Source: Alphaproteobacteria bacterium (GTDB lineage: Bacteria > Pseudomonadota > Alphaproteobacteria > SMXQ01). From it: a stretch of 64,000 nt of DNA. This document shows, piece after piece, positions 1 through 64,000 of the stretch. The stretch covers positions 1 through 64,000 of the forward strand of contig WHSO01000002.1 in assembly GCA_009380075.1 (NCBI GenBank), in the 5' to 3' direction. Positions within the stretch are counted from its first letter, which is position 1. The number at the start of each line of letters is the position of its first letter. Position numbers and translations under genes: made by a program. The notes beneath the pieces were generated by a model. The model saw only the letters and a program-made list of their open reading frames with translations, was not told the DNA's origin and did no database searches.

Positions 1-5
1 GCCTG

Positions 6-1244
6 ATGCACGAGGTCGAGGTGGCGATGGACGCCGGCGCCGTCGGCTTCTCCACTACCGTCTCGGCCAACCATCGCACCGCAAGGGGCGGGCCGGTGGC
101 GAGCCGCGCCGCCGACTGGTCCGAGATCCGGGCGCTCGCCGGCGTCATGGGCCGCCGCGGCGAGGGCGTGTTCGAGATCTCCCGCGGCATCGCCAACGTC
201 GATGCCGAGACGCGGCGGGCCGAGATCGACCGCCTGAAATCGCTGGCACTCGACACCGGAGTGCCCTGCACCTTCGGCGGCGCCTGGTCCACCCGGGCGC
301 ACAACCGCAACTGGCGCGAGCAGTTCGCCATGGTCGACGACGTCACCCGCGCCGGCGGCAAGATGCTGGTGCAGGCGACCGCCGCCTGGAACGGCTCGCT
401 GCGCTCGTTCGAGACCTTCATGCCCTACGACATGGCCCCGGTCTGGCGCGAGTTCCGCAAGCGCCCGCTGGCCGAGCAGGAAACGGGCCTGCGCGACCCC
501 GAGATGCGCGCGAAGCTGGTCGAGGCCGTGCACAATCACAAGCGCGAGACCAACCCCGCCTACAACAACGTGCTGCTGCGCGACGTGGACTGGAACTGGT
601 ATTTCCCGATGTACAAGACGCTGCCGCCCTACCGCTCGGTGGCCGAGATCGCGCGCGAGCGCGGGCAGGAGCCGATCGAGACGGTCATCGACCTGGCGCT
701 GGAAAAGGACCTCAAGCTGTTCTTCATCGCCCCCACCAACTGCGAGGACCAGGACTACGTGCTGGCCATGTTGCGCCACCCCAACACGGCGGTGACCTTC
801 GGCGATTCGGGCGCCCATGTGGAGACCATCGTCAACCCGGTGCAGGCGGACCTCTTGGGCAACTGGGTGCGCCAGAAGAACGCCATCACCCTGGAAGCGG
901 CGGTGCGCAAGGTCACCTTCGACATCGCCGCCTTCTGGGGCCTCGACCGGCGCGGCCTGGTGAGCGAGGGCTGGCATGCCGACCTCGTGGTCTTCGATCC
1001 CGCCACGATCGCCCCCGACCTGCCCGCGCTGGTCCACGACCAGCCGACCGGTGCCGCCCGCATCCTGCAGAAGGCGGTGGGCATCGCGGCGACGGTGGTG
1101 AACGGTGCGGTGCTGACGCGGAACCAGGAGCACGTGGGCGGCACTCCGGGGAAACTGCTGCGCGGCGCGCCGAAGACCGCGCGCACGAACATGCAGGCAA
1201 GGACAGGAACGTTACAGGGAACCGGCGCGCTTCTGCGCGCCTGA
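6..1244 (+). CDS. N-acyl-D-amino-acid deacylase / amidohydrolase family protein (5' end probably outside the window)
   Basis: ORF translation with amidohydrolase/D-aminoacylase-like C-terminal half (FGDSGAHV, AAFWGLDRRGLVSEGWHADLVVFDP). Confidence 0.75.
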   Translation: MHEVEVAMDAGAVGFSTTVSANHRTARGGPVASRAADWSEIRALAGVMGRRGEGVFEISRGIANVDAETRRAEIDRLKSLALDTGVPCTFGGAWSTRAHNRNWREQFAMVDDVTRAGGKMLVQATAAWNGSLRSFETFMPYDMAPVWREFRKRPLAEQETGLRDPEMRAKLVEAVHNHKRETNPAYNNVLLRDVDWNWYFPMYKTLPPYRSVAEIARERGQEPIETVIDLALEKDLKLFFIAPTNCEDQDYVLAMLRHPNTAVTFGDSGAHVETIVNPVQADLLGNWVRQKNAITLEAAVRKVTFDIAAFWGLDRRGLVSEGWHADLVVFDPATIAPDLPALVHDQPTGAARILQKAVGIAATVVNGAVLTRNQEHVGGTPGKLLRGAPKTARTNMQARTGTLQGTGALLRA

Positions 1245-1301
1245 ACGCGGCGCCGAAGTGCCGCAATGAGCAGACGGGCGGAAGCGAAAGGGAAACAGCA
1301 C

Positions 1302-2600
1302 ATGACGACAGTATCGAAGACGGGGATGGCGGGCGCGGCCCTCGCGGGGCTTGCCCTTTCCGGTGTGGCCCTCCTCGGGATCACGGGCCCGGCGGCGGCC
1401 CAGGACGTATCGTTCAAGGGCAAGACGGTGAACCTCATCATCACCTCAGGCACCGGCGGCTCGGTGGACCTTCTCGCCCGCATCGGCGCGCGGCACCTCG
1501 GCCCGCACCTGCCGGGCAGTCCCACCGTCATCCCCAGGAACCGGGGCGGCGCGGGCGGCATCGTCGGCGCCAACTACATCTACGACCAGGCGAAGAAGGA
1601 CGGGACCGAGCTCGGCTCCTCGCTCAACTCCATCCCCTTCGCGCCGCTGTTCTACGGCCAGAAGAAATCCAAGGCGACCTTCGACGCGACCAAGTTCAAC
1701 TGGATCGCGAGCCCGGTGAAGTTCGTCGCCGTCTCCGTCGCCTGGCACACGTCGAAGATCAAGAAGTGGCAGGACCTGCGCGAGCACCAGATGATCGTCG
1801 GCTCGTCCGGCGCGGGATCGAGCGGCACCATCGACGGCCAGCTCCTGAACGCGCTGATGGGCTTCAAGTACAAGATCATCATCGGCTATCCGTCGGGCGG
1901 CGATACCGACCTCGCCATGATCCGCGGCGAGATCGAGGGCCGCGTCACCACCGCCTGGGCCGGCCTCACCAGCCGTTACCCGCAGTGGCTGAAGGACAAG
2001 ACGGTGACGCTGCTGTACCAGATGGGGCTCGAGAAATATCCCGGCATGCCGGCCGAGGTGCCGCTGCTTATCGACCATGTAGAGGACCCGACCAACAAGG
2101 CGGCGCTCGCCCTCAAGATGACGGCCTATGACATCGGCTACCCGATCTATGCCCCGCCGGGCACGCCGGCCAACATCGTCGCCACCCTGCGCAAGGCCTA
2201 TACCGACACCTACAAGGACCCGAAGCTGCTGGCCGAAGCGAAGAAGGCCCGCGTCGATATCGAGCCGATCAGCGGCGAGAAGGTGGCAAAGATGGTTGCC
2301 GACGCCTACGCCGCGCCGGAGCCGGTGAAGGAGCTCCTGCGCACCGCCATCAACTCGCCGCAGAAGCTCGAGAAGGTGAAGACCGTGAAGGTCGCCACCA
2401 CCCTCACCGGCATCCAGAAGAAGGGCCGCGTGGTGGCGTTCGAGAACAAGGGCAAGGCCCAGACCGCCAAGGTCGCCAAGAAGACGAAGATCACCGTTGG
2501 CGGCAAGGCGGCCAAGGCCGACGCCCTCAAGAAGGGCATGGCCTGCGACGTCGACTATTGGGGCGACGGCAGCCAGATCAAAACGATCAACTGCAAGTAG
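1302..2600 (+). CDS. TctC-family tripartite tricarboxylate transporter substrate-binding protein with C-terminal extension
   Basis: Signal peptide then KGKTVNLIITSGTGGSVDLLARIGARHL...GGAGGIVGANYIY; start placed at internal ATG (MTTVSKTG) matching its paralog. Confidence 0.8.
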   Translation: MTTVSKTGMAGAALAGLALSGVALLGITGPAAAQDVSFKGKTVNLIITSGTGGSVDLLARIGARHLGPHLPGSPTVIPRNRGGAGGIVGANYIYDQAKKDGTELGSSLNSIPFAPLFYGQKKSKATFDATKFNWIASPVKFVAVSVAWHTSKIKKWQDLREHQMIVGSSGAGSSGTIDGQLLNALMGFKYKIIIGYPSGGDTDLAMIRGEIEGRVTTAWAGLTSRYPQWLKDKTVTLLYQMGLEKYPGMPAEVPLLIDHVEDPTNKAALALKMTAYDIGYPIYAPPGTPANIVATLRKAYTDTYKDPKLLAEAKKARVDIEPISGEKVAKMVADAYAAPEPVKELLRTAINSPQKLEKVKTVKVATTLTGIQKKGRVVAFENKGKAQTAKVAKKTKITVGGKAAKADALKKGMACDVDYWGDGSQIKTINCK

Positions 2601-2678
2601 GGGCAATTGCAAGCAGGGGCAATTGCCCTTAGGAGAATAGGAGAACTGCAAGCGGACCGTGGTGCTCTAACATTGAAT

Positions 2679-2739
2679 CGTCATGCCCCGCTTTATGCGG
2701 GGCATCCATGGATCGCCCGGATAAACCGGGCGATGACGA
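2679..2739. repeat. Dispersed palindromic repeat (REP-like), copy 1
   Basis: cgtcatgccccgctttatgcggggcatccatggatcgcccggataaaccgggcgatgacg: two adjoining hairpins. Confidence 0.8.
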
Positions 2740-2801
2740 ATGAGTGGATTGTTTCAACCCTTGGGAGACGTGCACCAATGCGTGCAGTCTAATTGTTGTA
2801 A

Positions 2802-2919
2802 CGTCATGCCCCGCTTTATGCGGGGCATCCACCCGCCTTCGCGAAGCTCGCTTCGGCGGGCGGAGGAAGGTGGATCGCCCGGACGATCCCCCGATCAAGT
2901 CGGGGGAGGGCGATGACGA
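2802..2919. repeat. Dispersed palindromic repeat (REP-like), copy 2, with extra internal hairpin
   Basis: Same outer arms as copy 1, interrupted by cccgccttcgcgaagctcgcttcggcggg and a gatcccccgatcaagtcgggggag arm. Confidence 0.75.
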
Positions 2920-3214
2920 ACTGTTAAATTGATCCAACGTTTGAGAAACGTGTTTTAGCATGCATCGGCAAGCAGGGAGATCGAACCAAAGGTAGTGAAC
3001 GGCCGGTGCCGACCCGCGACGGTGAACGCGCGGGCGGCGATCCGGAACAATGGCTGCGCGGCGCACCAATGACCGCGCGAACCGGAAAGAACAGGGAAAC
3101 GACCTTCGGAAAGGGAAGCGGCGCGCGCTGCGTGACTCAGCCGGGCGTGCCTGAACCGGGCGCCATCGCGACCGGCGACAAGCAAGACGGCTTCAACCGA
3201 AAGGGAGACAGCAT

Positions 3215-4516
3215 ATGACGACAGCACCGAACAAGCGGACCGCGGGCATGGTCGCGGCCGCGGGCATGGCGTTCGCGGGACTGGCGCTGGCCGGGGCCAC
3301 GGGCCCGGCCCAGGCCCAGGACACGTCCTTCAAGGGCAAGACCGTGACCCTCTTCATCACCTCGGGCTCCGGCGGCTCGGTGGACCTGATGGCCCGCCTC
3401 GGCGCCCGGCACCTGGGCAAGCACCTGCCCGGCAACCCCTCCGTGCTGGCCAAGAACAAGGGGGGCGCGGGCGGCATCGTCGGCGCCAACTACATCTGGG
3501 AACAGGCGCCCAAGGACGGCACCGAGCTCGGCTCGTCGCTGAACTCCGTCCCCTTCGCGCCGCTGTTCTACGGCCAGAAGAAGTCCAAGGCGGCGTTCGA
3601 CGCCACCAAGTTCAACTGGATCGCGAGCCCGGTGAAGTTCGTCGCCGTGTCCATCGCCTGGCACACCTCGAAGATCAAGAAGTGGCAGGACCTGCGCGAG
3701 CGCGAGATGATCGTCGGCTCGTCGGGCCTCGGCTCGTCCAGCACCGTCGACGGCTTCGTCATGAATGCGCTGATGGGCTTCAAGTACAAGGTCATCATCG
3801 GCTATCCGTCGGGCTCCGACATCGACCTCGCCATGATCCGCGGCGAGACCGACGGCCGCGCCACCACCGCCTGGGCCGGCATCACCAGCCGCTATCCGAA
3901 GTGGCTGAAGGACAAGACGGTAACCGTGCTGTACCAGATGGGACTCGAGAAATACCCCGGCGTGCCGAAGGACGTGCCGCTGATCATTGACGCGGTCGAG
4001 GACCCGAAGAAGAAGGCGGCGCTCAAGCTCAAGATGGCGGCCTATGACGTGGGCTACCCGATCTACGCGCCGCCCGCCACGCCGGCCGCGACGGTCGCGA
4101 CCCTGCGCAAGGCCTATGCCGACACCTACAAGGACCCGCAGCTCCTCGCCGAGGCCAAGAAGTCCCGCGTCGACATCGCGCCGCTCACCGGCGAGCAGGT
4201 GGCGAAGATCGTCGCCGACGCCTACGCCGCGCCCGAGGACGTGAAGCAGATGCTGCGCGATGCCATCAACGCGCCGCAGAAGCTCGACAAGGCGAAGACG
4301 GCGAAGGTCGCGACCACCCTCACCGGCATCCAGAAGAAGGGCCGGGTGGTGGCCTTCGAGGCGAAGGGCAAGGCGACGACCGCCAAAGTCGCCAAGAAGA
4401 CGAAGATCACGGTCGGCGGCAAGGCGGCCAAGGCCAGCGCGCTCAAGGCCGGCATGGCCTGCACCGTCGACTACTATGGCGACGGCGGCCAGGCGAAGAC
4501 CATCGCCTGCAAGTAG
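3215..4516 (+). CDS. TctC-family substrate-binding protein, tandem paralog with the same C-terminal extension
   Basis: Near-colinear translation with the 1302..2600 protein, including the C-terminal VATTLTGIQKKGRVVAFE... Confidence 0.8.
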   Translation: MTTAPNKRTAGMVAAAGMAFAGLALAGATGPAQAQDTSFKGKTVTLFITSGSGGSVDLMARLGARHLGKHLPGNPSVLAKNKGGAGGIVGANYIWEQAPKDGTELGSSLNSVPFAPLFYGQKKSKAAFDATKFNWIASPVKFVAVSIAWHTSKIKKWQDLREREMIVGSSGLGSSSTVDGFVMNALMGFKYKVIIGYPSGSDIDLAMIRGETDGRATTAWAGITSRYPKWLKDKTVTVLYQMGLEKYPGVPKDVPLIIDAVEDPKKKAALKLKMAAYDVGYPIYAPPATPAATVATLRKAYADTYKDPQLLAEAKKSRVDIAPLTGEQVAKIVADAYAAPEDVKQMLRDAINAPQKLDKAKTAKVATTLTGIQKKGRVVAFEAKGKATTAKVAKKTKITVGGKAAKASALKAGMACTVDYYGDGGQAKTIACK

Positions 4517-4540
4517 CGGGTTGCGTCAGTTGGGACGTGA

Positions 4541-4576
4541 AAGCGCCGGGAGGGGTGAAACCTTCCCGGCGCTTAC
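4541..4576 (+). terminator. Candidate intrinsic terminator downstream of the second TctC gene
   Basis: Inverted repeat aagcgccggga...tcccggcgctt; weak T tract. Confidence 0.45.
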
Positions 4577-4662
4577 TACCGTGGTTTCTGGTTGTTTCCC
4601 GAGTTGCTATCATCAAATGGCAGACAGGCATGGGTTTTTTCCGTAAGCCTGTTTGAGGAGCG

Positions 4663-5820
4663 ATGATGTCGATACGCGTTGCGGTTAGGCCGAAATTGTT
4701 GCGCTGGGCGCGCGAGCGCTCCGGCATAGATAATGACGTTTTGGTGCATCGGTTTCCCAAACTCCAGGAATGGGAGAGGACTAATACTCAGCCGACCCTC
4801 AAGCAGCTTGAGCAATTCGCAAAGGCGACTCATACGTCGGTTGGCTATTTCTTCCTTGAGGAGCCTCCCGTCGAAAATGTTCCAATTCCGGATTTTCGAA
4901 CAGTAGGGAACAAGCATATAGCGCGTCCAAGTCCTGATCTTCTGGACATGGTGTATATCTGCCAGCAGAGACAGGAATGGTATGCGAATTATGCGCGATC
5001 TCTGCACGAGGAAACTTTCTCCTTTGTGGGTTCGATGCAACTTACGAGTCGTGTCGAGGCTGCGGCCGAAGGTATTAGGGATGCGCTTGAATTTGACCTA
5101 GATCATCGACGGTTGATGTCCACATGGACAGAGGCTCTGCGTAATTTCATCGAGCAAGCGGACGCCTTGGGTGTCCTCGTCATGGTGAGCGGCATAGTCG
5201 GTAGTAACACTCATCGTCCGCTCAACCCGGATGAATTCCGCGGATTTGCACTTTCGGACAGTTACGCGCCTTTGATCTTTATAAATGGGGCTGATACCAA
5301 GGCAGCCCAGATGTTTACGCTTGCGCATGAGTTGGCGCATATCTGGCTGGGTGAGTCGGCACTCTCGGACGCCGGACCGATTACCGAACTTACCGAGAAG
5401 ACAAATCGTATTGAGCTATGGTGCAATAAGGTTGCGGCGGAGCTTCTGGTCCCAATCGAGGCTTTGCGTGCGGACTATCGCAAAGAAGCTGGTCTCACTG
5501 ACGAATTGAAGCGGCTCGCGCGCCGCTTTAAAGTGAGCACTCTGGTTATCTTGCGGCGGATTTACGATTGCGGTGGTATCTCGCGTGCTCAACTATGGAA
5601 AGCGTATGACGAGGAACTGGAAAGACTGCGTGCGATTCCTCGTGGAAGCGGGGGTGATTTTTACAACACGCAAATTGTGAGGACCGGCAGGCGATTTACC
5701 AGTGCGCTCGTAGGCAGCACGCTTGAGGGACAGACACTTCACCGGGATGCGTTTCGCCTCCTTGGGTTTTCCAAGCTTTCCACTTTCCAGGAATTAGGGC
5801 GTTCCTTAGGGGTCGCCTGA
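4663..5820 (+). CDS. XRE-type HTH + ImmA/IrrE-family metallo-endopeptidase
   Basis: N-terminal HTH-like region (LQEWERTNTQPTLKQLEQFAKATHTSVGYFFL) and zinc protease motif FTLAHELAHIWLG. Confidence 0.85.
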   Translation: MMSIRVAVRPKLLRWARERSGIDNDVLVHRFPKLQEWERTNTQPTLKQLEQFAKATHTSVGYFFLEEPPVENVPIPDFRTVGNKHIARPSPDLLDMVYICQQRQEWYANYARSLHEETFSFVGSMQLTSRVEAAAEGIRDALEFDLDHRRLMSTWTEALRNFIEQADALGVLVMVSGIVGSNTHRPLNPDEFRGFALSDSYAPLIFINGADTKAAQMFTLAHELAHIWLGESALSDAGPITELTEKTNRIELWCNKVAAELLVPIEALRADYRKEAGLTDELKRLARRFKVSTLVILRRIYDCGGISRAQLWKAYDEELERLRAIPRGSGGDFYNTQIVRTGRRFTSALVGSTLEGQTLHRDAFRLLGFSKLSTFQELGRSLGVA

Positions 5821-6308
5821 TGGCCTATTTGCTGGACGCCAATATCTTCATCCAGGCGAAGAATCTTCACTATGGCCTCGATTTCTGCCCCGCATTTTGG
5901 GATTGGCTACTCCGAAGCAATGCCACGGGCAAAGTCTTCAGCATTGAAAAAGTCGGTGACGAGCTCGCGGCGGGAGCAGATGAGTTGTCTGATTGGGCTG
6001 CACAGCGCGGGCCGGTCTTCTTTCTTCCGCCGGATACCGCAGTGCTTCCAGCTCTTAATCAAGTTAGCACCTGGGTATCGAGCAACGGCTACGATCCCGC
6101 GGCAGTGAATACATTCCTGCAGGTTGCCGATTACTTTCTCGTAGCTCACGCGCTCGCTCATGAGCATACGGTCGTGACACACGAGATCCCTGCCGCTACT
6201 ACCAAGAGAGTCAAGATTCCAAACGTTTGTATTGGCTTAAAGGTTAAGACAATGTCGCCTTTTGAGATGCTTAGGAAGGAACGCGCACGGTTCGTTCTAG
6301 GGAAGTGA
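5820..6308 (+). CDS. DUF4411-like PIN-domain protein (putative toxin)
   Basis: MAYLLDANIFIQAKN...DYFLVAHALAHEHTVVTHE; stop/start overlap with the ImmA-like gene. Confidence 0.75.
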   Translation: MAYLLDANIFIQAKNLHYGLDFCPAFWDWLLRSNATGKVFSIEKVGDELAAGADELSDWAAQRGPVFFLPPDTAVLPALNQVSTWVSSNGYDPAAVNTFLQVADYFLVAHALAHEHTVVTHEIPAATTKRVKIPNVCIGLKVKTMSPFEMLRKERARFVLGK

Positions 6309-6317
6309 GGACAATAA

Positions 6318-6401
6318 ATCGTCGGCAACGGGCCGTGGCGCATCTGCTTCAGGTTCCGTGCCGGCGATGCCTTCGATGTCGAGATTATCGATTATCATTG
6401 A
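6318..6401 (+). pseudogene. higB: 5'-truncated higB (RelE/HigB toxin) C-terminal remnant
   Basis: In-frame translation GNGPWRICFRFRAGDAFDVEIIDYH* just upstream of higA; in-frame stop taa at 6315-6317 and no start codon. Confidence 0.8.
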
Positions 6402-6413
6402 GAGGAAAAAATC

Positions 6414-6689
6414 ATGATCGCGCACCCCGGAGAACTGCTCGCGCTGGAATTGAAGGAAAGGGACCTGAGCGCAAATGCCTTCGCCCTGGCGATTCGCGTC
6501 CCCGCGAACCGGATAGCTGCCATCGTGAAGGGAGAACGGGCCGTCACTCCCGAAACCGCGCTGCGGATCGCCCGCTACTTCGGCACCGACGCCGGAATGT
6601 GGCTGAGGATGCAGGCCGATTTCGACCTCGCCGTCGCCGAACGGAAGGTGGGGGCGAAAATCAGGAAGGAAGTCCTGCCCGTGGAATGA
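6414..6689 (+). CDS. higA: HigA-family addiction module antidote (HTH)
   Basis: HPGELLALELKERDLSANAFALAIRVPANRIAAIVKGERAVTPETALRIARYFGTDAGMWLRMQADFDL. Confidence 0.85.
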   Translation: MIAHPGELLALELKERDLSANAFALAIRVPANRIAAIVKGERAVTPETALRIARYFGTDAGMWLRMQADFDLAVAERKVGAKIRKEVLPVE

Positions 6690-6786
6690 GTTCGTTCGAC
6701 GCGGATTGCTGCGGCGACGGCGGCGCGGCAATCGGCGTACGTACCGATTCCCGCTTACGCAGTGAGCGTCAGTATGCAGCGAACTA

Positions 6787-7290
6787 CTAAAGCTGTTTCC
6801 GCATGAAAATGCAGGCCATGCGTTGGCCGGTAGCGAGCTTGTGTTCGCCCCGGCCCAATTCCTGAAAGCCGTTGGCTTTATAGAATGCGACTGACGCCAA
6901 CGATGCGTCTACGTCGATGGAGCTGGCGCCATGCCGCTGTGCCGCCGATTCGGCGGCGGCGAGGAGGGCGGAGCCGACCCCCATCCGTGCCGCGTCACCG
7001 CGCACATAGATGGCGGTGCGGTGCTTGCCGGCATCGCAACGGTAGGACGAAATGCCTATGATGCAGTCTTCTTTTCCGGCCTCGTGCGCAATGGCGATGA
7101 AGAATTCCTCGCCGTTGTCCATCGCGCGGCGGTAAGTGTCGCCGCTGCGCGGCGCGCCCCAGGCGTCGATGACGTCGGCATCGTAGACCGCCGCGCCGAG
7201 CGAACGGATCGAATCCAAGTGCACTTCGGCGATAGCGTCGCAATCGTCAATGGTGGCGTGACGCACGAAAATTCCTTTTGCCGGCGCCAT
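6787..7290 (-). CDS. GNAT family N-acetyltransferase
   Basis: IRHATIDDCDAIAEVHLDSI...YVRGDAARMGVGSALLAAAESAAQRHG...FYKANGFQELG. Confidence 0.8.
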   Translation of the reverse strand: MAPAKGIFVRHATIDDCDAIAEVHLDSIRSLGAAVYDADVIDAWGAPRSGDTYRRAMDNGEEFFIAIAHEAGKEDCIIGISSYRCDAGKHRTAIYVRGDAARMGVGSALLAAAESAAQRHGASSIDVDASLASVAFYKANGFQELGRGEHKLATGQRMACIFMRKQL

Positions 7291-7301
7291 GTCGAGCGCT
7301 C

Positions 7302-7961
7302 CTAGGAACTGCCCTGCTGTTCGGGGGCTTCCGTAATCCCCTTATTCATCGCCTTCACGCCCGCGGCCGGGCCGTCGGGGTGGTGCCACACCGCGCCGAG
7401 GACGGCGAGGAAATCGGCGCCGGCGCGCACCAGCGGCGCGCAGTTGGTGGCCGTGATGCCGCCGATGGCGACGCAGGGCACCTCCATCATCTCCGACCAC
7501 CATTCGATGATCTCCGGCTCCGGGTGGCCCTTGGCGTCCTTTGTCGTCGTCGGGAAGAAGGCGCCGAAGGCGACGTAGTCGGCACCCCGTTCGGCGGCCT
7601 CGATGGCGAGGTGGCGCGAGTCGTGGCAGGTGACGCCGACGATGCCGCCGGGGCCGACGATGCGGCGTGCCTCGTCGTAGCTCGCGTCCTCCTGGCCGAT
7701 ATGCACGCCATCGCAGCCGGTGGCGCGGGCGAGGTCCGGCCGGTCGTTGAGCAGGAAGGCGACGTCGCGCGCCTGCGCGATGGGGCAGAGGCACTCGGCG
7801 GCGCGGCGGATGGCGTCGTCGTCGATCCCCTTGAGCCGGAGCTGCACGCAGGCGACCTCGCCGGCGTCGAGCGCGCGGGCGAAGTCGTCGCGGAAGGCTT
7901 GCAGGTCGATCCGTTCCGGCGTGATCAGGTAGAGCCGGCAGCCGGCGTCTGTCTTGTCCAT
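7302..7961 (-). CDS. thiE: Thiamine phosphate synthase
   Basis: [66 protein letters not shown]. Confidence 0.85.
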
Positions 7962-7992
7962 GCGTCCTAAGCCGTGTCGTCGTTACGTTGGA

Positions 7993-8193
7993 ACGTCATT
8001 CCCCGTCGCCACTTTCCGTCATGCCCCGTCCCCAATGCCGTCATGGCTCTCTCTGTTCCGTCATGCCCCGACTTGTTCGGGGCATCCATCGAAACCGTAA
8101 CATGGATGCCCCGCATGAAGCGGGGCATGACGTTGGAGGGTGTGACGGGCGATGACGGTTTTTGGACGTGCCGCATGAAGCCGGCATGACGTT
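7993..8193. repeat. Dispersed palindromic repeat cluster (REP-like)
   Basis: Several cgtcatgcccc / ggggcatgacg arms, e.g. cgtcatgccccgacttgttcggggcatcc and ggatgccccgcatgaagcggggcatgacg. Confidence 0.75.
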
Positions 8194-8226
8194 AAAGGGA
8201 AGGGCGTGAGAGTGCCGATGGGCGCG

Positions 8227-8664
8227 TCAGCCGCGCGGCGGGTGCGGCACCGCGTCGTAGCGCCGTCGCGGCTCCAGGATCTCCAGCCGGTTGCCGCCCG
8301 GGTCGAAGACGAAGAAGCGGTCCTGGTGGAAGTCGCGCTCCTCGGAGTACGCCGGCTCGGCGTCCTCGATGCGCACGCCCGCGTCCTCGAAGCGCTTGCG
8401 CGCCGCCTTGAGGTCGTCCACCTGGAAGCCGAGGTGGTTGCGCATGTTCCTGTTGGTCTGGCCCTCGGAATTGCGGGCGACGCCGAGGTGCAGCTCGTAC
8501 CACGGGTTCTCCGAGAGGCAGTAGTGCTGCCCGGCGGGGCCGAGGCTGTCGGGCTTCTTCAGCGGCCTGAGGCCCATGACCTCGCCGTAGAACGTCTTGG
8601 CCTCCGCCTCCTTCTCCGGCGGCACCTGGACGTTGAGGTGATCGACACGCTGGATCAATGCCAT
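8227..8664 (-). CDS. VOC family (glyoxalase/bleomycin-resistance fold) protein
   Basis: MALIQRVDHLNVQVPPEKEAEAKTFYGEVMGLR...HLGFQVDDL...FVFDPGGNRLEILEP. Confidence 0.8.
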   Translation of the reverse strand: MALIQRVDHLNVQVPPEKEAEAKTFYGEVMGLRPLKKPDSLGPAGQHYCLSENPWYELHLGVARNSEGQTNRNMRNHLGFQVDDLKAARKRFEDAGVRIEDAEPAYSEERDFHQDRFFVFDPGGNRLEILEPRRRYDAVPHPPRG

Positions 8665-8696
8665 GACGGACTCCCTTTGTGCCTTATGCCTGTTGC

Positions 8697-8726
8697 CGGA
8701 TGCCCCGAACACGTCGGGGCATGACG
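8697..8726. repeat. Dispersed palindromic repeat, half copy
   Basis: ccggatgccccgaacacgtcggggcatgacg. Confidence 0.55.
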
Positions 8727-8751
8727 AAGGAGGCGATGACGCCTCAGCCCG

Positions 8752-9678
8752 CTACTTCCCCTGATAAATGCGGATGATCTGGTCGAGCATGGCGATGGCC
8801 TCGTCGCGCGGGCGCTGGAAGGTGTTGCGCCCGATGATCGAGCCGGTGCCGCCGCCGTCGCGGACGCCGCGCACCTCGCCGAGGAGGCCCTCGATGCCCT
8901 TGGCCTCGCCGCCGGAGAAGACGACGAGCCGGCGTCCGTCGAAGGCCGACTGGACCACGTGCCTGACCCGTTCGGCGAGCGTCGCGCGCGGGATGTTGCG
9001 CTCCTCGTAAACCTTCTTGGCGGCGGGAAGCTCGAGGAACTCGGTCGGCGGCTTGACCTTGATGATGTGGGCGCCGAGCAGGGCCGCCATGTGGGCGGCA
9101 TAGGCGCAGATGTCGATGGCGGTCTCGCCGTCTTTCGAGAGAGTCCCGCCGCGCGGATAGGACCAGATGACGACGGCGAGGCCGACGGACTTGGCTTCCT
9201 CGGCCAGTTCGCGCGCTTCCTCCATCATGTCGAAGGCGGCATCCGACCCGGGATAGATGGTCAAGCCGATGGCCGAACAGCCGAGGCGCAGCGCGTCGCC
9301 GACCGAGCCGGTGACCGCCTGGTTGGCGTCCTCCTTGAAGCGGGCGAGCGAGTTGGAGCTGTTGACCTTGAGGATGGTCGGGATGGCGCCGGCGAAGCTG
9401 TCGGCGCCGGCCTCGATCATCCCCAGCGGCGCGGCATAGGCCGACAGCCCGGCGTCGATGGCCAGCCTGAAATGGTAGTGCGGGTCGTAGGCGGCGGGGT
9501 TGGGGGCGAAGGAGCGGGCGGGGCCGTGCTCGAAGCCCTGGTCGACGGGCAGGATCACCAGCTTGCCGGTGCCGCCGAGCTTCCCCTGCATCAGGATACG
9601 GGCGAGGTTGGCCTTGGTGCCGGGGCTGTCGCTCTCGTAATTGTCGAGGATCTTCTTGACGCGCTGGGTGATCTTCAT
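8752..9678 (-). CDS. Class I (DhnA-type) fructose-bisphosphate aldolase
   Basis: ILPVDQGFEHGPARSFAPNPAAYDPHYHFRLA...VIWSYPRGG...IIKVKPP...FSGGEAKG...GGGTGSIIGRN. Confidence 0.85.
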   Translation of the reverse strand: MKITQRVKKILDNYESDSPGTKANLARILMQGKLGGTGKLVILPVDQGFEHGPARSFAPNPAAYDPHYHFRLAIDAGLSAYAAPLGMIEAGADSFAGAIPTILKVNSSNSLARFKEDANQAVTGSVGDALRLGCSAIGLTIYPGSDAAFDMMEEARELAEEAKSVGLAVVIWSYPRGGTLSKDGETAIDICAYAAHMAALLGAHIIKVKPPTEFLELPAAKKVYEERNIPRATLAERVRHVVQSAFDGRRLVVFSGGEAKGIEGLLGEVRGVRDGGGTGSIIGRNTFQRPRDEAIAMLDQIIRIYQGK

Positions 9679-9759
9679 GGCCGTGTCCCGTGTTCCGTTG
9701 TTCTGCCCTGGCGTTGTCCTGCCCTGGGGGGAAATTCACCGTTCAGGAATAGCCGAGCC

Positions 9760-10269
9760 CTAGCCCTTTTGCAACGTGCCCCGGCGCGGTTTTCCGCGGG
9801 ACTTTTGTGGTGGCTGGCGGTCCCGGCGCGGGCTTTCGGGCGGGCGCTCATAGGGATTGTGGGGGGCGAGGCGCGCGGCCACGGCGGCGTTGGGCTCCGG
9901 CACGGTGGCGAGGTCCAGGGCGGGGCCTGCCTTTCCGGTCACAAAGAGTACACCGGCGGCCTCGGCCAGCGCCTTCAGGCGCGCGCGCGCCTTCGGCCGG
10001 GCGCGGCAGCGGATCGCCTCGATGCCTTCCCTTATGGCGCCCAGCGCGCGGCCCGGTTCCTCGCCGCAGTCGAGCACGCACACGGCTTCCACCTCCGGGT
10101 ATTCGTGGCGCGCCGCGGCGATCATCGCCGCCCACCAGCCGGCGCCGGCATGGCCCGCGGCGCCGGGCGCGCTTTCGATGCGGATGGGGACGCGCGCGAC
10201 GGAAGCGGCGGCGAAGACGATGCGGGCCTGGGCGAGGTCGTGGACGATGAAGACGGGGGACGGGGGCAT
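9760..10269 (-). CDS. Conserved hypothetical protein
   Basis: ORF starting MPPSPVFIVHDLAQARIVFAAASVARVPIRIES...; coding-like composition, product unknown. Confidence 0.55.
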   Translation of the reverse strand: MPPSPVFIVHDLAQARIVFAAASVARVPIRIESAPGAAGHAGAGWWAAMIAAARHEYPEVEAVCVLDCGEEPGRALGAIREGIEAIRCRARPKARARLKALAEAAGVLFVTGKAGPALDLATVPEPNAAVAARLAPHNPYERPPESPRRDRQPPQKSRGKPRRGTLQKG

Positions 10270-10551
10270 GCGCACCTTTCGCGGTCCGTGCCGGAGGGGA
10301 GACCGGCGGCATCCATCTTGCCCCATCGTGCGCGCGGCGGCGAGGTCGCGGCCGCGTGGTGGCAGGACGGCCGGGCGGAAAGTGACCGTGCCGGGAATTT
10401 CCGGCGCGGCCGGGAGTCATCGTAGTGCTTTCGGGTAGTGCTTTCGGCTGAGGTGCCGCTGGCGACCGTTGCGCGGGCCGCGGGCGGCTATTATTGTGGG
10501 TGCAAGAGCGTGGGGGCGAAATCGTCCAACAGAACAGGGGCCGAGAACGCC

Positions 10552-10773
10552 ATGAGTGAACTTTCGAACGCGCGCGAGGAACTGGAACACGCCATCGACA
10601 GGATCGAGGCGGCGCTGGCGCGGCGCGGCGACGATGCCGAGCTGCAGCGCGCCCTGCAGGAGGCGCAGAAAGAGACGCGCCGCCTGCGCACCGCCGCCGA
10701 TTCGGTGAGCGGGCGCCTGGACCAGGCCATAGGCCGGCTCCGGGCGACCCTCGACAGCGGCACCGAGCACTGA
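10552..10773 (+). CDS. DUF4164-like small coiled-coil protein upstream of zapA
   Basis: MSELSNAREELEHAIDRIEAALARRGDDAELQRALQEAQKETRRLR...; position directly upstream of zapA. Confidence 0.6.
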   Translation: MSELSNAREELEHAIDRIEAALARRGDDAELQRALQEAQKETRRLRTAADSVSGRLDQAIGRLRATLDSGTEH

Positions 10774-10796
10774 ACGCCGCAACGGCGGGGACGCGA

Positions 10797-11144
10797 ATGG
10801 CCCAGATCAAGGTCCACATCAACGGGCGCTCCTACGATGTCGCCTGTGACGACGGACAGGAAGAACACGTGCTCCGGCTCGGCCGCTACGTCGACAAGAA
10901 GGTCGGCGAGCTGGCGAACCAGATCGGCCAGGTCGGCGACACCCGGCTGCTGGTGATGGCGGCGCTGGTGATCACCGACGAGCTGTCGGAAGCCTACGGC
11001 GAGCTCGAGGACATCCGCGAGGGCAAGGCCGGCGTGGTCGGCGCGGGCGGCGGGACGAGCCCCGCCGATGCGCGCGCGGCCGAGGATATCCGCGCCCTCG
11101 TGCGCCGCATCGAAAGCATTGCCCGCAGCCTCGAAGGCGCCTAA
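10797..11144 (+). CDS. zapA: Cell division protein ZapA
   Basis: MAQIKVHINGRSYDVACDDGQEEHVLRLGRYVDKKVGEL...RLLVMAALVITDEL. Confidence 0.85.
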   Translation: MAQIKVHINGRSYDVACDDGQEEHVLRLGRYVDKKVGELANQIGQVGDTRLLVMAALVITDELSEAYGELEDIREGKAGVVGAGGGTSPADARAAEDIRALVRRIESIARSLEGA

Positions 11145-11149
11145 GTATA

Positions 11150-11315
11150 GCGCGGGCGGGTGCTGCGCCGTTCGTCAGGCCACTATATCCCTGGGGCCGA
11201 TACTCTAGCCCTCGGGAGCTGTCCCTGCCGGGGCCGTGGTCCCGGTACATGGCACCCACCTTAAGTGAGGGCCGCAGAGGATAAGAACAGCCGACGGCGG
11301 GATGGCCCCGTCCAC
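11150..11315 (+). ncRNA. ssrS: 6S RNA (SsrS)
   Basis: Between zapA and 5-FCL, the conserved position; contains ccctggggccgatactctagccctcgggagctgtccctgccggggcc...ggtacatggcacccacctt. Boundaries approximate. Confidence 0.8.
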
Positions 11316-11381
11316 CCTTTCGCAATCCCGTGGCGCCCGCGAGCCCTCTCGTGCGGGCCGCCCTCGCGCCAAGGTGGCCGC

Positions 11382-12032
11382 TTGCCCGACACGCCTTCAA
11401 ACAAGAACCCGGCCCCTGCGAGCCCGACGCGGGACCCGGCCAAGGCGGAACTGCGGATCGCCGCCCGCGCGCGCCGCCGCGCTGCCCATGACGCCTTCGG
11501 CGCGCGCATCGGCCCGATCCTCACCGCCAATTTCATGGCCGCGTTCTCGCTGGCGCCGCGTGAGGCGATCGCCGGCTACAACCCGATCAACGACGAGGCC
11601 GACATCGCGCCGCTGATGGCGGCGCTCGCCCAGCGTGGCCATCCCCTGTGCCTGCCCGCGGTGGTGGCGCGAGACGCGCCGCTGGCCTTCCGCGCCTGGT
11701 CCTCCGGGGCGGCGCTGGTGCCGGGCCCCATGGGCATCCTCGAGCCGCCGGCCGCCGCCGCCGCGCTCTGCCCCGACGTGGTGCTGGTGCCGCTGCTGGC
11801 GTTCGACGGCAGCGGCCACCGCCTCGGCTACGGCGGAGGCTATTATGACCGGACGCTGGCGGTGCTCCGGGCCGCGGGGCGGGTGCTCGTCGTCGGCGTC
11901 GCCTATTCCGCCCAGGAGGTGGACAGCCTGCCCGGCACCGAACATGATCAGCGCGTCGACGCGGTGCTGACCGAACTGGGCATCGTCCGTTTTGCGCGGA
12001 AGGCCCCATCGCCATCGAAGGACACGGCATGA
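11382..12032 (+). CDS. 5-formyltetrahydrofolate cyclo-ligase
   Basis: VLVPLLAFDGSGHRLGYGGGYYDRTLAVLR; probable TTG start. Confidence 0.85.
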   Translation: MPDTPSNKNPAPASPTRDPAKAELRIAARARRRAAHDAFGARIGPILTANFMAAFSLAPREAIAGYNPINDEADIAPLMAALAQRGHPLCLPAVVARDAPLAFRAWSSGAALVPGPMGILEPPAAAAALCPDVVLVPLLAFDGSGHRLGYGGGYYDRTLAVLRAAGRVLVVGVAYSAQEVDSLPGTEHDQRVDAVLTELGIVRFARKAPSPSKDTA

Positions 12033-12838
12033 AACTCCTGTTTTGCGGCGATATCGTCGGCCGCTCGGGACGCGCGGCGGTGGCGCGCCACCTGCCGGAA
12101 CTGCGCCGGTCCCTCGGCCTCGACCTCGTCGTCGGCAACGGCGAGAACGCCGCCGCCGGTTTCGGCATCACGCCAAAGGTGGCGGCCGAACTGCACGACG
12201 CCGGCATCGACGTGATCACCACCGGCAACCACGCTTTCGACCAGCGCGAGATCATCCCCTATATGGACGCCGACAACCGCATCCTGCGTCCCGCCAACTA
12301 CCCGCCCGGCACGCCCGGGCGCGGCGCCGTGCTGACCCGCACCAAGGGCGGGCGCGAGGTGCTGGTGTTCCAGGTCATGACGCGGCTGTTCATGGAGGCG
12401 CTCGACGATCCGTTCCGCGCCGCCGAGGACGCGCTCGCCGCGCACGAGATGGGCCGCACCGTCGACGCCGTCATCGTCGACGTGCACGGCGAGGCGACGA
12501 GCGAGAAGATGGCCATGGCCCATATGCTGGACGGGCGGGTGTCCTTCGTCGTCGGCAGCCATTCCCATATCCCGACCGCGGATGCCCAGCTCTTCGCCGG
12601 CGGCACCGCCTACCAGACCGACGCCGGCATGTGCGGCGACTACGATTCGGTCATCGGCATGGAAAAGGACGAGGCGGTGGCCCGCTTCGTCACCCGCATG
12701 CGCCGCGAGCGCCTGTCGCCGGCCGACGGCGAGGGCACGTTCTGCGCCGTCTACTGCGAGACCGACGACGCGACCGGGCGCGCGCTCCGCGTCTGCCCGG
12801 TGCGCCTGGGCGGGCGGCTCGCGCCGGCACTTCCGTGA
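12029..12838 (+). CDS. YmdB-family metallophosphoesterase
   Basis: MKLLFCGDIVGRSGRAAVARHLPELR...NGENAAAGFGIT...TTGNHAFDQREI...VGSHSHIPTADAQ. Confidence 0.85.
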   Translation: MKLLFCGDIVGRSGRAAVARHLPELRRSLGLDLVVGNGENAAAGFGITPKVAAELHDAGIDVITTGNHAFDQREIIPYMDADNRILRPANYPPGTPGRGAVLTRTKGGREVLVFQVMTRLFMEALDDPFRAAEDALAAHEMGRTVDAVIVDVHGEATSEKMAMAHMLDGRVSFVVGSHSHIPTADAQLFAGGTAYQTDAGMCGDYDSVIGMEKDEAVARFVTRMRRERLSPADGEGTFCAVYCETDDATGRALRVCPVRLGGRLAPALP

Positions 12839-13032
12839 GCGTCCCGTCCGCGCCCGCGGCGATGTCGCCGGGCGCACCTGTTCCCGGACGGCGACGCCGG
12901 TTGATTCCGCGCTCCCGGTGGCGCCAAAATGCGGCCATATTGCTCTGATACCCAAACCTGTTCTGCTGTGTTTCACCACAAGATGTGGTAAATTGTCGCA
13001 GCCATCCATCAGAACCTAGATATCGGACTTCC

Positions 13033-13779
13033 ATGGCCGGGCATTCCCAATTCAAGAACATCATGTTCCGGAAGGGCGCGCAGGACGCCAGGCGTGCCAG
13101 GATTTTCACCAAAATCGGGCGTGAACTGACGGTCGCCGCCAAGTCCGGGGCCGATCCCGAGTTCAACCCGGCGCTGCGGGCCGCCATCGCGCTGGCGAAG
13201 ACCAACAACATGCCCAAGGACAATATCGAGCGCGCCATCCGCCGCGGCGCCGGCGGCGGCGCCGACACCGACTACACCGAAATATCCTATGAAGGCTACG
13301 GGCCGGGGGGCGTGGCGGTGATCGTGGATGCGCTCACCGACAACCGCAACCGGACCGCGTCCGAGGTGCGGTCGATCTTCGGCAAGCACGGCGGCAACCT
13401 CGGCGAATCGGGATCCGTCGCCTTCCAGTTCAAGCGCTGCGGTATGATCACCTACCCGTCGGCGGCTGCGAAGGACGACGCGATGTTCGAAGCGGCACTC
13501 GAGGCGGGTGCCGAGGACGTCTCCTCCGGGGCCGACGGCCACGAGATCATCACCGCGCCCGAGGATTTCGCCCAGGTGTCGGAGGTGCTGAAGGAAAAAT
13601 TCGGCGAACCCGTGAGCGCCAGCCTGACCTGGAAACCCAACGTCACGGTCGGCGTCGACGAGGAAAAGGCGCGCACCCTGATGAGCCTGATCGAGGCGCT
13701 GGAGGACAACGACGACGTACGCTCGGTGTCCACCAACCTCGAGATCAGCGACGAGATCATGGAGAGACTGAGTGCCTGA
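13033..13779 (+). CDS. yebC: YebC/PmpR family transcriptional regulator
   Basis: MAGHSQFKNIMFRKGAQDARRARIFTKIGRELTVAAKSG. Confidence 0.9.
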   Translation: MAGHSQFKNIMFRKGAQDARRARIFTKIGRELTVAAKSGADPEFNPALRAAIALAKTNNMPKDNIERAIRRGAGGGADTDYTEISYEGYGPGGVAVIVDALTDNRNRTASEVRSIFGKHGGNLGESGSVAFQFKRCGMITYPSAAAKDDAMFEAALEAGAEDVSSGADGHEIITAPEDFAQVSEVLKEKFGEPVSASLTWKPNVTVGVDEEKARTLMSLIEALEDNDDVRSVSTNLEISDEIMERLSA

Positions 13780-13830
13780 ATCGCGTCCCCGTTGCGTTGC
13801 ACCGCCCCCGTGCCGGATATCGGCATCGTC

Positions 13831-14358
13831 ATGAGGCTGCTCGGCCTCGATCCCGGTTTGCGCGCGACCGGCTGGGGCGTGATCGAGGTAACGGACGGGC
13901 GCCTGCGCCATGTCGCCAACGGAACCCTGCACACGCGCTCAACCGACCCCATCGGTACGCGCCTGGCGGCGCTCTACGACGGCGCCCGCACGATCATCGC
14001 CGCCCATGCGCCCGACGCGGCGGCGATCGAGGAAACCTTCGTCAACCGCAACCCGCAGAGCGCGCTGCGCCTCGGCCTCGCGCGCGGCGTGCTGCTGCTG
14101 GCGCCGGTGCATGCCGGTCTGGAGGTGACGGAATATGCCGCCAACCGGGTCAAGAAATCCGTCGTCGGCGTCGGCCACGCGGCCAAGGCGCAGATCGGCA
14201 TGATGGTGCGTACCCTGCTGCCCCAGGCCGAGGTGGACAGCGAGGATGCGGCCGACGCGCTGGCGGTCGCCATCTGCCACGCCCATTACAGTCAGAACCG
14301 CATCGTCGTCCTGCCGCCCCCGAAGCGGCGCGCGGGTGCCGGGTGGAGGGCACGATGA
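13831..14358 (+). CDS. ruvC: Holliday junction resolvase RuvC
   Basis: MRLLGLDPGLRATGWGVIEV...IEETFVNRNPQSALRLGLARGV; upstream of ruvAB. Confidence 0.92.
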   Translation: MRLLGLDPGLRATGWGVIEVTDGRLRHVANGTLHTRSTDPIGTRLAALYDGARTIIAAHAPDAAAIEETFVNRNPQSALRLGLARGVLLLAPVHAGLEVTEYAANRVKKSVVGVGHAAKAQIGMMVRTLLPQAEVDSEDAADALAVAICHAHYSQNRIVVLPPPKRRAGAGWRAR

Positions 14359-14990
14359 TCGCGTCCCTGCGCGGGCTGGTGGAGCAGGTGGACGACGACG
14401 GCGCCATCGTCGATGTCGGCGGCGTCGGATACCTCGTCTTCTGTTCCGGCCGCACGCTGACGGCCCTGCCGCGCGCCGGCGAAGCGGTGCACCTGCGCAT
14501 CGAAACCCATGTCCGCGAGGATCACATTCACCTTTACGGTTTCGCCACCGAATCGGAACGCACCTGGTTCCGGCTGCTGACCACGGTGCAGGGCGTCGGC
14601 GCGCGGCTGGCGCTCGCCATCCTGTCGGCGCTGTCGCCCACGGACCTCGGCCGCGCCATCGCCTCCGGCGACCGTGTGGCGGTGAGCCGCGCCAACGGCG
14701 TCGGATCGAAGCTCGCCGCGCGGATCGTGACGGAGCTCAAGGACAAGGCGGGCGGTATCGAGCTCGGCCCCCAGGCGCGCGTCGGCGGCGCGTTCCGGGT
14801 GGAGGACAAGGGGCGCGACAACGGCGAGGACCGGCGTGTGTCCGACGCGGTGTCGGGCCTGGTAAACCTGGGTTACGGGCGCACCGAAGCCTATGGCGCG
14901 GTGATCGATGCGTTGCGCGAGATCGGCGACGACGCGCGGGTCGAAGCCCTGATCCGCAGCGGGCTCGCGCGGCTCGGCGCGGCGGCGTGA
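14355..14990 (+). CDS. ruvA: Holliday junction helicase subunit RuvA
   Basis: MIASLRGLVEQVDDDGAIVDVGGVGYLVF...HLYGFATESERTWFRLLTTVQGVGARLALAILS. Confidence 0.92.
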   Translation: MIASLRGLVEQVDDDGAIVDVGGVGYLVFCSGRTLTALPRAGEAVHLRIETHVREDHIHLYGFATESERTWFRLLTTVQGVGARLALAILSALSPTDLGRAIASGDRVAVSRANGVGSKLAARIVTELKDKAGGIELGPQARVGGAFRVEDKGRDNGEDRRVSDAVSGLVNLGYGRTEAYGAVIDALREIGDDARVEALIRSGLARLGAAA

Positions 14991-15004
14991 GCTGACGGCG
15001 GCGC

Positions 15005-16066
15005 ATGATGGCGACACATAAGGGCATCACCGATCCGCGCCTTGCCGACGCCGTCGAGGCGGCCGAGCCCGAGGACCCGTTGCGTCCGGAACGGCTGGCC
15101 GACTTCACCGGGCAGGCGCGGGTGTGCGAGAACCTCGGCGTCTTCGTCGCCGCCGCGCGCACGCGGGGCGAGGCACTCGACCACGTGCTCCTGTCGGGAC
15201 CGCCGGGCCTCGGTAAGACGACGCTGGCACGGATCATCGCGCGCGAGCTCGGCGTCGGCTTCCATGCCACGTCCGGCCCCGTGATCGCGCGCGCCGGCGA
15301 CCTGGCGGCGCTGCTCACCAACCTGCAGTCGCGCGACGTCCTGTTCATCGACGAGATTCACCGCCTCCAGCCGGTGATCGAGGAGATTCTCTACCCGGCG
15401 ATGGAGGACTTCGAACTCGACCTGATCATCGGCGAGGGACCGGCGGCGCGGAACGTGCGCATCGAGCTGCAGCCCTTCACCCTGGTGGGGGCGACGACGC
15501 GTACCGGGCTTCTGACGACGCCGCTGCGCGACCGGTTCGGGATTCCGCTCCGCCTCGATTTCTACGAAGTGGCGGAGCTCGAGACGATCATGCGGCGCGG
15601 CGCCGGCATCCTCGGCCTGTCGCTGGCCCCCGACGGCGCCCATGAGATCGCGCGCCGGGCGCGCGGCACCCCCCGGGTGGCCGGGCGCCTGCTGCGCCGG
15701 GTGCGTGATTTCGCCGCCGTCGCCGGTGCCAGGACCGTGGACGCCGGGATCGCCGATGCGGCGCTCACCCGGCTGGAGGTGGACGGGCGCGGCCTCGACC
15801 TCATGGACCGGCGCTACCTCGGCGTCATGGCGGAGCATTACGGGGGCGGCCCGGTCGGGGTCGATACCCTGGCCGCCGCCCTGTCCGAACAGCGCGACGC
15901 GCTGGAGGAAGTGATCGAGCCGTTCCTGCTGCAACAGGGGCTCCTGCAGCGTACGCCGCGTGGGCGCATGCTGACGGACGGCGGCTGGCGGCACCTCGGC
16001 CTCAAGCCGCCGGCGACGGTGCGGGAGCTGCCTCTGCTCGACGGCGGCGGGGACGATGCGCTATGA
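15005..16066 (+). CDS. ruvB: Holliday junction helicase RuvB
   Basis: [19 protein letters not shown]...[23 protein letters not shown]...FIDEIHRL. Confidence 0.93.
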
Positions 16067-16566
16067 CCGCGGCTGCGCGCAAGACCGCGCCGTTATCGGC
16101 GCAGGCCCATGTCTTTCCCGTCACCGTCTACTGGGAGGACACCGACGCGGGCGGCGTCGTGTATTACGCCAACTATCTTTGCTACGCTGAACGCGGCCGC
16201 ACGGAACTGTTGCGTACCCTCGGCGTCAACCAGCGCGTCCTGGTGGAGACCGAGGGATTCAACTTCGTCGTCCGGCGCATCGCGGTCGACTACATCGCGC
16301 CGGCGCGGCTCGAGGACGTGCTTGAAATCGTGACCGTGGTGCGGACGGTCACCGGCGCCTCGGTGGAGATGGAACAGGTCATCCGTCGCGGCGGCGACGT
16401 TCTGGTGCGCATGGACGTGACGCTGGCCTGCATCAATGCGCGGGGGCGTGCGACGCGGTTGCCGGCGGATATCGCCCGGACCTTCGCGCAGGCTTCGTCG
16501 GGCTCCGCGCCCCGGCCGCACGGTCGAAACGCACACCAGGTTCGTAACCACAGGAGAAGGTTGTAA
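16063..16566 (+). CDS. ybgC: Tol-Pal associated acyl-CoA thioesterase YbgC
   Basis: [30 protein letters not shown]; directly upstream of tolQ. Confidence 0.9.
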
Positions 16567-16570
16567 CGTT

Positions 16571-17299
16571 ATGGAGTCAACAGCGATTGAAGCCGTTTCC
16601 GTGGGGGGGCAGGCTGCCGTCGGGATGTCGGTATGGCATTTGTTCATCCGGTCCGACATTGTCGTCAAAGCCGTGATGATCATCCTGCTGGCCGCCTCGC
16701 TATGGTCCTGGGCGATCATCTTCGAGAAAATCCGGCGTATCCGCCGCGTCGAGGCCGACGCCAATGAATTCGAGGACGCGTTCTGGGCCGGCGGGTCGCT
16801 CGACCAGCTTTATGAACGCATCGGCGGGCGTCCCAGCGACCCGATGGAATCCCTGTTCGCCTCCGCCATGCGGGAATGGCGCAGGACAACGGATAAGGGG
16901 CTCGTCACCAGCGAGGGTGCGCGCGCATCCCTCCAGTCCCGCATCGAGCGGGTCATGACTACCGCCATGGCGCGGGAGACGGAGCGGCTGGAGCGGCACA
17001 TGATCTTTCTGGCTTCGGTCGGATCGACGGCGCCCTTCGTCGGCCTGTTCGGAACCGTCTGGGGCATCATGAATTCGTTACAGGCCATCGCGATCAGCAA
17101 GAATACCTCGCTCGCCGTTGTGGCGCCCGGCATTGCCGAGGCGCTGTTCGCGACGGCGCTCGGGTTGGTCGCCGCGATCCCGGCGGTGCTCGCCTACAAC
17201 AAGTTCTCGAGCGACCTCGGGCGCTACGAAGGCCGCATGGAAGGTTTCATTAGCGATTTCACCGCTATCCTGTCGCGGCAACTGCAGGAGAAGGGTTAG
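16571..17299 (+). CDS. tolQ: Tol-Pal system protein TolQ
   Basis: MotA/TolQ/ExbB signature VGLFGTVWGIMNSLQAIAISKN...APGIAEALFATALGLVAAIPAVLAYN. Confidence 0.92.
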   Translation: MESTAIEAVSVGGQAAVGMSVWHLFIRSDIVVKAVMIILLAASLWSWAIIFEKIRRIRRVEADANEFEDAFWAGGSLDQLYERIGGRPSDPMESLFASAMREWRRTTDKGLVTSEGARASLQSRIERVMTTAMARETERLERHMIFLASVGSTAPFVGLFGTVWGIMNSLQAIAISKNTSLAVVAPGIAEALFATALGLVAAIPAVLAYNKFSSDLGRYEGRMEGFISDFTAILSRQLQEKG

Positions 17300-17779
17300 A
17301 TGGCGGGCGGACTCGCATCACCGGTATCGCGCCGACGGGGATCCCGAATCGTCCGTCGCACGCCGATGAGCGATATCAACGTCACGCCGATGGTGGACGT
17401 GATGCTGGTGCTGCTGATCATCTTCATGGTGACGGCGCCGCTGCTCACGGTCGGCGTTTCGGTCGATCTGCCCAAGACCGAAGCCAGCGTGATCACCGGC
17501 CAGGACGAACCGCTGGTCATCAGCGTCAACCGCGAGGGCAAGATCTTCCTGCAGGAGACCGAATTGCCGTTGGATGCGCTGGTTCCGAGGCTCAGGTCCA
17601 TAACCGAAAACAAGCCCGACACCCGCATCTTCGTCCGTGGCGACCAGACGGTTGCCTATGGCCGCATCGTCGAAGTGATGGGAACCGTCAACGCCGCGGG
17701 CTTCACGCGGGTCGCGCTGATCGCCGAATTGCCTTCCGGGTCCGCCGGTAAAAGCACCGGAAAAAAGAAGAAGAGGTAG
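17300..17779 (+). CDS. tolR: Tol-Pal system protein TolR
   Basis: MSDINVTPMVDVMLVLLIIFMVTAPLLTVGVSVDLPK. Confidence 0.92.
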   Translation: MAGGLASPVSRRRGSRIVRRTPMSDINVTPMVDVMLVLLIIFMVTAPLLTVGVSVDLPKTEASVITGQDEPLVISVNREGKIFLQETELPLDALVPRLRSITENKPDTRIFVRGDQTVAYGRIVEVMGTVNAAGFTRVALIAELPSGSAGKSTGKKKKR

Positions 17780-17788
17780 GCCGCGCTC

Positions 17789-18670
17789 ATGCGCCGTTCC
17801 GTCGTCTGGTCCACGCTGCTGCACGCTCTGGTCGTGGTGCTCGTTATCGTCGGGCTGCCGCGGCTGTGGGACACAACGCACGAGTCCGATACGCCGATGA
17901 TCGTCGAGATGGTCAAGATCGACGAAAAGACCGCAGCCAAGGACATGCCGAAGCCGGAGCCGCCGAAGAAGAAGGAGCCGCCCAAGAAGGCGCCGGTACC
18001 GCCCGAACGGCCGAAGACGGCGGACATCCCACCGCCGCCGGAGCCGCCGCGGATCGCCGAAACCCCGGAGCCCAAGGCCGAGAAGATTCCCGTTCCGACG
18101 CCGGCACCGCCGAAGAAGAAGGAAGTGAAGAAGGAAAAGAAGGTCGAGCCGAAACCCCCGTCGCCGCCGCGGGCCATCGCCAAGGCGCGGCCCAAGCGCA
18201 AGCCGCTGCCGCCGAAGGAGGATTTCCTTCAATCCGTGCTGCGCGACGTTTCGCCCGAGGAACGCGGCGAAAAACAGGAAGAGAAGAAGGAAAAGAAGGA
18301 GCCCTTGCCACAGCCGGCGAAGAAGCAGATCGAGAACCGCGCGCCGCTGGATGCCGTCGCTACCATGTCAGAGATCGACGCCATCCGCCACCGGATCGAG
18401 CAGTGCTGGAATATCCCCGCCGGGGCGCGCGAAGCAGACAAGCTGATTGTGTCGATCCGCGTCTGGGTCAACCCGGACGGCACGGTGCGAGACGCCCGTA
18501 TCCTCGATCAGGCGCGCCTCAGCGACGTGTTCTTCCGCACGGCGGCGGAAAGCGCGCTGCGGGCGGTCCTCAACCCCCGTTGCAGTCCGCTGCCAATTCC
18601 GCCTAAAAAGTATGAGCAATTCAAGGAAATGGTCCTCGACTTCAACCCCAAACTGGCGACCGGGTCATAA
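17789..18670 (+). CDS. tolA: TolA-like energy-transducing protein
   Basis: N-terminal TM helix, P/K/E-rich middle, C-terminal [30 protein letters not shown]; operon position. Confidence 0.85.
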
Positions 18671-18693
18671 TTCCGCCACACGGAGAGTCACAA

Positions 18694-20103
18694 TTGTCCG
18701 GTCTGACAAACGTTAAAGCGATGACAATGCTGTATGACCACGAGCCGGTGCGGCGGACGGCGCGAATCCGCGGCCTGGGACGCATGGCCGTTGCCGTCCT
18801 TGCCGCCGTCCTGGTGACGCTTGGCCTGTCCACGCATGTTCGCGCCGAACTGCGCATCGACATCACGCGCGGCAAGGTCGAGCCGATGCCGATCGCCATC
18901 ACCAATTTCCTCGGCGCCGGCGCGACCGAAACGGACACCGGCCGCAAGGTCGCCGAAATCATCAGCCGCGATCTGCAATCCTCGGGCCTGTTCAAGCCTA
19001 TCGACCCCAAGGCCTTCATCCAGAAGCCCGAGGCGCTGCGCCTCAACCCGCGGTTCGGCGACTGGCGGGTGATCAGCGCTCAGGCGCTGGTGTCCGGCCA
19101 GGTCCTGGCCCAGCCCGACGGCAAGTTGCGGTTCGAGTTCCGCCTGTGGGACGTGTTCGCCGAGCAGCAGATGATGGGCCTCGCCTACATGGCGGCGCCC
19201 GGCGACTGGCGCAGCGTGGCGCATATCATCGCCGACGCCATCTACAAGCGCATCACCGGCGAAGAAGGCTACTTCGACACGCGTGTCGTGTTCATTTCCG
19301 AATCCGGTCCGTTCCAGCGGCGGATCAAGCGCCTCGCGATCATGGACCAGGATGGCTACAACGTCCGCTTTCTGACCGACGGCTCGCACCTCGTGCTCAC
19401 GCCGCGGTTCTCGCCGACGGCCCAGGAGATCACCTACCTGTCGTATTTCCGCGATACGCCGCGCGTCTACCTGCTCAATATCGAGACCGGACAACAGGAA
19501 GTGGTCGGCGACTTTCCGGGAATGACCTTCGCGCCGCGGTTTTCGCCGGACGGCAACCAGGTCATCATGTCCATGGCGCTCGACGGCAATTCGGAGATCT
19601 TCACCCTGGACCTGCGCACCCGACGGGTGAGCCGCCTGACCAACCATCCCGCCATCGACACCTCGCCGTCCTATTCGCCGGACGGCCGCCAGGTTACCTT
19701 CGAATCGGACCGCGGCGGCAGCCAGCAGATCTACGTCATGAACGCCAACGGCTCCAACGTTCGGCGTATATCCTTTGGCAAGGGCCGCTACGGCACCCCG
19801 GTGTGGTCGCCACGCGGCGACATGATCGCGTTCACCAAGCTGCGCAAGGGCCGTTTCTTCATCGGCATCATGCGCACCGACGGGACCGGCGAACGCCTGC
19901 TGACAGAGAGCTTCCTGGTGGAAGGGCCGACCTGGGCGCCCAATGGCCGGGTGCTGATGTTTTTCCGGCAGACCCCGGCGGACGACCGGGGCCGCGGGCG
20001 TTCCTCCAAGCTCTATTCGATCGATATCACCGGCTATAACGAACGTGAGGTGGTGACTCCCACCGACGCCTCGGACCCGGCCTGGTCGCCCCCCACGCAC
20101 TGA
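18694..20103 (+). CDS. tolB: Tol-Pal system beta-propeller protein TolB
   Basis: Repeated [41 protein letters not shown] motifs. Confidence 0.92.
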
Positions 20104-20235
20104 GGCCACGCACTGACGGGTGTGGACAAAGAGTTATTCCCGCCCCGGCAAGAGGGAAATCGCAGGAATTCTTCCGCTGCGCCAGTTGTAAGCTAGCGCA
20201 TTGTGTTCTATATTGTTTTGCCGTTAACTATAACA

Positions 20236-20263
20236 TTGACAGGCCTTTACGCTGCGTTAATGT
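20236..20263 (+). promoter_or_regulatory. Candidate sigma70-like promoter for pal
   Basis: TTGACA - 16 nt - TAATGT in a low-GC intergenic region upstream of pal. Confidence 0.4.
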
Positions 20264-20344
20264 TTTCAAACGAAATTGGTGCGGGCCGTGAATGGTCATG
20301 GTCTGCATGGGTTTCCAGAATCTTCCACTGAGGGGAATAATAAA

Positions 20345-20854
20345 ATGGCTCTGCGATTTGTCAGCGTTTTGGCCGCGCTTCTGCTCCTCGCCGCATGCGA
20401 GACGCCTGCCCAGAAAGAGGGGGGTGCCGGGGGCGCCGGTTCAGGAGGGACGGCCGGATCCGGTACCGGTATTTCCGCGCCGCAGCCCGGATCTGCCGAG
20501 GACTTCGTAGTCAACGTTGGCGACCGGGTTTTCTTCGACTTCGACAAGTATAACCTCAAGCCCGATGCGCGCGCGGTGTTGCAGCGCCAGGCGACCTGGC
20601 TGAACAAATTCCCGTCGGTGACCATCACCGTCGAAGGTCATTGCGACGAGCGCGGGACCCGCGAATACAACCTCGCGCTGGGAGAGCGCCGCGCCAATTC
20701 GGCCAAGAACTATCTGGTGGCGCTGGGCGTCAACCCCAACCGCATCCGGACGATCTCCTACGGCAAGGAACGGCCGGCCGTCACCGGCGCGAACGACGCG
20801 GCATGGTCGCAGAATCGCCGCTCCGTCACCTTGGTCAACGCCGCCGGCAGTTGA
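20345..20854 (+). CDS. pal: Peptidoglycan-associated lipoprotein Pal
   Basis: Lipobox LLLLAACE and OmpA-like VTITVEGHCDERGTREYNLALGERRANSAKNYLVALGV. Confidence 0.92.
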   Translation: MALRFVSVLAALLLLAACETPAQKEGGAGGAGSGGTAGSGTGISAPQPGSAEDFVVNVGDRVFFDFDKYNLKPDARAVLQRQATWLNKFPSVTITVEGHCDERGTREYNLALGERRANSAKNYLVALGVNPNRIRTISYGKERPAVTGANDAAWSQNRRSVTLVNAAGS

Positions 20855-20873
20855 CGCCGGTCTTCGTGCGCAA

Positions 20874-20922
20874 TCCGGCGCCCGCCCGTCCCGGGGTTCG
20901 GGGTAGGCGGGCGCCTTATTTG
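20874..20922 (+). terminator. Intrinsic terminator after pal
   Basis: ggcgcccgcc...ggcgggcgcc followed by ttattt. Confidence 0.6.
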
Positions 20923-20939
20923 CGCCTAGAATTCGTCCC

Positions 20940-21968
20940 ATGCTGACGATCATGGATTCACGTCCGCCGCGTATCCTTCCATGGCGCGTCTCGACCGTGT
21001 CCCGCGCGTGGGCCGTCGCCGCTGTCGTCCTTGCCGTGACGGTTGCGCTGGCCCCCGTCGAGGGCTTTGCCCAGGCGGGCACCAATCCCGAAATCCAGTC
21101 GCTGCTGAGCCGCATCGATCGCCTTCAGCGCGACATGAACACGCTCCAGCGCCAAGTCTACCGTGGCAACGCCCCCCCCAGCGGCGAAGCACCCGGCGGG
21201 GCGGTAGGTTCGGGTTCGGAACCCAACCTGGCCGCCGCCATGCAGATCCGCCTCGATGAGATCGAGACCCAGATGCGCGTCTTCACCGGCCGTCTGGAGG
21301 AAGCCAATCATGCCATCTCCGAACTGACGAAGAAGGTGGAAACCCTCGCGTCCGACATCGATCTTCGCCTCAAGACGCTCGAAGGCCGCGGCGGCGGGGC
21401 ACCCCTGCCGGTCGGGCCGGGCGGCGCGACGCCGCCGGCGGCCAATCCGGCCCCGGCACCGGGGGCGCCTCCCGGTACTCTCGGCACGCTGACGCCCCGG
21501 GACCTCAACGCCAAACCGCAAACGGCCGTACCGGCACCCGGCGGCGCTCCCGCGCCCCAGACCGCGAGCGCCCTGCCCGCCGGCAGCGTGCAGGAGCAGT
21601 ACAATTACGCCACGTCGTTCCTGTCGAAATCCGACTGGGCCGGGGCGGAACGGGCCTTGGCCGCCTTCATCAGCGCGCATCCGAAGGACCCGCTCACCGG
21701 CAATGCCCAGTACTGGCTCGGTGAGAGCCATTACGTCCGCGGCGATTTCAACAGTGCCGCCCACGCCTTCGCCAAGGGGTACAAGGACTATCCCAAGAGC
21801 GCGAAGGGTCCGGACAACCTGCTCAAGCTCGGGCTGTCGCTGGCCAACCTCAAGAAGACCGACAGCGCCTGCACCACCTTCGGCCGCATGACCAAGGATT
21901 TCCCCGACGCCTCGGCGGCGATCAAGTCGCGCGTCGCGGCCGAACGCAAGAAGCTGCGCTGCCGCTGA
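20940..21968 (+). CDS. cpoB: Tol-Pal system protein CpoB/YbgF
   Basis: Coiled coil, Pro-rich linker, TPR region QEQYNYATSFLSKSDWAGAERALAAFISAHPKDPLTGNAQYWLGESHYVRGDF. Confidence 0.88.
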   Translation: MLTIMDSRPPRILPWRVSTVSRAWAVAAVVLAVTVALAPVEGFAQAGTNPEIQSLLSRIDRLQRDMNTLQRQVYRGNAPPSGEAPGGAVGSGSEPNLAAAMQIRLDEIETQMRVFTGRLEEANHAISELTKKVETLASDIDLRLKTLEGRGGGAPLPVGPGGATPPAANPAPAPGAPPGTLGTLTPRDLNAKPQTAVPAPGGAPAPQTASALPAGSVQEQYNYATSFLSKSDWAGAERALAAFISAHPKDPLTGNAQYWLGESHYVRGDFNSAAHAFAKGYKDYPKSAKGPDNLLKLGLSLANLKKTDSACTTFGRMTKDFPDASAAIKSRVAAERKKLRCR

Positions 21969-22025
21969 GGCACGTTTCCCGCGGCGTGAATCATTTTACG
22001 GATGCGTCATCATACGGATCCGTCG

Positions 22026-22101
22026 TCGCCCTCCTCCGTCACGTCGGGGGATTTCCGGGCGATCCACCAAGGGGATGCCCCGGACAAGCCGGGGCATGAC
22101 G
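22026..22101. repeat. Dispersed palindromic repeat (REP-like)
   Basis: gtcgccctcctccgtcacgtcgggggatttccgggcgatcca...ggatgccccggacaagccggggcatgacg. Confidence 0.75.
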
Positions 22102-22193
22102 CTTCGATGTTAGGGCAACACGCTCGATCCAGGCCCCGTGCCGGCACCGCCTTGTCCCCCGCTCCCGATCCGCATCGCGCCTTCGCCCGCGCC

Positions 22194-23531
22194 ATGGATG
22201 CCCTGGCGCCGTTCGAGCCGCGCCCCCACCTCGCCGTCGCCGTGTCGGGCGGCGCCGACAGCCTTGCGCTTGCCTTTCTCGCTGACGCCTGGGTGCGGTC
22301 GCGGGGTGGCGTGGTGACGGCACTGACGGTGGATCACCGCCTGCGCCCGGAGTCGGCGGCGGAAGCACGCCGGGTCGGGCGCTGGCTCGGCGCGCGGGGG
22401 ATTGCGCATCGCGTCCTCAGGTGGGATGGGGATGGTCCGGTGCCGCGCCGCGCGCTGCAGGCCCGCGCGCGGATGGCGCGCTACCGCCTGCTCGAGGCTT
22501 GGTGTGCGCGCGCCGGCGTGCTGCATCTGATGACCGCCCATCACCGGGACGACCAGGCCGAAACCTTCCTGCTGCGCCTCGGCCAGGGGAGCGGGCTCAT
22601 GGGGCTCGCCGCCATGGCGGCGGTCCGCGAGCTCGATTCGGTCCGCCTGCTGCGGCCGCTGCTGGGGATGTCCCGCGCCGGGCTGGAGGCCGTCCTCGTC
22701 GCCGAGGGCCAGGACTGGGTGCACGACCCGTCCAACCTCGATACCGCCTACGCCCGGGTGCGCCTGCGCGCGCTCATGCCGGAACTCGCCGCGGAAGGCC
22801 TTGACGTCCCGCACATGGCTGGCCTGGCCGGGCGGTTTGCCGCGGTGCGGGCGGCCCTCGACGGTCGCATGGCGGCGCGCCTCGCCCATGCCGCGCGGCC
22901 CCATCCGGCGGGCTTCGTCCGCCTCGACCGGGCGGTCCTTGCCGCCTGCGGGCCGTGGGAAGGCGAACGCGTTCTCGCCCGTGCCTTCGGCGCCGTCGGT
23001 GGCGGCGGCTATCCGCCGCGCGGCGAACGGCTGGAGCGCCTCTACCGTGACGTGACGGCGGACGCATTTCGCGGACGCACCCTGGCGGGGTGCCGGGTGC
23101 TGCCGGGGGCGGGAGGCTCGGATCTTCTCGTCTGCCGCGAGGCCGCGGCGGCGGCGCCCCCGGTGCCGGCCGCTTCCGGGCTCAACAGGTGGGACGGGCG
23201 GTTCGTCCTGCGCCTCACGTTGGCACGCCGGGGCGCGCGCGGCGGCGGCGCGCAGGGCTTGCGCATCGGAGCGCTGGGCCGGACCGGCTGGGCCACGGCC
23301 CGCCGCGACAGGCCCGAATGCGTGGCCACCGCGGCCGCGCGCGCGATTCCGGCGCCGGCGCGCGCCGTGCTGCCGGCCGTGTTCGACCGCCGCGGACTGC
23401 TGGCGGTGCCGCATCTCGGCTATAGACGCTCGGGCAGGGGGACTGCTACGCTTTTGGATGCCGAATGCCGCCCCCTGGTGGCGGAAACGCTGGCGGGTCC
23501 GCGATTTTTTGGGTCACCGCACGGGTTGTGA
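22194..23531 (+). CDS. tilS: tRNA(Ile)-lysidine synthetase TilS
   Basis: PP-loop VAVSGGADSLALAFLADAW, TAHHRDDQAETFLLRLGQGSGLMGLAAM; start uncertain because the longer ORF begins in a palindromic repeat. Confidence 0.85.
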   Translation: MDALAPFEPRPHLAVAVSGGADSLALAFLADAWVRSRGGVVTALTVDHRLRPESAAEARRVGRWLGARGIAHRVLRWDGDGPVPRRALQARARMARYRLLEAWCARAGVLHLMTAHHRDDQAETFLLRLGQGSGLMGLAAMAAVRELDSVRLLRPLLGMSRAGLEAVLVAEGQDWVHDPSNLDTAYARVRLRALMPELAAEGLDVPHMAGLAGRFAAVRAALDGRMAARLAHAARPHPAGFVRLDRAVLAACGPWEGERVLARAFGAVGGGGYPPRGERLERLYRDVTADAFRGRTLAGCRVLPGAGGSDLLVCREAAAAAPPVPAASGLNRWDGRFVLRLTLARRGARGGGAQGLRIGALGRTGWATARRDRPECVATAAARAIPAPARAVLPAVFDRRGLLAVPHLGYRRSGRGTATLLDAECRPLVAETLAGPRFFGSPHGL

Positions 23532-23673
23532 AAGGCCATGCAAAACACTATCTATGTGACGGCTGCCCCCGTTCAGGCCGTGTTGGGTGGTCGCACGTTA
23601 GGGCTTTCGTAGGTCCCCGTCGCTAGACTGGCGCAGTTAACGTTAACGGTAGCGGAAAAAAGGACGCGGTGGC

Positions 23674-25614
<1,941 letters not shown>

Positions 25615-25656
25615 GCCGGCAACGTCCACTCACAAATCCCGGACCTTGCGGCGGGC

Positions 25657-26763
25657 ATGGATCACATCGTGACACGGCTCGACGACCTCCGCGTCTCCGG
25701 CGCGGCGGGCGTCTATCTGCGCCCTCGCATCGTGCCGGCGGCGGGCCGCGTGGCGGCGCGGGTCGGCGGCGGCTGGGCGGGTTTCGATTCGCTCGAGATC
25801 CTGGTCCGCGTCGATGCCGGGGTCGCACGCGCCGGTGCGGATATCGACACCGTCATGACGTGGTCGCGCCGCCGGGGTGCCGACATCCGTCACCATGTCG
25901 AGGAGACGCTCGCGCGCATCACCGCGCCGCGGCCCGACTTCGCCGGTGTCGCGATGGACCGGCCCCGGATCATGGGCATCGTCAACGTCACTCCCGACAG
26001 CTTTTCCGACGGCGGTGATTTCGCAAGCGCCGACGCGGCGGTGGCCCACGCCCTCGATCACCTCGGGGCGGGGGCAAGTTTCCTTGACATCGGCGGCGAA
26101 TCGACGCGCCCCGGGTCCGACGCCGTGGCCGCGGACGTCGAGCGCGACCGCGTCCTGCCGGTGATCCGCCGGGTGGTGGAGGCCGCGACCGGTGCCGTCA
26201 TCTTCGTCGATACGCGCAAGGCCGTGGTGATGGCGGAGGCCGTCGCCGCCGGCGCGGCTGTCGTCAACGATATCTCGGCGCTGACCTACGATGCCGACGC
26301 GCTCGCCACGGTGGCGAAGCTGGGCGTGCCGGTCGTCCTCATGCATTGCCTGGGCGATCCGAAGACGATGCAGCACAACCCGACCTACCGCCACGCGCAG
26401 ACCGATATCTTCGACACCCTTTCGGCCCGCGTCGCCGTCTGCGAGGAAGCCGGCATCCCGCGCGAGCGCATCGCCGTCGATCCCGGCATCGGCTTCGGCA
26501 AGGGCATAGAGCACAACCTCGCGGTGCTCGCCGACCTCGCGCTGTTCCACGGGATCGGCTGCCCGCTCCTGGTCGGCACCTCGCGCAAGAGCTTCATCGG
26601 CCGGCTCGCGGGCGTCGAGATCCCGCGCGACCGCGTACCGGGCTCGCTCGCCACCGCGCTGTGGTCGGTGGGACAGGGCGCGCAGATCGTCCGCGTCCAT
26701 GACACCGCGGAAACCGCCCAGGCGCTGGCTGTCTGGCGCGGCCTCGCCGGGGGCACGGCCTGA
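25657..26763 (+). CDS. folP: Dihydropteroate synthase (with N-terminal extension)
   Basis: RIMGIVNVTPDSFSDGG...DIGGESTRPGSDAV...VGTSRKSFIGRL. Confidence 0.92.
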   Translation: MDHIVTRLDDLRVSGAAGVYLRPRIVPAAGRVAARVGGGWAGFDSLEILVRVDAGVARAGADIDTVMTWSRRRGADIRHHVEETLARITAPRPDFAGVAMDRPRIMGIVNVTPDSFSDGGDFASADAAVAHALDHLGAGASFLDIGGESTRPGSDAVAADVERDRVLPVIRRVVEAATGAVIFVDTRKAVVMAEAVAAGAAVVNDISALTYDADALATVAKLGVPVVLMHCLGDPKTMQHNPTYRHAQTDIFDTLSARVAVCEEAGIPRERIAVDPGIGFGKGIEHNLAVLADLALFHGIGCPLLVGTSRKSFIGRLAGVEIPRDRVPGSLATALWSVGQGAQIVRVHDTAETAQALAVWRGLAGGTA

Positions 26764-26868
26764 GCCGCGGTGGGGCCGGATAGTCTCTCGGGTTGAAATT
26801 CTAAGGACTTGACGCTGAATCTTCCGATCAGCTTGTCGTTTCTATAGTATTTCGGCAATACTAATAAA

Positions 26869-27630
26869 ATGGATTTGTTGAGCGGCGCAATTGGACTGGT
26901 ATTGATCCTTGGCCTGTTAGTGGCGGGGCGCAGTTTGAGTAGGCGCTCTGATGCTCTCCAAGAGCGATCAAGGCAGGAAAAAAATTCGGCAACCCAACAA
27001 CGGCTTGCCGAATTTGAAGCTAGAGCGTCGGTCATTGCGGATGATCTGCTCAACGAGAATTGGGAAGTAACGCATGTCAAGATTGGTCATGAATCCCCAA
27101 ATGCAGCAAAGGCAATATTTTTAAAGCATGAATATGATAGACGTATTTTCCGCTTAGCTAAAGAAATGGACATTTTTCCCTCAGCTAAGTTTTTCGCTCT
27201 GCAAGCGAAATTCAATGAAAAGGCTTTTGAGAAATTTGTTCACTCAAGACAGACGCCGCAGGAACGAAGAGAGTCTGAATTGCGAGTACAGGCTTTACAG
27301 GCAGCATTCGATCAGTACGACCGTGAGCAGAGACGACAACGTCGTGTTGCCATCGTGAGGGCGATTCCAAGTGCATTCCTTGTGTTTATATTGGTGCTGC
27401 TGGTGTTCTCATTAGTGCCGACAGCGTTTGCTTTTATAGCGTCGATTGTCTTTCCAGACGTTGTTGATAGACCGGGAGGTGGATTTGTATTTTTCTTTTT
27501 CATTGGGATTCTTTGTGGGGGTATATTCTTCTTCAAGCGCCTTGGCGATGCGGACCTGGAAGGTCGGCCTTGGCGCGATGCTTGGCGAACAGCATGGCGG
27601 ACTTTGAGCCGCCATTCTTATGTCGAGTAG
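26869..27630 (+). CDS. Hypothetical membrane protein, low-GC insertion between folP and glmM
   Basis: 253-aa ORF with N-terminal TM and two C-terminal TM segments; clearly lower GC than its neighbours. Confidence 0.6.
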   Translation: MDLLSGAIGLVLILGLLVAGRSLSRRSDALQERSRQEKNSATQQRLAEFEARASVIADDLLNENWEVTHVKIGHESPNAAKAIFLKHEYDRRIFRLAKEMDIFPSAKFFALQAKFNEKAFEKFVHSRQTPQERRESELRVQALQAAFDQYDREQRRQRRVAIVRAIPSAFLVFILVLLVFSLVPTAFAFIASIVFPDVVDRPGGGFVFFFFIGILCGGIFFFKRLGDADLEGRPWRDAWRTAWRTLSRHSYVE

Positions 27631-27800
27631 TCTGCCGTGCTGCACTGGTCGCAGGAGCGGGACAAATTCATCAAGGACACGTCAACTCAAACTGAGCCGC
27701 GCCGGGGCCGAGATTGCTTCCGCCCGCCCGGCGAAGCCGCTACACTCCGCGCGACAGAAGGCCGCCAACGGGCCCGGATCGGGATTGCCAGGTTGAACCG

Positions 27801-29147
27801 ATGACGCAACGCAAGTACTTCGGTACCGACGGAATCCGCGGCACCGCCAACGTGGCGCCGATGACGCCGGAGGTGGCGCTCGCCGTCGGCATGGCCGCCG
27901 GGCTGCAGTTCACCCGCGGCGAACACCGTCATCGGGTCGTCATCGGCAAGGACACGCGGCTGTCGGGCTATATGCTGGAGCCGGCGCTGACCTCGGGCTT
28001 CATCTCCGTCGGCATGGACGTGGTGCTGGTGGGGCCGCTGCCGACGCCCGCTGTCGCCATGCTGACGCGCAGCTTGCGCGCCGACCTGGGCGTCATGATC
28101 TCCGCCTCCCACAATTCGTATGAGGACAACGGCATCAAGCTGTTCGGCCCCGACGGCTTCAAGCTCTCCGACGCGGTGGAGGGCGAGATTGAAGCCCGCA
28201 TGGATGCGGGCTTTGCGGGCGCGCTGGCGCCGCCGGCGGATCTCGGCCGCGCCGTGCGCCTCGACGACGCGGTCGGGCGCTACATCGAATACGTGAAGGC
28301 GAGCTTCCCGCGCGGCCTGCGCCTCGACGGGCTGCGCATCGTGGTCGATTGCGCCAACGGCGCCGCCTACAAGGTCGCACCCACGGTGCTGCACGAACTC
28401 GGCGCCGACGTGGTGCCCCTCGGCGTCCATCCTGACGGGTTCAACATCAACGCCAAGTCGGGTTCGACCCATCCGGCACCGATGCAGGAGGCCGTCCGCC
28501 GCGAGGGGGCCGATCTCGGCATCGCGCTGGACGGCGACGCCGACCGCCTGGTCATGGCCGACGAAACCGGCGAGCTTGTCGACGGCGACCAGCTCATGGC
28601 GGTGGTGGCGCGCTCCTGGCAGGCGGCGGGGCTGCTGACCGGCGGCGCAGTGGTGGCCACGGTCATGTCGAACCTGGGGCTGGAGGAATACCTCGCCGGC
28701 CTCGGCCTTCGTCTCGTGCGGACCCAGGTGGGGGACCGCTACGTCGTCGAACGCATGGTCGCCGACGGATTCAATCTCGGTGGCGAACAGTCGGGGCATA
28801 TCGTGCTGTCCGATTACGCCACCACCGGCGACGGGTTGCTGGCGGCGCTGCAGGTACTGGCGGTGCTGGTGGAGGCGGGTAAGCCCGCTTCGGAGGTGCT
28901 GCGGCCGTTCACGCCGTGCCCGCAGCGGCTCCGGAGCATTGCCGTCGGCGCCGGACGCCCGCTCGACGCGGCCCCGGTCAAGAAGGCCATCGCCGATGCC
29001 GAGGCGCGGCTCGGCAAGCATGGTCGGCTGCTGATCCGCGAATCGGGCACGGAGCCGGTGGTCCGGGTCATGGCCGAAGGGCCCGACGAAAAGCTGATCG
29101 CCGGGATCGTCGACGACATCGCCGCCGTCATCAGCGCCACACGCTGA
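27801..29147 (+). CDS. glmM: Phosphoglucosamine mutase
   Basis: [18 protein letters not shown]...[25 protein letters not shown]...[10 protein letters not shown]. Confidence 0.95.
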
Positions 29148-29149
29148 CC

Positions 29150-29956
29150 ATGCGGGGGCGCGTCCTCATCGTCGCTGGCTCCGATTCGGGGGGCGGTGCC
29201 GGCATCCAGGCCGATATCAAGACCGTGACCGCGCTCGGCGGCTATGCCGCAACGGCGGTGACGGCGCTCACCGCTCAGGACACCCTCGGCGTGCACGGCG
29301 TCCACCCGGTGCCGCCCGAGTTCATCGCCCGGCAGATGGCGCTCGTTCTCGCCGATATCGGCGCCGACACGGTCAAGATCGGCATGCTCGGTAGCGCCGC
29401 GGTGATCGAGGCGGTGGCCGACGTGCTTGAATCGGACGCCCGCGGCATTCCCCTGGTCCTCGACCCGGTAATGGTGGCGAAGGGGGGTACGCAGCTCCTC
29501 GGCGAAGATGCGGTCGGCGCACTTACGGCGCGGCTGCTGCCGCTGGCCTTTGTCGTCACGCCGAACATTCCCGAGGCCGAGGCCCTCACCGGCCGGCGAC
29601 TGACCGGCCCGGAGGACATGGAGGCGGCGGGGCGTGACCTCATCGCGATGGGCGCCCGCGCGGTTCTGGTCAAGGGCGGCCACCTCGAAGGGCCCGAGGT
29701 GGTGGACGTGCTGGTCGAGGCCGCCGGCGTGCGGCGCTTCGCCGGCCCGCGTATCGACAGCCGCTCGACCCATGGGACCGGCTGCACTTTGGCGTCGGCC
29801 ATCGCCTGTTCGCTGGCGCAGGGAGCGGCCCTCACCGCCGCGGTGGGGCGGGCGCGGGCCTATGTCCGCACCGCGATCGAGACGGCGCCGGGCCTCGGCA
29901 AGGGCCAAGGGCCGCTCAACCACGGCCACACCGTCGCGCCCTTTCCGGGCCGATAG
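29150..29956 (+). CDS. thiD: Hydroxymethylpyrimidine / phosphomethylpyrimidine kinase
   Basis: VLIVAGSDSGGGAGIQADIKTVTALGGYAATAVTALTAQDT...DPVMVAKGG...THGTGCTLASAIA. Confidence 0.92.
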   Translation: MRGRVLIVAGSDSGGGAGIQADIKTVTALGGYAATAVTALTAQDTLGVHGVHPVPPEFIARQMALVLADIGADTVKIGMLGSAAVIEAVADVLESDARGIPLVLDPVMVAKGGTQLLGEDAVGALTARLLPLAFVVTPNIPEAEALTGRRLTGPEDMEAAGRDLIAMGARAVLVKGGHLEGPEVVDVLVEAAGVRRFAGPRIDSRSTHGTGCTLASAIACSLAQGAALTAAVGRARAYVRTAIETAPGLGKGQGPLNHGHTVAPFPGR

Positions 29957-29980
29957 GCCGGAACGAGAGGGGAGAAACCC

Positions 29981-31042
29981 ATGGCGAATTCCTACCGGAT
30001 CGCGGTCATCGCCGGCGACGGCATCGGCAGGGAAGTCGTGCCCGAAGGCATGCGCGTGCTGGAGGCGGCGGCCAGGCGCTTCGATTTTGCCTTCGACTGG
30101 CACGAATTCCCATGGAGCTGCGAGACCTACGCGGCGACCGGCCGCATGATGCCCGAGGACGGCATCGACCAATTGCGGCCGCACGATTCGATCTTCCTCG
30201 GCGCCGTCGGCTTTCCCGGCGTGCCCGACCACGTGTCGCTGTGGGGACTCCTGATCCCGATCCGCCGCCACATGCAGCAGTACGTGAACCTGCGCCCGGT
30301 GCGCCTGCTCAAGGGCATCAGGACGCCGCTCGCGGACCGCACCGCGAAGGACATCGACTTCATCGTCGTGCGCGAAAACTGCGAGGGCGAGTATTCGGAG
30401 ATCGGCGGCAGGCTCTACGCGGGGACGGAACAGGAAATGGTCGTGCAGGAAACCGTCTTCACTCGCAAGGGCGTCGACCGCATCCTGCGCTTCGCCTTCG
30501 AACTGGCGCGGTCGCGCCCGAAGAAGCACCTTACCTCGGCGACCAAGTCCAACGGCATCATCCACACCATGCCGTACTGGGACGAACGCTTCGCGGCGAT
30601 GGCGAAGGCCTATCCCGACGTGCGCACCGACCAGTACCACATCGACATCCTGACCGCCCATTTCTTGCGCAATCCCGACTGGTTCGACGTGGTGGTGGGG
30701 TCGAACCTGTTCGGCGACATCCTGTCGGACCTCGGCCCTGCGGTGGCCGGCTCCATCGGCATCGCGCCGTCCGCCAACATCAACCCCGAGCGCGACTATC
30801 CGTCGATGTTCGAGCCCGTCCACGGCTCCGCCCCGGACATCGCCGGGCGCGGCATCGCCAATCCCATAGGTCAGATCTGGTCCGGCGCGATGATGCTCGA
30901 CCATCTGGGGGAGACGGCGGCGGCGCGCGCGGTCGAGGCGGCGATCGAGACGGTTCTCGCCGACCCGAGGCTGCTGACGCCCGACCTCGGTGGCAAGGCC
31001 ACCACACAATCCCTCGGCAAGGCCATCGCCGACGCGCTCTGA
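29981..31042 (+). CDS. Isocitrate/isopropylmalate dehydrogenase family; tartrate dehydrogenase/D-malate-type
   Basis: IAVIAGDGIGREVVPEGMRVLEAA...FDFAFDWHEFPWSCETYAATGRMMP...FIVVRENCEGEYSEIGGR...GSAPDIAGRGIANPIG. Confidence 0.82.
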   Translation: MANSYRIAVIAGDGIGREVVPEGMRVLEAAARRFDFAFDWHEFPWSCETYAATGRMMPEDGIDQLRPHDSIFLGAVGFPGVPDHVSLWGLLIPIRRHMQQYVNLRPVRLLKGIRTPLADRTAKDIDFIVVRENCEGEYSEIGGRLYAGTEQEMVVQETVFTRKGVDRILRFAFELARSRPKKHLTSATKSNGIIHTMPYWDERFAAMAKAYPDVRTDQYHIDILTAHFLRNPDWFDVVVGSNLFGDILSDLGPAVAGSIGIAPSANINPERDYPSMFEPVHGSAPDIAGRGIANPIGQIWSGAMMLDHLGETAAARAVEAAIETVLADPRLLTPDLGGKATTQSLGKAIADAL

Positions 31043-31048
31043 GTGCCG

Positions 31049-32830
31049 CTACAGCGGCCAGACGACGAGCAGGAGGGGCACCGCGATGGCCATTACGATA
31101 ACCTCGAGCGGCAGGCCGAGGCGCCAGTAGTCGCCGAAATGATAGCCGCCCGGTCCCATGATCAGGGTGTTGTTCTGGTGCCCGATGGGCGTGAGAAAGG
31201 CGCAGGAGGCGGCGATCGCCACCCCCATGAGGTAGGTGTCGGGATTGACGCCGAGGCTTTGCGCCACGGCAATGCCGATGGGCGCCATGACCACCGCCGT
31301 CGCCGCGTTGTTGATGACGTCGGACAGGGTCATCGTCACCGCCATCAGTACGATGAGCAGGACGACCGGCGACTGGTCGCGGGCGAGGAAGAGCAGGAGA
31401 TTCGCCGCGAGCGCGGTGGTTTCCGTCGACTGCAGGGCGTTGCCCACCGGGATCATGGCACCGATCAGGACAATCACCGGCCAGTCGATGCTGTCGTAAA
31501 GGTCGCGCAACGGCACGATGTTGGTCAGGACCATGGCCAGGGCGGCGATGGCGAAGGCCAGCGGCAGGGCGATCCAGCCGAAGGCGGCGAGGACGATTCC
31601 GGTACCGAAAATGAAGATGGCGAGGCCGGCGCGCTCGATCCGGCCGAGCGTAACGGACGGGCTCGCCAGCGGCAGGCAGTCGTAGGCCACGGCCGCTTCG
31701 GGCAGGATTTCGGCGTCGCCTTCGAGCAGCAGCACGTCGCCCGCACGGAACGGGAAGTTCCTCAGCCGGTTGCGGATCGGCGTGCCTTCCCGCGAGATGG
31801 CGAGGATATTGACGCCGAAGCGCCGGCGGATGGTCGCCGTGTCGCGCGTCTGTCCGATCAGGGCCGATCCGGCCTGGATCACGGTCTGTAGCACCGCGAT
31901 ATCGGCGCCGCCGAGGAGCAGGCCCGATTTCTTGCGCCGGGAGGTAGGTGCGAGATCGAGCGCCTTGAGCACCTTCTCGATGGCTTCGGGCCCGGCCTCG
32001 ATCAGCAGCACGTCGCCGGCGCGGATCTCCAGGTCGCGGCTCGTCAGGGACAGCCGGCGGCCCCGCCGCAGCACCTCGAGGAGCACCGCTTCCTCCTTCT
32101 CCGCGACGTCGTCGAGCTCGGCGAGCGTCTTGCCGATGGCCTTGCTGCCCCGCGGGACGCGCGCCTCGGAGACGTAGTTTTCGATGGCGATGGCTTCCCC
32201 GGCCGAAAGCGCGGCCCGCCGCGCGGTCGGGATCAGCCTCCAGCCCACCACGGCGATGAAGATGATGCCGCCGACGGCGACGGGGGTGCCGACCGGCGTA
32301 AAATCGAACATGGTGAAGGGCGAGCCGACGGTCTCGCCGCGGATGGCCGCGACGATGATGTTGGGCGGCGTGCCAATCAGGGTGACGAGGCCGCCCAGGA
32401 TCGAGCCGAACGACAGCGGCATCAGCAGCAGCGCCACCGGGCGCTTTACCTTGATGGCCGACGCGATGGTCGCCGGCATCAGCAGCGCGAGCGCGCCGAC
32501 GTTGTTCATTACCGCGGACAGCGTGCCCGCTACGCTCGAAACCACGCCGATATGCGCCTCGGTCCGTGTGAGCGGCGGCATCAGGTATTTCGTGATGATG
32601 TCGACCACGCCGGCGTTCTGCAATCCGCGGCTCAGGATGAGGACGAAGGCGACGGTCATGGTGGCCGGGTGGCCGAAACCGTAAAAAATCTCATCGACGG
32701 GAACGAGCCCGGCGAGAGTCGCTGCCATCAACGCGAGGAAGGCCACGATGTCATGCCGGAAGCGGTTCCACACAAACAGGACGAGGGTCAGGCCGAGGAT
32801 CCCGACGATGATGGCTTGATCCGTAGTCAT
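31049..32830 (-). CDS. SLC13-family permease with internal TrkA-C-like domains
   Basis: Multi-TM; NNVGALALLMP, LIGTPPNIIVAAIRG, NNAATAVVMAPIGIAVAQSLGVNP, GHQNNTLIMGPGGY. Confidence 0.85.
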   Translation of the reverse strand: MTTDQAIIVGILGLTLVLFVWNRFRHDIVAFLALMAATLAGLVPVDEIFYGFGHPATMTVAFVLILSRGLQNAGVVDIITKYLMPPLTRTEAHIGVVSSVAGTLSAVMNNVGALALLMPATIASAIKVKRPVALLLMPLSFGSILGGLVTLIGTPPNIIVAAIRGETVGSPFTMFDFTPVGTPVAVGGIIFIAVVGWRLIPTARRAALSAGEAIAIENYVSEARVPRGSKAIGKTLAELDDVAEKEEAVLLEVLRRGRRLSLTSRDLEIRAGDVLLIEAGPEAIEKVLKALDLAPTSRRKKSGLLLGGADIAVLQTVIQAGSALIGQTRDTATIRRRFGVNILAISREGTPIRNRLRNFPFRAGDVLLLEGDAEILPEAAVAYDCLPLASPSVTLGRIERAGLAIFIFGTGIVLAAFGWIALPLAFAIAALAMVLTNIVPLRDLYDSIDWPVIVLIGAMIPVGNALQSTETTALAANLLLFLARDQSPVVLLIVLMAVTMTLSDVINNAATAVVMAPIGIAVAQSLGVNPDTYLMGVAIAASCAFLTPIGHQNNTLIMGPGGYHFGDYWRLGLPLEVIVMAIAVPLLLVVWPL

Positions 32831-32879
32831 GACGACGCTGGTCCGAACTCCTGAACCCAATTCTTTTCCGGAAACGGCG

Positions 32880-34730
32880 CTACCCGAGGTAATACCAGGG
32901 CGCCAGGAGGCTGAACGTCAGCCATATTAGCAGCACGAGGGGTCCCCCGACCCGCAGGAAATCCCCGAATCGGTAATATCCCGGCCCCATCACGAGGAGG
33001 TTGGTCTGATAGCCGATGGGCGTGGCGAAGGCGCAGCTCGCGCCGAACAACACGGCAAGAACGAACGGCGTGACGGGTTGTTCCAGTCCCTGGGCGAGGC
33101 CGATCGCGATCGGCGTGAACAGCACTGCCGTGGCGTTGTTGGACAGTACGTTGGTCAGGAGCGCCACCAGCAGGAACAGGACCGAGAGCATGACCGCCGG
33201 ACCGGTGCCGCCGAACGCGCCGATCACGCCGCGGGCGAGGTAGGCGGCGGCGCCGGTGTCCATCATTGCCACGCCGAGCCCAAGGGATGCCGCAACCATC
33301 AGGTAGATGCGCCGGTCCAGTGCTTCGGTCGCTTCCCGGAAGGTCAGCACGCCGGTGGCCAGCATGATCGCGACACCCGCCAGCGCCGCCGCCGCGATCG
33401 GCAGCAAGCCCGTCGCGGCGACGACCACGGTGCCGGTGAAGACCACGCCGGCGGTTTCCGCTGCCCGCGCGGGCGGCAATGGCCGCGTCGCGCCGTCGAG
33501 AATGATCAGCCCGCGCGCGGCGCGGAGCGAATCCAGCGATTCGCGGGTACCCTGCACGACGAAAACGTCGCCCTCCCGGATGGCCCGTCCCGTGAGACGC
33601 TGGCGGATGACATGGGCCTGCCGTTCCAGCCCCAGCACCAGGCAGTTGAACCGGCTGCGGAACCCGATTTCCTCGAGCGTCTGTCCGACGAAGGGCGAGC
33701 CGGGAACGATCATCACCTCGGTCAGCATCTGGTCGCGGCCAAGCCAGGCCTTGCGTTCCTCCTCGTCCACGGGAAGGTCGTCGCCGCCCATGTTGAACAT
33801 GAGGTGGGGGTAACTGGCCTGGGCTTCGGCCAGGGCCTCGCGCGTCGCCAGAATCACCAGCGTGTCGCCGGTCCTGATCTCGAGGTTGTTGAAGGGCGGC
33901 ACGTGGGATTGCTCGCGCCGCTGCACCAGGACCAAACGCGCTCCCCTGATGCCGAGCACATTGAATGCCGCTGGGCGGCCCACGAGCTTCTGTTCTTCGC
34001 CGACGGTGAGCTGTGCCACGAAATGACGCCGCGCGTCTGTAGTGAAGCGGGTCACGGGCGAGGCGCGGCGGCGCTGAAGCCGGGGCGCCACCAACACGAG
34101 GTAGAGGAGGCCGACCGCCGCGAGGATCACGCCAAAGACGGTGAATTCGAAGAAGCCGAGCGGCTTCAGTCCGGCCTGCACCATCGCGCCGGAAACCAGA
34201 AGGTTCGTCGAGGTGCCGATCAACGTGGTCATGCCGGCCAGTATGGCGGCGAAGGACAGCGGCATCATCAGCGCGCTGGCGGGAATACCGAATCGTCGGG
34301 CGATCGATTCGAGGATCGGGATGAAGATGATGACGATGGGCGTATTGTTGACGAAGGCACTTGCCACCAGCACCGCGCCGAAGGCGATGATGATTGCCGG
34401 GGCGGGATGCTCTCCCGTGATGTTCAGGAATGCCCGCAAAACCCAATCGAGCGCGCCGGAGCGGGACAGGCCGTGGCCCAGCACCAGAAGCGCCATCACG
34501 GCGATCAGCGCCGGGTTGGCGAACCCCGCCACGAGCCGTTCCGTGTCGAGTCTGGGCTGCCCCGCCGCGGGCACCAGCGGGACCAGTTCGAACAGCACGA
34601 CCAGCGCCACCAGCACGCCGAGCGAGGTGATCTCGATCCGGATGCGTTCCGCGGCGAAGGCGGCGATGGCCACGATCACCAGCGCGTAGGTCATCCAGAT
34701 GTGCAAGTTCGCCGCGCCCGGTGCGGTCAT
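32880..34730 (-). CDS. SLC13-family permease with internal TrkA-C-like domains (paralog)
   Basis: NNTPIVIIFIPI, LIGTSTNLLVSGAM, NNATAVLFTPIAIGLAQGL, GYQTNLLVMGPGYY. Confidence 0.85.
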   Translation of the reverse strand: MTAPGAANLHIWMTYALVIVAIAAFAAERIRIEITSLGVLVALVVLFELVPLVPAAGQPRLDTERLVAGFANPALIAVMALLVLGHGLSRSGALDWVLRAFLNITGEHPAPAIIIAFGAVLVASAFVNNTPIVIIFIPILESIARRFGIPASALMMPLSFAAILAGMTTLIGTSTNLLVSGAMVQAGLKPLGFFEFTVFGVILAAVGLLYLVLVAPRLQRRRASPVTRFTTDARRHFVAQLTVGEEQKLVGRPAAFNVLGIRGARLVLVQRREQSHVPPFNNLEIRTGDTLVILATREALAEAQASYPHLMFNMGGDDLPVDEEERKAWLGRDQMLTEVMIVPGSPFVGQTLEEIGFRSRFNCLVLGLERQAHVIRQRLTGRAIREGDVFVVQGTRESLDSLRAARGLIILDGATRPLPPARAAETAGVVFTGTVVVAATGLLPIAAAALAGVAIMLATGVLTFREATEALDRRIYLMVAASLGLGVAMMDTGAAAYLARGVIGAFGGTGPAVMLSVLFLLVALLTNVLSNNATAVLFTPIAIGLAQGLEQPVTPFVLAVLFGASCAFATPIGYQTNLLVMGPGYYRFGDFLRVGGPLVLLIWLTFSLLAPWYYLG

Positions 34731-34909
34731 GGGAGCCTCCGCGCACGCTTCCGGCAAGAGTTGCCGCCGTCCCTTTCGGAACGGCGACCCTCAACAGTCT
34801 AGCGGGGAACGAGAATGCGCGAAAGTCCGGGCCGGTTGTTCGTATCGCCGCACAAAAGCTCTTGGTGCCGCCATTTTCACGAGTCTCGGGATTCGCATTG
34901 ACGGCTTAT

Positions 34910-34982
34910 GAAATATGCGTAGTATCCGCCCCGGGCCACACCCCCCCAACGGGGTGCAACTATTCTGGAAGGAATAGTCCTC
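34910..34982 (+). promoter_or_regulatory. Candidate serC-type RNA leader motif
   Basis: 5' UTR of serC: cgccccgggccacacccccccaacggggtgcaactattctggaaggaatagtcctc; GC-rich hairpins overlapping the RBS region. Confidence 0.5.
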
Positions 34983-36140
34983 ATGAAGCCGAACGTCCGG
35001 CCGCGCGACCCGCGCTTTTCCTCGGGACCCTGCGCAAAGCGTCCCAACTGGTCTCTCGACAATCTGAAAAATGCCAGCCTCGGGCGGTCCCACCGCTCGG
35101 CGGAAGGCAAGGCGCGCCTGGCCGAGGTCATCGACCGTTCGCGCGCCATCCTGCATATCCCCAAGGACTGGCGCATCGGCATCGTGCCGGCCTCCGACAC
35201 CGGCGCCTTCGAGATGGCGATGTGGTCGCTGCTCGGCGCCCGCGGCGTCGACGTCTTTGCCTGGGAAAGCTTCGGCGCTGGCTGGGTGCAGGACATCGAG
35301 AAGCAGCTCAGGATCAAGGACCTGCGCAAGTTCGGGGCGGGCTACGGCGAGGTGCCGGATTTCAGCAAGGCCGATCCCGCCCGTGACGCCGTGTTCACCT
35401 GGAACGGCACCACCTCGGGCGCCCGCGTCGCCGATGGCGACTGGATTCGCGACGACCGCGAGGGCCTGACGCTCTGCGACGCCACCTCCGCCGTCTTCGC
35501 CATGGACCTGCCGTGGACGAAGCTCGACGTGGTCACCTGGTCCTGGCAGAAGATGATGGGGGGGGAGGCGGCCCACGGCATGCTGGTGCTCAGCCCGCGC
35601 GCGGTCGAGCGGCTGCAGACCTACACGCCGCCGTGGCCACTGCCCAAGATCTTCCGCATGACCTCGGCCGGCAAGCTGATCGAGGGCATCTTCAAGGGCG
35701 AAACCATCAACACGCCGTCTATGCTCTGCGTCGAGGACGCCATCGACGGCCTCAAATGGGCGGAGAAGATCGGTGGCCTCAAGGCCCTGATCGCGCGCTC
35801 GGAAGCCAACCTCGCCGCCATCGCCGACTGGGTGGCGCGGACCGACTGGGTGGATTTCCTGGTGGCCGATCCGAAGGTGCGCTCCTGCACCTCGGTCTGC
35901 CTCAAGGTCGTGGCGCCGTGGTTCGAAAAGCTGTCCGACGACGCCAAGGCCAATGTGCCGAAGCAGATGGTCAAGCTGCTGGAGAAGGAAGGTGCCGCCT
36001 TCGACATCGACGGCTACCGCGACGCGCCTCCGGGCCTGCGCGTGTGGGCCGGCGCGACGGTGGACAAGGCCGATCTCGAGGCGCTGTTTCCCTGGCTCGA
36101 CTGGGCGGCCGAAACGGTCGCCAAGGAACTCGCTGCCTGA
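34983..36140 (+). CDS. serC: Phosphoserine aminotransferase
   Basis: [36 protein letters not shown]...[10 protein letters not shown]...[14 protein letters not shown]; followed by serA. Confidence 0.92.
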
Positions 36141-36170
36141 CTTTTCCCTGATTCCCGCGAGGATAATCCC

Positions 36171-37748
36171 ATGCCCAAGGTTCTCATTTCCGACGAACTG
36201 TCGCCCGCGGCCGTCCAGATCTTCAAGGATCGCGGCATCGAGGTCGATTTCAAGCCCGGCATGAAGCCGGACGAACTGCTCGCCTGCATCGGCGGGTACG
36301 ACGGCCTCGCCGTGCGCTCGGCCACCAAGGTGACCAAGGACGTATTGGCCAAGGCGACGAAGCTCAAGGTCATCGGCCGCGCCGGCATCGGTGTCGACAA
36401 CATCGACGTGGACGCGGCGACCGCCAACGGCGTCATCGTCATGAACACGCCGTTCGGCAACTCGATCACCACCGCCGAGCACGCCATCGCCATGATGTTC
36501 GCGCTGGCGCGCGACATTCCCGCCGCTAATACCTCGACCCAGGCCGGCAAGTGGGAAAAGAACCGCTTCATGGGCGTCGAGCTGGCGGCCAAGACGCTGG
36601 GCATCATCGGCTGCGGCAACATCGGCTCGATCGTCGCCGACCGCGCCCTCGGCCTGAAGATGAAGGTCGTCGCCTTCGATCCCTACCTGACGCCGGAACG
36701 CGCAAAGGACATCGGCGTCGAGAAGGTCGAACTTGACGAACTGTTCGCCCGCGCCGACTTCATCACCCTGCACACGCCGCTGACCGACGCGACGCGCAAC
36801 ATCATCAACGCCGACGCGATCGGGAAAATGAAGGACGGCGTGCGCATCATCAACTGCGCGCGCGGCGAGCTGGTGGTCGAGACCGACATGGTGGCGGCGC
36901 TCAGGTCCGGCAAGGTCGCCGGCGCCGCCTTCGACGTCTTCCCCAAGGAACCGGCGAAGGAAAGCCCGTACTTCGGCGTCGACAATGTGGTCTGCACGCC
37001 GCACCTCGGCGCCTCGACGACCGAGGCCCAGGAGAATGTCGCCCTGCAGGTGGCGGAGCAGATGTCGGACTTCCTGATGACCGGCGCCGTGGTCAACGCG
37101 CTCAACATGCCCTCGGTCTCGGCCGAGGACGCGCCCAAGCTCCGGCCCTACATGAAGCTGGCCGAGGAGCTCGGCGGCTTTGCCGGGCAGCTCGCGCGCG
37201 AAGGCTTCGACAAGGTCACCATTGACTACGACGGCCACGTGGCCGAGCTCAACACCCGGCCGCTGACGGCCATCGTGCTCAAGGGGCTGCTGTCGCCGCT
37301 CATGGATACGGTCAACATGGTCAACGCGCCGGTGATCGCGCGCTCGCGCGACATAGACGTGACCGAGGCGACCCACGAACGCGGCGGCGACTACCAGACG
37401 CTGATCCGCGTGACCGTGGAAGGCAAGAGCGGCAAGCGCTCGGTCTCGGGCACGCTGTTCGGCGGCTCCAAGCCGCGGGTGGTCGAGGTCAACGGCATCC
37501 CGCTCGAGGCCGAGATCGGTCAGCACATGCTGTTCGTCACCAACCAGGACAAGCCGGGCTTCATCGGCTCCCTCGGCCAGGCGCTCGGCGCGGCGGGGGT
37601 CAACATCGCCACTTTCGGCCTCGGCCGCATCAAGGCCGGCGGCGACGCCGTGGCGCTGGTCAATACCGACGAGGCGGTGGACGAGGCGACGCTCGCCAAG
37701 GTGCGCAAGCTGCCCCACGTGGTGCAGGCGGAAGCGCTGGATTTCTGA
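36171..37748 (+). CDS. serA: D-3-phosphoglycerate dehydrogenase
   Basis: KVLISDELSPAAVQIFKDRGIEVDFK...GRAGIGVDNIDVDAAT...NTPFGNSITTAEHAIAMMFALAR; C-terminal ACT-like region. Confidence 0.94.
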   Translation: MPKVLISDELSPAAVQIFKDRGIEVDFKPGMKPDELLACIGGYDGLAVRSATKVTKDVLAKATKLKVIGRAGIGVDNIDVDAATANGVIVMNTPFGNSITTAEHAIAMMFALARDIPAANTSTQAGKWEKNRFMGVELAAKTLGIIGCGNIGSIVADRALGLKMKVVAFDPYLTPERAKDIGVEKVELDELFARADFITLHTPLTDATRNIINADAIGKMKDGVRIINCARGELVVETDMVAALRSGKVAGAAFDVFPKEPAKESPYFGVDNVVCTPHLGASTTEAQENVALQVAEQMSDFLMTGAVVNALNMPSVSAEDAPKLRPYMKLAEELGGFAGQLAREGFDKVTIDYDGHVAELNTRPLTAIVLKGLLSPLMDTVNMVNAPVIARSRDIDVTEATHERGGDYQTLIRVTVEGKSGKRSVSGTLFGGSKPRVVEVNGIPLEAEIGQHMLFVTNQDKPGFIGSLGQALGAAGVNIATFGLGRIKAGGDAVALVNTDEAVDEATLAKVRKLPHVVQAEALDF

Positions 37749-37864
37749 GGCCCGCCGCCGGCGCGTCCGCAAAGGCGTTGCCGGGCGAACGCAAACCGGC
37801 TAGAAGCGGGCGCGGGCAGACTTGCGCCCCCCATCGCGCCCGTTTCCAAGGCCAAAGAGCAGCC

Positions 37865-39028
37865 ATGAACGATCGAGACGGCTCAGGACTTCTCCCCCCC
37901 GGGATGAACGATATCCTGCCGCCCGAGGCGGCCTTCGAGACGGCGACCGTCAACCGCCTGCTGCGGGTGTTCCGCAGCCACGGCTATGCCCAGGTCAAGC
38001 CGCCGCTGGTGGAGTTCGAGCAGAGCCTGCTGGACGGCGCGGGCGCGGCGATGACCCACCAGACCTTCCGCCTGATGGACCCGATGAGCCACGCCATGCT
38101 CGGGCTCCGCGCCGACATGACGCTCCAGGTGGCGCGCATCGCCACGACGCGCCTCGCCCACGAGCCGCGGCCGCTGCGCCTGTGCTACGCGGGGCAGGTG
38201 CTCCAGGTCTCGGGCAGCCAGATGCGGTCCGAGCACCAGATCGGCCAGGCCGGGGTCGAGCTGATCGGTTCCGCCAGGGCGCGCGCCGACGCCGAGGTCA
38301 TCGCGCTGGCCCATGAGGCGCTCGCCGCCATCGGCGTCGAGGGGCTGTCGGTGGACCTCAACATCCCGACCCTGGTGCCCGCGATCACCCGTGCGCTCGG
38401 CCTCGGCGAGGACGAGGGGCGGGAGATGCGCGCCGCGCTGGACCGCAAGGACGCGGGCGCCATCGCCGCCTTCGGCAACGGCGCCTCGGACCTGCTGGCG
38501 CGGCTGATCAAGCTGGCGGGGCCCGCCGACGGCGCGCTCGAGGCGCTGGGTACCCTGACCCTGCCGCCCGAGGCCGCGTCCGCCTGCGCCGGGCTAGCGG
38601 AGACGGTGGCGCTCCTGCGCACCATCAGTCCGGACATCCGCCTCACCGTCGATCCGGTCGAGAACCGCGGCTTCGAGTACCATACCGGCGTCAGCTTCGT
38701 GTTGTTCGCGCTGGGTGCGCGCGGCGAGCTGGGCCGCGGCGGCCGCTACCTCGAGGGCGGCCCCGGCGTGCCCAACGGCGCCGAGCCGGCGACCGGGTTC
38801 ACGCTGTTCATGGATACCGTGATCGGCGCCCTGCCCGAAGCGCGCATGCCGGAGCGCGTGTTCGTGCCGCTGGAGGCGGGCGTGGCGGCTATCGCCAGGC
38901 TGCAGGGCGAGGGCTGGATCACCGTCGCAGGGCTGGAGCCGGTGACGGACGCGACGGCGGAGGCGGCCCGGCTCGGCTGCACCCATGTCTTCACCGGCGG
39001 CAAGGCCGTCGCCGTCACGAGCGCATAG
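37865..39028 (+). CDS. hisZ: ATP phosphoribosyltransferase regulatory subunit
   Basis: LLPPGMNDILPPEAAFETATVNRLLRVFRSHGYAQVKPPLVEFEQSLLDGAG; HisRS-like without anticodon domain; upstream of purA. Confidence 0.88.
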   Translation: MNDRDGSGLLPPGMNDILPPEAAFETATVNRLLRVFRSHGYAQVKPPLVEFEQSLLDGAGAAMTHQTFRLMDPMSHAMLGLRADMTLQVARIATTRLAHEPRPLRLCYAGQVLQVSGSQMRSEHQIGQAGVELIGSARARADAEVIALAHEALAAIGVEGLSVDLNIPTLVPAITRALGLGEDEGREMRAALDRKDAGAIAAFGNGASDLLARLIKLAGPADGALEALGTLTLPPEAASACAGLAETVALLRTISPDIRLTVDPVENRGFEYHTGVSFVLFALGARGELGRGGRYLEGGPGVPNGAEPATGFTLFMDTVIGALPEARMPERVFVPLEAGVAAIARLQGEGWITVAGLEPVTDATAEAARLGCTHVFTGGKAVAVTSA

Positions 39029-39037
39029 GGGATCGGG

Positions 39038-40330
<1,293 letters not shown>

Positions 40331-40386
40331 GGCCCTTCGCGGACTGAAACGGGCCGGGGCGCTACGGCGTTGCCTTACCTTTGAAA

Positions 40387-40451
40387 CGTCATGCCCCGCG
40401 CAGGCGGGGCATCCATGCGATGGATCGCCCGGCTAAACCGGGCGATGACGA
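40387..40451. repeat. Dispersed palindromic repeat (REP-like)
   Basis: cgtcatgccccgcgcaggcggggcatccatgcgatggatcgcccggctaaaccgggcgatgacga. Confidence 0.8.
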
Positions 40452-40471
40452 TTCCGTAAAGTGAGTCAGCT

Positions 40472-41374
40472 TCAGGACGCGGCGCGCGCCAGGACCTCGC
40501 CATCGACGACGGCGTTCTTCATCGACTTCTGGAGCTTTTCGAAGGCCCGGGCCTCGATCTGGCGCACCCGTTCGCGCGAGATTCCGTACTGCTGGCTCAG
40601 GTCTTCCAGCGTCGACGGCTCGTCCTTGAGGCGCCGTTCGGTCAGGATGTGGCGCTCGCGCTCGGTCAGGTTGCCCATGGCCGAGGTCAGCAGCTGGTGG
40701 CGCTGCTGGTACTCCTCGCGCTCGCCCATCACCGTTTCCTGGCTGTCGGAATCGTCGGCGAGCCAGTCCTGCCATTCGCCGCCGTCGCTGTCGCTGCGGA
40801 TCGGCGCGTTGAGCGAATGGTCATGGGCGGCGAGGCGCCGGTTCATGGTGATGACATCGTCCTCGGTCACGTCGAGGCGCTCAGCGATCTGCTTCACCTT
40901 TTCGGGCGGCAGGTCGCCGTCCTCGATCGCCTTCATCTGGCCCTTGATCTTGCGCAGGTTGAAGAACAGCTTCTTCTGCGCCGCCGTGGTGCCGATCTTC
41001 ACCAGCGACCACGAGTGCAGGATGTATTCCTGGATCGAGGCGCGGATCCACCACATCGCATAGGTGGCGAGGCGGAAGCCGCGTTCGGGATCGAAGCGCT
41101 TGACCGCCTGCATCATGCCGACGTTGCCTTCGGAGATGAGCTCGCCGAGCGGCAGGCCGTAGCCGCGGTAGCCCATGGCGATCTTGGCGACCAGGCGCAG
41201 GTGGCTGGTCACCAGGCGGTGTGCGGCGTCGCTGTCGCCGTGCTCGCGCCAGCGCTTGGCGAGGATGTATTCCTCGTCCTTTTCCAGCATCGGAAAATTG
41301 CGGATCTCCCGCAGGTACCGCGACAGGTTCCCTTCAGGGGACAGGACGGGAAGACTGGGGGACTTGTTTGCCAT
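40472..41374 (-). CDS. rpoH: RNA polymerase sigma factor RpoH (sigma32)
   Basis: YLREIRNFPMLEKDEEYILAKRWREHGDSDAAHRLVTSHLRLVAKIAMGYRGYGLPLGELISEGNVGMMQAVKRFDPERGFRLATYAMWWIRASIQEYIL. Confidence 0.95.
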   Translation of the reverse strand: MANKSPSLPVLSPEGNLSRYLREIRNFPMLEKDEEYILAKRWREHGDSDAAHRLVTSHLRLVAKIAMGYRGYGLPLGELISEGNVGMMQAVKRFDPERGFRLATYAMWWIRASIQEYILHSWSLVKIGTTAAQKKLFFNLRKIKGQMKAIEDGDLPPEKVKQIAERLDVTEDDVITMNRRLAAHDHSLNAPIRSDSDGGEWQDWLADDSDSQETVMGEREEYQQRHQLLTSAMGNLTERERHILTERRLKDEPSTLEDLSQQYGISRERVRQIEARAFEKLQKSMKNAVVDGEVLARAAS

Positions 41375-41457
41375 TGGATCCTAACTCCCTCGGGGGCAGG
41401 GGCCCCCGTTACATGCCGCGGATTATACATTACTAAATCGGTCTGGTATAGAATTTA

Positions 41458-42423
41458 TTACACCTCCTCTAAGAAATTTATTAACTCCTTGAAATATGGC
41501 GGGAATACGGCGTCGAAGACCAGCATCTCCCCGATCGCCGGGTGCCGGAATCCGAGGCGGAAGGCGTGCAGCGCCTGGGTGGGGGCGGCGATTCCCGCGT
41601 CGCTCAGCAGCTTGCGGCGCCCGCCGTAGAGCGGATCGCCGATCACGGGATGGCCGATATGGGCCATGTGCACCCGGATCTGGTGAGTACGCCCGGTCTC
41701 GAGCCGGCATTCGACCCGGCTCGCCCGGGAGCCGATGCGCGCGAGGACGCGGTAGCGCGTCGCCGCCGCCCGCCCACCCGAACGCAGCACCGCCATCTTC
41801 TTGCGGTTGCGCGGGCTGCGGCCGATGTTGCCCTCGATCCGTCCCGCCGCCGGGTCCGGCACGCCCCACACCAGCGCGCCGTAGCGGCGCTCGATGGTGC
41901 GCGCGGCGAACTGGGCCACCAGGCTTTCGTGGGCGGCCGCGGTCTTCGCTGCGACCATGACCCCGGAGGTATCCTTGTCGAGGCGGTGGACGATGCCGGG
42001 CCGGGCGACGCCACCGATGCCGGTCAGGCCGGCGCCGCAGTGATGGATCAGCGCGTTGACCAGGGTCCGGTCGGGATTGCCGGGCGCCGGATGGACGACG
42101 AGCCCGGCCGGCTTGTCGATGACGATGACATGGGCGTCCTCGTACAGGATGGTGAGCGCGATGTCCTGCGCCGCGGGTACGGCGGGCGCCGCCGGCGGCA
42201 CGGCGATGCGGTAGCTGGTGCCCGGTTTGACCGCCCGGGACGGGTCCTTTATCGTCTCGCCGTCGGCGGAGACGGCCCCTGCGACGATCAGCGCCTTGAG
42301 GCGCGAGCGCGACAGCGCCGGCACGCGCGCCGCCAGGAACGCATCGAGCCGGCCGCGGTCGGCCGCTTCCGCCGCCACGGTGTGGGTCTCGGGCGCGGCA
42401 ATCTCATGGGCTCGGCCGGTCAT
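41458..42423 (-). CDS. rluD: RluA-family pseudouridine synthase (RluD-like)
   Basis: PGIVHRLDKDTSGVMVAAKTAAAHESLVAQF...CRLETGRTHQIRVHMAHIGHPVIGDPLYGGRRK. Confidence 0.88.
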   Translation of the reverse strand: MTGRAHEIAAPETHTVAAEAADRGRLDAFLAARVPALSRSRLKALIVAGAVSADGETIKDPSRAVKPGTSYRIAVPPAAPAVPAAQDIALTILYEDAHVIVIDKPAGLVVHPAPGNPDRTLVNALIHHCGAGLTGIGGVARPGIVHRLDKDTSGVMVAAKTAAAHESLVAQFAARTIERRYGALVWGVPDPAAGRIEGNIGRSPRNRKKMAVLRSGGRAAATRYRVLARIGSRASRVECRLETGRTHQIRVHMAHIGHPVIGDPLYGGRRKLLSDAGIAAPTQALHAFRLGFRHPAIGEMLVFDAVFPPYFKELINFLEEV

Positions 42424-42445
42424 GGCGTGGAGAGTGGACAAAAAC

Positions 42446-42772
42446 ATGGGCGCGCTCAAGACCCTGGTCGTCGTCATGGGCGTCGCCATCCTGACCGGCG
42501 CCAGCGTCCTCGTCACCCTGATCGTCGAGCGCGGCCGCCGGCTTGCCGCCGGGCCGCCCGTGGAGCAGGCGGTGGCCCCCGTACCTTCCGAGGTCCGCGC
42601 GCACAGGCTGGCCCTGCCGGCGGGGGCGCGGGTGGTCGAGAGCCGGCTCGACGGCGGTCGCATCCTGCTGCGCGCGGCGCTGGCGGGGGGCGGGGAGGCG
42701 CTGTTCGTGTTCGACGCCGCGAGCGGGCGGCTGGTCGCGCGCTACGCCCTCACCGCCGAAGGCGGCCCGTGA
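42446..42772 (+). CDS. Conserved hypothetical single-TM protein (DUF6476-like)
   Basis: MGALKTLVVVMGVAILTGASVLVTLIVERGRR...; divergent from rluD. Confidence 0.6.
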   Translation: MGALKTLVVVMGVAILTGASVLVTLIVERGRRLAAGPPVEQAVAPVPSEVRAHRLALPAGARVVESRLDGGRILLRAALAGGGEALFVFDAASGRLVARYALTAEGGP

Positions 42773-43221
42773 CTCCTGTCTTGACCCGCATCGCGATTCC
42801 CGCCCGCGTCCTCGCCGGGATCGCGGCCCGCGCCGCGGCGGCCTGGCCCGACGAATGCTGCGGGCTCCTCCTCGGCCGGCGCGACGGCGGCGCCTGTATC
42901 ATTGCCGAAGCCGTCGCTGCCGACAATGTCGCCGATGATCCGGCCCGCCGCTTCGAGGTCGACCCCCACGCCCTGCTCGCCACCCATCGGCGCGCCCGCG
43001 AATCGGGGGTGGAGCTCCTCGGCCCCTACCATTCCCATCCCGACGGCGCGGCGGTCCCCTCGGCGACGGACCGTGCCCGGGCCGAAGCCGCGGCGGCGGC
43101 GGGGGAGGCGTGGCTGATCGTCCCGGCGACCCGGGACGGGGCCGGCGCGGCGCGCGCCTTCATCTTCGACGGGAAGGCGTTCACCGAGGCCGCCCTCGTC
43201 GTCACGCCAGACGGGGCGTAA
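42769..43221 (+). CDS. M67/JAMM-family metallopeptidase
   Basis: PDECCGLLLGRRDGG...LLGPYHSHPDGAAVPSATDRARAEAAA; GTG start overlapping the upstream stop. Confidence 0.8.
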   Translation: MTPVLTRIAIPARVLAGIAARAAAAWPDECCGLLLGRRDGGACIIAEAVAADNVADDPARRFEVDPHALLATHRRARESGVELLGPYHSHPDGAAVPSATDRARAEAAAAAGEAWLIVPATRDGAGAARAFIFDGKAFTEAALVVTPDGA

Positions 43222-43266
43222 AAAAAGAGGGGCGGCTCAACCGACCGCCCCAGAACCTCGCCAATT

Positions 43267-43361
43267 CGTCATCGCCCGGCCCCAATCAAGTCGGGGATCT
43301 CCGGGCGATTCACCAGATGGATGCGTCGCAGGTGGATGCCCCGCCTCCGCGGGGCATGACG
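43267..43361. repeat. Dispersed palindromic repeat (REP-like)
   Basis: cgtcatcgcccggccccaatcaagtcggggatctccgggcgattca...ggtggatgccccgcctccgcggggcatgacg. Confidence 0.75.
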
Positions 43362-43386
43362 TTTCAGTGCTGAAACACCTCCCGCG

Positions 43387-44427
43387 CTACTTGATCGCGT
43401 CGGCGGCCTTCTTGATCAGCGCCGGCGGGGTCTTGTACACCGCGGCGACGATGGCATCGGCTTCCTCGCCCGACACCGGGCCGACGATGGTGCGCTTGGA
43501 CTTCTCGGCATCGGCCAGGAACGCCTTGTCCTTGAGCACCGCCATCATCGCCGTGCGCAGAGCCTTGAGCCGGTCGGCCGGCACCTGGCGCGACACCACG
43601 AAGGGGCGGAAGATGTCGTTGATCGCCAGCACCACGCCGAGCACCTTCTTCTGTTCGTCGGTCTTGGCGAGGTCGATGATGAACGGCGCGTCCACGCCCT
43701 CGGGCGCCAGCTTGGAGTTGCGGTGGGTGACGTTGATCAGCTTGCCCTTGATCCAGTTGCTCGGGATCGATTCGTAGGAGCCGCAATCGCCGTCGAGCTC
43801 GCCGCGCTCGATGGCGAGGCGCTGCTCGGCCGAGCCGGGATAGCCGATGATCTGCTTCACCTTGATGCCGAAGACGTTGCGGATCAGCGCGCCGTCGAGG
43901 TAGGAGCCCGAGGTCTTGGACGTGGCGCCCAGCGTGACCTGCGGGCGCTTGACCAGGTCGTCCCAGGTCTTGATGCCGGTCTTGTGCCACATGTAGCACA
44001 CCCGCATGTCCGACGAGATCGAGCCGAGGAAGGCGACGTCGGTGAAACGGATCTTGACCTTGTCCGGGTCGGTCAGCGACTTGAGCACGTTGCCGGCGTT
44101 GAAATGCACCATCACCGTGCCGTCGCCGGGCTGCGCCTTGAGCGACTGCACCGCCTTGAGGCCCGACGCGCCGGGCAGGTTGTTGACGACGAGGCTGGGC
44201 TTGCCGGGGATGTGGTTGCCGATATGGCGCGCGATCAGGCGGCCGTAGGCGTCGAAGCCGCCGCCCGGCGAGAAGCCGACGACGACCTTGACGGTCTTGC
44301 CCTTGTAGAAGCCGGCGACGTCGGCCCGGGCAGGCCCGGCCGGGAACGAGACGGCGAGCGCGGTGGCGGCGACGGCGAGGGCGGCGAGGCCGAGGGCCGG
44401 CGCGGCGGCGCGAAGGGGATGGGACAT
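43387..44427 (-). CDS. TctC-family substrate-binding protein, canonical length
   Basis: ADVAGFYKGKTVKVVVGFSPGGGFDAYGRLIARHIGNHIPGKPSLVVNNLPGASGL. Confidence 0.82.
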   Translation of the reverse strand: MSHPLRAAAPALGLAALAVAATALAVSFPAGPARADVAGFYKGKTVKVVVGFSPGGGFDAYGRLIARHIGNHIPGKPSLVVNNLPGASGLKAVQSLKAQPGDGTVMVHFNAGNVLKSLTDPDKVKIRFTDVAFLGSISSDMRVCYMWHKTGIKTWDDLVKRPQVTLGATSKTSGSYLDGALIRNVFGIKVKQIIGYPGSAEQRLAIERGELDGDCGSYESIPSNWIKGKLINVTHRNSKLAPEGVDAPFIIDLAKTDEQKKVLGVVLAINDIFRPFVVSRQVPADRLKALRTAMMAVLKDKAFLADAEKSKRTIVGPVSGEEADAIVAAVYKTPPALIKKAADAIK

Positions 44428-44723
44428 GGGTTCGGATCTCCTTGTGGTGAAGCCTTGGCGTTCAGGTTATTTCCTGGTGCGCTCCGCGGCGATGCGCGGC
44501 TCCCCTGTCGGATGTTCTTATCGTTATCCTGGTGGCGATGATAACAAGCCCGGCGCGGAGGACCAAGGACTGCCGTCGCCGCGCGGCCGAAAGGCCCGGA
44601 TTCCGGGCTCCGGCGCCGTCCCGGGCCGGGCCGGGCCGCCCGCCGCCGCGCCGCCCTTTGCCCTTGATCGCCGGGCGGCGAACCGCTAGATATCGCCTCC
44701 CGGCCCGCGCGCCGGACGCCACG

Positions 44724-44799
44724 GTCCCCTTCGTCTAGTGGCCTAGGACTTCGCCCTCTCACGGCGGCAACAGGGGTTCGAATCCCCTAGGGGACGCCA
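44724..44799 (+). tRNA. tRNA-Glu (anticodon CTC), CCA encoded
   Basis: gtccccttcgtctagtggcctaggacttcgccctctcacggcggcaacaggggttcgaatcccctaggggacgcca; loop CTCTCAC gives anticodon CTC. Confidence 0.93.
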
Positions 44800-44801
44800 A
44801 T
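44756..44801 (+). repeat. attL (46-bp direct repeat, tRNA-Glu 3' half)
   Basis: ctctcacggcggcaacaggggttcgaatcccctaggggacgccaat. Confidence 0.92.
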
Positions 44802-44880
44802 AAAATCAATGACTTGGCAATCTGTACGCCCGGCGTAGCTAACAGATATCAAATATCCCACCGCACGGAGGACCGTTCCC

Positions 44881-45348
44881 GTGGACACCAAAGCGAAACC
44901 CGAAAAGAAGCGGCGCTCGGGCATCCCAACCGGGAACGCGGGCGAGTATTTCGTCATGGGGGAGCTGCTGCGGCGCGGCTATGACGCCCAGCTGGCCGAC
45001 CGCAACACCAAGGGCTACGACCTGCTGGTCGGGCGCGCGGGCGACGGCCTTGATATGCGGCGCGTCCAGGTCAAGACCGTGCGCGCGCCGCCGTGGTACG
45101 TGCGCCGCGCTGACTTCACCGATCTGCCGGACCAGGTGACCGTCTACGTCATCATCGGTAAGGAGGACGCGAAGAAGCCTGTGCGGTACTTCATCGCGCG
45201 CAACGGCGACGTGGCCGAGCGGGTGACTGTCCCGGCGACCGGCAATTGGCCCGCGAACGGCTTCATGAGCCAGCGCGCCGTGATGGACTTCGCGGACAAC
45301 TGGGCGGCCTTGGATGCACCGGAACCCCGCCGCAAGCGCCGCGGATGA
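44881..45348 (+). CDS. PD-(D/E)XK nuclease-like hypothetical protein (element cargo)
   Basis: GNAGEYFVMGELLRRGYDAQLADRNTKGYDLLVGRAGDGLDMRRVQVKT: E...D...QVK pattern; good RBS upstream. Confidence 0.65.
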   Translation: MDTKAKPEKKRRSGIPTGNAGEYFVMGELLRRGYDAQLADRNTKGYDLLVGRAGDGLDMRRVQVKTVRAPPWYVRRADFTDLPDQVTVYVIIGKEDAKKPVRYFIARNGDVAERVTVPATGNWPANGFMSQRAVMDFADNWAALDAPEPRRKRRG

Positions 45349-45401
45349 AACCCCTCCTCGCCCTCCTGCTCATGGGCGCCGGCGCGGCCGACTCGTTGAC
45401 G

Positions 45402-45596
45402 ATGGCAAAATCCAAAAAGCCAAAGACGCGGAAAAGAGACGAAAAAAGCCAGTCCGAAAGGTTCGTCGAAAAGGCAAAGGAACTTGGCGCAGACGAAAGC
45501 GCCGAGGCGTTTGAGCGTGCCTTCAAAAAGGTTGTTCCGACGAGGCCTTATGGGAGCCCCTCCGCCAAACGGCGCATGAAGGCCCGTGATGCGTAA
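45402..45596 (+). CDS. Small Lys-rich hypothetical protein
   Basis: MAKSKKPKTRKRDEKSQSERFVEKAKELGADESAEAFERAFKKVVPTRPYGSPSAKRRMKARDA. Confidence 0.5.
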   Translation: MAKSKKPKTRKRDEKSQSERFVEKAKELGADESAEAFERAFKKVVPTRPYGSPSAKRRMKARDA

Positions 45597-46315
45597 AGAA
45601 TTTCCTCCGCGATCTCCGGATTGAAATCGCTAGTCAACAACATCAGCTTACCTTGAGTATGACTGATCTTGTTGCGCCAAGCGTTCTTTAGTCCTTCGAC
45701 GGTGCCCCGCACCTGCTCAAGAAACGCGAAGTTCTGTTGCTCGAATTGCGTCCGATCTTGGTGTTTTTTCTTAATCACTTTATCGAGCGCGCCAGCAACT
45801 GCCGTCCAACCTGATTTCGGGTCGACCACCTGCAAAAACTTTCCAAGCTCAATCAGGCCAACTTCGATCACCTGCACGCTATGAAACACCGCGGCGGCGT
45901 ATCGAGAAAAGGCAAAGCATTTTCGCGCTTCCTCAATGTCCACAACCGAGTCCGGGAAGCGGGCAATAATTTTCTCCCATCCCTCGCGCGGATTGTTGTA
46001 GTAATTTGCTTCTTGGCTGCTCACCGAGAAGAATCGGGGCCCGGACATTTCGTCAATCATCCGTTCCTGGATTTCGACGACCAGTTCTCTAAATTTCTCA
46101 TATGAACAATCGGATTTGGAAAGAAGATTCACAATTTTTTTTGCGCTAGCTCTCGATGCGTCCAAGCCAAGTTCAATACAGTCCTGCTCAATATCATTGA
46201 AGATCGACTGCGCTGTTGTCTTTAGTTCACCTTGCCACCGTCCACGATGGTTTGTAATTGTGGTTTCCATCATCCGTATTGCGGTGAGAAATAAGTGAGG
46301 GCGAAAAAGCTTCAT
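45548..46315 (-). CDS. HEPN-like hypothetical protein (element cargo)
   Basis: Helical protein with RYAAAVFHSVQVIEVGLIELGKFL and RNKISH (R-x4-H); start uncertain (46315 or 46273). Confidence 0.6.
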   Translation of the reverse strand: MKLFRPHLFLTAIRMMETTITNHRGRWQGELKTTAQSIFNDIEQDCIELGLDASRASAKKIVNLLSKSDCSYEKFRELVVEIQERMIDEMSGPRFFSVSSQEANYYNNPREGWEKIIARFPDSVVDIEEARKCFAFSRYAAAVFHSVQVIEVGLIELGKFLQVVDPKSGWTAVAGALDKVIKKKHQDRTQFEQQNFAFLEQVRGTVEGLKNAWRNKISHTQGKLMLLTSDFNPEIAEEILYASRAFMRRLAEGLP

Positions 46316-46487
46316 GATGTCCCACAGGCTCCATAGCCGGTGAGAACACAAAAGGCTGCGGGTATGTGCCGCGCTCCCGGCGGGGGTCATCATACACCCC
46401 CACTATCGGGGTGGGTACGGGAGATACAAAATGCGCCCCATGTCGTTTTCACGAACAGAAGCCGCCCGCGATGCCGGCCTGTCCGAC

Positions 46488-46928
46488 TCATAAAGCGCCC
46501 CATATGGCGGGCGATGCGACAAAGTATCCGATCACCAGCCGCTCGCGCGAATCGAAAAGATCATGGACGACGTCGTTGACAATCGCGGACGCATGTTGTC
46601 CGCCGCGCCTATGCGACTCAACGATGGCCACCACGCGCCTGCGGTCCGGGACGGGAGCGATGCCGAGAGGGATGCGCGGGGGCGCGGGTGCTCCCTGCCA
46701 GCGCCAGCCGAGGTCTTCCAGCATGGCGTACACGTGGTTGGCGGGACAGCCCTGCGTGGCGGTGAATACGCGGCAGTTGGCGCGGGCGAGTAGATGAGCG
46801 GCGACCGACGGGTAGGTGAACCCGAGTGCGCGCGCGATGGCGCGGGCCGCGCAGTCGCCGGTGCCGCGTGGCAAGTCGGGAGGCCTTCCCCCGTCGTCGT
46901 AGGCGTAACCGAGCATGGCGATCCTCAA
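46488..46928 (-). CDS. Hypothetical protein, cysteine-peptidase-like
   Basis: GTGDCAARAIARALGFTYPSV (GDC/RA motif) and QHASAIVNDVVHDLFDS (possible catalytic His). Confidence 0.55.
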   Translation of the reverse strand: MRIAMLGYAYDDGGRPPDLPRGTGDCAARAIARALGFTYPSVAAHLLARANCRVFTATQGCPANHVYAMLEDLGWRWQGAPAPPRIPLGIAPVPDRRRVVAIVESHRRGGQHASAIVNDVVHDLFDSRERLVIGYFVASPAIWGAL

Positions 46929-47229
46929 GGAGGGAGAAGGGAGCGGCGGGTGCGCGTCTGACGCGGTTAACGCCCCCGCCGCCCCCCGCGTCGACGGCGG
47001 CGGGGGAAGTTAGCCGCCGCCCCCACCGCCGCCTTGGCGACAACGTACTCTTACTTGCACGTCCCCGGCGGAGATTGACGACCGTGACGCGCTGCGGGTG
47101 TTGTCACGGAGACCGCCCGCTGCTCCGCCCGGCGCATCTCCACGGTGCCGGGCCCGCCCCGCGCCGCCCAGAGGAAGTAGCGCGGGCCACCGCCGGTGAT
47201 GCGTCATGGCGACACCACCGGCAAGATTG

Positions 47230-47730
47230 TCAGGCCGCCGACTGAAAGCGCTCGAACAGCGCCGGGTTTTCGCTTCTGGCGCGCCTGAGTGCGGTCACGC
47301 TATCGCACTTGTCGCGACGTTTGATCTCGCTGACCAGACTTTCGAATTCGCGTACGGCGGGCGGCTTGCGCGTTGCGTCCAGCGCTTCGGTCTCGGCCTT
47401 CCGAATCTGCCATTCGCCTTCATCATTGTACTCGTCGTGCAAATCCGGGTACTGGCGGGCCGCCTTGCTCATGACATCCGACTGCGGCATGTCGGGATGT
47501 TGAGTGGACAAGTACTTCATGGCATCTTCCAGGGTATCGAAACTGAGCGGCGCGTCGTCGCGCTGCGTGAGTATTTTGTGCATGTTGGGCTCCTGTCGTT
47601 CATCGGGGTCGAAGCGCTTCATGATGATCGCGCGGGCATGGATTTGAGCCGGGGAATCGCACGCGCTGATTTCCGAGATGGAGAACGCCCGCATAATGTT
47701 CTTGCGATGGGATCGTTTGCGCGCGACCAT
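47230..47730 (-). CDS. Phage-like protein resembling the C-terminal module of prohead protease/head-maturation proteins
   Basis: FSISEISACDSPAQIHARAIIMKR plus FESLVSEIKRRDKCDSVTALRRARSENPALFERFQ. Confidence 0.5.
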   Translation of the reverse strand: MVARKRSHRKNIMRAFSISEISACDSPAQIHARAIIMKRFDPDERQEPNMHKILTQRDDAPLSFDTLEDAMKYLSTQHPDMPQSDVMSKAARQYPDLHDEYNDEGEWQIRKAETEALDATRKPPAVREFESLVSEIKRRDKCDSVTALRRARSENPALFERFQSAA

Positions 47731-47734
47731 GGGG

Positions 47735-47917
47735 TTATCTCCTGCCGGGACGCCAGTCGTCTTTGCCGCCCCTCTCGATGGTGGCCAACTTCACGATTTT
47801 GACTTCGTCGAGATTGCGGGCGAGCGGGCCGCCGGGGACCATGTACGAACGCACCGGCGGTAGGCTCGTGCGGTTGTCGCGTCCGGGTGGGTTACGGGAT
47901 GATGTGCGGTCGGTCAT
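47735..47917 (-). CDS. Small hypothetical protein
   Basis: 60-aa ORF packed between neighbouring genes on the same strand. Confidence 0.4.
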   Translation of the reverse strand: MTDRTSSRNPPGRDNRTSLPPVRSYMVPGGPLARNLDEVKIVKLATIERGGKDDWRPGRR

Positions 47918-47921
47918 GGGG

Positions 47922-48470
47922 TCACCAATACGTGCCCGGATGTTGACGCAGGTTCATTTCTGCCTCGGCCAAGGTACGGGCACGTAATGCGTCCAGCCTC
48001 CATCTACGTGCTTCGCGGTACAAGCCCTCGGCGCGGAACTTCTCGCTTTGCGCCCATGCGCTTTCGCGCAACGCGATGGTTCGCGCGCGGCGGATCAATC
48101 TTTGGCGCACGTCAAGGGTGAGGGGATGCTCCAGGTCGTCGCGGGTGGTGCGCCTCAGATCGAACAGCGCGCGATATTCAAGTTCGAGCTCTTGGCTTTC
48201 GTAGTCATGCTCGCCCGGTCGGGTCCGGCCCAGCGTGGAGGCAATATCGGCAAGGCGCTGGTCTATGGCGCGCAATTCGGCTTTGACGGCCTGCTGGTCC
48301 TCGATCTTTACCTGCTTGAGCGATGGCGGCTTGGTCGCGGCGGGACCGGATGGACCGATGGCGACGATGCCGTTCGCTTCGCGCCACAGGGCGCGTTCGC
48401 GAAATGACGTGAATATCGGCGGGGCCGGTGGCGCACTCTTTGTCGTGCGTGTACTTATCGCGCGTATCAT
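47922..48470 (-). CDS. Hypothetical protein of integrative element
   Basis: ATGA overlap with upstream gene; MIRAISTRTTKSAPPAPPIFTSFRERALW... Confidence 0.55.
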   Translation of the reverse strand: MIRAISTRTTKSAPPAPPIFTSFRERALWREANGIVAIGPSGPAATKPPSLKQVKIEDQQAVKAELRAIDQRLADIASTLGRTRPGEHDYESQELELEYRALFDLRRTTRDDLEHPLTLDVRQRLIRRARTIALRESAWAQSEKFRAEGLYREARRWRLDALRARTLAEAEMNLRQHPGTYW

Positions 48471-49135
48471 CAGGCGTCCTCCTCGTCGTCGTCTGTTTCC
48501 CCGGAATCGATGAGCCATGGCGGCTTCGCGGGGATGAATGTCGGGTCGCCACCGAGGCGGCCATGTTCGTCAAACGCCGCGATTCCAGTCAGGGCGAACG
48601 GCTCGCGCTGCGCTGACGGCTGAGAGCGCGTCCTAGAGGCGGTATCGCGGCAGCCACCCCCCGGGGTAGCCCCAGCCCCAGAAACGCTCTGAGCATCCTC
48701 TCTCGGTCGATACCGAGGGATGGAGCGGCGGCGCTTGGGTGCGGTGTCGTCAACGTCTTCATCGGCGCGCAGGGTTCCCAGGCCATCGAGACCCCGGACC
48801 GGACCCGACGCCAGCGCCGCGCGTGCGGCGGTATCGGGATCATCACCATTCGCCACCGATTGCCTGAACTCCGCTAGTTGGTGGCCATCCATCAGTGTGA
48901 GCACGTAAGGCCAGCATGGGGCGGCGGGCTTGTGGGCTTCGCGCTCGGCGACTTCGCGGTGCACGCTGTCGAGCAACACATTCAAGTCGATGACCGCGCG
49001 CGGCCCTACGGCCGATAGGGCGCGGCGGACCTCATCGCGGTGGTTGGTATCGAGGGTGGCGAGCGCCTGCATCTGCTGGCCGACCGCATGCGCGTCAAGC
49101 TGCTTCAGGATTTGGGTGGCGCGCAGGGCAGCCAT
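48470..49135 (-). CDS. Hypothetical protein of integrative element
   Basis: Same-strand tightly packed ORF starting MAALRATQILKQLDAHAVGQQMQALATLD. Confidence 0.55.
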   Translation of the reverse strand: MAALRATQILKQLDAHAVGQQMQALATLDTNHRDEVRRALSAVGPRAVIDLNVLLDSVHREVAEREAHKPAAPCWPYVLTLMDGHQLAEFRQSVANGDDPDTAARAALASGPVRGLDGLGTLRADEDVDDTAPKRRRSIPRYRPREDAQSVSGAGATPGGGCRDTASRTRSQPSAQREPFALTGIAAFDEHGRLGGDPTFIPAKPPWLIDSGETDDDEEDA

Positions 49136-49137
49136 GA

Positions 49138-49569
49138 TTACGCAGCTTCCTCGGGAGCGGGAGCGGGAGCACGCTCACCGATCATCCAAAGCGGCGCGTC
49201 GTGGGGAAGGAGTTCGGGTGCGGGCTCGCCTTCGAGCAGACCGACGCGCTCTTGGCTGCGGCGAATTTCGCTCGCCAAGCGCAAAAGCAAGTCGGTGTCG
49301 ATAACTTCGCCGGCCGCCATCTTTGATTCCAGCCGCTCGCGTTCCATGCACATGGCCGCCAAGGCGCGGCACGTGTCAGCATGGCGTCCGCCGGTCTTGT
49401 CGAGGAAGGCCCGGAGCAAGTCCCGGAAGCGGCGCGCTGCGCGGGAGCGGCCGTCGGTACGGTCGAGGAATAGAGTCTTCCCGTTGGTGACGCGCGACCT
49501 GGCCTCTGGCTTGAAAGAAGCTGTCGCCGGGCTAGCAGCGGACGACTTTTCGTGCGATGTTTGCGTCAT
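49138..49569 (-). CDS. Phage/element-associated hypothetical protein
   Basis: KTLFLDRTDGRSRAARRFRDLLRAFLDKTGGRHADTCRALAAMCMERERLESKMAAGEVIDTDLLLRLASEIRR; start placed at MTQTSHEK. Confidence 0.6.
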   Translation of the reverse strand: MTQTSHEKSSAASPATASFKPEARSRVTNGKTLFLDRTDGRSRAARRFRDLLRAFLDKTGGRHADTCRALAAMCMERERLESKMAAGEVIDTDLLLRLASEIRRSQERVGLLEGEPAPELLPHDAPLWMIGERAPAPAPEEAA

Positions 49570-49803
49570 ATTTGCAATGATAAACCTACGCAACGGGGAA
49601 AGCGTTATTTTTGGGCGTTTTTCCGTGTTTGTCCGCACCCCGTTTACGCTGTTAGGGAGCGTAGCCGTGGGCGGCGCGCCGTCTTGTCGGGCTGGGTGCG
49701 GGGGGCGTTTTGGTGGTCTGGGTTTTTTGCGGCGGGAAGCAGGGACGTGTATCTGGGCGAGGGACGTTTCGGTAGTCTTTGACTTTTTATACACGAAGGG
49801 CGC

Positions 49804-50049
49804 TCACGCAGCTTCGGGCGGGCCATCGTCTTCTACTTTTTTGCCGGGTGGGCGGACGTCTGGCTGCGATTTCGATAACGCAGCAGCAGGAGCGTCCGTT
49901 TTCCGGTTCGTCGGTTTGGGCGGGGCATCTTCGCCGTCGCTTTCGCTTTCCAATCTTCGCGCGGCGCGGCGCCGCAGCTCCTCTCGCGAGATGAAGGGAC
50001 GGCTCAGGTCGGTATCGTTCGGGTACCTGTCCACTTTCTTTCCAGTCAT
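49804..50049 (-). CDS. Small hypothetical protein
   Basis: MTGKKVDRYPNDTDLSRPFISREELRRRAARRLES...; packed minus-strand operon. Confidence 0.5.
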   Translation of the reverse strand: MTGKKVDRYPNDTDLSRPFISREELRRRAARRLESESDGEDAPPKPTNRKTDAPAAALSKSQPDVRPPGKKVEDDGPPEAA

Positions 50050-50069
50050 CAGTTCACCTTCCGCATCAA

Positions 50070-50345
50070 CTACCCATCGGGGGCGGTGCTTGCCCTTCGC
50101 TTTATCTGGCGTCGCTTGGCGGTATTGTCGACGACGAGGCGCGGCCGAAGGCGCTCCTCTATCGAAGCGATACGCGAACGCAGGTCTGGATGTTTGTCGA
50201 GGAAGCGGTGCAGCCTACCGAGTTCCTCGCCGAGTTGCCGTCTCCGGGTCGCAACGGCAACCAGCCGGTCTACCAACTGCTGTTCGGGGCCCTTGTAACG
50301 GAAGCGGACGGTTACCTTTCGGTCGGGACGACGTCTTTCCATCAC
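50070..50345 (-). CDS. Small hypothetical protein
   Basis: MMERRRPDRKVTVRFRYKGPEQQLVDRLVAVATRRRQLGEELGRLHRFLDKHPDLRSRIASIEERLRP. Confidence 0.5.
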   Translation of the reverse strand: MMERRRPDRKVTVRFRYKGPEQQLVDRLVAVATRRRQLGEELGRLHRFLDKHPDLRSRIASIEERLRPRLVVDNTAKRRQIKRRASTAPDG

Positions 50346-50401
50346 TTTCCTCCTCTTCCTGTTCTCGCGAAGCGAAGCAATCGCGGCGGTTGCCGCGTAA
50401 C

Positions 50402-50437
50402 TCTCATAGAAGTTTCTCTCATACAGTTCTTCTCATA
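50402..50437. repeat. Three TCTCATA direct repeats
   Basis: ctctcatagaagtttctctcatacagttcttctcatacga; starts 50402, 50417, 50431. Confidence 0.6.
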
Positions 50438-50493
50438 CGACGCACCCGATTCGGTGTAAGTGCTGGCGCCGCAACAACTTGCGCAATTTCGGG

Positions 50494-50569
50494 CCACCCG
50501 TAAGGACGCCGTTCCGCCACCCGTAAGGACGCCGTTTCAGCCCCCGAAACCACCCGTAAGGACGCCGTT
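50494..50569. repeat. Three 20-bp iteron-like direct repeats ccacccgtaaggacgccgtt
   Basis: Identical copies at 50494-50513, 50517-50536, 50550-50569 (start spacing 23 and 33 nt). Confidence 0.8.
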
Positions 50570-50572
50570 TCC

Positions 50573-51691
50573 TCATGCGCGCAGCCGCGCCAGCAATCCC
50601 GCCGCCCGCCGCCGCGCGCCGTCGTGCTCAAAAGCGCGCTGCGTTTCGCGTTCGCGCTGCACGGCCTCGTGCCGTTCCTCGATCTCGTCTGCCGTCAGGC
50701 CGTCGCTGGCTCCGGGGTGCGCCTTCTCAACCGGCGCGGCCGTGCGGGCGGCCGCCGCTATGATCCGGATGCGCGTGTCATCGCCGGGTGCGGGTGCGAT
50801 GCGGAAGATGACCGCAAGGCCCAGCGCCCGCGCGTGCCGATTGACGCAGTCGAGCGCAGCGTCGATCTTGTGGTTGACGTCCGCCGCCCCCCGCGCCGAT
50901 AAGCCCAACCGCTCGACGAGCGCGTCCATGCGCATCGCTGGCCCGCCCCTTCGCACGTCCGCGCCATGTAATACAAGCCAGAGCGCCGCCACGGTGGCAC
51001 CCCCCCGGCGCGTCGGGAGCGGCCAAGGCACCTTCCCGAACTGGCCGCGCGGCAGCCACGCGTCCCCGACCGTGAGAAATACCGCGCGGTTTTCCAGGCG
51101 TAGGGTTGTCAAGATCGGAGACCGCTTGCCGATGTCGCGCGTGAGCCGTTGCAGGGCGGGTACAAGCATCGCCGCCGAGCGGGCGGAGTAGACCAATCCC
51201 GCACGGCGCAGGATTTCGCGGCGCGATATCTCGACTTCTATGTCGGCACCGGGATCAATTTTGGCACCGGGCCGACCCGCGCGCCGCCGGTCGTGGTATG
51301 CCGCACTCCCGGCGCCGCTGATTAAATCGCTCCCGACTTCGAACCCGTTGTTGGTTACGCGGTACATCTGCTCGGGCGTCAGGGCCGCGCGCGCGGTCTT
51401 GATTGCGTCCCTGCCAGCGCTCCACGCGACGGCATGGAGGTCCTCGGCGGTCGCCTGTCTCGCCGTCATGATGAGCGCGCCCGCGACAGCCAGCTCGAAA
51501 ACTGTGAGCCCAACTTCCGGTGCGTCGTCGCGATGGCGAAGGGGCGGATTCCGGAGCACGGCGCGCGGAAAGATTACGAAGCCGGATAGCGGCTTTTGTG
51601 CGGGCTTCGCGCGCTGTTTCGGCACGTAGCGCGGGACGCCGCGACGTGGCGATGGACGCGCGGCTTCGGCGCGCCTGTCAGCTTTCGTCAT
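50573..51691 (-). CDS. Hypothetical protein, possible replication-initiator-like (Rep)
   Basis: 372-aa ORF directly abutting the iteron-like repeats; C-terminal half suggestive of winged-helix content (MRMDALVERLGLSARGAADVNHKIDAALDCVNRHARALGL). Function inferred from context. Confidence 0.5.
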   Translation of the reverse strand: MTKADRRAEAARPSPRRGVPRYVPKQRAKPAQKPLSGFVIFPRAVLRNPPLRHRDDAPEVGLTVFELAVAGALIMTARQATAEDLHAVAWSAGRDAIKTARAALTPEQMYRVTNNGFEVGSDLISGAGSAAYHDRRRAGRPGAKIDPGADIEVEISRREILRRAGLVYSARSAAMLVPALQRLTRDIGKRSPILTTLRLENRAVFLTVGDAWLPRGQFGKVPWPLPTRRGGATVAALWLVLHGADVRRGGPAMRMDALVERLGLSARGAADVNHKIDAALDCVNRHARALGLAVIFRIAPAPGDDTRIRIIAAAARTAAPVEKAHPGASDGLTADEIEERHEAVQRERETQRAFEHDGARRRAAGLLARLRA

Positions 51692-52004
51692 CAGCTTGCG
51701 CGCCTCCTCCGCCGCGCGCGAGGAGTATTGCGGCGAAGGACGCGCAGGCGGCGCGCAGGCCGACGATATCCTCGGCCGTTTGGCCCGCTAGTTCTGTGGC
51801 GTGAGACGCGAGTGTCGTAACCGCTGCGGGGTAGCCCGCGTTATTGGCGATCACCACAGAGCATTCCTCAAGCTCTTTGAGATTAATTGTCGCACGGTAC
51901 AGAACGCTGGCAATTTCTTCGAATGCTGTTTCTGACATCGACGTTGCGCGTTTGGCGCCCTCTTCACGGTTTGGCATCGTCGTTCTCCTCCGTTGGATTT
52001 CCAC
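51678..52004 (-). CDS. Hypothetical protein
   Basis: Overlaps the start of the 372-aa ORF; MSETAFEEIASVLYRATINLKELEECSVVIANNAGYPAAVTTLASHATELAGQTAEDIVGL. Confidence 0.5.
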   Translation of the reverse strand: MEIQRRRTTMPNREEGAKRATSMSETAFEEIASVLYRATINLKELEECSVVIANNAGYPAAVTTLASHATELAGQTAEDIVGLRAACASFAAILLARGGGGAQADDES

Positions 52005-52062
52005 GCACTATTCGATCTCCCACCGTTCGCGCGTGCGCTGGGCGAGGGCGGCGAAATTCAGA

Positions 52063-52335
52063 TCAGGATCGGTTTTCGTATTTCTTTTCGCGCTCTTTGC
52101 GCCACGCGGCTTCGGCGCGGCGTGTGATCGCGATCCGATTGGCGCTACAACGCATAATTTTGGGGGCTTTACCGGCGTTGCGGATGGCGTAAAACGCCGA
52201 CCGCGAAATTCTGCCGTTACGCCGACAGAATTCCGCAATCGTGAGGGCCGGGCCGTCGAGATTTTCGGCGGTGGCGTCGGAGCCGGAATCGGGATCGGGG
52301 TCGGGATCGCTATCGGGATTAAGTCTGCGGACCAT
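52063..52335 (-). CDS. Excisionase / AlpA-like HTH DNA-binding protein
   Basis: LTIAEFCRRNGRISRSAFYAIRNAGKAPKIMRCSANRIAITRRAEAAWRKERE, typical Xis/AlpA pattern. Confidence 0.7.
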   Translation of the reverse strand: MVRRLNPDSDPDPDPDSGSDATAENLDGPALTIAEFCRRNGRISRSAFYAIRNAGKAPKIMRCSANRIAITRRAEAAWRKEREKKYENRS

Positions 52336-52467
52336 TGGGGCCTCCTAGCGTGGGGCGCAACCTCTCCACTACGGCAGCAGTTGCGTGCACGCTTAGGAAA
52401 CCCCGAAACGGCCCGGACCGCTACCGTCCGCGGATCGCGGGATTGGAGGGCGGGAACGGAGGGCGTG

Positions 52468-52896
52468 TTACGACGTCGGGGGCTGGCGCTTCTTCTGGCG
52501 GCGGGCGCTGCCGTGCTTGCCGCTGAGGTATTTTTGCAGCGTCTCCGGGTCGGCGACGCCGTAGACACGCGCGGCGCTTTCGACGGCCTCGTACCGATTG
52601 CGGCCGAGTTCGACTTCGCGCTTCACGGCGTCGGCGGCCCACAGCAACCGGCGCGCGGCATCGGACAGGTCATAAGCAGGCGTGGGACGCCCGCCTTGCG
52701 GGCGCTTCAAATTGTAACGGCCCAGCAGGTCCGCGATGAGCCAGCGCGCATCGGCGGGCAGGGGGGCGTCGGACTTCAGGAGCGCGACGAGCGGTGCCGC
52801 GTCGCGGGTGCGGTCAACGGCCCGCAGGGCATCGATCCACGGCTGCACGTCGCCCCCGGGGAAGAGCCAGCGCGCAAATAAGAGTCGCCTCACCAT
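52468..52896 (-). CDS. Hypothetical protein downstream of the integrase
   Basis: MVRRLLFARWLFPGGDVQPWIDALRAVDRTRDAAPLVALLKSDAPLPADARWLIADLLGRY...; ATGGTGA overlap with integrase stop. Confidence 0.6.
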   Translation of the reverse strand: MVRRLLFARWLFPGGDVQPWIDALRAVDRTRDAAPLVALLKSDAPLPADARWLIADLLGRYNLKRPQGGRPTPAYDLSDAARRLLWAADAVKREVELGRNRYEAVESAARVYGVADPETLQKYLSGKHGSARRQKKRQPPTS

Positions 52897-54245
52897 TGCT
52901 TGCCTACACCCCCGGCCGCAAACGGGACGACGCCGGGTTCGGTGGCGGGCACCAGCGGCACCACCGCCCGCGCCGCCATCTCGTCGAGACCGTAGGCAAT
53001 CCATGCGGCGTAGTGAACCTCGATCATCTTGGTGCTGGTGTCGTGGATTTTCGCCACCAGCGCAATCGGCAGACCGGCGCGGAGGCCCCTTACGATGCTT
53101 GAATGCCGCAAGGCATAGGGAATGACGTCTGGCGCCTTCGCCCGCTCGCGGATCCCCCGCCACGCCCGGGTCAGCTCGGCCCCCGACTGCCACGCCCCGC
53201 GTCGGTCGCGAACCCAGCGGATGCGTGGCCCCGGGACCTGGACGTGCTGCCAGCGTTCCAACAGCGGCGCGCTCTTGGCGCGCCCCGTCGTCGCCGGTAG
53301 CAACGCGTCGAGCACGTCGCGGCCGACCGGCACCGGAATGCGCTCCACCTTCCGGCCCTTGCCCTTGCGGGACGGCGGCAGCAGAAGGCGGCCTTTGTCG
53401 CGCTGGACGTCGCCGACCAGCATCCGCGCTACCTGCCCGAACCGGGCACCCGTCGCGGCCAAGACGACTACGAGCCGGAAAAGGTCGCCGCCCGCCTCGC
53501 GCTCGTCGTCCACTTCCCGCGCCGCCCTGATGAGCGCCCCGACCTGGGCGTCTGTCAGGATCTGGTTGTCGCGCGCGCCCGGCTCTGCGTCGTCGGGGCG
53601 TTCGGGCGCGCGCAACCCGTGCTTGATGGTCGCGGCGAAGTCGGCCCCCAGCCGCTTCCTGTGGATCCAATAGGCGGCGTTGAGCGCGGCGCGGAAGTCG
53701 CTCGTCGTCCGCGCTACGGTCGAAGCCCGCAGGGTGGGCGGCAACGCGGCGCGCCACGCGGTCAGCGCGTCCTCGTCCAGCTTCTCGAGGGTGGTCGCCG
53801 CCAGCTTGTCTCCCAAGACATAGCGGGTGAGGCGCGTGGCGGCGTCCGACCGCACAGCGCGTCCGCGCCGCGCGGCCTCGCGCGTGTCGCGGAAGGTGAT
53901 GTAATCCTCAACCACCTTGGCCACGGTCGGAAGCGCGCCGAGGCCGACCGCCTTGTGTGCGCGCGCCACCGCCTCCGCCCGCGCCTTGGCCTGGGCTTGG
54001 TCGAAGGAGAGCACCAGAACGCCGTCGGCGTCGGCGAGGTCATCGGCGATGCCGAGCCCTTCGGTCGCGTAGCGCTGGTTGCCGAGGTAGCGCCGCACCC
54101 ACCACGTGCCGTTCTTGCCCGCGATGCGGCGGTAGCCGAGGTGCAGCCCCCGCTCGACGCCCCGCCAGTAGATGTTGCCACGCGGCTTCAGCTTCGCGCG
54201 TGCGCTGCGGGAGCCGATCTGTGCGTCCTTCACCACCCGTGCCAT
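52890..54245 (-). CDS. Tyrosine-type site-specific integrase
   Basis: LVVVLAATGARFGQVARMLVGDVQ (box I Arg) and IPYALRHSSIVRGLRAGLPIALVAKIHDTSTKMIEVHYAAW (box II with Tyr); next to attR. Confidence 0.88.
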   Translation of the reverse strand: MARVVKDAQIGSRSARAKLKPRGNIYWRGVERGLHLGYRRIAGKNGTWWVRRYLGNQRYATEGLGIADDLADADGVLVLSFDQAQAKARAEAVARAHKAVGLGALPTVAKVVEDYITFRDTREAARRGRAVRSDAATRLTRYVLGDKLAATTLEKLDEDALTAWRAALPPTLRASTVARTTSDFRAALNAAYWIHRKRLGADFAATIKHGLRAPERPDDAEPGARDNQILTDAQVGALIRAAREVDDEREAGGDLFRLVVVLAATGARFGQVARMLVGDVQRDKGRLLLPPSRKGKGRKVERIPVPVGRDVLDALLPATTGRAKSAPLLERWQHVQVPGPRIRWVRDRRGAWQSGAELTRAWRGIRERAKAPDVIPYALRHSSIVRGLRAGLPIALVAKIHDTSTKMIEVHYAAWIAYGLDEMAARAVVPLVPATEPGVVPFAAGGVGKQW

Positions 54246-54394
54246 GTCCCGTGCCCTCTCTGGCCATATTCAATATTCCGCAAATATAAGGGGGCATACG
54301 CGGAAACGCTAGCCTATACGCGGACGGGCGGAAGTGGCGGAATTGCTGGCTTTTCGGTAAACGCGGGCAAACGCGGACAGTCCGAACGCCCGCT

Positions 54395-54440
54395 CTCTCA
54401 CGGCGGCAACAGGGGTTCGAATCCCCTAGGGGACGCCAAT
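54395..54440 (+). repeat. attR (46-bp direct repeat, tRNA-Glu 3' fragment)
   Basis: ctctcacggcggcaacaggggttcgaatcccctaggggacgccaat, identical to 44756-44801. Confidence 0.92.
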
Positions 54441-54558
54441 TTCACCCGATTGTCTCATAACGGAGAGGGTTCCAGCAGTTCGCTCGGGCTCCCTACCGCC
54501 ATGGGTTGCGAGATATATTTTAATCCTTCCGTGGTACAAAAAGACGGGGGACTATTTC

Positions 54559-57344
54559 ATGCGCCTTTCCTGGAACGAGATCAGAGCGCGGGCGGCTACC
54601 TTTGCCCGTGACTGGGCTGGCGAAGGCTATGAGAAGGGCCAGACGCAGCTTTTCTACCGGGATTTCTTCGACGTGTTCGGGATGCCGGTCCGGCGCGTGG
54701 CGACGTTCGAAGAACCGGTCAAGAACCTAGGCGACAAGCGCGGCTTTATCGACCTGTTTTGGAAAGGCGTCCTTCTGGTCGAGCAGAAGAGCGTGGGTCT
54801 CGATCTCAAGAAGGCGAAGGCACAGGCCCTCAATTACTTCCCGGGATTGAAGGACGCGGATCTTCCCCGCTATGTCCTGTTGAGCGACTTCAAGTCCTTT
54901 GAACTGTACGACCTGGAGGAAGACGAACAGGTCGTCTTCCCGCTCTCCGAACTTCCGCGGCATGTCGAGAAGTTCGGTTTTATCCTTGGCGTCCAGAAAC
55001 GCTCATTCAAGGATCAGGATCCGGTAAACATCGAAGCGTCCGAATTGGTCGGCAAGCTTCACGATGCCCTCAAGGACTCCGGTTATTCGGGGCACGATCT
55101 TGAACAATTCCTCGTGCGTATCGTGTTCTGTCTTTTTGCGGACGACACCGGCATCTTCGAACCACGTGGAATCTTTCTCGATCTTCTCGAAACGCGAACG
55201 CGGGAGGACGGCTCCGACCTTGGCGGATGGCTCACGCAACTCTTTCAGGTTCTGAATACGTCGGAGGAGGAGCGTTCCAGGAATCTCGATTCGGACCTCG
55301 CACGGTTTCCTTACGTGAACGGTGACCTGTTCCGTGATGCTTTGCGCATTCCTTCCTTCGACTCCGGGATGCGCCAACGCCTCCTCGATACCTGCCATTT
55401 TGACTGGTCGCTCATTTCTCCAGCCATTTTCGGCGCCCTGTTCCAGTCCGTGATGAACAAGCAGGAACGCCGTGCGCTCGGCGCGCACTACACCACGGAA
55501 AAGAACATTCTCAAGGTGATCTGCCCGCTGTTTCTGGACGACCTGCGGGCGGAATTCACCCGTCTCAAGGCAAGGCGGGACAGCCGGCGGATGCCGGAAT
55601 TGCTCGCCTTTCAGGAAAAGCTTGGGCGCCTGCGATTTCTGGATCCCGCCTGCGGATGCGGGAACTTCCTGATCATCGCTTACCGAGAGTTGCGCGCCCT
55701 CGAAATCGACGTCCTGCGGGAAGTTCGCCCCAAGGGGCAATACGACGCGCTGGCCGATCTCCTTTCAATGATCAACGTGGACCAGTTCTACGGGATCGAG
55801 ATCGGAGAATTCCCCGTTCGCATCGCCGAGGTTGCGCTGTGGATGATGGACCACATCATGAACAACCGACTGAGCCTTGAGTTCGGCGAAACCTACGTCC
55901 GCATACCCCTTCGTAAATCCCCGCATATTCTTCATGCCGATGCGCTGGAGGTGGATTGGGCCTCTCATCTGCCGCCGGACCAATGCTCCTACGTCTTCGG
56001 CAATCCACCGTTTATCGGCGCGAAGTACCAGAGCCTGGAGCAGCGCGCGCAGGTGCGCCGGATAGCCGCGCTGAGCAAGAGCGGCGGCACGCTCGATTAC
56101 GTCACCGCGTGGTTCATTGCCGCGGGGAAATACGTGCAGAGAGGGAACGCGAAGATCGGATTCGTTGCGACCAACTCGATTACCCAGGGCGAGCAGGTGG
56201 CGCAGCTCTGGCCGGTCATCTTCGACCGTTGCAAGGTGGAGATTGCCTTCGCCCACCGCACATTCGCATGGGGATCGGACGCTCGCGGGAAGGCTCATGT
56301 CCATGTCGTGATCATCGGTCTTGCCAAAGGCGCCGACGCGCCAAAGGACAAGCGGTTGTTTTCCTACGACGATATCAATGGAGAACCGCACGAAAGTATA
56401 CATGCGGTGCTTACGCCCTCTACCTTTTCGATGCCAGCGGCTTGACTGACCCGCATATCGTCGTGCGTGAAGCAAATGAACCGCTGAATGGATTGACTAG
56501 ACTAATTATCGGATCAAAGCCCATCGATGGCGGTCACTATATCTTTACGCAAGAACAGAAAGATGCATTTCTAGCCCAGGAACCGGCGGCGGCACCGTTA
56601 ATGCATCCGTATGTCGGAAGCCATGAGTTTCTCAATGGCAGCATTCGTTACATTCTCTACCTAGCAAATGCTTCGCCTGACTTTCTGAACATTCTTCCAA
56701 GAGTCAAAGACCGTATCGCGGAAGTAAGAGTGTTTCGCCAAAAGAGCAAGAGCAAACCGACACGAGAGCTCGCAAAGTATCCCACGTCGTTTCATGTAAA
56801 CGTGGTTCCAGCCAATCCCTTTTTGGTGATTCCTGAGGTCAGTTCGGAGCGCAGGGAATATGTACCTATTGGTTGGATGGAGCCACCAACGATTCCGAGC
56901 AATCTGGTCCGGATTATTGAGAATGCGAACAAGTCCCTATTTGCTCTCTTGACTTCGGCCATGCACATGAGTTGGTTGCGGCACGTTGGTGGTCGTCTCA
57001 AGAGCGACTATCGCTATTCCATCGGCCTCGTGTACAACACCTTCCCCGTGCATCAAATAAAGGTCGACAATTGGGAGAAACTCGAACCGCTGGCGGAGGC
57101 AGTGCTGGCCGCACGGGCGGCGCATCCGGGGGCAACACTTGCGGATTTGTACGATCCAGACCTTATGCCTCCTGATCTCAGGAGGGCGCATAGCTCGATC
57201 GACCGTGCGGTCGATCGCCTCTACAGGCCCAAGGGTTTCACCTCGGATCGCGAGAGGGTGGAGCACCTGTTCGGACTCTATGAAAAAATGGTGGCGCCGT
57301 TGCAAGCTTCGCCACGGGGTAGGAAACGCATACGTAAACGATAA
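54559..57344 (+). pseudogene. MmeI-like Type IIL/IIG restriction-methyltransferase, split by one frameshift at ~56416-56421
   Basis: D..EQK nuclease-like motif (IDLFWKGVLLVEQK), FLDPACGCGNFL and NPPFIGA methylase motifs in frame of 54559..56445; C-terminal TRD-like region continues in frame of 55956..57344 (YLFDASGLTDPHIVVREANEPLNGLTRLIIGSKPIDGGHYIF). Confidence 0.82.
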
Positions 57345-57383
57345 GCGCATTGCGCCCCGGACCGCGTAAGGCGAGGGGCGATC

Positions 57384-57598
57384 ACTCGCCCCACACCACC
57401 GCATCACCCCGCCGGATGAAACTGGTAGAGCCACGTCTCCGTCGCCGCATGCCGGCCAACGCGCAGGAACAGCCGGAGCTCGACCGGCGCCTTGCCTTCC
57501 GCCGTCAGGTCGAACTGGCAGAGCCAGCGCGGCGTGCCGGGGGAGCGGCCCGCCCGCGAATTTAACCACGAACCTGTGGATCCCCCCCGGGGCGCGAC
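57384..57598 (-). pseudogene. Degraded duplicate of opgG/mdoG-like gene 3' end
   Basis: 57461-57521 matches 59057-59117 with one mismatch in 61 nt; flanking similarity continues, with GIHRFVVKFAGGPL matching GVYKFVVEFAGGPL after an internal deletion. Confidence 0.8.
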
Positions 57599-57657
57599 GA
57601 GACCGGCATTCCACTGGACAGGTACGTGTCGGGGGTTACGCCTCGGGAGGGGGGAGG

Positions 57658-58371
57658 TCAGGTCAGCGCCACATAAACCGTATTCGAGGCGGGCAACTCG
57701 ATCGCTGCGGATTTGAATTTTACGGTCCGTGCGCGGACCTCCTCGAACACGTCCGCAAGCCGGGAGATGAAGGCATCATCCGGCGGATCGTTCGACCACA
57801 GGGCGAAAACGCCGCCGGGCGCGATCCGTCCCGCCAGCCGGCGCAGGCCGTCGGGTTGGTAGAACGCCGCGTGGGCGGGGTGAAGAACGTTTCTGGGAGA
57901 ATGGTCGATGTCGAGCAGTATGGCGTCGAACCGTCGCCCGGGGCGTTCGTCGTCGAAGCCGTCCCCGGCCGCCGTCATGGCGAAGAAATCACCGGCGACC
58001 AACCGGCAGCGATGGTCCGCCACCAGGGCAGGGCCGAGCGGCAGCAGGCCCCGCTGATGCCAGCCGATGATCGCGGGCAGGGCCTCGATCACCCGAAGGG
58101 AACGAACGTTATCGTGGGCAAGGGCGGCCTGCGCCGTATAGCCGAGGCCGAGGCCGCCGACCACGACATCGGCTTCCCGGCCGCCGAGCGGCGCCATGCC
58201 GAAATCCGCGAGCGCGATCTCACCCGCCGTGAACCGGCTGGACATGAGGAAGTCCTCGCCGAGCTTGATCTCGTAAATATCCCGATCGAGCGCCAGGTCG
58301 TGCCGCCGGCGCAGGCTCAGCGCCCCCATCGGAGTCTCGCGGTAATCCAGTTCCTCGAACAGGGGAAGCAT
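57658..58371 (-). CDS. Spermidine-synthase-like class I methyltransferase-fold protein
   Basis: ADVVVGGLGLGYTAQAALAHDNVRSLRVIEALPAIIGWHQRGLLPLG...FDAILLDIDHSPRNVLHPAHAAFYQPDGL. Confidence 0.75.
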   Translation of the reverse strand: MLPLFEELDYRETPMGALSLRRRHDLALDRDIYEIKLGEDFLMSSRFTAGEIALADFGMAPLGGREADVVVGGLGLGYTAQAALAHDNVRSLRVIEALPAIIGWHQRGLLPLGPALVADHRCRLVAGDFFAMTAAGDGFDDERPGRRFDAILLDIDHSPRNVLHPAHAAFYQPDGLRRLAGRIAPGGVFALWSNDPPDDAFISRLADVFEEVRARTVKFKSAAIELPASNTVYVALT

Positions 58372-58549
58372 GTGCTCTCGGGTCTCGTCTCGGTCCCCAC
58401 CCGTCCGAATGCGGTGTGTCCGTGAACGCCGCCGGTTGCGGCGCCTGACGGCTGGGGTAAACTAATAGCCGATCCCGGGGCCTCCCTGCAGCATAATGTT
58501 TCCCGGCGCCGGGCGCCGCGGACACGCGCGAACAATTCGATTCGAGAGG

Positions 58550-58891
58550 ATGATGGACACAGCGTTCTACGAACGCCGCCTGCGTGAAGAACTGGCCGCG
58601 CTCGCCGCGGCGAGCGAAGACGGCAAGGATGCCCGCAGCCCGGTAATCCTCGACCAGCAGAGCGTGGGCCGGCTGTCGCGCATGGACGCCTTGCAGCAGC
58701 AGGCAATGGCCGTTGCCACGGAAGAACGCCGCCGCATCCGCATGCTGGCTCTGCGCGCCGCCCTCGAGCGGGTCGCCGCCGGCGCGTTCGGCGATTGTGT
58801 CCGTTGCGGCGAAAAAATTTCGGTCAAACGTCTCGATCTCGATCCCACCATCGCCACCTGTATCGCTTGCGCCCGCGCCACGGTCGAGTGA
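58550..58891 (+). CDS. DksA/TraR C4-type zinc finger-like protein
   Basis: ALERVAAGAFGDCVRCGEKISVKRLDLDPTIATCIACARATVE. Confidence 0.82.
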   Translation: MMDTAFYERRLREELAALAAASEDGKDARSPVILDQQSVGRLSRMDALQQQAMAVATEERRRIRMLALRAALERVAAGAFGDCVRCGEKISVKRLDLDPTIATCIACARATVE

Positions 58892-58999
58892 CGCGTCCGT
58901 TGCTCCCGCGGACGCGCAGGCCGGGAACCGCCAGATATGCGCCTCCCGCGCGCGCTGGGTCTCGACTTACAGGGTGCGTGATCGCCCCACACCCCCGCC

Positions 59000-60586
59000 T
59001 CACCCCTCCGGATGGAACTGGTACAGCCAGGTCTCGGTCGCGGCGTGTTGGCCGAGGCGCAGGAACAGCCGGAGCTCGACCGGCGCCTTGCCCTCCGCCG
59101 TCAGGTCGAACTGGCAGCGCAAGCGTTCCGTGCCGGGGATGCGTTCGGTGAAGACGTAGGAGGTCGTGCCGCGCGCGGCGGTGATGACGGGCTCGAGCTT
59201 CGCCTTCTCCGGCAGGCCGGTGAGCGGGCCGCCGGCGAATTCCACCACGAACTTGTACACGCCTTCGGGGCGCGGCTTGCCGGGCTCGCCGCCGCGACCC
59301 AGCCGTGTCGCCACCGTGCGGGCGATGTTGGCGGCGGGGTAGGGCTCGTCGGCGAGCCAGTGCAGGCGGTAGCGCAGCGCATGGGTCCCGCCGCGGCGGG
59401 CGGGCTCGGCCGGGGTCCAGAAGGCGACGATGTTGTCGTGGATCTCGTCGTCGGTGGGGATCTCGACGCAGCGCACCGAGCCCTTGCCCCACGCCGAGAG
59501 CGGCTCGACCCACAGGCTCGGGCGGCGCTCGTAATGCACGCCGTCGAGGAAATGGCCGAAGTCCCGGTCGCGCTGCAGCAGGCCGAAGCCGCGCGGGTTG
59601 TCGTCGGTGAAGACCGAGGTCGTCGTTGCCGGCGGGTTGTTCAGCGGCCGCCAGATGCGCTCGCCGGTGCCGGTCCACATCGCCAGCCCGTCGGAATCGT
59701 GAACCTCCGGCCGCCAGTCGAGGGACCGCCCGCGGCCGTATTCGGCGTACCAGAACATCGAGGTCAGCGGCGCGAGGCCGAGCTGGCCGATATCCCGGCG
59801 CGGGAAGACCCGGGCATCGACGTCCATGACCACGCCTTCGGTGCGGCGGATCGCGAACCGGTAGGCCCCGGTCACGCCCGGTCCGTCGAGCAGGGCGTGA
59901 ACCAGGACCGGCTCATCCTCGCGCGTGGCCGGGGCAATGTAGAACTCGCGGAACTGCGGGAACTCCTCCGGCACCGGCATGGCGGTGTCGACGGCAATCC
60001 CCCGCGCCGAAAGCCCGTACTGGCCGAGCGCGCCGATGGCGCGGAAGTACGAGGCGCCGAGAAAGGCGATCCAGTCCTGGCTGCGCCAGTCGTCCCGGAA
60101 GCGCGACTCCTGCAGGCGGAAGCCGGCGAAGCCCGCATCCTCGGGCATCTGCCGGATGAGGCTGTCTTCCGGGATGTCGAAATAGGCGGGACTGTAGAGA
60201 ACCTCGCGCGCGCTGTCGCCGGTCACGGCGAAGATGCGGACCGGATCGGGGGAGAACTTGCCGCGCAGGAAAAAGCCGGCGGGATAGACGCCGCCGCCGT
60301 CGGCGAAGAGCGCGCGGTCGGGGCGGAATTTCACGCGGCTCAGCTCTTCGTAAGTGATCTTGCGGAGAAGAGCCTCGGCGGGGCGCGCCGGCGGCGTGTA
60401 GGTTTCCGCGGCCATGCGGCGGGCGCGCCGGACGAGATCCTCGAAGCGGAAGGTGCGGGCAGGCCCCAACCTGTGCGACGCCGTTCCCTGGTCTTCCGTT
60501 TCCTGCGCCCGGGCCGGCCGTGCGCCCAGCACCAGGGCGGCCGCGACGGCGCCCAGGAACGCCCGCCGGTCCATCCGGTGATCCAT
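59000..60586 (-). CDS. Periplasmic glucan biosynthesis protein, OpgG/OpgD (MdoG) family
   Basis: MDRRAFLGAVAAALVLG signal; FRFEDLVRRARRMA, PLTSMFWYAEYGRG, DSDGLAMWTGTGERIWRPLNNP, FGLLQRDRDFGHFLD. Confidence 0.88.
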   Translation of the reverse strand: MDHRMDRRAFLGAVAAALVLGARPARAQETEDQGTASHRLGPARTFRFEDLVRRARRMAAETYTPPARPAEALLRKITYEELSRVKFRPDRALFADGGGVYPAGFFLRGKFSPDPVRIFAVTGDSAREVLYSPAYFDIPEDSLIRQMPEDAGFAGFRLQESRFRDDWRSQDWIAFLGASYFRAIGALGQYGLSARGIAVDTAMPVPEEFPQFREFYIAPATREDEPVLVHALLDGPGVTGAYRFAIRRTEGVVMDVDARVFPRRDIGQLGLAPLTSMFWYAEYGRGRSLDWRPEVHDSDGLAMWTGTGERIWRPLNNPPATTTSVFTDDNPRGFGLLQRDRDFGHFLDGVHYERRPSLWVEPLSAWGKGSVRCVEIPTDDEIHDNIVAFWTPAEPARRGGTHALRYRLHWLADEPYPAANIARTVATRLGRGGEPGKPRPEGVYKFVVEFAGGPLTGLPEKAKLEPVITAARGTTSYVFTERIPGTERLRCQFDLTAEGKAPVELRLFLRLGQHAATETWLYQFHPEG

Positions 60587-61060
60587 CGGGACTGGCCGGC
60601 GCAAGCGTTCCCCGGATGTCCGTGCGCGAAAGGTCATGACAGTCTTCGGCCTGGCTTCTTCAGGGGGCATTCAGGCGGCGCATTCGGTTCGCGGGGTCAA
60701 GGGCGGGTCCGCATCGCCGCCGCGGCGGTCCGGATACCTGAAATGACGGGAGATTCCGGGGCTTTATTCCGCAACCACGGCGCGATCCCGATGCGCCCGG
60801 ACGGGCGGTCCGGGAGGCGTCGCCCGGCTCCGGGAAGTGGTCCGAAGCGATTAAGAGGACTTTATTAACCAAAAGCGAACATCCAAACAAATGACGCAGT
60901 ATTGGACAGTCCATCGTTAACCAATTAACAGTTTTTTCATTGATTCACTATTGGCCGGGGGACATTATTATCTTTGAATGTGCGTACAGCGTGGGCTGTC
61001 ATGAACGTCTTTTATGTCATCGACCGGGCGCACGGGAAACCCCTAGCGAAAGATGAAGCG

Positions 61061-61648
61061 ATGTTTGGCCGTGGCGATCTGAAGATCAAGGAATTCACGA
61101 AACTGTCGAACGTGAAATCACGCATCGACAAAACGCGGGAAGCGACCCGGCGGATTCCCGACAACGACGACCCTTCCGGGGTTTCACGCCCGTTGGACGC
61201 GTCGGACGCGCCGGCACCGAAGCCGCGGGGCCTGCATGAAGGGCATGTCCTGATCGGCGAAGGCGTGAAGATCGTCGGCGAAATCCGCGATTGCCGAAAG
61301 CTCGAAATTCACGGCACGGTCGAAGGCGACCTCGAGGCCGAAGAGCTCATCGTTCACGAAAACGGCCTGCTTAAGGGGAGCATCAAGACCGACAGGGCCG
61401 AGGTCAACGGCACCATCGACGGCGACATCAGCGTGACGCATCTGCTCGACCTCAAGTCGAAAGGCTCCGTCGCCGGCACCACCCAGTATGGCGAGATTTC
61501 GGTCGAGACGGGCGGACGGATCGTCGGCAAGGTCGATGATCTGGACGACCGGAACGGCAGGCCGGCACGCCCCGCCAATACGGTCGGCAACGAAAGCGCC
61601 GCCGACTTCGGCTTCCGGAGTCTCAACAAGGGTTCGACTTCGTCCTAG
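61061..61648 (+). CDS. Bactofilin family protein
   Basis: LIGEGVKIVGEIRDCRKLEIHGTVEGDLEAEELIVHENGLLKGSIKTDRAEVNGTIDGDISVTHLLDLKSKGSVAGTTQYGEISVETGGRIVG. Confidence 0.88.
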   Translation: MFGRGDLKIKEFTKLSNVKSRIDKTREATRRIPDNDDPSGVSRPLDASDAPAPKPRGLHEGHVLIGEGVKIVGEIRDCRKLEIHGTVEGDLEAEELIVHENGLLKGSIKTDRAEVNGTIDGDISVTHLLDLKSKGSVAGTTQYGEISVETGGRIVGKVDDLDDRNGRPARPANTVGNESAADFGFRSLNKGSTSS

Positions 61649-61772
61649 GTTTCGTCCGCGTATCCTCTCCATTACTAAAATCCTCTCCGTTACGACTGTG
61701 CCCCCCTCGTGGGGCGCTTTTCGTTTGCGACCCTTGGGCGTCTTTTCTACGGGTTCCATCGATCTTCGAGTA

Positions 61773-61852
61773 CGTCATCGCCCTCCCCCGACTTGGTCGG
61801 GGGATCACCGGGCGATCCACCACATGGATGCCCGCCTGCGCGGGGCATGACG
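61773..61852. repeat. Dispersed palindromic repeat (REP-like)
   Basis: cgtcatcgccctcccccgacttggtcgggggatcaccgggcgatccaccacatggatgcccgcctgcgcggggcatgacg. Confidence 0.75.
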
Positions 61853-62200
61853 CTTCATTGGCAGCTCAATATGATCACAGGTCCTTCGTCCCGGGGCGAA
61901 ACTTCCAGCCTGCGCCTCCACCTGCCGCTCCCGGTGGTCGCCCGTCAGGGTAAAGAGGAGGTGAACCGGGGCCACGCCACGCCCGGCGCCGGCGCCCGGC
62001 ACCCAGCGGAATCAGGGGCTTGGTGTGCTCCCGGCGGTTTCCTCGTCGGGCCGGCGGCGGGGCCGGGCCGGTGGGCTGCCCGGCGCGGCGGGAAAGTTAT
62101 CTCCATCCCTTAACCCCTCGATAAGAAAGGCTTCGATAGTGTGGTGGTTCGTCAGTCAGCCGGTTGCCCGCAGAGAAACCCAACGGCGAAAGGAAGAGCC

Positions 62201-62800
62201 ATGTTTGGTCGCAGCGATCCGAAAACCAAGGAACCCATGAAACTGTCAAACCTGAGATCCCCGGTCGAGCCGCCGCCGGAGAGCTGTGCGAAAATGGACA
62301 ACGATCTGGATCTTTCAGACATTTCACGTCCCGCCGACGTTCAGCTCCGCCGGCTGACGTCACTGTCCGACGACCGGCACGAACGCCCGGCGCCGCCTCC
62401 GCAGGGCAAGCACGAAGGGCACGTCCTGGTCGGCGAAGGGATCAAGATCGTCGGCGAAATCCGCGATTGCCGGAAGATCGAGATTTACGGTGTCGTCGAA
62501 GGCGATCTCGAGGCCGAGGAGCTGATCGTTCACGGGAACGGCCTGCTCAAGGGAAACGTGAAGACCGATCGGGCCCAGATTCATGGCTCCATCGACGGCG
62601 ACATCACGGTCACGCATCTGCTCGACGTGAAGTCGAAGGGCTCGGTCGCCGGCAGGACCCAGTACGGCGAACTCTCGGTCGAGACGGGCGGACGCATCGT
62701 CGGTACGCTCGATGACCGCTCCGCCCGGAACGACGACCGGGCAGGATCGAATCCGGTCGATGCCGGTGACCGGCCCTTCAAGGCAAGCGCAACGGCCTGA
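62201..62800 (+). CDS. Bactofilin family protein (tandem paralog)
   Basis: LVGEGIKIVGEIRDCRKIEIYGVVEGDLEAEELIVHGNGLLKGNVKTDRAQIHGSIDGDITVTHLLDVKSKGSVAGRTQYGELSVETGGRIVG. Confidence 0.88.
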   Translation: MFGRSDPKTKEPMKLSNLRSPVEPPPESCAKMDNDLDLSDISRPADVQLRRLTSLSDDRHERPAPPPQGKHEGHVLVGEGIKIVGEIRDCRKIEIYGVVEGDLEAEELIVHGNGLLKGNVKTDRAQIHGSIDGDITVTHLLDVKSKGSVAGRTQYGELSVETGGRIVGTLDDRSARNDDRAGSNPVDAGDRPFKASATA

Positions 62801-62847
62801 CGGTCAAACGCCGCTCCATCGCCTTCTCAACAACGATCGCCGACGGC

Positions 62848-62878
62848 AAGCGCCCCCAATCGCGGGGCGCTTTTTTTG
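62848..62878 (+). terminator. Intrinsic terminator after second bactofilin
   Basis: aagcgcccccaatcgcggggcgctttttttg: hairpin plus T tract. Confidence 0.75.
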
Positions 62879-62923
62879 TGGCGGGCGTCGCCGCGACTTG
62901 CGGCCGCCCCTGGCCGCGCCCGG

Positions 62924-63544
62924 CTACGGTCCGGCGCGGCGGGTGAAGCGCCAGAGAAACAGCCGGGCCGCGCCGTCGGAGACGCCGCCCACGCGCCGGG
63001 CATCGAGGCCAAGGCGCCGGCAGGGCAGCGGCGAAACCGGAAGGTAGGTGTACTGCAGCAGAAGGCCGTCCTGCCCCATCATGGCGAAGACCGAATCGAC
63101 GAAGGCGCGTTTCACCGCCATCGGGAACTGGACGATCGGGATGCCGGATACGATCGCGGCGATGCTGCCGCCGTCGCGCGCCTCGGGCAGCAGGCGGGGC
63201 AGGTCGACCGCGTTGCCGCACAGCACCGTGGCACGCGGAAAGCGGTTCTTCAGCCACTGGCAGAGCTCTTCGTCGAGCTCGACCAGGATCAGCCGTTCCT
63301 CCGGCACCAGGCGCAGGAGCGCCCGGGTGATGGCGCCGGTTCCGGCGCCGACCTCGAGGATGAACCGCTCGCCGGGATCGGGGAGCTGACCGGCGACGAG
63401 CTCGGCCAGGGCGGGCGAACTCGGAAACATGGCGGCGACGCGCAGCGGGTGTGCGAGCCATCGTCGCAGGAACAGGCGCCGCTCCCGCAGGATCGAGGAA
63501 ACAGCCTGTCGAAACTGGGGGAGCTCCTGTTCGTTTTCCAGCAT
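62924..63544 (-). CDS. Class I SAM-dependent methyltransferase, phospholipid N-methyltransferase / KsgA-like
   Basis: FLRRWLAHPLRVAAMFPSSPALAELVAGQL...FILEVGAGTGAITRALL...LVELDEELCQWLKNRFP...IVSGIPIVQFP. Confidence 0.8.
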   Translation of the reverse strand: MLENEQELPQFRQAVSSILRERRLFLRRWLAHPLRVAAMFPSSPALAELVAGQLPDPGERFILEVGAGTGAITRALLRLVPEERLILVELDEELCQWLKNRFPRATVLCGNAVDLPRLLPEARDGGSIAAIVSGIPIVQFPMAVKRAFVDSVFAMMGQDGLLLQYTYLPVSPLPCRRLGLDARRVGGVSDGAARLFLWRFTRRAGP

Positions 63545-63703
63545 GTGCCTATCGGTCCTTTCTTCTTCCGGGCCGCCGTCCAGGGCGTCATCGCGTTCCC
63601 GTGCCGCACCTATCCGGACAGACGGATGTATTGCAAGATTATTTCAGATTTGATGCCGGGTGCGCCATACTGTTGCACTTGCGCATCGCAGAAAACCGGA
63701 TGC

Positions 63704-63937
63704 CTACCGGCTAACGCATTCGCGCTGGCGCCGGGTCCCCTGTTCGGAACTGCCGCCCGTTACTTTTTTCACTTGCCCGTTGGGACAAGTGCCGTCGTCC
63801 ACGTAGACCACACGGCCGGCGGACAGCGTGCCTTCCTTCGGCTCGCTCTTCAGAAATTCACGCGGGGATCCGGCCGTGCCGCAGGCCGAGACAAGCAATC
63901 CGATGGCACCGGAGAGCAGAACGAGGCGCGCGCGCAT
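63704..63937 (-). CDS. Small putative lipoprotein
   Basis: MRARLVLLSGAIGLLVSACGTAGSPREFLKSEPKEGTLSAG: signal peptide with lipobox LVSAC. Confidence 0.6.
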   Translation of the reverse strand: MRARLVLLSGAIGLLVSACGTAGSPREFLKSEPKEGTLSAGRVVYVDDGTCPNGQVKKVTGGSSEQGTRRQRECVSR

Positions 63938-64000
63938 AGGGGACTCCCGTCAAGGGCGAAAGGCCTAAAGATCAGTGCTTTGCGAGAGGCATCCTATGCC

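What the first reader, a model, noticed from the sequence alone, without database searches (positions are those of the whole stretch)
44756..54440. Intact tRNA-Glu(CTC)-integrated ~9.7 kb element of unfamiliar gene content
Seen directly: a 46-bp perfect direct repeat flanks the region; the left copy completes the functional tRNA and the right copy is an orphan 3' fragment. A tyrosine integrase abuts attR, followed by an excisionase-like HTH gene and a long minus-strand run of small genes. Knowledge: tyrosine integrases often target tRNA 3' ends. No conjugation genes, terminase, major capsid or tail genes are recognisable, so this resembles a phage satellite or plasmid-like integrative element rather than an ICE or full prophage.
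Basis: partly seen in the sequence, partly recalled or inferred. Interest (0 to 1): 0.82.

Follow-up and report, generated by a model that had tools for sequence, protein, structure and literature searches.

The report
tRNA-Glu-integrated island with orphan genes
A 9.6-kb piece of foreign DNA sits in a bacterial glutamate-tRNA gene, put there by a recombinase from a widespread group that targets this tRNA; it is a real mobile element of an ordinary kind, but most of its genes match nothing known and how it moves between cells is unresolved.

Summary
tRNA-Glu(CTC) (44724-44799) and an orphan copy of its 3' end (44756-44801 / 54395-54440, 46 nt, perfect) bracket 9,639 bp. A tyrosine integrase lies beside attR, followed by about 12 minus-strand genes. 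No terminase, capsid, portal, relaxase or T4SS gene was recognised.

New evidence shows it is an integrative element. Of 13 other integrases found by similarity alone (about 26-52% identity), 11 have a tRNA-Glu 3' fragment or gene 152-201 bp from their start, so this is a tRNA-Glu-specific integrase clade. Two examined payloads are unrelated to this one: a 13.2-kb PrimPol/AAA element in G274 and a RecT-bearing prophage-like region in G061. Same-family genomes have the tRNA without this element. In 6 of 10 the contig breaks within 500 bp downstream of the tRNA (0 of 10 upstream), which suggests a variable hotspot.

Cargo includes a HEPN-like protein (conserved Rx4H) and a PD-(D/E)XK-like nuclease. 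A 372-aa orphan beside three 23-bp repeats is the only replication candidate; it has no homologue, and structure prediction failed.

Best reading: a non-conjugative tDNA genomic island, possibly a minimal phage satellite or integrative plasmid. Satellite status is unproven. It is a new member of a known kind.

The parts
44724..44799 (+). tRNA-Glu(CTC), functional copy; its 3' part is in attL
   Evidence: ARAGORN and Rfam
44756..44801 (+). attL core, 46 nt
   Evidence: perfect direct repeat
54395..54440 (+). attR core, orphan tRNA 3' fragment
   Evidence: perfect direct repeat
44881..45348 (+). 155-aa PD-(D/E)XK-like nuclease, cargo candidate
   Evidence: PDDEXK_5 E 0.009 and phrog_5018 E 4e-6; weak
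45548..46393 (-). 281-aa HEPN-like protein, cargo candidate
   Evidence: plasmid relatives, invariant WRNxxxH
46488..46928 (-). 146-aa protein shared with phages, function unknown
   Evidence: phrog_3754 E 7e-6; two large phages
47230..47730 (-). 166-aa orphan ORF
47922..48518 (-). 198-aa orphan ORF, weak coding signal
   Evidence: not chosen by the codon test
48470..49135 (-). 221-aa orphan ORF
49138..49794 (-). 218-aa orphan ORF, weak coding signal
49804..50049 (-). 81-aa orphan ORF
50070..50345 (-). 91-aa orphan ORF
50493..50571 (.). three 23-bp direct repeats, possible origin repeats
   Evidence: no match in shuffles; found only here in this genome and 20 relatives
50573..51691 (-). 372-aa orphan, replication-protein candidate
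   Evidence: position beside the repeats only; no homologue, failed structure models
51678..52004 (-). 108-aa orphan ORF overlapping the 372-aa gene
52063..52335 (-). 90-aa HTH protein, excisionase/activator candidate
   Evidence: weak Cox-like PHROG E 0.05; relative next to the G061 integrase E 5e-9
52468..52896 (-). 142-aa ORF overlapping the int stop by 7 nt
   Evidence: ATGGTGA junction; no family
52890..54245 (-). tyrosine integrase, 451 aa
54246..54394 (.). int-attR spacer with four ACGCGG copies, possible arm sites
   Evidence: 0 of 2000 mononucleotide shuffles reach four

Best explanation
It is an integrative, non-conjugative genomic island of 9,639 bp that entered the 3' half of tRNA-Glu(CTC) by integrase-mediated recombination at a 46-nt identity block shared by attP and attB, restoring the tRNA (shown by anatomy). 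The integrase belongs to a clade dedicated to this tRNA (shown by comparison). The overlapping 142-aa ORF and the HTH protein are probably its directionality and activation partners (inferred). The excised circle may be copied by the 372-aa protein at the nearby 23-bp repeats (weak inference). The nuclease-like and HEPN-like genes at the far end are probably anti-phage or conflict cargo (inferred). Transfer would need a helper phage or conjugative element, since no transfer genes are recognisable (inferred).
For: 46-nt perfect att pair. Integrase beside attR. 11 of 13 integrase relatives carry a tRNA-Glu 3' sequence at 152-201 bp; all 13 matches in 199,338 positions scanned lie at integrase starts, counting the window's own locus and one locus held twice. 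G274 element of the same kind in tRNA-Glu(CTC) with a 47-nt repeat. Uninterrupted site in G008 and excess of contig breaks downstream of tRNA-Glu in relatives. 372-aa gene absent from 95 relatives. Cargo.
Against: No read data, so excision is not shown. No relative with an empty site and the same right flank was found. Half of the genes are orphans and some have weak coding signal, so part of the interior could be decayed. The 372-aa protein has no demonstrable link to any Rep family.
Confidence: 0.85

Rival explanations
1. A minimal phage satellite that works like PICMI or P4: excised on helper infection by int, the int-overlapping gene and the AlpA-like HTH protein, replicated by its own initiator, packaged by a helper phage, with anti-phage cargo at the end away from int.
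For: Order int - overlapping gene - HTH - replication candidate - cargo resembles PICMI115, where int, iolg and alpA are all needed for excision (PMC10803314). Small size; one phage-shared gene; HEPN and PDDEXK cargo. A distant integrase relative in Cupriavidus lies beside toprim, helicase and major capsid genes.
Against: No primase, terminase or capsid-remodelling gene recognised. No portal or Terminase_6N match in the host genome, although a virulent helper would not be visible there. Gene order is a weak argument.
Confidence: 0.3
2. An integrative plasmid: a small iteron-type replicon that acquired an integrase.
For: A 372-aa orphan directly followed by three 23-bp repeats unique in the genome.
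Against: No homology to any plasmid protein even at E 10; repeats lie downstream of the gene; no partition or mobilisation gene recognised; structure models unusable.
Confidence: 0.25
3. A decaying prophage or larger island reduced to its integration module and leftovers.
For: Weak codon signal in the 198-, 218- and 81-aa ORFs. The same integrase clade sits in a prophage-like region in G061.
Against: att sites perfect, nearly all genes on one strand with several short gaps or overlaps, no recognisable broken phage structural gene.
Confidence: 0.2

Closest known systems
tDNA-integrated genomic islands (Islander class, PMC4383910)
   Same: tyrosine integrase inside, functional tRNA gene plus displaced 3' fragment in correct order and orientation, length in range; islands there without phage or T4SS genes are common and their mobility unexplained
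   Different: not compared with that database directly; most genes are orphans
PICMI satellites of Vibrionaceae (PMC10803314)
   Same: int with an overlapping small gene, HTH/AlpA-like gene next, small size, direct-repeat ends, cargo at the far end
   Different: targets tRNA-Glu, not fis; no DUF3987/DUF5906-type primase; no helper known
G274 tRNA-Glu(CTC) element (L058, 13.2 kb)
   Same: integrase 51-55% identical, same tRNA and same end of it, same int-att distance (164 and 167 bp)
   Different: payload unrelated: Prim-Pol/AAA, AAA_25, HTH_17, RelE-type toxin; only int shared by tblastn
Prophages and islands in Sinorhizobium meliloti tRNA genes (PMC11476347)
   Same: direct-repeat att sites at tRNA 3' ends, 46-bp att block at one hot spot; tRNA-Glu(CTC) is named there among the tRNA genes studied for integration
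   Different: no element of that study was compared directly here

Membership tests
tDNA-integrated genomic island (Islander criteria) | intact tRNA gene and displaced same-orientation 3' fragment | tested here: met
tDNA-integrated genomic island (Islander criteria) | tyrosine integrase gene within the bounds | tested here: met
   PHROG integrase E 4e-24; box I, box II and tyrosine region align with relatives
tDNA-integrated genomic island (general) | absent from relatives, empty site seen | tested here: met
   372-aa gene absent from 95 relatives; uninterrupted tRNA-Glu site in same-family G008; none found with the identical right flank
tRNA-Glu-specific integrase clade | tRNA-Glu 3' sequence next to the integrase start | tested here: met
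   window plus 11 of 13 relatives; exceptions L054, L056 and the distant Cupriavidus L076
PICMI phage satellite | primase (DUF3987/DUF5906) with AlpA and int | tested here: not met
   no primase family in any element protein
PICMI phage satellite | integration at fis | tested here: not met
   target is tRNA-Glu
phage satellite in general | helper-dependent induction and packaging | not testable with these tools
   needs phages or reads; no portal/Terminase_6N in the host assembly
cf-PICI | own capsid and terminase genes | tested here: not met
   no such family hit
ICE / IME | relaxase and, for an ICE, T4SS genes | tested here: not met
   no hit in Pfam or NCBIfam for the proteins tested; an orphan relaxase cannot be excluded
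iteron plasmid | Rep initiator of a known family with adjacent repeats | tested here: inconclusive
   repeats present, no Rep homology, models at pLDDT 41-42
HEPN superfamily (281-aa protein) | Rx4-6H motif with a polar residue after R | tested here: met
   WRNxxxH invariant in five proteins (definition in PMC3710099); fold not tested

The most novel reading that the evidence does not exclude
The element represents a new type of minimal phage satellite or integrative plasmid, with a replication initiator of an undescribed family acting on the 23-bp repeats, moved by helpers and carrying HEPN and PD-(D/E)XK anti-phage genes, in a tRNA-Glu hotspot served by one integrase clade that prophages and islands of diverse content share.
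Probability: 0.2. Interest if true: 0.6.

Novelty: new member of a known kind. Interest (0 to 1): 0.38.

Why it matters
Many tRNA-integrated islands have no explained route between cells. This one is small, cleanly bounded and almost free of known genes, so each orphan gene can be tested one by one. The integrase clade gives a handle for finding further tRNA-Glu elements, because a tRNA-Glu fragment lies 150-200 bp from the gene start in most relatives whatever the payload. The HEPN- and PD-(D/E)XK-like genes are candidates for undescribed defence functions.

Tried and rejected
Full prophage or ICE: rejected, no structural, relaxase or T4SS family in the element proteins tested. Chance repeat: rejected.

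A tRNA-Glu fragment in G008:C131 first looked like a second integrated element. It is an assembly overlap of exactly 141 nt between contigs C111 and C131, i.e. an uninterrupted site. C131 starts exactly at nt 33 of the tRNA, the left edge of the window's repeat. That would fit an attR variant in part of that population, but a strain SNP there would look similar, so it is kept only as a hint.

Structure prediction of the 372-aa protein, whole and as a 178-aa fragment, gave pLDDT 41-42 and no usable model, so no fold search was run. PDB sequence searches for the 372- and 281-aa proteins gave nothing. Weak phylum-wide hits to the 372-aa protein (E 3e-4 to 9e-3, short or with stops inside) were judged chance. 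Viral-contig scans with the 372-, 451-, 218- and 221-aa proteins found no relative. PADLOC found nothing in the seven element proteins scanned. Rfam found only the tRNA. The genome-contig scan with the integrase returned one relative, in a MAG labelled Acidobacteria, cut by the contig end after 100 aa.

A search with the 237-aa right-flank neighbour gave no hit in ten same-family genomes, so the exact empty site with this right flank remains unseen. An earlier count said 12 of 14 integrase relatives; the correct count is 11 of 13.

Full report
Observation. ARAGORN places tRNA-Glu(CTC) at 44724-44799. The stretch 44756-44801 (the last 44 nt of the tRNA plus two bases) recurs perfectly at 54395-54440, 9,639 bp away. 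The identity stops at the base to its left, and the next best match to the 46-mer in the window has 19 mismatches. The left copy lies in a complete tRNA and the right copy is an orphan. This is the signature by which tDNA islands are defined (PMC4383910).

Gene content. From attR leftwards on the minus strand the element holds the following. First is a 451-aa tyrosine integrase (PHROG integrase E 4e-24, Pfam E 1e-5). A 142-aa ORF follows, whose ATG overlaps the int stop (ATGGTGA), then a 90-aa HTH protein (Cox-like excisionase PHROG, only E 0.05), a 108-aa ORF, and a 372-aa orphan with three 23-bp repeats just beyond its stop. Next come ORFs of 91, 81, 218, 221, 198, 166 and 146 aa and a 281-aa protein. 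A 155-aa gene on the plus strand lies next to attL. Pfam, PHROGs, NCBIfam and PADLOC give almost nothing for these. The 146-aa protein matches phrog_3754 and has relatives in two large phages and one IMG/VR contig. The 155-aa protein has a weak PD-(D/E)XK match. The 281-aa protein has relatives on plasmids of Komagataeibacter, Sphingopyxis, Croceibacterium and Rhizobium. In the alignment of five, W-R-N-x3-H is invariant, fitting the HEPN Rx4-6H active site with a polar residue after R (PMC3710099). The HEPN fold itself was not tested.

The integrase defines a tRNA-Glu clade. Searching 385 genomes of the class with the integrase alone gave 12 further loci in 11 genomes, and the genome-contig scan gave one more. 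I then looked near each integrase start for the tRNA-Glu 3' sequence (27-mer, up to 5 mismatches): 11 of the 13 have it 152-201 bp away. In ten it is an orphan fragment with foreign sequence to its left; in G061 it is the complete tRNA. All 13 such matches among 199,338 positions scanned fall beside an integrase start (the window's own locus and one locus held twice are included). L054, L056 and the distant Cupriavidus protein lack it. The best relative, in G274 (55%, 51%), lies in an element bounded by tRNA-Glu(CTC) and a 47-nt repeat 13,180 bp apart. Its other genes include a Prim-Pol/AAA protein, an AAA_25 protein, an HTH_17 protein and a RelE-type toxin; only the integrase is shared with the window element by tblastn. 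In G061 the integrase lies next to a complete tRNA-Glu and a region with RecT and a C5 methyltransferase, with an HTH protein related to the window's (46% over 56 aa, E 5e-9). So the clade is coupled to the target and not to one payload.

The site in relatives. All ten same-family genomes have this tRNA, and on its left side several share the window's genes. Downstream they differ. G010 has metabolic genes. G001, in the same genus, has a 440-aa protein of unknown family. G008 has an uninterrupted site: contigs C111 and C131 overlap by exactly 141 nt across it. Six of the ten contigs end within 500 bp downstream of the tRNA and none within 500 bp upstream; from contig lengths 0.5 would be expected, P about 1e-6 under a uniform model. 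That model ignores other reasons why assemblies break, but a variable, repeat-carrying site is the simplest reading. The 372-aa protein was absent from 95 relatives.

Mechanism. Shown: att anatomy, integrase, clade-wide target, absence in relatives. Inferred: excision by int with the overlapping ORF and the HTH protein. In the Vibrio satellite PICMI115 the integrase, a gene overlapping it by 4 nt, and AlpA are all needed for excision (PMC10803314). The resemblance here is of order and overlap only; sequence homology of the small genes was not tested. Weakly inferred: autonomous replication from the 372-aa protein and the 23-bp repeats. The repeats occur three times here and nowhere else in this assembly or in 20 relatives. 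But the protein has no match among 72,556 plasmid records even at E 10, and two structure predictions failed (pLDDT 41 and 42). Four ACGCGG copies in the 149 bp between int and attR are plausible integrase arm sites.

Helper question. No element protein matches packaging, capsid, relaxase or secretion families, and the host assembly (97% complete) has no Phage_portal or Terminase_6N match. Other terminase families were not searched. Satellite, integrative plasmid and reduced prophage all remain possible; I give the satellite reading about 0.3. These readings are sub-types of, or alternatives to, the main statement, so the confidences do not sum to one.

Verdict. A real, cleanly bounded integrative island, ordinary in kind and unusual in gene content. 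New member of a known kind; interest 0.38.

Noticed in passing
window 54559-57344: MmeI-type restriction-modification gene starting 119 bp right of attR, split into two overlapping frames (54559-56445 and 55956-57344), GC 0.56 against 0.66-0.68 in the flanks; possibly the remnant of an earlier arrival at the same tRNA.
   Followed up: partly
L032 3115-4437: In same-genus G001, downstream of tRNA-Glu, a 440-aa protein with motifs that by eye recall family-A DNA polymerase palms (ELDIRASHL, VHDSLIV); no Pfam hit. A different occupant of the same site.
   Followed up: partly
L076 (NZ_CP032520.1 391525-402000): Cupriavidus plasmid region with a 26-27% identical integrase followed by HTH, toprim, helicase and major capsid protein genes: looks like a capsid-encoding satellite.
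   Followed up: no
L037, downstream of tRNA-Glu (G005): Three copies of a CCACCCACGTTT-like repeat shortly after the tRNA, resembling integrase arm sites.
   Followed up: no
L036/L035 junction (G008 C111/C131): Contig break whose 141-nt overlap begins exactly at nt 33 of tRNA-Glu, the left edge of the window's att repeat; could reflect an occupied site in part of that population.
   Followed up: partly
window 60974-61648 and 62141-62800: Two nearby paralogous proteins that look like bactofilins in the right flank (by eye).
   Followed up: no
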